IMG/VR virus record: IMGVR_UViG_3300030107_002375
Coordinates: 1,461-24,800 of that record
Length of the DNA: 23,340 bases
Origin: a virus
Reading direction: 5' to 3' (one strand)
Part shown: piece by piece, positions 1 through 23,340 of the stretch
Layout: every line of letters begins with the position of its first letter
How positions within the stretch are numbered: position 1 is the first letter of the stretch
The notes under the pieces: model-generated
What the model was told of the DNA's origin: nothing
What the model saw: only the letters and a program-made list of their open reading frames with translations
Databases searched by the model: none
Made by a program: the position numbers and the translations under genes

Positions 1-1
1 A

Positions 2-214
2 CAGGTTATCTTGGCTGTATATCTAAACAACAATAGGAACGGGTTAGAACTAAGTGGCTTGGAGGATTTTGCTGCTGTAAGTATTGGAAATATAAACGTA
101 ACTCCCAGATTTTATGGGGCTACTGGTATTGATCGTATTCCACCGATAGTTGATCATTACTTGATGGGTATTAGAATAGGTGGAAGAGCAAACTTATCGA
201 TTAAAAGGAGCTAA
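2..214 (+). CDS. C-terminal end of a head protein, probably the major capsid protein (5' truncated)
   Basis: The frame is open from the first bases of the window, so the visible 71 codons are the end of a gene that starts upstream. A TTG at position 11 is in frame but has no reason to be the true start. The last residues (VDHYLMGIRIGGRANLSIKRS region) form a short beta-rich, basic tail. The gene sits immediately before a small post-capsid protein and the head-tail joining genes, which is where lambda-like and HK97-like phages keep the major capsid gene. The capsid assignment is therefore from position and texture, not from a motif I can name. Another head protein remains possible. Confidence 0.5.
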   Translation, partial: QVILAVYLNNNRNGLELSGLEDFAAVSIGNINVTPRFYGATGIDRIPPIVDHYLMGIRIGGRANLSIKRS

Positions 215-216
215 TC

Positions 217-438
217 GTGTATCAACCATTTATCGGTGCTGAAGTTATTGCAGACACCAACCAACACATAGGAAGATTTAGCAAAATGATTGCAATGGAG
301 GACTCTGTTGCTAGTATTTCTGGTCCTGAGTTAAAAGGTGATGTTTCAAGTATGACAATGAAAGCCAACACATCTGTTGAGTGCATCATTACAAGTATTA
401 CTTTGGCAAGTGGAACTGTTATTGCTTACAGAATCTGA
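217..438 (+). CDS. Small post-capsid phage protein (73 aa), function unknown
   Basis: It starts with GTG, and a good Shine-Dalgarno sequence (AAAAGGAG, 203-210) lies six bases upstream. The 73-residue product is predicted to be mostly beta strand and ends in a segment (ITLASGTVIAYRI) that resembles a widespread class of small phage proteins encoded between the capsid and head-completion genes, many of which end in a similar 'ItLtSGxViAY' strand. The role of that class is not established to my knowledge; head decoration or a capsid-associated role is only a guess. Its stop codon overlaps the next start (TGATG), so the two are probably translationally coupled. Confidence 0.7.
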   Translation: MYQPFIGAEVIADTNQHIGRFSKMIAMEDSVASISGPELKGDVSSMTMKANTSVECIITSITLASGTVIAYRI

Positions 439-791
439 TGAGCCTTGCTAATGCACTAAAAAAAGCTGCTAGTGCTTCACTGAAGAAGCTTGGTGGTGAT
501 GTGACTATCAGACAAGTTACAGCAGGGGCATACAATACCACTTCTGGGGCTATTTCAGAATCTACATCTGATACAACGATCAAAGGTGCATTAAGCAATA
601 TTTCAAGAAATCAAGTGAATGATTTGATTGAATCACAGGATAAATTGCTTACTATATCTGCTGGTGATTTAACATTTGTCCCTACAACCAAAGATAGAGT
701 TGTCATAAGTAGTGTTGAATTTAAAATTGTTCAAGTAATTACAAATGAGCAAAATAATACTGCTGTAAGTTTTGATCTTATCTTGAGGTAA
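438..791 (+). CDS. Probable head closure / head-tail joining protein (117 aa)
   Basis: I start this gene at ATG 438, which overlaps the previous stop as TGATG; an in-frame GTG at 381 would add 19 residues that are only the shadow of the upstream gene. The N-terminal helix (SLANALKKAASASLKKL) is followed by alternating short beta strands, including a 'VPTTKDRVVISSVEFKIVQV' stretch. That pattern is typical of small head-completion proteins such as lambda gpFII and related 'head closure' proteins, in which a small beta barrel closes the connector. The place between capsid and tail-terminator genes agrees. No catalytic motif is expected. Assignment is by architecture and synteny rather than by a diagnostic motif. 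Confidence 0.55.
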   Translation: MSLANALKKAASASLKKLGGDVTIRQVTAGAYNTTSGAISESTSDTTIKGALSNISRNQVNDLIESQDKLLTISAGDLTFVPTTKDRVVISSVEFKIVQVITNEQNNTAVSFDLILR

Positions 792-793
792 AA

Positions 794-1171
794 ATGGCAA
801 GAAAAATAAGGCTTGACCAAATTGATGATGTAATGAGGGAGGCAGTAGAGGATTTAGTTAAAGCCACTACTTTGGAGTGGACTGCAAGAGTAAAAAAAGC
901 AACACCAGTTAGAGTTGTTTACGAAGGCGAACCAAAAGGAGGTGGTCAGTTAAGGGCAGCATGGCAAACAGAAATTAAACCTTTAGAAGGCACAATAATA
1001 AACAATTTAGCTTATGCAGAACCTGTATGTTTTGGTGTAAACTTGCCACCTTCTTGGGGCAAAATTTACAGAACTAGACAAGGCACTGTTGCTGGTTTTC
1101 CAGAATTAATTGGAAAAGAGCTTGAACAATATGCAAGAAAAGAGTATGAAAGAATTAAAAGAGGTATTTAA
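794..1171 (+). CDS. Tail completion protein, HK97 gp10 / lambda gpZ-like (125 aa)
   Basis: The product has a long N-terminal amphipathic helix (about residues 7-38, with conserved-looking TPV following), a glycine-rich turn (GEPKGGGQLRAAW, residues 45-57), a short beta segment and a basic C-terminal helix that begins near LIGKELEQYARKEYERIKRG. The pattern 'helix - TPVxxG - GxLRxxW - NxxxYA' is typical of the HK97 gp10/minor tail protein Z group, which caps the tail before head joining. The start ATG lies two bases after the previous stop, and the stop overlaps the next start as TAATG, so it is part of a tightly coupled set. Confidence 0.65.
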   Translation: MARKIRLDQIDDVMREAVEDLVKATTLEWTARVKKATPVRVVYEGEPKGGGQLRAAWQTEIKPLEGTIINNLAYAEPVCFGVNLPPSWGKIYRTRQGTVAGFPELIGKELEQYARKEYERIKRGI

Positions 1172-1593
1172 TGGCCGCAACTGATTTAAACACTGTTAGA
1201 TCAACAATAGAGGCTAGGTTAGCATCAGAGCTTGCTTCAAGCCCAGCAATCCCTGTTGTATTTAACAATATGACCTTTGACTCTACTGCTGAAGATACTT
1301 TTGTACAGTGCATCACAAGCTTTGGTGCTGGTGAGTATTTAACAATGGGAGGGACAACTGATTCGGATAATAATGTTGTTGGTCTTGTTTTATTAAATGT
1401 ATTTACTGAGGAAGGTTTGGGGGCAGGGTCTAACTTCACAATTTGCAAAAGGCTTAGAGACTTATACAATAGAGTGACTGTATCTAATGTAATTTTTGAT
1501 TCACCTGTTGGGCCTGAGATACTTGCTTCAAGTCCAGAAGGTAAGTTTCAAACACAAATTAGAATTACTTTCAACATTTACGAGGATCTTTAA
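1171..1593 (+). CDS. Tail terminator-like protein, lambda gpU type (140 aa)
   Basis: An N-terminal helix that begins with an alternating polar pattern (TVRSTIEARLASELA) precedes a 'PVVFNNMTF' strand, a mixed alpha/beta middle and a C-terminal strand (FQTQIRITFNIYEDL). This is the layout of tail terminator proteins of the gpU/DUF4128 kind, which form a ring that stops tail-tube polymerisation and docks to the head. The location directly before the major tail protein is also that of the terminator in lambda-like tail operons. ATG overlaps the upstream TAA by one base. Confidence 0.6.
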   Translation: MAATDLNTVRSTIEARLASELASSPAIPVVFNNMTFDSTAEDTFVQCITSFGAGEYLTMGGTTDSDNNVVGLVLLNVFTEEGLGAGSNFTICKRLRDLYNRVTVSNVIFDSPVGPEILASSPEGKFQTQIRITFNIYEDL

Positions 1594-1595
1594 TC

Positions 1596-1748
1596 ATGCC
1601 AAAGCTTGTTATTACAGAAGAAATGCTAGACGCTATCGAAGCTGTTAAAGGTGTAAGAGACGCAAACTACTGGGATCCTAATTGCAAAAGATATATGGAG
1701 AGTCAACAAAATTCTAAAAAAGATGTAAAAAAGTCTGAAAAGAGTTAA
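1596..1748 (+). CDS. Small charged protein between tail terminator and tail tube genes (50 aa)
   Basis: This 50-residue ORF starts three bases after the terminator gene's stop. It begins MPKLVITEEMLDAIEAV, predicted to be a short helix, has a central aromatic/cysteine patch (ANYWDPNCKRYM) and ends in a lysine/serine-rich tail. I do not recognise it. The close spacing, good start context and the fact that it fills the only room between two certain tail genes argue that it is translated. A role in tail assembly would be only inference from place. Confidence 0.55.
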   Translation: MPKLVITEEMLDAIEAVKGVRDANYWDPNCKRYMESQQNSKKDVKKSEKS

Positions 1749-1777
1749 TATATTTATAAATATTTCTTTTTTTTGTT

Positions 1778-2197
1778 ATGGCTGCTGTAAAAGGTGATGT
1801 CGGTAAAATAATGTTCCATAATGCTGCTGGAACAGAAGCTGATATATCAGGTCTTAGAAACTGGTCTTTATCTATTACTAAAGACACCCAAGAAACTACA
1901 GTGATGGGCAACACAGCAAAAACTTTTGTCGGTGGCCTTATTGCTGGTGAAGGTTCAGCAGAATTAATCTATGACAACGCTGGTAACAGTGACTACTTAG
2001 CATTTGTTGAGGACATATTAACAACAGGTGATGCTGGTGACGCATTGTTTGAACTGTTCCCTGATAGTTCAGCTAGTTCTAAAAAGTTTGGTTTTTCTGG
2101 AATAATTACAAATGCAGAATATGGAGCAACTCTTGGTGAGATACAGCTTATTAACATCACATTCCAGACAACAGGTGCAATAACTTCAGATATATAG
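1778..2197 (+). CDS. Major tail (tube) protein (139 aa)
   Basis: This compact all-beta protein (139 residues, no cysteine) carries features of the lambda gpV / siphovirus tail tube fold: an early strand, 'NWSLSITKDTQETTVMG' leading into the loop 'KTFVGGLIAGEGSAELIYDN', then 'SDYLAFVEDIL' and a last strand 'GEIQLINITFQTTGAI'. Such proteins stack as hexameric rings around the tape measure. It lacks the extra C-terminal Ig-like domain of lambda gpV. The gene follows the tail terminator and precedes the G/GT chaperones, as expected. There is no Shine-Dalgarno sequence; the bases just before the ATG are a T-rich run. Confidence 0.8.
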   Translation: MAAVKGDVGKIMFHNAAGTEADISGLRNWSLSITKDTQETTVMGNTAKTFVGGLIAGEGSAELIYDNAGNSDYLAFVEDILTTGDAGDALFELFPDSSASSKKFGFSGIITNAEYGATLGEIQLINITFQTTGAITSDI

Positions 2198-2225
2198 TAA
2201 ATTAAAAATACTTCGCACTTAATTT

Positions 2226-2579
2226 ATGCCAAACAAAAGAACTATTGATCTCATTACTGAGTCCTATGGGGATCAAATGTCCACTAGGAGAAAGTATGAA
2301 TTTAAAAATGCTAAAGGGGAAAAAGTTGTTGATTTATATTTCAAGCCATTAACAAGATTTGATAGACAAAAAGCACAAAGTGTTGCTGGCACTGATGAGG
2401 CTCTTACAGTATCAACTCAACTTCTTTGTCAAATGGCAGAGCTAGAAGATGGCACAAAAGCTTTTGCCCTTGCTGATGCACCAAACTTACAAAGAGAGCT
2501 TCCAGAGAATGTTTTAAATGAAATAGAATTATTTTTATTTGATATAAAACTTGATGTAGATACAGCAAAAAACGATTAA
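2226..2579 (+). CDS. Tail assembly chaperone, lambda gpG-like (117 aa)
   Basis: This is the short product of the tail assembly chaperone gene. The 117-residue protein has a beta-rich start (RKYEFKNAKGEKVVDLYFKPLTRFDR) and a helical rest. The 'Y-F-K-P-L-T-R-F-D-R' stretch is typical of phage tail chaperones that bind the tape measure before the tube is built. It sits between the major tail protein and the tape measure, the standard place. The last codons before the stop contain a -1 slippery heptamer, so a fraction of ribosomes should make the longer GT form given in the next entry. The stop codon is TAA at 2577-2579. Confidence 0.8.
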   Translation: MPNKRTIDLITESYGDQMSTRRKYEFKNAKGEKVVDLYFKPLTRFDRQKAQSVAGTDEALTVSTQLLCQMAELEDGTKAFALADAPNLQRELPENVLNEIELFLFDIKLDVDTAKND

Positions 2580-2755
2580 AGCGAGATAACTGGTTAAATT
2601 TTGAGTTTTTTCTCGCAACAGAATTAGGAAAAACAGTACAAGAATTAAGAAAATCTATTAGTGAAGAAGAGTTTATATATTGGGCTGGATATTTTGAAAA
2701 TAAATTTGACGAAGAAAGAAAGGCCATGCAACGACAAAAACACAATTCAAGGTAA
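2226..2755 (+). CDS. Tail assembly chaperone frameshift product, lambda gpGT-like (176 aa predicted)
   Basis: After A-AAA-AAC at 2567-2573, a -1 shift moves ribosomes into a frame that is open to the TAA at 2753-2755 and adds 60 residues. The added part contains WLNFEFFLATELGKTV and ELRKSISEEEFIYWAGYF, which is the classic T-domain signature ('S-x-x-E-[FL]-x-x-W-x-x-[YF]') of tail chaperone C-termini. This stretch has no ATG, GTG or TTG that would serve as a separate start near its beginning, so frameshifting is the simplest explanation. In lambda the T part recruits the tail tube protein. The frameshift itself is inferred from sequence. Confidence 0.8.
2567..2616 (+). promoter_or_regulatory. 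Programmed -1 ribosomal frameshift signal: slippery heptamer plus stem-loop
   Basis: The heptamer A AAA AAC (2567-2573) is in the phase required for -1 slippage (codons gcA AAA AAC). Seven bases later a perfect six-pair inverted repeat, GCGAGA (2581-2586) with TCTCGC (2611-2616), can close a 24-base loop. Slippery site, spacer of 7 and downstream stem match the known architecture of stimulated -1 frameshifting. The stem is short and its loop AT-rich, so a pseudoknot or weak stimulation is possible. Confidence 0.75.
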
Positions 2756-2780
2756 TATATAATAAAGGCTTTTTTTATTT

Positions 2781-4778
2781 GTGGCACAGGCAAATGTAAA
2801 ACTTACTGTAGATGCCACTAATGCGACTAGAGCATTACAGGGAGTACAAAATAAAACAAACTCATTACAAAAGTCATTTGGTGGACTAAAGACTGCCATT
2901 GCTGGAATCGGACTTACTGTTTTAGCAAGACAGGCAGTAAATACAGCAGCAAATTTTGATAAATTAAATGTCCGTCTAAAATTACTTACAAAAGCATCTG
3001 GCACTTTTGCAAGGTCGCAAGAGATAGCTGCTAATGCACAGAAAGCTTTTGGCCTAAGTGCCACAGAAGCACTTGAAGGAATAACAGATATAACAGCAAG
3101 ATTACAACCTTTGGGAGTTGGTGTTGAAGATATTAAAAGCACTTTCTTTGGATTTAATACAGCAGCAAAATTAGCTGGTGCTTCATCAATAGAGGCATCT
3201 AACGCATTTCGACAGTTAGCACAGGCACTAGGTTCTGGAAGATTACAAGGTGATGAATTTAGAAGTATATCTGAACAAATACCAACCTTATTAGGCCCTA
3301 TTTCTGAAGAATTAGGAGTAACAGTCGGTGAACTTAAAAAGTTTGCATCTGAAGGTAAATTGACAAGTGAAGTTGTTTTAAGAGCATTACGCAAAATTGA
3401 GACAGATGGTGCATCATCACTTAAAGCTTTAGTAGCCGCAGATCCGACTCAAGTTTTTAAAAATTTATCAAATGCAACTGAAGATTTAGCTAGAGCTTTT
3501 GGTGAAAAACTAAACCCTGTTGTCATGCCAGCAGTTAAAGGCTTAACAGATTTAACATTAGCGGCTGTTGAATTTTTAAATTCACCAATAGGAACTACAG
3601 CAGCAATATTTACAGGCATAGGTTTGGCAATTCAAGGAGTAACAACCGCAACAACATTGCTTTCTGCCGCACAGACGATTTTAGTTGCTAAATTTGCAGC
3701 GACTAAAGTTGGTGCAATCGCTCTTGCCAAGGCAGCAGCCACAGCAGATATAGCAACAAAAGCACTAGCGATCTCTACAGGGGCTTTAAGTATTGCTTTA
3801 AATGCTTTACCTCTGGTTGGTTTGGCTACTTTATTAGGAGTTGCTACAACTGCGATAATCAAACATAATCAAGAACAGAAAAAATTTAATGAGTTAGTCA
3901 AAGGAGGATCTGAGGAAGAAGTTGCTAAAGCTTTAGAAAAACAATTAGATTTACAAAAAAAACTTATTGAAAGACGTGACAAAGCAAATGGGAGGTCAAA
4001 ACAAGGAATACAAAATAGACTTGATGAAGTTAATGCAGATATAGCTTTACTTGAAGGAAGAAATAAAGTTCTTGAAAAAGAAAAAGAGATTACAAAAGAG
4101 AAAGAAAAACAAGATGCTGCAAATAAAAAAATTCAAGAAGCACAGAAAAAACAAGAAGAACAAGCTGAAAAATTAAAAGATAAATATATGGAAATCGGTA
4201 AATCTATTGAAAGCGGTGTTGTTCAAAATCTTACTGATGCTGCAATGGGAACAAAAACTTTAGGCGAAGCAGCAATCAGTGTCTTGAATGATTTAAAACG
4301 TAAGCTTATAGAAGTTGCAATACAACAAGCAGTTTCTGGTTTGGGTAATTTTATAGGAAATACTCTTGTCAGTGCATTTACTAAGGGTGGTGGTCAAAGT
4401 TTTACAACTATGGGAGGTAAATCTTTAACAACTGCTTCGGGAACAAATATTGGAAAAATTGGTTTTATGCCGTCAAATCCAGCTTTTGTAGGAGCAAAAG
4501 CAAAGGGTGGGCCAGTATCTGCTGGTGGTGCATTTTTGGTTGGTGAGAAAGGGCCTGAGATTTTGCAGATGGGTTCAAGGGGTGGCAATATTATTCCAAA
4601 CAATGCTATTGGTGGAGGAAATACTACTAATAATATGATTACTGTAAATGTTGATGCGTCTGGTACTTCTGTTCAAGGAAATGGATCTGAAGCAGATCAG
4701 CTAGGAGGATTGATTGCCACTATCGTTCAAGCAACTATAATTGATGAACAAAGGGCTGGGGGTTTATTAAATAGATAA
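2781..4778 (+). CDS. Tail tape measure protein (665 aa)
   Basis: The protein opens with a variable segment, then a tape-measure N-terminal domain (about residues 45-210) with the run FRSISEQIPTLL and the motif GRLQGDEFRS, which is a strong signature of siphovirus tape measures. Two hydrophobic stretches follow (about residues 275-300 and 330-365), then a long lysine/glutamate coiled coil (about 370-475), and a glycine-rich C-terminal part with 'FLVGEKGPEIL' typical of tape measure ends. It sets tail length and is ejected with the DNA; by the usual scaling of about 0.15 nm per residue this length suggests a tail near 100 nm. The start is GTG; AAAGG at about 2764-2768 is a possible ribosome binding site. 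Confidence 0.92.
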   Translation: MAQANVKLTVDATNATRALQGVQNKTNSLQKSFGGLKTAIAGIGLTVLARQAVNTAANFDKLNVRLKLLTKASGTFARSQEIAANAQKAFGLSATEALEGITDITARLQPLGVGVEDIKSTFFGFNTAAKLAGASSIEASNAFRQLAQALGSGRLQGDEFRSISEQIPTLLGPISEELGVTVGELKKFASEGKLTSEVVLRALRKIETDGASSLKALVAADPTQVFKNLSNATEDLARAFGEKLNPVVMPAVKGLTDLTLAAVEFLNSPIGTTAAIFTGIGLAIQGVTTATTLLSAAQTILVAKFAATKVGAIALAKAAATADIATKALAISTGALSIALNALPLVGLATLLGVATTAIIKHNQEQKKFNELVKGGSEEEVAKALEKQLDLQKKLIERRDKANGRSKQGIQNRLDEVNADIALLEGRNKVLEKEKEITKEKEKQDAANKKIQEAQKKQEEQAEKLKDKYMEIGKSIESGVVQNLTDAAMGTKTLGEAAISVLNDLKRKLIEVAIQQAVSGLGNFIGNTLVSAFTKGGGQSFTTMGGKSLTTASGTNIGKIGFMPSNPAFVGAKAKGGPVSAGGAFLVGEKGPEILQMGSRGGNIIPNNAIGGGNTTNNMITVNVDASGTSVQGNGSEADQLGGLIATIVQATIIDEQRAGGLLNR

Positions 4779-5344
4779 TGGCAACATTTCCATCAATAAC
4801 TCCCACCTATGGGATGAGAAAAAGAAGCAGACCAAAAGTAAAGGTGTCACAGCTTGGAGATGGTTATGAATTTAGGGCTTTGTATGGGCTTCCTTTATCT
4901 CAAGACCCAAAAGTATATGATTTAACTTTTAACGTGTCTGAGACACAGGCAGATGTCATTGAAGCTTTTTTAAGAAGTAGAGTAAACGATCAGGCAAGTT
5001 TTACATTTACACCACCAGCAGAAGGATTTACAAAGACAGGTACATATTCGCAAAGTGGAACTACTGTAACAATTACTATTTCAAATCATGGGGTTGCTAT
5101 TGGTGATATTTTGACTATTGATTACACCACTGGATCTGCAACAGATGGTACTTTTGCTGTTGCGTCATCTGCCGATTCAAATACCTTTACTGTGACGGCT
5201 GCGGCAAGTGCTACCAATAGTGGAAATGTATCAATAACACTTTCTGGTGCTGGACAATATGTTTGTGATTCTTGGACAAAAACTATTCCATATAATGAAA
5301 GAGCCATAATCAATACTACATTTAGGGAGGTTTTTGAACCATAA
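4778..5344 (+). CDS. Minor tail protein, lambda gpM-like, with an inserted beta domain (188 aa)
   Basis: Residues 1-88 (from PTYGMRKRSRPKVKVSQLGDGYE to FTFTPP) and the end (YVCDSWTKTIPY ... FREVFEP) are the two halves of the gpM family (about 110 residues in lambda), a tail-tip protein that assembles where tape measure and tube meet. They are separated by an inserted domain of about 66 residues (89-154: TYSQSGTTVTIT ... HG ... GDILTIDYT ... NTFTVTA). The same domain is inserted in the next gene and in the J-like gene. The ATG overlaps the tape-measure stop by one base (TAATG). The split points fall in what should be a surface loop, so the M fold is probably intact. Confidence 0.85.
   Translation: MATFPSITPTYGMRKRSRPKVKVSQLGDGYEFRALYGLPLSQDPKVYDLTFNVSETQADVIEAFLRSRVNDQASFTFTPPAEGFTKTGTYSQSGTTVTITISNHGVAIGDILTIDYTTGSATDGTFAVASSADSNTFTVTAAASATNSGNVSITLSGAGQYVCDSWTKTIPYNERAIINTTFREVFEP
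5042..5239 (+). repeat. Inserted beta domain, copy 1 (in the gpM-like protein)
   Basis: Residues 89-154 of the gpM-like protein. Shared pattern with copies 2 and 3: T-Y-x-Q-S, a T/I strand, a conserved HG-x-x-[VI]-G turn, a [DN]-[YF]-T-[ST/A]-G-[SN]-x-x-D-G-x-[FY] stretch and a final NTFTVT strand. It resembles the short 'E1 FCCH-like' beta repeats often annotated in phage tail proteins. Confidence 0.8.
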
Positions 5345-6157
5345 ATGGCAACACCAACTGCTGAACTACAAGAACTTACCAACAAATCCATTATTGAATT
5401 ATATTCTGTTGAATTAAAAGCAGATGTTCATTATACAAAATCAGCAAAAACAGCTACATACAGTCAATCTTCATCAACTATCACTATTACCCTTAACTCA
5501 CATGGTTTTTCTGTTGGTTTGATTTTGAGTCTTAATTTTACCTCTGGTAATGGTATTGATGGAGTTTATACAATTCAAACTGTTGACACAAATACTTTTA
5601 CAGTTACTGGTACAACTTCACAATCAACAAGTGGTAATGTTTCATTTAACGTCAACTCAACAATATCAAATCCTACTGTTTACTTATTCCATGCTGGCAA
5701 TAACATGAAAGACAGTTTAGATATAATTTGGCAGTCAAATACATACACAAGGATTCCTGTAAAAGCAGATGGTTACAAATATACTGGCAAAGGCAAACTA
5801 CCTAGACCGACTTTAAGTTTTTCTAATTTGCTTGGAACTATAACTGCTATTTTGCAGCTAACAAATCAAACAACAGCTTTTTCTGATCTTGCAGGTGCAA
5901 AAGTGACTCGCAGACGTACTCTCAGTAGGTTTCTTGATGCAACAAATTTTCCAAGTAGCGTAAATCCGTATGGAACACCAGATGCTTCATCTGAATTGCC
6001 AAGAGAAGTTTATTTTATTGAACGAAAAACGTTAGAAAATAGAAACATAGTACAATTTGAAATGGTAGGGTCTTTTGATTTGTTTGGAGTTAATGCACCA
6101 AAAAAACTCGTGACAAGAGATGATTTTGCTGGTGTTGGTACGTTTGTAAATGGATAA
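5345..6157 (+). CDS. Minor tail protein, lambda gpL-like, with an inserted beta domain and no cysteines (270 aa)
   Basis: The flanks match the gpL tail-tip family: 'IIELYSVEL' at the start, then 'VYLFHAGNNMKDSLDIIWQSNTYTRIPVKADGY', 'LPRPTLSFSNLLGTITAIL' and 'GAKVTRRRTLSRFLD', ending 'PREVYFIERKTLENRNIVQFEMVGSFD'. A domain of about 64 residues (38-101), homologous to the one in the upstream gene, is inserted after the first strand. Without the insert about 206 residues remain, shorter than lambda gpL. The usual cysteine-containing C-terminal domain, which holds an iron-sulfur cluster in lambda gpL, is absent: there is no cysteine anywhere in the protein. It starts immediately after the preceding stop. 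Confidence 0.88.
   Translation: MATPTAELQELTNKSIIELYSVELKADVHYTKSAKTATYSQSSSTITITLNSHGFSVGLILSLNFTSGNGIDGVYTIQTVDTNTFTVTGTTSQSTSGNVSFNVNSTISNPTVYLFHAGNNMKDSLDIIWQSNTYTRIPVKADGYKYTGKGKLPRPTLSFSNLLGTITAILQLTNQTTAFSDLAGAKVTRRRTLSRFLDATNFPSSVNPYGTPDASSELPREVYFIERKTLENRNIVQFEMVGSFDLFGVNAPKKLVTRDDFAGVGTFVNG
5456..5647 (+). repeat. Inserted beta domain, copy 2 (in the gpL-like protein)
   Basis: Residues 38-101 of the gpL-like protein: T-Y-S-Q-S-S-S-T-I-T-I-T, the turn SHGFSVG, then NFTSGNGIDGVYTIQ and DTNTFTVTG. This is the same pattern as copies 1 and 3, placed in a different host protein and at a loop between the first two strands. Confidence 0.8.
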
Positions 6158-6866
6158 AATGTCTTGGAAAGAATCTTTTAAAAATTATGCAAAAAAGCAA
6201 GCACCTGATGAGGCTTGTGGTTTATTGGCAATAATAAAAGGTAAAGAAACTTTTTGGCCTTGTAAAAATTTGGCAGAAGGAAAATTTGAATTTTTTATAC
6301 TTGATCCTGATGATTGGGCTGAATGTGAAGATACAGGTGAAGTTATTGGTGTTATACATAGTCATCCTATAGGTGCTGCAACTCCTTCAGATACGGACAG
6401 GGCGGCTTGCGAACACTTAGGGTTTCCATATTATATTTATAGTATTGAACACGATCATTGGGAACACTTTGAACCTTCTGGATGGAAAGCACCTTCTCTT
6501 ATCGGTAGAAGGTTTATTTGGGGAAAATATGATTGCTGGTCAATAGTAACAGATTGGTTTAAGGAAAGTAAAAATATTGAGATTCCATACTGGACAAGGC
6601 CAAAAAAAATAAAAGATTTTATTAATAATCCAGAATTTGAATATGCTTTACCTAAATTAAATTTTATAAAACAAAAATCCACTGATGATATAAAAATTGC
6701 TGATGTATTACTTTTTCAATCAGTTACTGGTAATTTAGATCATGTAGCTATCTATATTGGTGATAACATGATATTAAATCATAATATAAAAGCTTTGAGC
6801 TGCAGAGAACCTTTAGACCTAAAATATCAACAAGCACTGAGAGGAGTTTACAGATATGCAGCTTAA
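6150..6866 (+). CDS. Tail assembly protein, lambda gpK-like: JAB/MPN metallopeptidase plus NlpC/P60 (238 aa)
   Basis: The N-terminal half is a JAB/MPN metallopeptidase with all zinc-site residues in place: Glu21 (DEACGLL), His70 and His72 (HSHP), Ser80 and Asp83. The C-terminal half is an NlpC/P60 cysteine peptidase with Cys129 (GKYDCWSIV), His198 (LDHVAIYIG) and a third polar residue near N210/H211. Lambda gpK has the same order of domains. The protein acts at the tail tip, probably cutting peptidoglycan and/or processing a tail protein. It overlaps the L-like gene by 8 bases and the I-like gene by 11, so all three are likely coupled. An in-frame ATG three codons later is also a possible start. 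Confidence 0.92.
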   Translation: MDKMSWKESFKNYAKKQAPDEACGLLAIIKGKETFWPCKNLAEGKFEFFILDPDDWAECEDTGEVIGVIHSHPIGAATPSDTDRAACEHLGFPYYIYSIEHDHWEHFEPSGWKAPSLIGRRFIWGKYDCWSIVTDWFKESKNIEIPYWTRPKKIKDFINNPEFEYALPKLNFIKQKSTDDIKIADVLLFQSVTGNLDHVAIYIGDNMILNHNIKALSCREPLDLKYQQALRGVYRYAA

Positions 6867-7446
6867 AAAAATAAAAGTTTATGGAAAATTAAGACAGTTT
6901 TTGGGTAAATCATATTTTGAAGCTGCTGTCAGATCACCACAGCAAGCCATGAGTTTTCTTATGGCAAATTTTGAAGGCTTGCAAAAACACATGAATGATC
7001 AATTTTATAAAATTAAAATGGGTGGAAATGATATTACAGCAGATTATTTATCAATGTCTGGACAGGGTGATATACAAATAATACCAGTTGCATCTGGTGG
7101 CTTACCATTTGTTATTGGTGCTGCTGCAATTGGTGGTGGTGCTGCTTTAACTGCTGCTGCCGCTGCTGGTACATTTTTGGCAACTCTTGGTACTGCTTTA
7201 ACAACTGTCGGGGTTTCTATGGTTATAGGAGGGGTAGTGGAAATGATAGCCCCACAACCTAAATTAGACATACCATCCATAAGTGATATTGACCCAAGAA
7301 TTAGAGGTTCATATTCGTTTAACGGCATCCAAAACGTAAATTCTAGTGGTGTTCCAATACCAATAATTTATGGCCTTGTTTTTAGTGGGTCAATTTTGAT
7401 ATCTTCTGGTGTAGATACTGCACAAATTAAAAAAAGTATTACCTAA
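6856..7446 (+). CDS. Tail assembly protein, lambda gpI-like (196 aa)
   Basis: Residues 1-80 have the pattern of the lambda gpI N-terminus, a ubiquitin-like beta-grasp unit: 'KKIKVYGKLRQFLGKSYFEAAVRSPQQAMSFLMANF' followed by 'GDIQIIPVASGG'. Next comes an alanine/glycine-rich hydrophobic stretch (about 85-135), then a conserved C-terminal part with 'GSYSFNGIQNVNSSGVPIPIIYGLV'. That last motif is typical of gpI and of the start of tip proteins. It is placed between the K-like and J-like genes, as in lambda, and overlaps J by one base (TAATG). It is needed for tail-tip assembly, though its exact job is not known. Confidence 0.9.
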   Translation: MQLKKIKVYGKLRQFLGKSYFEAAVRSPQQAMSFLMANFEGLQKHMNDQFYKIKMGGNDITADYLSMSGQGDIQIIPVASGGLPFVIGAAAIGGGAALTAAAAAGTFLATLGTALTTVGVSMVIGGVVEMIAPQPKLDIPSISDIDPRIRGSYSFNGIQNVNSSGVPIPIIYGLVFSGSILISSGVDTAQIKKSIT

Positions 7447-10400
7447 TGCCTAAATTAGTTGACGATCAATTATTTGGAGGTCAACCTGATGAAAAGGTTG
7501 TTGATCCTGATTTAATAGATGGGGGTTTAAGGTCTAAACAGTTTGCAACAGTTGTTGATTTACTAGGTTATGGTGAAATCGATTCAATATTTGATGAAGG
7601 TGGAGCTGGTACCGATACTTTCAGAAAAAATATTTTTTTAGATTCTACTCCACTACAAAACTCTCTGGGTGAAGAAAATTTTCAAAATGTTGAGGTATTT
7701 TTTAAAAATGGTACAAGCGATCAGACAGCAATACAAGAAATCAATGCGATAGAAAATACCATCCCTGTTGGTGTTGCTCTAACAAACTCTCCTTTTACTA
7801 CTACACAAACAGCAACTTATACTATATCGTCTAAAAATAATTTTGTCGTTAGCGGTGTTACTCTTCAAAAAAATCAAATGCTTGTTACCTTCAGCAGTCC
7901 ACATGGATATGCTGTTGATGAAGTTGTACACTGTATAAACACAACAACTTCTTTTAAAAATTTTACAAATAATCCTCAAACACAAAAAATTCTCTCACTT
8001 CCTACTACAAGTAGTTTTGTAATAGATACAGATTTTGACCTAAGTAAAAAGAAAGAAGGTGACTGCGAGGTTAAAACAAGTGTAGGTTTATCAAGGCAAA
8101 TTTCAGATACAAATGTTGATAAGGTCAGAGTTACTTTACAGTTTCCGGTCTTACAGAGAATTAAAAATAATGGAGACATTGTAGGAACCAGTGTGAATAT
8201 CTCTATAAGAATTACAGAAAATGACGGTACTGTAACTAATCCTGTGATTTTGAATACTACAGATGGTAAGGCTAAAAGTCCATATTTAAAAGATTACGAA
8301 ATTGTTTTTTCTAAAACAATGAGTTTTCCCTTAACATTAACTGTTTTCAGAAATACTGAAGATGCAACAAGTGATAAATTACAAAATCTCACAAACTGGT
8401 TTAGTTACACAGAAATAAATACAGATACAAGTGCTTATCAAGGTTTTGCTTATGTCGCAGTAAGATTTAATGCACAAGAATTTGGAAGATTTCCAAAGCG
8501 TATGTATAGACTTAAAGGAACAAAAATTAAAGTTCCGCATGGAACAACAATAGACAGTACAAATGGAAGGGTAATTTATCCAGATAGCTATACATTTAAT
8601 GGAACATTTAAAACGGACAAAGAATGGTGTGCTGATCCAGCTTGGATTTTATATGACATCTTGACAACAGATAAGGGTTTTGGCGGTGATGATGGAATAG
8701 TACAAGAAGAAAATTTAGATGTTTTTAGTTTTTATTCTGCAAGTGCTTATGCAAGTGCTTTAATAACAGATCCAATAACAAACACAACAGAACCTAGATT
8801 TAGTTGCAATATAATTCTAAATCAAAGACAAGATGCCTATTCCTTAATTAATGATCTTTGTTCTGTTATGAACGCGATGCCATTTTACAGCAATGGTACT
8901 TTGCAAATTTCTCAAGATAGACCAACAAATACCACTACTAATACTTCAGATGTTCAGTACATTTTTAACAATACAAATGTAACTGAGGAAGGTTTTAGTT
9001 ATCAAAACCAATCTGCAAGACTTAAATATACAGAAGTGGAGGTTCAATATTTTGACAATCAAACTCAAACAATGGAATACGAATTGGTGAAAGCTGATCA
9101 AATTACTGCTCTTGGCTCCACCTCAGGTAACTTGGATGCTATTAATAAATTTGGAGCAACTAGAAAAACAATAAAAGCTTTTGCTTGTACTTCTATTGGT
9201 CAGGCAAATCGTCTTGGAAGATGGTTTTTATATTCAAATTTGTTAGAAAATGAAGTTGTTACTTTCACAACAACATTAGAAGCTGGGGTAGTTGTAAGAC
9301 CAGCAACAATTATTGGAATTGCAGATTCGGTTAGATCAGGAACAAGAAAAGGTGGGCGGATAAATACAGGTGTATCTACAACACAAATTATTGTTGATGC
9401 AAGCACTATTGAAGGAAATGATTTAACACATGATTCTGGTGCAACTTTAGCTGTTGTTTTGGCGGATGGATCAACTGAAAGCCGCACGATTTCTTCTATT
9501 GATGGCACAACCATTACTGTATCTTCTGCATTTTCATCAATTCCACAAGCTAACAGTGTTTATGCAATCGAAAGTTCAGCAACACAATTACAAATTTTTA
9601 AAGTTGTCGGTGTTGAAGAAAAAAACCATTGTGAATATACAATTACTGCTGTCATACATGACACAAATAAATATGGACAAGTAGAAGATACAACAGTCGC
9701 ATTTAATCCAAAAACAATTACAACCTTGATAAATGAGGTATCAGCACCAAGCAACTTAACAGCTACAGAAGAAATTGTTGTTTTAAACAATAGAGCCGTT
9801 TCAAAAATATTTATATCATGGCAACCTATTAAGGGTGTTAAAGAATATTTAGTTGAGTTTCAATTTGAAAATAATAATCCCGAAAGACTAAGAGTTGCTA
9901 GGCCAAGTTTTGAATTATTTGAATCAACATTAGGAACATATAAATTTGCAGTAAAATCTTTTAACACATTAGGAGTATTAAGTTCAGATACGTCAACATT
10001 TACTTTTACTGCTGTTGGTAAGACAGCTTTACCAGAAGATCCTAGCGGTTTGACTTTAGAACCTGTCTCAGATCAGTTTGTACGACTACGTTTTAACCCC
10101 TCTACCTCTGTTGACGTTTTGCATGGTGGCACAATATCAGTAAGGCATACTCCTTCTGTTGATAAAACAACAGCTACATTTGAAAATTCAACAGAAATCA
10201 TACAAAAACTTTCTGGAAGCGTAACAGAAACATTAGTTCCAGCTTTGACAGGGACTTACAGTATTAAATTTATTGATGATGGTGGTCGTAAATCTGAAAA
10301 CGCTGCAAGAATAATTGTTACAGAACCAGATCCACAACCAAATCAAATTATTTTAACTGAAAATGAAGATACAGATTCACCACCTTTTCAAGGAAATAAA

Positions 10401-11384
10401 GTAAATACATTTTTTGATTCAGCTTTAGATGGCCTGTTACTTGATGGAACATTATTAATAGATGATGTAACACAAGATATTGACGATTTATCAAATATTG
10501 ATTTTGCTGGCCCTATAAATTCAAGTGGTTCTTATGAGTTTCAAAATAAAGTTGATCTGGCAGCAATATTTAATTTAACTTTAAAAAGAAGATTTCTTAC
10601 TTTTGGAATTTTACCTAATGATCTTATTGATTCAAGAACCGCAAATATCGACACATGGACTGAATTTGATGGAACCAAAGCAGAAGATGTAAATGCAAAA
10701 TTATTAGTCGCTACAACTGATATTGATCCAGCAACTTCAGTGTCGGCTACTTATGAGCAAAGCGGAACTACTATAACAATCACAAAAAGTTCGCATGGGT
10801 ATTCTGTAGGCGATTTTGTTGTAATAGATTTTACTGCTGGTAGTGCAACTGATGGTAATTATGAAATTCAAACTGTTCCATCTACAAGCACATTCACTGT
10901 TACTTCAGCTACAAGTGCAACAATTTCAAGTGGTACATCTTGTACTTATGGAGCAAACTTCACGCAATTCAATACGTTTGCAAACGGAGAATATAAAGGA
11001 AGAGGATTTAAATTTAAAGCAGAACTTTCATCAGACGACCCAGCACAAAACATCAAAATTGAAGAGCTTGGATTTGAAGCAAGTGTTAAGCGTAGAACAG
11101 AAACAGTAAATACAGCAATCGCTAGTGCTTGTGCAACAAATAGTTCAGCTAAAACAGTTACATTTGGTGATCCGTTTTTTACAGGCACTAGCTCTCTTGG
11201 AGGATCAACAACAGCATTTTTACCAACGATAGGAATAACGCTTGAAGGTGCGGTATCTGGTGATTATTTCAAAATAACATCTGTTACAGGCACACAGTTT
11301 GTTATAGAAACAAGAGACAGCAGCAATAACTTTAAAGATTTAAGTTTTAAATATACAGCAATAGGGTTTGGTAAAGGTGGGTAA
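7446..11384 (+). CDS. Tail tip attachment protein, lambda gpJ-like host specificity protein (1312 aa)
   Basis: This is the largest protein of the window and follows K and I, as in lambda. The first 60 residues carry 'DGGLRSKQFATVVDLLGYGEID', characteristic of gpJ. The central part has 'FPKRMYRLKGTKIKVPHGT' and 'DPAWILYDILTTDKGFGG', both gpJ signatures, then the phage tail tip module. A fibronectin type III-like unit spans about residues 763-855. Residues 1102-1167 hold a third copy of the inserted beta domain found in M and L. A weaker related unit (about 147-195) contains HGYAVDE and TSSFVIDT. The C-terminal region after the FN3 unit should bind the receptor and is the least conserved part. 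Confidence 0.92.
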   Translation: MPKLVDDQLFGGQPDEKVVDPDLIDGGLRSKQFATVVDLLGYGEIDSIFDEGGAGTDTFRKNIFLDSTPLQNSLGEENFQNVEVFFKNGTSDQTAIQEINAIENTIPVGVALTNSPFTTTQTATYTISSKNNFVVSGVTLQKNQMLVTFSSPHGYAVDEVVHCINTTTSFKNFTNNPQTQKILSLPTTSSFVIDTDFDLSKKKEGDCEVKTSVGLSRQISDTNVDKVRVTLQFPVLQRIKNNGDIVGTSVNISIRITENDGTVTNPVILNTTDGKAKSPYLKDYEIVFSKTMSFPLTLTVFRNTEDATSDKLQNLTNWFSYTEINTDTSAYQGFAYVAVRFNAQEFGRFPKRMYRLKGTKIKVPHGTTIDSTNGRVIYPDSYTFNGTFKTDKEWCADPAWILYDILTTDKGFGGDDGIVQEENLDVFSFYSASAYASALITDPITNTTEPRFSCNIILNQRQDAYSLINDLCSVMNAMPFYSNGTLQISQDRPTNTTTNTSDVQYIFNNTNVTEEGFSYQNQSARLKYTEVEVQYFDNQTQTMEYELVKADQITALGSTSGNLDAINKFGATRKTIKAFACTSIGQANRLGRWFLYSNLLENEVVTFTTTLEAGVVVRPATIIGIADSVRSGTRKGGRINTGVSTTQIIVDASTIEGNDLTHDSGATLAVVLADGSTESRTISSIDGTTITVSSAFSSIPQANSVYAIESSATQLQIFKVVGVEEKNHCEYTITAVIHDTNKYGQVEDTTVAFNPKTITTLINEVSAPSNLTATEEIVVLNNRAVSKIFISWQPIKGVKEYLVEFQFENNNPERLRVARPSFELFESTLGTYKFAVKSFNTLGVLSSDTSTFTFTAVGKTALPEDPSGLTLEPVSDQFVRLRFNPSTSVDVLHGGTISVRHTPSVDKTTATFENSTEIIQKLSGSVTETLVPALTGTYSIKFIDDGGRKSENAARIIVTEPDPQPNQIILTENEDTDSPPFQGNKVNTFFDSALDGLLLDGTLLIDDVTQDIDDLSNIDFAGPINSSGSYEFQNKVDLAAIFNLTLKRRFLTFGILPNDLIDSRTANIDTWTEFDGTKAEDVNAKLLVATTDIDPATSVSATYEQSGTTITITKSSHGYSVGDFVVIDFTAGSATDGNYEIQTVPSTSTFTVTSATSATISSGTSCTYGANFTQFNTFANGEYKGRGFKFKAELSSDDPAQNIKIEELGFEASVKRRTETVNTAIASACATNSSAKTVTFGDPFFTGTSSLGGSTTAFLPTIGITLEGAVSGDYFKITSVTGTQFVIETRDSSNNFKDLSFKYTAIGFGKGG
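10749..10946 (+). repeat. Inserted beta domain, copy 3 (in the gpJ-like protein)
   Basis: Residues 1102-1167 of the J-like protein: TYEQSGTTITIT, turn SHGYSVG, then IDFTAGSATDGNYEIQT and STFTVTS. It is closest to copy 1 (both have SGTT[VI]TIT and GSATDG), which points to copying between the M and J genes or a shared recent source. Confidence 0.8.
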
Positions 11385-11439
11385 ATATGTTTATATTTAA
11401 GTTATCAACTAATATATACTTAAATAAAAGGATTAAGTA

Positions 11440-13104
11440 ATGGCAACACATGATTATGTACTTGATAATGCCTCTGGTGCGGCTTTTCGTACAGATTTAA
11501 ATAATGCCCTTGCAGCAATCGTTAGTAATAATTCAAACGGATCTAGTCCAGCAACTACATATGCTTATCAATGGTGGGCTGATACTTCGGCAGGTGTTTT
11601 AAAAATACGAAATTCTGCCAACAATGCTTGGATAGAACTTTTACAACTTGACGGAACCTTAACTCTAGAAGATGGCTCTGCAAGTACGCCTGCTTTAGCT
11701 TTTAGAGATGATCTGAACACAGGTATTTTTAGTTCTGCCGCTGATACTTTTGATATTGCAACTGCGGGTGTTGCGAGGTTACAACTAGATGCATCGGAAA
11801 CTACTTTTAACGAAGATGGGGTAGACACGGATTTTAGAATTGAAGGTGATACTGATACCAGATTATTTTTTCTCGATGCTGGTACAGACAGAATTGGTAT
11901 TGGTGTTGATTCTGCCCCACTTTCAAAACTTCATGTTCAAGATGTAGAGGGTACAACTTTAACTCTTGGTAATACTGCTGCTGCTGCTTCTGATGGTGAT
12001 TATTTATCAGGTATAGATTTTCATATTAAAGATAATAATGATACTACTGGTGCGACTTGTGCATCAATTAGAACATTTGCAGATCAAAACCATACAGCTT
12101 CAGCAAAAGGAACAGCTTTGGCATTGTTCACAGTTGATGACGATACAACCACCCTAGATGAAAGATTAAGAATTACACATAATGGAAATGTAGGTATAGG
12201 TACAACAACTCCAACAAGTCCAGATGGTAGTAATGCAGATAATTCAAATAATGGAAAAGTTTTTACCATTTATGGGGATAGTCCAGCTATAAATTTAATT
12301 CATAATACGGCTGGAGGAGCGAGTGCTGGTTCTACTGATTATGCTGCAATAAATTTTGGTAGGAATGGCAGTTCAAGTAATCCATATCGTGCTGTCATTG
12401 GATACAAGCAATCTGATGACATTCTTCGCATTAGTGCAAATAATCATATTGCGTTTGATACAGGTGGTGATATTAATGCTAATGAACGTATGCGTATAGA
12501 TTCGTCTGGAAGGTTGATGATCGGTGTAACTAGCACCAGTCATGCTTCAACAAATGCTGATGATCTTTGTGTTGGTAATAATGATTCTTCTTCAGAGTCT
12601 GGAATAACATTAGGTTCAACTGCAGCAAGCACTATAAGATTTGCTGATAGTGCAAGTGGAAGTGCTGGAATCATTGAATATGCTCATAGTGCTGATACTA
12701 TGAAATTCACTACTGCTACTAGTGTAAGATTGACAATTGATGGATCTGGTAATATAGGTGCTCCAAGTGGAACTAACATTTACAACGCATCAGATTTAAG
12801 ACTTAAAAAAAATGTAGTTGATTTGGATAAAGGCTTATCTGCTATAAAATCTTTAAGACCTATTTCATTTAATTGGATAGATGGTTTTTGTGATGAAGAA
12901 AAACAAACATTGTATGGCTTTATTGCTCAAGAAGTTGAAAATGTAGATATTAATTTAGTTCAAGAATTTGGCAGTGGCACTGTTACATTAGAAAATCAAA
13001 CAATCGACAATGCTTTGACAGTTAATGAAAAATTTATTATTCCAATGCTTGTTAAAGCAATACAAGAACTTGAAGTAAAAGTTGCAGCATTAGAAGCAGC
13101 TTAG
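11440..13104 (+). CDS. Tail fibre with C-terminal S74 intramolecular chaperone (554 aa)
   Basis: The N-terminus (about 1-90; 'DLNNALAAIVSNN', 'YAYQWWADTSAGVLKIRNSA') is a type I associate with marine phage fibres. The middle repeats short units with 'RLFFLDAGTDRIGIG', 'RLRITHNGNVGIGT' and 'ERMRIDSSGRLMIG', a beta-helix-like fibre shaft. The end is an S74 peptidase / chaperone-of-endosialidase domain with ASDLRLKKN, SLRPISFNW, YGFIAQEVE. By analogy the domain would cut itself off between Ala450 and Ser451, leaving a 104-residue fragment after trimerisation; Ser451 and Lys456 or Lys457 are the candidates for the dyad. A short gap of 55 bases with AAAGGA (11427-11432) precedes the ATG. Confidence 0.9.
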   Translation: MATHDYVLDNASGAAFRTDLNNALAAIVSNNSNGSSPATTYAYQWWADTSAGVLKIRNSANNAWIELLQLDGTLTLEDGSASTPALAFRDDLNTGIFSSAADTFDIATAGVARLQLDASETTFNEDGVDTDFRIEGDTDTRLFFLDAGTDRIGIGVDSAPLSKLHVQDVEGTTLTLGNTAAAASDGDYLSGIDFHIKDNNDTTGATCASIRTFADQNHTASAKGTALALFTVDDDTTTLDERLRITHNGNVGIGTTTPTSPDGSNADNSNNGKVFTIYGDSPAINLIHNTAGGASAGSTDYAAINFGRNGSSSNPYRAVIGYKQSDDILRISANNHIAFDTGGDINANERMRIDSSGRLMIGVTSTSHASTNADDLCVGNNDSSSESGITLGSTAASTIRFADSASGSAGIIEYAHSADTMKFTTATSVRLTIDGSGNIGAPSGTNIYNASDLRLKKNVVDLDKGLSAIKSLRPISFNWIDGFCDEEKQTLYGFIAQEVENVDINLVQEFGSGTVTLENQTIDNALTVNEKFIIPMLVKAIQELEVKVAALEAA

Positions 13105-13131
13105 TAATATTAGATAACTAAAATTAATTTT

Positions 13132-13332
13132 ATGACAACACCTCAAGAATTATATGACGAGACAAAAACTCGTCTTGATTTAAATATTGCAAAAGCACAA
13201 ATGCTTGAAAAAGAAATACAACAGAAAGTTGCGGAAAAAAATGCACTTATGCAACCTATTATGGAAGATCAAGGTGCATTAAAACAATTAGAAAAACTAA
13301 GTGATGTTGTACAACCTGTAGAATCTAAGTAA
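13132..13332 (+). CDS. Small coiled-coil protein next to the tail fibre (66 aa)
   Basis: I do not recognise a family. Nearly the whole protein (residues 4-60) is predicted to be helical and heptad-like (LYDETKTRLDLNIAKAQMLEKEIQQKV), with no cysteine and no hydrophobic segment. Small coiled-coil proteins next to fibre genes can be fibre-assembly helpers, but nothing in this sequence proves it. It lies between the fibre and another small structural-like protein. No Shine-Dalgarno sequence is visible; the start follows a T-rich stretch. Confidence 0.6.
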   Translation: MTTPQELYDETKTRLDLNIAKAQMLEKEIQQKVAEKNALMQPIMEDQGALKQLEKLSDVVQPVESK

Positions 13333-13355
13333 AATAAAACTAAACACTAATTATC

Positions 13356-13670
13356 ATGGCTGTTACTTGGAATGTTGTTAGTTTAGATGCAACAAAAACT
13401 GTAGGAAGTTTATCTGATGTAGTTACTACTGTTCACTGGACAGCTAGTGATGCGGACGGAGATCACACTGGTTTCTCTTATGGTTCTGTAGGGCTTGCTG
13501 AAGCTGATTCTGGATCTTTTACTGCTTATGCAGACATTACAAAAGATAATGCTATTGCATGGGCTAAAGCTGCACTAGGATCTGATGAAGTTACTGCTAT
13601 TGAAACTCGTATTGCTGCACAAATAACAGAATCTAAAACTCCTACTGTGACTTCTGGTGTTCCTTGGTAA
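13356..13670 (+). CDS. Small conserved phage protein after the tail fibre (104 aa), DUF7936-like
   Basis: The start 'AVTWNVVSLDATK' followed by 'DVVTTVHWTASDADGDHTGFSYGSVGL' and 'ITKDNAIAWAKAALGSDEV' matches a small protein I have often seen next to fibre genes of marine phages (annotated in places as DUF7936). The fold looks like a short beta sheet followed by helices, and the C-terminus ends in a tryptophan, 'TSGVPW'. Its function is not established; a minor virion protein is a reasonable guess from location only. The family name is from memory and should be checked. Confidence 0.65.
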   Translation: MAVTWNVVSLDATKTVGSLSDVVTTVHWTASDADGDHTGFSYGSVGLAEADSGSFTAYADITKDNAIAWAKAALGSDEVTAIETRIAAQITESKTPTVTSGVPW

Positions 13671-13671
13671 T

Positions 13672-13806
13672 TTAAAATTTTACTTTTTCGTGCACCTGTT
13701 TAGTCATCATTCCACCAATTAAATATAGTGGAGCTAAACCAACAATCAAAAACAGCACCATTAAACTGATTGGTGCTAATGCCTTAATAAAAGCTTCTTT
13801 CCACAT
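13672..13806 (-). CDS. Small membrane protein on the opposite strand (44 aa)
   Basis: This reading frame fills the 136-base gap between two plus-strand genes. Its product begins MWKEAFIKALAPISLMV, has one or two hydrophobic segments (about residues 10-33, LAPISLMVLFLIVGLAPLYLIGG), and ends with charged residues (KQVHEKVKF). The plus strand of the gap is full of stops. The start codon abuts the plus-strand start at 13807 (CATATG at 13804-13809), and I see no clear ribosome binding site for either. It is too small for a firm call; a holin-like or other phage membrane protein is possible. Confidence 0.45.
   Translation of the reverse strand: MWKEAFIKALAPISLMVLFLIVGLAPLYLIGGMMTKQVHEKVKF
13748..13777 (-). 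terminator. Possible minus-strand intrinsic terminator
   Basis: AGCACCA (13754-13760) and TGGTGCT (13771-13777) form a perfect seven-pair stem with a ten-base loop. On the minus strand the stem is followed by G and five T (AAAAA on the plus strand at 13748-13752). It lies inside the minus-strand 44-aa frame, so either it stops minus transcripts that run on from the 15181 cluster or the stem is incidental. Confidence 0.3.
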
Positions 13807-14046
13807 ATGCTTAATCGTGTTATAAAAATTATTTCTATCTTGTCATTTTTGATGTCAATTTCAATGGCAGCTTTTGGATTTGTAGCAATACGCTACATGC
13901 AAAGCCCAGAATTTGAGAGAACATTAAAAAACAAAATTATGGGAAGTTTGGAGGATAAATTACCAGATGTTATGTCAGATAAAATTCCAAGTCTTACAGG
14001 GCCATCTATACAGCTTCCACAAAAAAAAGAAAAAATTAATTTGTGA
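13807..14046 (+). CDS. Small membrane-anchored protein, paralogue 1 (79 aa)
   Basis: The N-terminus (about residues 7-30, 'IISILSFLMSISMAAFGFVAIRYM') is one membrane segment, followed by 'QSPEFERTLKNKIMGSLEDKLPDVMSDKIPSL', a mostly helical soluble part and a lysine-rich tail. The pattern 'Y-M-x-S-P-x-F-E' right after the membrane segment recurs in the next gene, so the two appear to be tandem paralogues. The stop TGA overlaps the next start GTG (GTGA). I do not recognise the family; late-region membrane proteins of this kind may act in lysis, membrane remodelling or virion entry. Confidence 0.6.
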   Translation: MLNRVIKIISILSFLMSISMAAFGFVAIRYMQSPEFERTLKNKIMGSLEDKLPDVMSDKIPSLTGPSIQLPQKKEKINL

Positions 14047-14360
14047 ACTATATTGAAAGAACACAAAACAGAATAAGAACAAGAATTATAGCTGTCTCAG
14101 CCTTAATAACATCAGGAATTACCTTTGTATCGGGTTTTATGATTTTTTTATATATGAAAAGTCCATCTTTTGAAAATCAGTTACTTGGACAGGTAATAAA
14201 ACATATGGATTGGATTATTGCTGATGAGTTTGAAAAGAAAATAAAAGAATTAAAACCAAGACCTGTAACAAACGAAAACGATCCAAATAAATGGTTTTGG
14301 GATTATATTGAAAGAAGGCAAAGAGAACAGGTTGAAGAACAAATGTCAAAATTTAATTAA
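14043..14360 (+). CDS. Small membrane-anchored protein, paralogue 2 (105 aa)
   Basis: Start GTG overlaps the upstream TGA by four bases. The product has a short basic N-terminus (ERTQNRIRTRI), a membrane segment at about residues 15-37 (IAVSALITSGITFVSGFMIFLYM), then 'KSPSFENQLLGQVIKHMDWIIADEFEKK', aligned with the paralogue's segment, and a charged helical C-terminus. The orientation (positively charged residues before the membrane segment) suggests the C-terminal part faces out of the cytoplasm. The function is unknown. Confidence 0.6.
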   Translation: MNYIERTQNRIRTRIIAVSALITSGITFVSGFMIFLYMKSPSFENQLLGQVIKHMDWIIADEFEKKIKELKPRPVTNENDPNKWFWDYIERRQREQVEEQMSKFN

Positions 14361-14588
14361 ATGATATTAGGATTTTTCAAAAAACTTATTAAATACTATA
14401 TTGATAAATTTATACATTGGCTGCGTATGCAGAAATTTAATTTAGAACTTGATAAGGAAATTAAAAATTATCACGCAGAATTAGATAAAAAAATAAAAAA
14501 ACCTCAAATAAAAGAAGTTGGAAAGTTTGGAGAGGAGGGGTGGTCTATTTCTATTGGTGATGTTGAGGATGGAAATACCAAAGATTAA
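14361..14588 (+). CDS. Small basic/helical protein (75 aa), unknown
   Basis: The start ATG directly follows the previous TAA. The first 20 residues are amphipathic and basic with large hydrophobic residues (ILGFFKKLIKYYIDKFIHWL), so membrane association is likely though it is not a full span. The rest is lysine/glutamate-rich and coiled-coil-like, then 'EVGKFGEEGWSISIGDVEDG'. No family is recognised. Its 3' end overlaps the next reading frame. Together with the two preceding genes it forms a compact set of small membrane-interacting proteins. Confidence 0.55.
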   Translation: MILGFFKKLIKYYIDKFIHWLRMQKFNLELDKEIKNYHAELDKKIKKPQIKEVGKFGEEGWSISIGDVEDGNTKD

Positions 14589-15132
14589 AATACCAAAAAT
14601 AAAAATTAAAGAAATATATATTCCAAGAACAAGGACATGGGAACAATATCCAACAACTTTAGACATTATTGATAAGCCAAAGCTTGATTATCCTGTTGTA
14701 AGTTATCCGACATTTAAGGCTCTTGAGTATTTACCAGACAAATTTATTCCAACAGATCCAGTTAAACAGCAGGAACAAAAGCAACCAGATATACCGCAGC
14801 CGCCAGAATATAAACCTAAAGTCAAAAAAGATAAAGAGTTTTTCATAAAATGTCCCTCTGAGGATAACATTCCAGTAGGAAGCTACCCCAATGATCTTAA
14901 GTTACAGGTGGTTGTTTCTCATGTAGTAAAGAATGGTAAATGCTATGAAGTCTTCAGAGATTCAACCTTTATTGAGAAATGGATACCTAGCACTCCTATT
15001 CTTGTTAACACTTCAATTATTGCTGTTACTGCGGCTAGTTCACCCATCATAGCCAATTTGCTCAAGAACCTCATCAAGACTGCCATAAAGCGTTTGACTA
15101 AATCTAAGGACAAATCAAAAGTACAAACATAA
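14560..15132 (+). CDS. Lysine/proline-repeat protein with a C-terminal hydrophobic segment (about 190 aa), unknown
   Basis: A TTG at 14518 is in frame, but I prefer ATG 14560 or 14569; from the second the protein begins MEIPKIKIPKIKIKEIYIP, a short repeat of [IV]-P-[KR]-I-K units, then 'RTRTWEQYPTTLDII'. The middle is proline-rich (KQQEQ/QPDIPQPPEYKPK), followed by a compact part 'FFIKCPSEDNIPVGSY ... VVVSHVVKNGKCYEVFRD'. Near the end 'TPILVNTSIIAVTAASSPIIANLL' can span a membrane. Proteins with such P-K-I repeats are known to me from marine cyanophages but have no known function. It is the last plus-strand gene before a convergent cluster. Neither ATG has a strong ribosome binding site. Confidence 0.6.
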   Translation: MLRMEIPKIKIPKIKIKEIYIPRTRTWEQYPTTLDIIDKPKLDYPVVSYPTFKALEYLPDKFIPTDPVKQQEQKQPDIPQPPEYKPKVKKDKEFFIKCPSEDNIPVGSYPNDLKLQVVVSHVVKNGKCYEVFRDSTFIEKWIPSTPILVNTSIIAVTAASSPIIANLLKNLIKTAIKRLTKSKDKSKVQT

Positions 15133-15180
15133 GCAAAGAGATCCAGAGGCCCTTTGTAGGCGATTCTGAGTGGAGCAAAA

Positions 15181-15801
15181 TTACTTGTTTAGCTCAATTT
15201 TGTGTGTATGAGGAATAACTTGGTTCATTTTAGGTTTGCTTACTATATCTGAACAAAGATCAAAATATTCAGATTTTGGAGAATATTCAGCCCCACTGAC
15301 TCTGAGTTCATGGCAATTCTTGAGCCTTGCAAGCTCATAATTTAATCTGGCTGTTGATAATTGTTGCCGCATTATCTTTTCCTGAGTAGTAGCACTTTTA
15401 AGGCAAGCATTTTGAAAACGCTTATCAAGAGGTACAGATATTGTTGCAGCTATTCCAAAATTAAAAGAAGTGGCATCTTTGTTGCCGCTGTAGTTTTCTC
15501 TGTAGTAGAGAATCTCACCAGCATTTGTAAGGTTACCATCTTCGTCTGTTGCTTCGTTGTAAACTGGTGTATGGAAAATGTAGTCTTGGGGACGCTTTAT
15601 TGCGACTGATGTGGTTGCAAATGGGCTAACAGATAATGTAGCTCCTGAACATTGAATACCAGCACCATAAGAATTTTCTGTCATAGGCCCTGTCAATACT
15701 TGCGTTGCGAAATTCGATACTGAGGAACTTGTATTTGACTGAGGATTGGCTATTGTACTTTGATTGGCATAACTAGGCAGACAAGAAAAAAGGCTTATCA
15801 G
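15181..15801 (-). CDS. Secreted protein of unknown function; start codon not canonical (about 206 aa)
   Basis: The frame is open upstream to an ATG at 15966, but those extra 55 residues are basic filler that lies over the end of the upstream gene. The protein's own signal-like segment (FQLISLFSCLPSYANQ) begins only near 15810, and no ATG, GTG or TTG occurs between 15933 and it. A CTG at 15801-15799 overlaps the upstream TGA as CTGA, copying the ATGA overlaps used elsewhere in this cluster, so I place the start there; ATT at 15810 is an alternative. The mature part has a glycine/serine strand region ('YGAGIQCSGATLSVSPFATTSVAI'), then a helical, cysteine-bearing end ('SATTQEKIMRQQLSTARLNYELARLKNC'). 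Role unknown. Confidence 0.6.
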   Translation of the reverse strand: MISLFSCLPSYANQSTIANPQSNTSSSVSNFATQVLTGPMTENSYGAGIQCSGATLSVSPFATTSVAIKRPQDYIFHTPVYNEATDEDGNLTNAGEILYYRENYSGNKDATSFNFGIAATISVPLDKRFQNACLKSATTQEKIMRQQLSTARLNYELARLKNCHELRVSGAEYSPKSEYFDLCSDIVSKPKMNQVIPHTHKIELNK

Positions 15802-16220
15802 TTGGAAAATATAATAGTAGTATCTGTGACTATTTGTGATTCTACTGTTCTTGTTATGTCGATTATTGATTCTAAAGAGGGGCCTTTGTAAAACTCTGAA
15901 AATTGAAAAGCATCTTGACCTGTCTGTTGCCATTGTGGTTTTTGATCCATATTTAAACCTGTCCATTCGTAGGTAGTTCCATTAATTGTTTCTGTCACTG
16001 TGGCATTTGGCATGGATATTGAATCACAGTTGCCGCATGAAATACCAGAACCAGTAACACTGTAGGTATATCCCGAATTGTAGCGATATTCTTTGATATT
16101 TTCTGTCAAATTATTTGTTGTCACAGAATGACTTGTTGAAGTAGCACTGTTGAAATTAGGCACTATAGTTTGTGCATAAGTTGGACTTACAAAAAATATA
16201 ATTGGCAGATATTTCCACAT
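15798..16220 (-). CDS. Secreted protein of unknown function (140 aa)
   Basis: The ATG overlaps the upstream gene's TAA (TAATG). MWKYLPIIFFVSPTYAQ is a good Sec signal peptide with cleavage after AYA/YAQ; two cysteines close together follow (GISCGNCDS), then a Ser/Thr/Asn-rich beta-like region ('SISMPNATVTETINGTTYEW') and a C-terminal helix-like end ('GPSLESIIDITRTVESQIV'). The 'S-M-P-[NS]-A-T' phrase also occurs in the neighbouring 161-aa protein ('TMPSATQTTAG'), so the two may share ancestry. No family is recognised. Exported phage proteins could act in the periplasm or at the cell surface; that is inference. Confidence 0.65.
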   Translation of the reverse strand: MWKYLPIIFFVSPTYAQTIVPNFNSATSTSHSVTTNNLTENIKEYRYNSGYTYSVTGSGISCGNCDSISMPNATVTETINGTTYEWTGLNMDQKPQWQQTGQDAFQFSEFYKGPSLESIIDITRTVESQIVTDTTIIFSN

Positions 16221-16705
16221 TAATCAACAGTTAAATCAGTGACAAATTGACCAGTCAGAACAACCCCAGTTCCTGTTCCACCTGTAAGAGACATTGTGTG
16301 ATGATCTAAAGTGACGGCTGCTGTGCCTACTGAACCGGCGGCTGTTGATGTCAAATCACTGAAGTTGCCTACAGTTCCGACAGTTGGTGCTGATCCAGCA
16401 GTAGCATCACCCTCAAGGTATGACTGAGTGAAGCTGAAAGTTTCACCAGCAGTGGTTTGTGTTGCACTTGGCATGGTTACTGCGGGGACTCCATTTGTAA
16501 CAGATCCAAAGCCACCTACACTCGCAGCGTCCCCACTTGTAGTTGTGATATTTGTACCGCTTATACTGTAAGAAGAGCCGATTTTGTCGGCTGAGGTGGC
16601 GGCACTAAGACTTTCTAGCTTGACACTTGAGGTGATCGTACTCTGAATGTCACAGTAGGCCGCAGTTGGGACACAGAGGGCGGCAAGTAGTAAGAGCTTT
16701 TTCAT
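16220..16705 (-). CDS. Secreted, Ser/Thr/Gly-rich protein (161 aa)
   Basis: MKKLLLLAALCVPTAAYCDIQS is a classic Sec signal peptide: basic start, leucine-rich core, and small residues at the cut (either AYC or, if the cysteine is lipidated, a weak lipobox). The mature protein is nearly all Ser, Thr, Gly, Ala and Val with regular strand-turn spacing ('SYSISGTNITTTSGDAASVGGFGSVTNG'), suggesting a beta-rich secreted or surface protein. The start codon ATG overlaps the upstream stop TGA (ATGA). The function is not recognised. Confidence 0.65.
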   Translation of the reverse strand: MKKLLLLAALCVPTAAYCDIQSTITSSVKLESLSAATSADKIGSSYSISGTNITTTSGDAASVGGFGSVTNGVPAVTMPSATQTTAGETFSFTQSYLEGDATAGSAPTVGTVGNFSDLTSTAAGSVGTAAVTLDHHTMSLTGGTGTGVVLTGQFVTDLTVD

Positions 16706-16944
16706 TTGATACCAACTTTAGTATTCTTATTATCTACTATAACTGGTTTCTTTCCGTTGCCATTTTTACCCTTTATAGAGATCCCATAAGCCGAAGCAAT
16801 ATTTCCTACAAGGCCAGCAGCAAAAGTGTCGAGCCTTATCTTTTCCATGTACCCCAAAGTCATCACTGATAAAGCCCATACCAAAATTAAAAGTCTGATT
16901 CCATGACCAAAATAATCCCGACTTTCCTTTTCTTCTTCTTCCAT
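16702..16944 (-). CDS. Small membrane protein heading the secreted-protein cluster (80 aa), holin-like in shape
   Basis: The first ten residues are highly acidic (EEEEKES), then 'GIRLLILVWALSVMTLGYM' (about 15-33) is a membrane segment and 'FAAGLVGNIASAYGISI' (about 40-56) a second, weaker one; the C-terminus is lysine-rich and polar. A two-segment shape with a charged tail is seen in many phage holins, but holins share little sequence, so this is a shape argument only. No endolysin is visible beside it. The gene is the first of a coupled four-gene set (16944 to 15181). Confidence 0.6.
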   Translation of the reverse strand: MEEEEKESRDYFGHGIRLLILVWALSVMTLGYMEKIRLDTFAAGLVGNIASAYGISIKGKNGNGKKPVIVDNKNTKVGIK

Positions 16945-16982
16945 AAGATTAAGGTTTCTTGTTTAATACTGGTATCTTAGCT

Positions 16983-17168
16983 ATGTTTGGAAAAACAAAC
17001 AAATCTATGTCTAAATTTCTAATCAACCTATTCATCAGGTTCGGAAAATCGGAATCTATCAGAAAAGGGCTTTTGCTAATGCTGAAATCCGCTGCTGAGA
17101 AAACCGATAATGACGTTGATGATGCAATAGTAAAGATGATTGAAGAGAAACTATTTCCAGTCAAATGA
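16983..17168 (+). CDS. Small helical protein (61 aa), unknown
   Basis: I choose ATG 16983; a TTG at 16959 with AAGG upstream would add 8 residues (FNTGILAM). The product is basic at the start (FGKTNKSMSKFLINLFIRFGKSESIRKG) and acidic later (DNDVDDAIVKMIEEK), helical overall, with no membrane segment. Its stop overlaps the next start as ATGA, so the two genes form a pair. They lie alone on the plus strand between two minus-strand clusters. I do not recognise the family. Confidence 0.55.
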   Translation: MFGKTNKSMSKFLINLFIRFGKSESIRKGLLLMLKSAAEKTDNDVDDAIVKMIEEKLFPVK

Positions 17169-17458
17169 TGGATATTATCAAGGCTCTAACATCTACTTAC
17201 AGCCTTGAGGGTGAATTTGAGGTGCAAAAGTCTATACAGTTTATAGAGAAAATGGAAGATATAGAACTACTAAAGCCCTATGCGATCAAGCTATTACAGA
17301 CAAATGCAAAGCAAGCTCATTTTATAAGTTCTTCGATTGAAGTTATATCTCAGCAAGCCGCTTATATATTTAAGTTAGAAAAGCAACTAAAAAAGAAAAA
17401 AGCGACCCTTTGGGATCGCATTAGATATGTTTTGTTTAACAAGAAGTTAGGGAACTAA
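17165..17458 (+). CDS. Helical protein paired with the preceding gene (97 aa), unknown
   Basis: The ATG overlaps the previous TGA. All of the protein looks helical: 'EVQKSIQFIEKMEDIELLKPYAIKLLQTN', then 'EVISQQAAYIFKLEKQLKKKKATLWDRIRY'. A basic patch (KKKK) near residues 76-80 could contact nucleic acid or membrane. The last 12 bases overlap the tail of a convergent minus-strand gene, and a minus-strand terminator lies inside its coding end. No family is recognised. Confidence 0.6.
   Translation: MMDIIKALTSTYSLEGEFEVQKSIQFIEKMEDIELLKPYAIKLLQTNAKQAHFISSSIEVISQQAAYIFKLEKQLKKKKATLWDRIRYVLFNKKLGN
17389..17419 (-). terminator. Intrinsic terminator of the minus-strand recombination operon
   Basis: Read on the minus strand, GCGA-(T)-CCC-AAA-GGG-TCGC (17419 down to 17402) folds into a stem of seven pairs with one bulged base and a three-base loop, and is followed by a T-rich run (17401 down to 17389: six T, C, five T). 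This is a canonical intrinsic terminator. It lies about 30 bases beyond the stop of the last minus-strand gene (17447), but inside the convergent plus-strand gene. Confidence 0.8.
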
Positions 17459-17617
17459 ATCCTTTTCTGTAATATCAAACCATGTTGCAGATTCATGCAC
17501 CATGCCAGTTAACTCATCTGTTCTTGTTGTTTCACAAAACTCATAAGTTCTTTTAGATTCTGGGTGATAAAAAATCTGACCTACATAGGGATTGTTTGGA
17601 AAAGTTACTAAATACAT
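17447..17617 (-). CDS. Small protein at the end of the recombination operon (56 aa)
   Basis: A 56-residue frame begins three bases beyond the stop of the SSB-tip gene (TGATTATG). The protein starts MYLVTFPNNPYVGQIFYHPESKRTYEF, looks like a small mixed fold, and ends 'WFDITEKDLVP'. It is the last gene before the terminator. An AGAGGA sequence lies about 15 bases upstream. Nothing in it identifies a function. Confidence 0.6.
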   Translation of the reverse strand: MYLVTFPNNPYVGQIFYHPESKRTYEFCETTRTDELTGMVHESATWFDITEKDLVP

Positions 17618-17619
17618 AA

Positions 17620-17961
17620 TCAAAAAGGTAAATCCTCTGGAAGTTCACGTTGGTTTGCTTTGACGTTTACAGTCCTCTCAGAGGCTTGTTTAGGGTTTAG
17701 TGGTGCAATCTTGCCTGAGTTACCCCAGAGGCCACCCCAGATCGAAAAACCAGCTATTTCATCATAATCTGATTTGCTTTTGTAAACCCTTATCTTAGTA
17801 TCTTCGATATGGGCGTTATCAACCATAGTTTGTAACCAGTTTGCCATTTTCATAGCTTCATCAACTGATATGTCGATAATTAAATTTTTTTCTGGTGCAT
17901 TTTCTCTATCGCTGTTGTTGTCAACGATTCTAAATTTTGCGTTAAATGCGGTGTTTGCCAT
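17620..17961 (-). CDS. Small protein with an SSB-like acidic C-terminal tip (113 aa)
   Basis: The chain begins MANTAFNAKFRIVDNN and has a helical part (SVDEAMKMANWLQTMVDN), a 'KIRVYKSKSDYDEIAGFSIWGG' strand-rich stretch and a low-complexity linker, and it ends ...ELPEDLPF. The final residues E-D-L-P-F copy the tip of bacterial single-stranded DNA-binding proteins (consensus D-D-D-[IL]-P-F), which binds repair partners. The rest is shorter than an OB-fold SSB and I cannot show an OB fold. It lies downstream of Rad52- and RecE-like genes, so a role in single-strand DNA handling or as a partner docking on the same host proteins fits. Function is inference. Confidence 0.6.
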   Translation of the reverse strand: MANTAFNAKFRIVDNNSDRENAPEKNLIIDISVDEAMKMANWLQTMVDNAHIEDTKIRVYKSKSDYDEIAGFSIWGGLWGNSGKIAPLNPKQASERTVNVKANQRELPEDLPF

Positions 17962-17966
17962 AATAA

Positions 17967-18191
17967 TTAAAAGGGTTCAATGGGTGTAATGCCGTTTGCT
18001 TCTTCCCAAGCAAGGACTTTGTGTAGGTCATATCTGACTCTAGGATCACCATAAGAGACAGCAAAGATAGGAAGTTCATAGTACTCAGGCCCTATACCTT
18101 TGTACCGCCATCTTCTTATGGAGTCTGGGTGCATACCATATCTCTTGGCGAGTTGATCGGTAGAGAAATACTGGCTGCCAGCTACTGTCAT
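17967..18191 (-). CDS. Helix-turn-helix DNA-binding protein, excisionase/MerR-like (74 aa)
   Basis: The sequence 'YFSTDQLAKRYGMHPDSIRRWRYKGIGPEYYEL' (about residues 8-40) is a winged helix-turn-helix of the type seen in AlpA/Xis-like proteins: the turn is 'RYGMHPDS' and the recognition helix 'SIRRWRYKG'. The second part ('RVRYDLHKVLAWEEANGI') is the typical 'V-x-Y-x-x-x-[DE]-[VL]-x-x-[FW]' end of such small DNA binders. Phages use these as excisionases or repressors; no integrase is in the window. The ATG overlaps the upstream TGA (ATGA). It could be the regulator of the promoters upstream of 20426, which is untested. Confidence 0.8.
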   Translation of the reverse strand: MTVAGSQYFSTDQLAKRYGMHPDSIRRWRYKGIGPEYYELPIFAVSYGDPRVRYDLHKVLAWEEANGITPIEPF

Positions 18192-18805
18192 GTTTTGATT
18201 ACCTCTTTTCTAGTTTTGATTAGGTCGCAAAGATCGTTGTAATCGTTTTGCGGTATTTGTTTGTTAGCATAACGTACCTCTAAGGACTCAGCACATTTAT
18301 CTAGTCTTGATCTGGTGTCAGCTTTTAAGATTGCATCTTTGGCAACTACTGTAAGGTTTTGAGTAGAAACAGGAGTCCTATCTTTTTTAGGATTTTTCCA
18401 TGCTTTAGTGCGGTCATATAAAGATAAACCAAACTGGGAACCAAACTGCATAAAAGCCCGCTTTCTGGCATCTGATTCAGCCTCTTTTACTGCTGATTCA
18501 TGCTTGTCTCCAAGATTGACGCTTTTTCCTTTGCCATGTCCAGCACCAACTCCCTCTCTAATAACATCACCTATAGTCACTCTGACTTTTGCAATGTAAG
18601 TTACACAGAACTCATCACTCTGCACACAGTCAAGCTGTACTGTTTCTGACTGCCAGCCATCAAATCCAAAGATGCGGTTAGCTTCATTAATTACATACCA
18701 GCTTTCTAAGTAAGCAAGTTGCATACTGCCTTGTTGTCTGAAGGCAACAACTTTAGGATCAATGGGTTGATTAAGTTGTTTTGTTTGTTCTTTTGTAAAT
18801 GTCAT
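18188..18805 (-). CDS. Rad52-type single-strand annealing protein (205 aa)
   Basis: The conserved Rad52-family core is clear: 'YLESWYVINEANRIFGFDGWQSE' (about 32-54), then strands leading to 'EGVGAGHGKGKS' (glycine turn, near residue 83-95), and 'KEAESDARKRAFMQFGSQFGLSLYD' (about 107-131), the helix/turn typical of annealing proteins of this fold. These form rings that anneal complementary single strands for phage recombination and replication. Two starts are possible: ATG 18811 (MVMTF...) and ATG 18805. The second overlaps the upstream TGA as ATGA, the coupling mode of this operon, so I prefer it. The adjacent exonuclease would supply the single strands. Confidence 0.9.
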   Translation of the reverse strand: MTFTKEQTKQLNQPIDPKVVAFRQQGSMQLAYLESWYVINEANRIFGFDGWQSETVQLDCVQSDEFCVTYIAKVRVTIGDVIREGVGAGHGKGKSVNLGDKHESAVKEAESDARKRAFMQFGSQFGLSLYDRTKAWKNPKKDRTPVSTQNLTVVAKDAILKADTRSRLDKCAESLEVRYANKQIPQNDYNDLCDLIKTRKEVIKT

Positions 18806-19638
18806 AACCATTTAGGGGGTGTAAGTGTTTTGATGCCCTTTGGTTCATAGTTGGTGTAACCTTTCCAGATGCCTGACTCTTGGGCGTTTTTGATGTCAGA
18901 CAAAGTTTGTTCTTGTAGTTCATAACCACGTTCAATAAAGTGGGGTGACAGTTCATAGATCCCCACGCTAAATGGGAATACCTTTTCAACAGCGACAAAA
19001 ATAAATCTCTTTTGACCTGTCCCTTGAAGATAATGTGCAGCTTGTAAAAAATACTTGAATGAAGCAATAGTTCTAGTAAATACATCTGGTGATGCACCAC
19101 CTTCCCCTGTGGTTTTGAGATCAATGACCATATCATCAATCACATAATCACAACGGCATTTGCATTGCAAGCCTGTTTCCCTATGCTTCCACCAGTAAGA
19201 CTGCTCTGCTAATCCTCTGGTATCTCTCAAAGTATCTGAAATAATGTACTTGTTTGCAAATTCGTTATTACAAAGAGCCTTATAAATACCAGTAAGAGTA
19301 TCCATTTCTAGAGTTGTAAAAGTTTCAATACCTTTTTCTTGCAAAGCAAGAGCTGTTGCCTTACCAGCTTTTGTTCTTTTATCATCAAGCAAGGCATAAG
19401 AACCCTGAAAAAGTTGAGGTTCTAAACAATACTTGTGACACATTGATCCAAACTTCATTGCTGGTGTTGCAATTCTGGGAGGATTGTTCTTGCCATACTT
19501 ATAGATGTTAAAAGCCTCAAGGCCATGATCTATGGCATATTTCAAGTCAGAGGCAGCAATTGCTGGATCTGATCTATACACTTGTTCGTCAATATCAACT
19601 GACGTAATGTGTGGTGTGGTGTTGTTTAAAGATTCCAT
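18802..19638 (-). CDS. RecE-like PD-(D/E)XK exonuclease (278 aa)
   Basis: I start at ATG 19638 (MESLNN...); a longer in-frame extension to 19833 only reads the adjacent gene in another frame. Nuclease residues: His68 (FGSMCHKYCLEP), Glu145 (GLAEQSYWW), Asp164 (CRCDYVID), Asp173 and Lys175 (VIDLKTT), then a Gln/Tyr motif 'YFLQAAHYLQG'. This is the RecE C-terminal / DUF3799 pattern: a 5'-3' double-strand DNA exonuclease that leaves 3' single strands for an annealing protein. It is coupled to the Rad52-type gene by an ATGA overlap, so the two are a Red/RecET-like pair. 'GLQCKCRCDY' holds three cysteines in the core, fewer than RecB/AddB-type clusters. Confidence 0.9.
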   Translation of the reverse strand: MESLNNTTPHITSVDIDEQVYRSDPAIAASDLKYAIDHGLEAFNIYKYGKNNPPRIATPAMKFGSMCHKYCLEPQLFQGSYALLDDKRTKAGKATALALQEKGIETFTTLEMDTLTGIYKALCNNEFANKYIISDTLRDTRGLAEQSYWWKHRETGLQCKCRCDYVIDDMVIDLKTTGEGGASPDVFTRTIASFKYFLQAAHYLQGTGQKRFIFVAVEKVFPFSVGIYELSPHFIERGYELQEQTLSDIKNAQESGIWKGYTNYEPKGIKTLTPPKWL

Positions 19639-19696
19639 TTTGTTATAGTAATGGTGTCCTCTGGTGTTAGGACAATGGGTGGAGTACTGGTAGAGA

Positions 19697-19867
19697 TCAG
19701 GGGTGGTCTTTACCAGTATTTTTTTTGACAATTTCATCAAGTTCAAGAATTGCTTGCTGTGTGGTTTCCATTTGCTTAAGAAGTCCATCTGTAATTTTAA
19801 GTAAAGATCTTTGATTACTTTCAAGATCAGCAAGCCTTTGCTTTATGCGTGTCATTTCAAAGGTCAT
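19697..19867 (-). CDS. Small coiled-coil protein upstream of the exonuclease (56 aa)
   Basis: I choose ATG 19867, which has GGAG eight bases upstream and overlaps the TGA of the preceding gene (ATGA); a TTG at 19885 would only read back into that gene. The 56-residue chain is one long helix: 'EMTRIKQRLADLESNQRSLLKITDGLLKQMETTQQAILELDEIVKK'. It lacks cysteine and tryptophan. Short coiled-coil proteins near recombination genes are often of unknown function, and I cannot assign one here. The following 58 bases to the exonuclease start contain AGAGGA about 20 bases upstream of that start. Confidence 0.6.
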   Translation of the reverse strand: MTFEMTRIKQRLADLESNQRSLLKITDGLLKQMETTQQAILELDEIVKKNTGKDHP

Positions 19868-19998
19868 TTTTGAAGCTCCCTGCAAGCTATTTCAATATTT
19901 TTTTCATGACAGTCTGCATATGTCATGTCATAGAGTGTCCCTGAAAGGGTTGTATAAAACAACCCCATGCCAGCGATAGCAAGTAATAGATTTTGCAT
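19864..19998 (-). CDS. Small membrane-anchored protein in the recombination operon (44 aa)
   Basis: This short frame is supported by overlaps on both sides: its ATG overlaps the TAA of the 142-aa gene (TAATG) and its TGA overlaps the ATG of the coiled-coil gene (ATGA). The product starts MQNLLLAIAGMGLFYTTLSGTL, a hydrophobic segment that could be an uncleaved membrane anchor, and ends with two cysteines (ADCHEKNIEIACRELQK). I see no known family. Membrane proteins among early phage genes often modify the host, which is only a suggestion. Confidence 0.6.
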   Translation of the reverse strand: MQNLLLAIAGMGLFYTTLSGTLYDMTYADCHEKNIEIACRELQK

Positions 19999-20426
19999 TA
20001 ATACCACCTCTCTGCCCAACTAAACTCGACACCTAGTTTTTCTAGCTTGTCAATTATTCGTCTAGCTGCTGCTGCAACCTTGCCACCATACTGTGGACTA
20101 ACATCTTCAGCCCTGTCCATTGTGCTACCAGATATGCAGTCATCAAGAACTACTTTGTCATATTCAGATAGTTTGTTTGGCAAGTATTTAGTTTTACCTA
20201 ACGTATAAATGGTAGTGTGTAGTGAATACCAGATTTCATCTTTTGGATAAACTTTACGTTCAACACCTTCCCAGACTTCAGTAATAATTCTGTTTGTCTT
20301 GTTGTAGTCACCATGTTCGGCAACTTTTTCGTCTGTATAAAATTGGCATAGACATTCAACTATGCAATCTTCGGGTCTGTCAGTGATAATCTCTGCTTCG
20401 AGATTAGTAAACTTTGTTTGGGTCAT
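19998..20426 (-). CDS. First gene of the recombination operon (142 aa), unknown
   Basis: It starts at ATG 20426 with AAGG about ten bases upstream, about 40 bases from the strong promoter at 20472-20498. The protein has an acidic, mixed N-terminus ('EAEIITDRPEDCIVECLCQFYTDEKVAEHGDYN'), a central 'IWYSLHTTIYTLGKTKYLP' stretch and a helical C-terminus 'GGKVAAAARRIIDKLEKLGVEFSWAERWY'. I cannot match it to a family. The order, just before membrane, coiled-coil and exonuclease genes, suggests early expression. Confidence 0.65.
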   Translation of the reverse strand: MTQTKFTNLEAEIITDRPEDCIVECLCQFYTDEKVAEHGDYNKTNRIITEVWEGVERKVYPKDEIWYSLHTTIYTLGKTKYLPNKLSEYDKVVLDDCISGSTMDRAEDVSPQYGGKVAAAARRIIDKLEKLGVEFSWAERWY

Positions 20427-20471
20427 TTAAAATACCTTGCGAAAGAACGGCCTCTCAGCCATACCTAATAT

Positions 20472-20498
20472 ATTATATGCACTATGTTGCACTGTCAA
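20472..20498 (-). promoter_or_regulatory. Strong sigma70-like promoter for the recombination operon
   Basis: On the minus strand a perfect TTGACA (20498-20493) is followed by TATAAT (20477-20472) with a 15-base spacer; shifting the -10 to TAATAT gives the standard 17. Transcription would start near 20465 and leave a leader of about 39 bases. The spacer contains TGCA at both ends (TGCACTATGTTGCA on the plus strand), which could be an operator. Confidence 0.8.
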
Positions 20499-20500
20499 GA

Positions 20501-20548
20501 CCTATAAGATATTGTTGCTAATCCATAACATTTAGATAAACTTATAGG
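20501..20548. promoter_or_regulatory. Paired inverted repeat between divergent promoters, a probable operator pair
   Basis: CCTATAAG (20501-20508) is the exact reverse complement of CTTATAGG (20541-20548). The two half-sites lie 40 bp centre to centre, close to four helical turns, and sit just upstream of the -35 elements of the two divergent promoters (2 bp from the minus-strand -35, 7 bp from the plus-strand -35). Each half is itself nearly symmetrical (C-Y-TATA-R-G). A dimeric regulator acting on both promoters would fit. Confidence 0.55.
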
Positions 20549-20555
20549 GCAAGGG

Positions 20556-20584
20556 TGGACATATATATATTAATCATGTATTAT
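20556..20584 (+). promoter_or_regulatory. Sigma70-like promoter for the methyltransferase island
   Basis: TGGACA (20556-20561, five of six to TTGACA) and TATTAT (20579-20584, five of six to TATAAT) are separated by exactly 17 bases. Transcription should start near 20591, 48 bases before the ATG at 20639. A GTG at 20555 is in frame with the first gene but lies upstream of the start point, so it cannot be the start. Confidence 0.7.
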
Positions 20585-20638
20585 TTAAATATGAGGTCGA
20601 GAGATCGGCTGATTATTCAAACTTCGCAAACAATTAAA

Positions 20639-20893
20639 ATGCAAATCACACAAATCACAACATATGATATCACTTTAGAATATCAAGAAAAAAATGACAG
20701 TTTTCGCTTTGAAGGTGTTACTGACAAAGGCTGTGAGGCTTTAACTGGATTTTTTGGTTGGAATACCATTGCTGTTGAAATTAAAGCTGACAAAGGATAT
20801 TTTTCTGACAGCACCGCACAAGATTTGTTGTCAGATATAGAAGGCGATCATGGTGTAAAAGTTATTGACCTTGATACTGTGGAGGCTAAGTAA
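20639..20893 (+). CDS. Small protein opening the methyltransferase island (84 aa), unknown
   Basis: I use ATG 20639, because the longer frame from 20555 would begin upstream of the predicted transcript start. The protein begins MQITQITTYDITLEYQ and is a mix of strands and helices ('DSFRFEGVTDKGCEALTGFFGWNTIAVEIKADKGYF'), then 'AQDLLSDIEGDHGVKVIDLD'. No family is recognised. It has no clear Shine-Dalgarno sequence. The next gene begins immediately after the stop. Confidence 0.6.
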   Translation: MQITQITTYDITLEYQEKNDSFRFEGVTDKGCEALTGFFGWNTIAVEIKADKGYFSDSTAQDLLSDIEGDHGVKVIDLDTVEAK

Positions 20894-21274
20894 ATGACAC
20901 CAACTTTTGAAGTTTTCCAGATTGAACTTACAAGCAATGAAAGAGATATTCATGCCTTGTATAAAAATGATAGAAAAAGGGAAAACCAAGAATTTGCCAC
21001 AGCTGCATTAATAAAAGCTATAAATGAAGAAGTTGATGGCAAAAAACTTGTTAAATCAAAACTTTGGAAGGCAAAAGACCATGATGCCTTGTTAGATAAG
21101 ATTATGAAAAAAACTAATTGTAATATTGATGAAATAAATTTTTGGGAATTTAGAGAGGATAATACATATAATGAACTTTTAAAAGATCCATTTTATGAAT
21201 TTCACGAAAAAAGAATCAGAGAAGATATAGAAAGAGAGGGCGATCTTGACAAGCTATATGAAGGTCTTGAATGA
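20894..21274 (+). CDS. Acidic helical protein upstream of the methyltransferase (126 aa), unknown
   Basis: A good GGAGG (20881-20885) lies eight bases before the ATG. The protein is almost all helical and highly charged ('NERDIHALYKNDRKRENQEFATAALIKAINEEVDG', 'RIREDIEREGDLDKLYEGLE'), with an internal 'INFWEFREDNTYNELLKDPFYEFHEKR' aromatic part. It overlaps the methyltransferase start (ATGA). I do not recognise it. A small acidic protein next to a DNA methyltransferase might be an inhibitor or mimic, but nothing here shows this. Confidence 0.6.
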   Translation: MTPTFEVFQIELTSNERDIHALYKNDRKRENQEFATAALIKAINEEVDGKKLVKSKLWKAKDHDALLDKIMKKTNCNIDEINFWEFREDNTYNELLKDPFYEFHEKRIREDIEREGDLDKLYEGLE

Positions 21275-22194
21275 AAAAATTAAAAATGATTGATCTATTC
21301 AGTGGCGGTGGAGGTTTCTCTTACGCTGCTGAAAAACTTGTTGGCGGTTATGAAACAACACAATTTGTTGAAATTGATTCATACTGTCAAAAAGTATTAA
21401 AAAAACATTGGCCTACTGTTCCTATCCATGACGACATCAAAACCTACAAACCAAAACCGCACTCAGCTTCAGTTATCGTTGGGGGGTTCCCTTGTGTCGA
21501 CATCAGCAACGCAGGGCGTAAACAAGGCATCACCAAAGAAACAAGGTCAGGTCTTTTCTTTGAACTTATGCGAGTCGTTAGCTTGGTTCGACCAAAATAC
21601 ATTATCTTGGAAAACGTGGCAGCGATCACTTATAACGGACTGGGAATCGTACTTGGGGAGCTTTCCCAGAGAGGGTTTAATGTTGAATGGGGAACTTTTC
21701 GAGCAAGCGATTATGTCAATGCCTGTCACCACAGAGACAGATGGTTTGCAATTGGAATCAATAGAGAATTTACCGACTCCAACTACAATGGATCATCTTC
21801 CACCAAGAAGTCAGGAGGCATTAAAAAGACAAATGAAGGGATCGAGGAAGGGCAGAACTCAACTTGGAACCTTGAGAGAAGCGGTCAATCCCAAAAGTCA
21901 GGAAATGTTCAAAAAAATGCTTCCGACTCCTACATCAAGAGATTACAAAGGGAGGCAGAAAGAGGGATACAGAGACAGGGGTTATGGCCCGAACCTACCA
22001 GATGCCTTGACCCATTCTGGAGACAATGGGGTATTGAACCCCAGATTTATAGAAATGATGATGGGGTTTCCTTTGGATTATTCACAAATCGAGCAAGCCG
22101 ATTAAAATTATTGGGAAATGCAGTGATTCCAGCCTGTGCAGCAATTCCTTTACAACGTGTTTTGGATTTAGAAAATGACTCAAGACAAACTTGA
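21271..22194 (+). CDS. dcm: C5-cytosine DNA methyltransferase (307 aa)
   Basis: All diagnostic motifs of the m5C methyltransferase fold are visible: motif I DLFSGGGGFS (8-17) for S-adenosylmethionine, motif IV GGFPCVDIS with catalytic Cys75, motif VI ENV (114-116), motif VIII HHRDR with Arg155 and Arg157, and motif X LGNAVIP (281-287). It transfers a methyl group to C5 of cytosine and probably protects phage DNA from host restriction. No restriction gene is beside it. The region where the target recognition domain should lie (about 165-245) is a Ser/Asn/Lys-rich low-complexity run. The same DNA encodes a second protein-like frame (21428-22105). The stop overlaps the next gene by 20 bases. Confidence 0.92.
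   Translation: MKKLKMIDLFSGGGGFSYAAEKLVGGYETTQFVEIDSYCQKVLKKHWPTVPIHDDIKTYKPKPHSASVIVGGFPCVDISNAGRKQGITKETRSGLFFELMRVVSLVRPKYIILENVAAITYNGLGIVLGELSQRGFNVEWGTFRASDYVNACHHRDRWFAIGINREFTDSNYNGSSSTKKSGGIKKTNEGIEEGQNSTWNLERSGQSQKSGNVQKNASDSYIKRLQREAERGIQRQGLWPEPTRCLDPFWRQWGIEPQIYRNDDGVSFGLFTNRASRLKLLGNAVIPACAAIPLQRVLDLENDSRQT
21428..22105 (+). CDS. Overlapping reading frame inside the methyltransferase gene, family resembling phage 'LPTPT ... LNPRF' proteins (225 aa)
   Basis: This frame is +1 to the methyltransferase and covers its residues 53-279, yet has no stop for 225 codons in AT-rich DNA. Its protein has features I recognise from proteins found near phage cytosine methyltransferases: 'SLAWFDQNTLSWKTWQRSL', 'GSFPREGLMLNG', repeated 'LPTPT' (113-ish and 165-ish) and 'LNPRFIEMMMGFPLDYS' near the end. 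The methyltransferase's own 'TDSN' and 'SDSY' are the same bases as the two LPTPT phrases. No Shine-Dalgarno sequence precedes the ATG. That it is expressed is an inference; sequence alone cannot tell if it is made or only looks protein-like because of the methyltransferase frame. Confidence 0.55.
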   Translation: MTTSKPTNQNRTQLQLSLGGSLVSTSATQGVNKASPKKQGQVFSLNLCESLAWFDQNTLSWKTWQRSLITDWESYLGSFPREGLMLNGELFEQAIMSMPVTTETDGLQLESIENLPTPTTMDHLPPRSQEALKRQMKGSRKGRTQLGTLREAVNPKSQEMFKKMLPTPTSRDYKGRQKEGYRDRGYGPNLPDALTHSGDNGVLNPRFIEMMMGFPLDYSQIEQAD

Positions 22195-22384
22195 ATACCA
22201 GTTCAAAAAAGCTTTTTTGGAGCAAGAGGAAGGAAAGTTTATTGACTACCTTTGTGAAAAAAGGACAAGGCCAGAGGTAGTTGCTGCAATAGAAAAAATT
22301 GCTTTGATTAACTTACAAATAAAAAATTGTGACGATATTATCTATACAGCAAATGTTCCAGAATTTGATGATCCTTTGAATTAA
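22175..22384 (+). CDS. Small helical protein after the methyltransferase (69 aa), unknown
   Basis: The ATG lies 20 bases inside the end of the methyltransferase gene. The protein is a charged helix bundle-like chain ('LEYQFKKAFLEQEEGKFIDYLCEKRTRPEVVAAIEKIALINLQIKNC'). The C-terminus ends 'VPEFDDPLN'. There is no recognisable family. It could be needed for methyltransferase stability or be an unrelated small phage protein. There is no gap before the next gene, other than 30 bases without clear features. Confidence 0.55.
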   Translation: MTQDKLEYQFKKAFLEQEEGKFIDYLCEKRTRPEVVAAIEKIALINLQIKNCDDIIYTANVPEFDDPLN

Positions 22385-22414
22385 GAGTTAATATCTAAAT
22401 GTAAGAGATTGCCC

Positions 22415-22603
22415 ATGCTTCGCTACCTCAAACGATACATGAACATCTTTCTCAACATAAAAGCTGAAGATGCCCACAGGCTTAGACAGTTTTTGAAAAA
22501 GAATCCATCAACTAAAGGATCTGGTGTAGCAAGAGAATATCTTGACGCTGGTATCATTTCCAGAGTTGTTTATTCCCTCGAACACGCTTTAAATGAATTA
22601 TGA
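22415..22603 (+). CDS. Small basic protein ending the plus-strand island (62 aa)
   Basis: I prefer ATG 22415 (an in-frame TTG lies at 22409); AAGAGA lies about seven bases upstream. The product is basic at its start (LRYLKRYMNIFLNIKAED) and continues 'AHRLRQFLKKNPSTKGSGVAREYLDAGIISRVVYSLEHAL', a helical chain with a central loop. No family is recognised. Its stop codon lies at the foot of a long inverted repeat that fills the spacer to the convergent gene at 22712. Confidence 0.55.
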   Translation: MLRYLKRYMNIFLNIKAEDAHRLRQFLKKNPSTKGSGVAREYLDAGIISRVVYSLEHALNEL

Positions 22604-22713
22604 GTCGGGTAGCCTGATGATCCATGCAAAGCGGATCTGAAAGCCATACAAAACCTTAAGCAACACAAAGGAAAGGCAGGGGAGCAAGCGAAGTGCTTAT
22701 CCATCACCCGACT
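22603..22713. other. Candidate structured RNA / spacer element between convergent genes
   Basis: AGTCGGGT (22603-22610) and ACCCGACT (22706-22713) are perfect complements 95 bases apart; GATG (22616-22619) and CATC (22702-22705) extend the stem across a five-base bulge. Inside are further hairpins: GATCC/GGATC (from about 22619 to 22636), CCTT/AAGG nested in GCC/GGC (about 22643-22677), and AAGC/GCTT (about 22685-22698). The strand of any transcript is not clear, so no strand is given. No T-run follows on either side, so a simple terminator is unlikely. Confidence 0.5.
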
Positions 22714-22909
22714 ACTCACATAACATATATTTAGCTTTTATATCTTCAACAATCATTTCTGGATATTGGATTGTGTGCCATATATGATTGCACTTATAGC
22801 ACTCTCTACGTCTGACAATAACGTGCTTTGAGTTGCGGTCTGATCTTCTTACTTTTTGATCTGTGTATTCTTGGCACTTAGGACAGGCCACCCATGAAAT
22901 TCTTTTCAT
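22712..22909 (-). CDS. Small zinc-ribbon protein, NrdR-type ribbon without an ATP-cone (65 aa)
   Basis: A four-cysteine ribbon is clear: CPKC (Cys9, Cys12) and ECYKC (Cys37, Cys40) with RRREC between, the same 'RRREC-x-x-C' phrase as the zinc ribbon of NrdR, a ribonucleotide reductase repressor. Here the protein ends at 65 residues, so the ATP-cone domain that senses nucleotides in NrdR is missing. It could be a stand-alone DNA binder or a zinc-ribbon adaptor. Gene context on the minus strand is RusA upstream, a structured element between them, and a convergent gene downstream. Confidence 0.75.
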   Translation of the reverse strand: MKRISWVACPKCQEYTDQKVRRSDRNSKHVIVRRRECYKCNHIWHTIQYPEMIVEDIKAKYMLCE

Positions 22910-22928
22910 AATCTGATATACTGATTCT

Positions 22929-22989
22929 AGGATCGCTTACCTGTAAACCTCTACACCAACGTGTAGGCAGTGAGTTTAGGGCCGATCCT
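22929..22989. other. Structured intergenic element between RusA and zinc-ribbon genes
   Basis: AGGATCG (22929-22935) pairs with CGATCCT (22983-22989). Inside, CCT and TAAAC (22940-22948) pair with GTTTA and GGG (22974-22981), and CTACAC/GTGTAG (22951-22966) makes a hairpin with a four-base loop CAAC. Such a long stacked stem is unlikely by chance. On the plus strand it is followed by a T-rich run (TTTTTAGTTTTT), as for a terminator; on the minus strand it would lie in the leader of the zinc-ribbon gene. Confidence 0.55.
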
Positions 22990-22991
22990 TT

Positions 22992-23340
22992 TTAGTTTTT
23001 AATTGTTCTGATTTTTATATCAGCACCAGTTCCAGATTCTGTTTCGCAATACTTTTTGACAGCGTGTAAACTTACAACTTGGCTATCGTCAGCAAATGCG
23101 GATTTAGTGAGAGAATCCAGTAAGGCTCTGCAATGTTTATCCAGATCACCCTTGTTTTTGTTGGTGATATAAACAGGGGCAGCTTGACGCACCATGCCAT
23201 TTGGGAGATAGTGCTTTTGCGGCCTTTTAAAAAAGAAACTTACCTCAATTTCAACTGGTTCTAATATTATATCGGTCACAATCAACTTCGCCCTCATTTC
23301 CACCTGTTTTCGCCATGATTTTAGACGTTTACTTGTCTCA
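22992..23340 (-). CDS. rusA: RusA-type Holliday junction resolvase, 5' end beyond the window
   Basis: The frame stays open to the end of the window; upstream of a GTG at 23303 it reads ETSKRLKSWRKQV, matching the 'SKR-x-K-x-[WY]-R' start of RusA proteins, so the true start lies outside. Catalytic acidic residues are in place: in 'KGDLDKHCRALLDSL' Asp53 and Asp55 (numbered from the GTG) and the later 'ADDSQV' pair Asp72/Asp73, as in RusA D70, D72, D91. RusA cuts four-way DNA junctions and is common in lambda-like phages. The stop is TAA at 22992-22994. Confidence 0.88.
   Translation of the reverse strand, partial: ETSKRLKSWRKQVEMRAKLIVTDIILEPVEIEVSFFFKRPQKHYLPNGMVRQAAPVYITNKNKGDLDKHCRALLDSLTKSAFADDSQVVSLHAVKKYCETESGTGADIKIRTIKN

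Follow-up and report, generated by a model that had tools for sequence, protein, structure and literature searches.

A phage C5-cytosine methyltransferase gene with a conserved nested frame that may encode a second chain of the enzyme

Long dual-coding genes are thought to be rare in DNA phages, and gene callers penalise overlaps. The stretch of DNA analysed here (the window: 23,340 nucleotides, bases 1461-24800 of a 28,915-base virus record) contains a cytosine methyltransferase gene in which a second frame stays open for 225 codons, and the question is whether that frame is itself a gene and, if so, what its product contributes to the enzyme encoded around it. The methyltransferase frame (alpha) lies on the plus strand at 21271..22194 and encodes a C5-cytosine methyltransferase of 307 aa with motifs I-VIII and X, as identified by PF00145, PHROG_363 and an AF2 model. 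In the ORF list, an upstream gene (20894..21274, plus strand) has a stop that overlaps the alpha start in the sequence ATGA, which suggests translational coupling of the two. A small downstream gene (22175..22384, plus strand) starts within the end of alpha and matches PHROG_35960, of unknown function (E = 7e-10). Elsewhere in the window the phage carries lambda-like tail genes (tape measure, minor tail protein and tail fibre J; 2781-11384), an exonuclease VIII with an Erf/Rad52-like annealing protein (18188-19833) and a RusA-like resolvase (22992-23303), and scans with Rfam and for tRNAs returned nothing.

The nested gene (beta) is an ATG ORF of up to 225 aa at 21428..22105 on the plus strand, spanning methyltransferase residues 53-278 in the +1 frame; its assignment draws on PHROG_1008, on a homologue in Synechococcus phage S-H1 and on the depletion of stops. 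The phrases singled out in the initial annotation (WKTWQRSL, GLMLNG, two LPTPT and LNPRFIEMMMGFP) were all found in the nested product. The longest open run at the window locus is 234 codons in the +1 frame and 44 in the +2 frame. When the synonymous codons of the gene were shuffled among themselves, 3 of 20,000 trials gave a +1 run as long, and of 20,000 draws from phage codon usage none did; the 225-codon frame reported initially is thus present and exceeds chance.

Selection on the frame was measured across 164 related loci by a stop test that conditions on each alpha protein and its codon usage over motifs IV-VIII. Only 15 stops were observed in the +1 frame where 498 were expected, a contrast between frames that is still very large even though the loci are kin and not independent trials. 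The frame was open over the whole of this region in 154 loci (14 expected), which bears out the proposal that the two frames have been kept together. The +2 control frame was flat (842 observed, 854 expected), and 38 canonical C5 methyltransferases had 172 stops in the +1 frame against 190 expected; as these canonical enzymes show no depletion, an open +1 frame is not general to C5 methyltransferases. After motif VIII, the alpha frame contained 125 stops where 935 were expected from the nested protein, and high counts were confined to split loci or to loci whose nested ORF outruns alpha. A chance open frame at the window locus is ruled out by the shuffles, the stop depletion and the canonical methyltransferase control, and on these sequence data we take the nested 225-codon frame to be a gene.

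Substitution rates were compared in 318 pairs that were 80-97.5% identical; in this arrangement the first position of an alpha codon is the third of a nested codon. At alpha positions 1, 2 and 3 the mismatch rates were 0.098, 0.033 and 0.225 before the overlap, 0.124, 0.071 and 0.258 over motifs IV-VIII, 0.247, 0.072 and 0.071 from motif VIII to the nested stop, and 0.057, 0.025 and 0.305 past the nested stop. In ten-codon bins, constraint switches to the nested frame at alpha residue ~164, just past motif VIII, and returns to alpha at ~274, the site of motif X (RASRLKLLGNAVIPACA; 22090..22140, plus strand), with the third-position dominance of substitutions restored in frame 0. This switch was repeated in four lineages: the window's own group, Acinetobacter, Pseudomonas and Micavibrio-type. 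The initial annotation had suggested that, midway along the gene, constraint may fall on the nested frame, and this holds for alpha residues ~164-273, where the rate is 0.247 at nested position 3 and 0.07 at nested positions 1 and 2. It does not extend to motifs IV-VIII, where the methyltransferase frame dominates and dual constraint is seen only near a stretch at 21605..21691 (plus strand; ENV..QRGFNVEW in alpha, SWKTWQRS..GLMLNG in the nested frame). There the alpha third-position rates drop to 0.14-0.22, and alpha residues 114-143 look constrained in both frames.

Within the cassette families of beta described below, identity was 0.47-0.67 in the nested frame and 0.21-0.45 in the alpha frame, the latter similar to the unused third frame. 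The corresponding alpha stretch (residues 172-273; 21784..22089, plus strand) is of low complexity, is predicted to be unfolded (AF2 pLDDT 40-59) and is conserved no better than an unused frame. With constraint in the nested frame and alpha identity at the level of an unused frame, the low-complexity run of the methyltransferase is a passive reading of beta. The gene is dual-coding, the arrangement is conserved, and constraint switches from one frame to the other along its length.

These measurements also bear on the idea that the amino acids and codon usage of alpha leave the +1 frame open as a by-product. In favour of this idea, alpha third positions over motifs IV-VIII are nearly as free as outside (0.258 vs 0.225), with parts of the nested sequence there following from the alpha motifs. 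The shortfall of +1 stops (15 vs 498), the flat control frame, the undepleted canonical enzymes and the nested constraint after motif VIII all speak against it, and we give this explanation scarcely any credence; for the part after motif VIII it is refuted by the nested-frame constraint found there.

The nested product matches PHROG_1008 ("DNA methyltransferase") over protein residues 4-196 (E = 1.6e-17), and the same profile matches Shelly gp56 and the betas of phiBT1 and locus L154. Relatives of the nested product were found by tblastn in 65 phage records, the closest being Synechococcus phage S-H1 (E = 1e-24), in which the nested frame is unannotated and lies in the +1 frame of the phage's methyltransferase. 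When viral contigs were searched with a small alignment, at least 417 relatives came up, of which 80 were kept, and 80 of 118 relatives from bacterial genomes were kept as well. The nested homologue was in the +1 frame of a C5 methyltransferase at 176 of 176 loci and was nested in full at 163. Viral loci were also fished with the alpha catalytic domain only, which removes the bias of a nested-protein query, and 80 of 80 had a nested homologue in the +1 frame. Relaxed-specificity methyltransferases of Paracoccus phages (PMC3925955) were weighed as potential tested relatives and set aside, no link having been established.

None of the loci examined had a nested homologue separate from a methyltransferase gene, with six plasmid hits falling outside the frame check. 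The initial annotation had assigned the phrases of the nested product to separate phage proteins; this was mistaken, as all examined homologues lie inside or overlap a methyltransferase gene, and because no homologue was seen outside such genes those proteins are taken to be the same nested family. The initial annotation had listed the lack of an outside homologue as counting against a nested gene. None was found, and we read this as a partner subunit tied to its gene and not as an independent protein that was borrowed; a nested frame broken in close relatives, the other sign it had named, was not encountered, and the frame stays open there. At two loci (L102 and L134) alpha has a single in-frame stop in its passive linker, with the nested frame intact and motif X on a separate downstream ORF. 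In Mycobacterium phage Llama (L178, 1342-2260) the methyltransferase and nested readings both shift frame at one mid-gene point; this locus is annotated as two genes, and other phages are annotated alike.

Alpha matches PHROG_363 (E = 1.3e-59) and PF00145 (E = 2.2e-36; profile positions 1-227 of 324, the match stopping at 227), and its sequence match to M.HhaI ends at residue 169 and covers only motifs I-VIII. The methyltransferase frame contains motifs I, IV, VI, VIII and X, and a stretch of low complexity separates VIII from X, in agreement with the initial description of intact motifs and a low-complexity run replacing the target-recognition domain. Motif IV (GGFPC, with the catalytic Cys; 21481..21495, plus strand, frame 0) was located by sequence, and G72, P74 and C75 are invariant in 64 alphas. 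The AF2 model of alpha has the C5-methyltransferase fold, with M.HhaI closest (Z 25.0, rmsd 3.1, 221 aligned), and its pLDDT is ~95 over residues 1-171, 40-59 over 172-275 and ~90 over 275-307. In this predicted structure alpha is without a confidently folded target-recognition domain. The window alpha departs from the canonical single-chain layout, in which motifs I-VIII share a chain with the target-recognition domain and motif IX, and a pattern scan of 176 alphas found motif X in 164 and motif IX in none except one indel case.

The missing motif appears in the nested chain. At 150 of the 176 loci the motif IX pattern was present only in the nested frame and X in alpha, and at 5 split loci IX and X were both nested. 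In the window, the motif-IX-like helical segment of beta (LNPRFIEMMMGFPLDY; 22034..22081, plus strand), which is missing from the alpha frame, was recognised by pattern scan and by way of split homologues, the direct profile comparison being weak. The alpha frame of phiBT1, Samora, Upyo, L039 and L154 stops early and has no motif X, and it is the nested frame that closes with IX-X, at near-canonical spacing; Medusa is alike. Loci whose small chain carried both IX and X were only L002, L003, L004, L039 and L154, plus L177. The IX-X region of the split betas aligned with canonical IX-X by hhalign (Prob 91.8, E = 7.5e-7), a score to which X contributes (the canonical piece was cut at IX). The profile PHROG_116 is matched by the window alpha at 205-404 and by the phiBT1 beta at 409-495 (E = 1.5e-7). 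The presence of motif X in the nested frame of split relatives indicates that the two chains complement each other, and its movement between frames is the strongest comparative sign that they may form one two-chain enzyme.

Ahead of motif IX, beta consists of an N-terminal stretch shaped by the alpha motifs and then a string of cassettes, usually 1-7 per beta with a median of 41 residues, which open with (L/W)PTP followed by LNPxFVExxMGFP. The order in the window is M0-M1: cassette 1 (family M0; LPTPTTMDHLPPRS..GRTQLGTLREAV; 21770..21919, plus strand) belongs to a family seen in 80 modules and 53 neighbour contexts, and cassette 2 (family M1; LPTPTSRDYKGRQ..GYGPNLPDAL; 21920..22033, plus strand) to one seen in 21 modules and 12 contexts. 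Forty of 41 cassette families were found in more than one context. Near-identical alphas carry other cassettes, with another cassette and then M0-M6 in L088, M1 only in L091 and three cassettes in L094. Since modules swapped beside an unchanged catalytic domain are behaving as target-recognition domains do, we infer that the cassettes are such domains. Comparison of the cassettes with canonical target-recognition domains by hhalign was not significant (P 0.04), and single and profile searches of beta against PDB sequences returned nothing. The AF2 model of beta by itself was poor (pLDDT 63, pTM 0.33), and a structural search with it gave no fold match and is uninformative on the fold of beta. 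No in-frame fusion of alpha motifs I-VIII to cassettes was present among the collected loci.

Taken together, the data make it probable that the locus encodes a two-chain C5-cytosine methyltransferase in overlapping frames, with motifs I-VIII and X on alpha and the cassettes and motif IX on beta. We infer that beta is translated, from one message with alpha, and assembles with it. Alpha, in frame 0, would provide the catalytic domain (motifs I-VIII) and motif X, and beta would dock on alpha and supply motif IX and a DNA-reading surface, completing the DNA-binding half. The swappable cassettes of beta would choose the methylated sites, and methylation by the window pair would probably shield phage DNA from host restriction.

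Translation of beta could begin at any of three candidate starts read from the sequence. The ATG at 21428 has no Shine-Dalgarno sequence (duplex energy -1.5 kcal/mol). A GTG at 21494..21496 (plus strand) follows a purine-rich, Shine-Dalgarno-like GGGGGG and gives 203 codons (computed duplex energy -10.0 kcal/mol), and the ATG of GLMLNG at 21680..21682 (plus strand), with AGAGAGGG upstream, gives 141 codons (-7.0 kcal/mol); homologues commonly have an ATG at the latter position. Many homologues also offer a nested ATG only a few codons from where alpha starts, with a match to the Shine-Dalgarno sequence. This last feature argues against a programmed +1 frameshift after motif VIII, by which alpha motifs I-VIII would be joined to the cassettes and motif IX, with X coming from the unshifted product. 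A frameshift would account for the sharp constraint switch just past motif VIII and for the alpha of split phages ending there; however, the nested frame already avoids stops over motifs IV-VIII, far upstream, where a shift has no need of an open frame, and we consider this mechanism very unlikely.

A second class of loci (L315-L319 and L320-L399) has a +1 nested ORF of ~150 codons, with the pattern KYYLSxKACxGILRRAEKRGKxLPxxL, in canonical phage C5 methyltransferases. Members with motif IX in frame include Vibrio phage 24, Javan191, the P1-like Dmt, Caulobacter DMCA and a Ruminococcus phage. The alpha third-position rate in this class was 0.162 in the overlap and 0.442 outside, with signs of constraint in both frames. 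A locus from a bacterial genome (L314:1754-2311) has a +1 nested frame that resembles the second-class frame and carries a canonical-looking motif IX (YVRRMLPSEYEILQGFPEGWT); it weakly matches PF00145 at 173-295, and its alpha matches at 2-169. The second class keeps motif IX in frame together with a constrained nested ORF (KYYLSxKACxGILRRAEKRGK), so nested proteins may not all be subunits, and the notion that they began as non-subunits stays alive. For the window, this notion would make beta a real nested accessory or anti-defence protein with the methyltransferase gene as its carrier. We regard that as unlikely, given that window-class alphas are without motif IX or a folded target-recognition domain and that beta has motif IX, together with X in split phages.

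The nested pair is a recurring long dual-coding gene, found in at least 417 viral contigs and many bacterial genomes, and provides a clean natural example of two frames alternating under selection along one gene. As a second chain of the enzyme, beta would explain the many phage C5 methyltransferases that seem to have no target-recognition domain, and the specificity of such enzymes could be tested by producing the two chains together; a clone in which the nested frame is recoded or dropped would look inactive for a trivial reason. With somewhat less assurance, we favour the broader proposal that a large phage C5 methyltransferase family keeps shufflable target-recognition cassettes in an overlapping frame of its own catalytic gene, where only the nested frame is meaningful, and forms a two-chain, possibly multispecific enzyme. 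If this is true, each cassette swap must leave two frames open though only the nested one carries meaning. A description of phage-wide nesting was not found in a full-text literature search that covered few subscription papers. The breadth of the arrangement, the cassette strings in an overlapping frame and the measured constraint switch are new.

Among phages, the nearest annotated case is the gp55/gp56 pair of Paenibacillus phage Shelly, which has a homologous beta and is annotated as nested ("g55 internal gene"); this is an annotation note only, and the nesting is unmentioned in the papers checked. The label of PHROG_1008 is likewise silent on nesting and on the missing catalytic domain. 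Multispecific SPbeta-type phage C5 methyltransferases carry several short target-recognition modules in one enzyme. Those modules are in frame within one chain, whereas the window cassettes are in an overlapping frame.

M.EcoHK31I is part of a restriction-modification system that has a single specificity. Its small-chain ORF, of 176 aa, was reportedly placed by Lee et al. in 1995 inside the 309-aa large-chain gene in another frame. M.EcoHK31I and M.AquI are natural two-chain C5 methyltransferases (PMC3404938). In M.AquI, motifs I-VIII lie on one chain, and the distal variable region and IX-X on the other (PMC3404938). This division (M.AquI recognises CYCGRG) is shared by phiBT1, Samora, Upyo, Medusa, L039 and L154; in the window, by contrast, motif X stays in alpha, beta ends after IX, and the genes overlap over all of beta. 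In M.EcoHK31I the large chain has motifs I-VIII and X and the small chain only motif IX, with the target-recognition domain placed in the large chain by earlier authors (PMC3404938). The window pair resembles this enzyme (YGGCCR; isoschizomer M.EaeI) in having motifs I-VIII and X but no IX in alpha, and IX in beta. Its small-chain gene also lies inside the large-chain gene in another frame, as is said of M.EcoHK31I. It differs in that its nested chain has variable cassette strings and its alpha is without a folded domain at that place. The best reading is that the window pair would work like M.EcoHK31I, to which it is likened by described layout and not by sequence.
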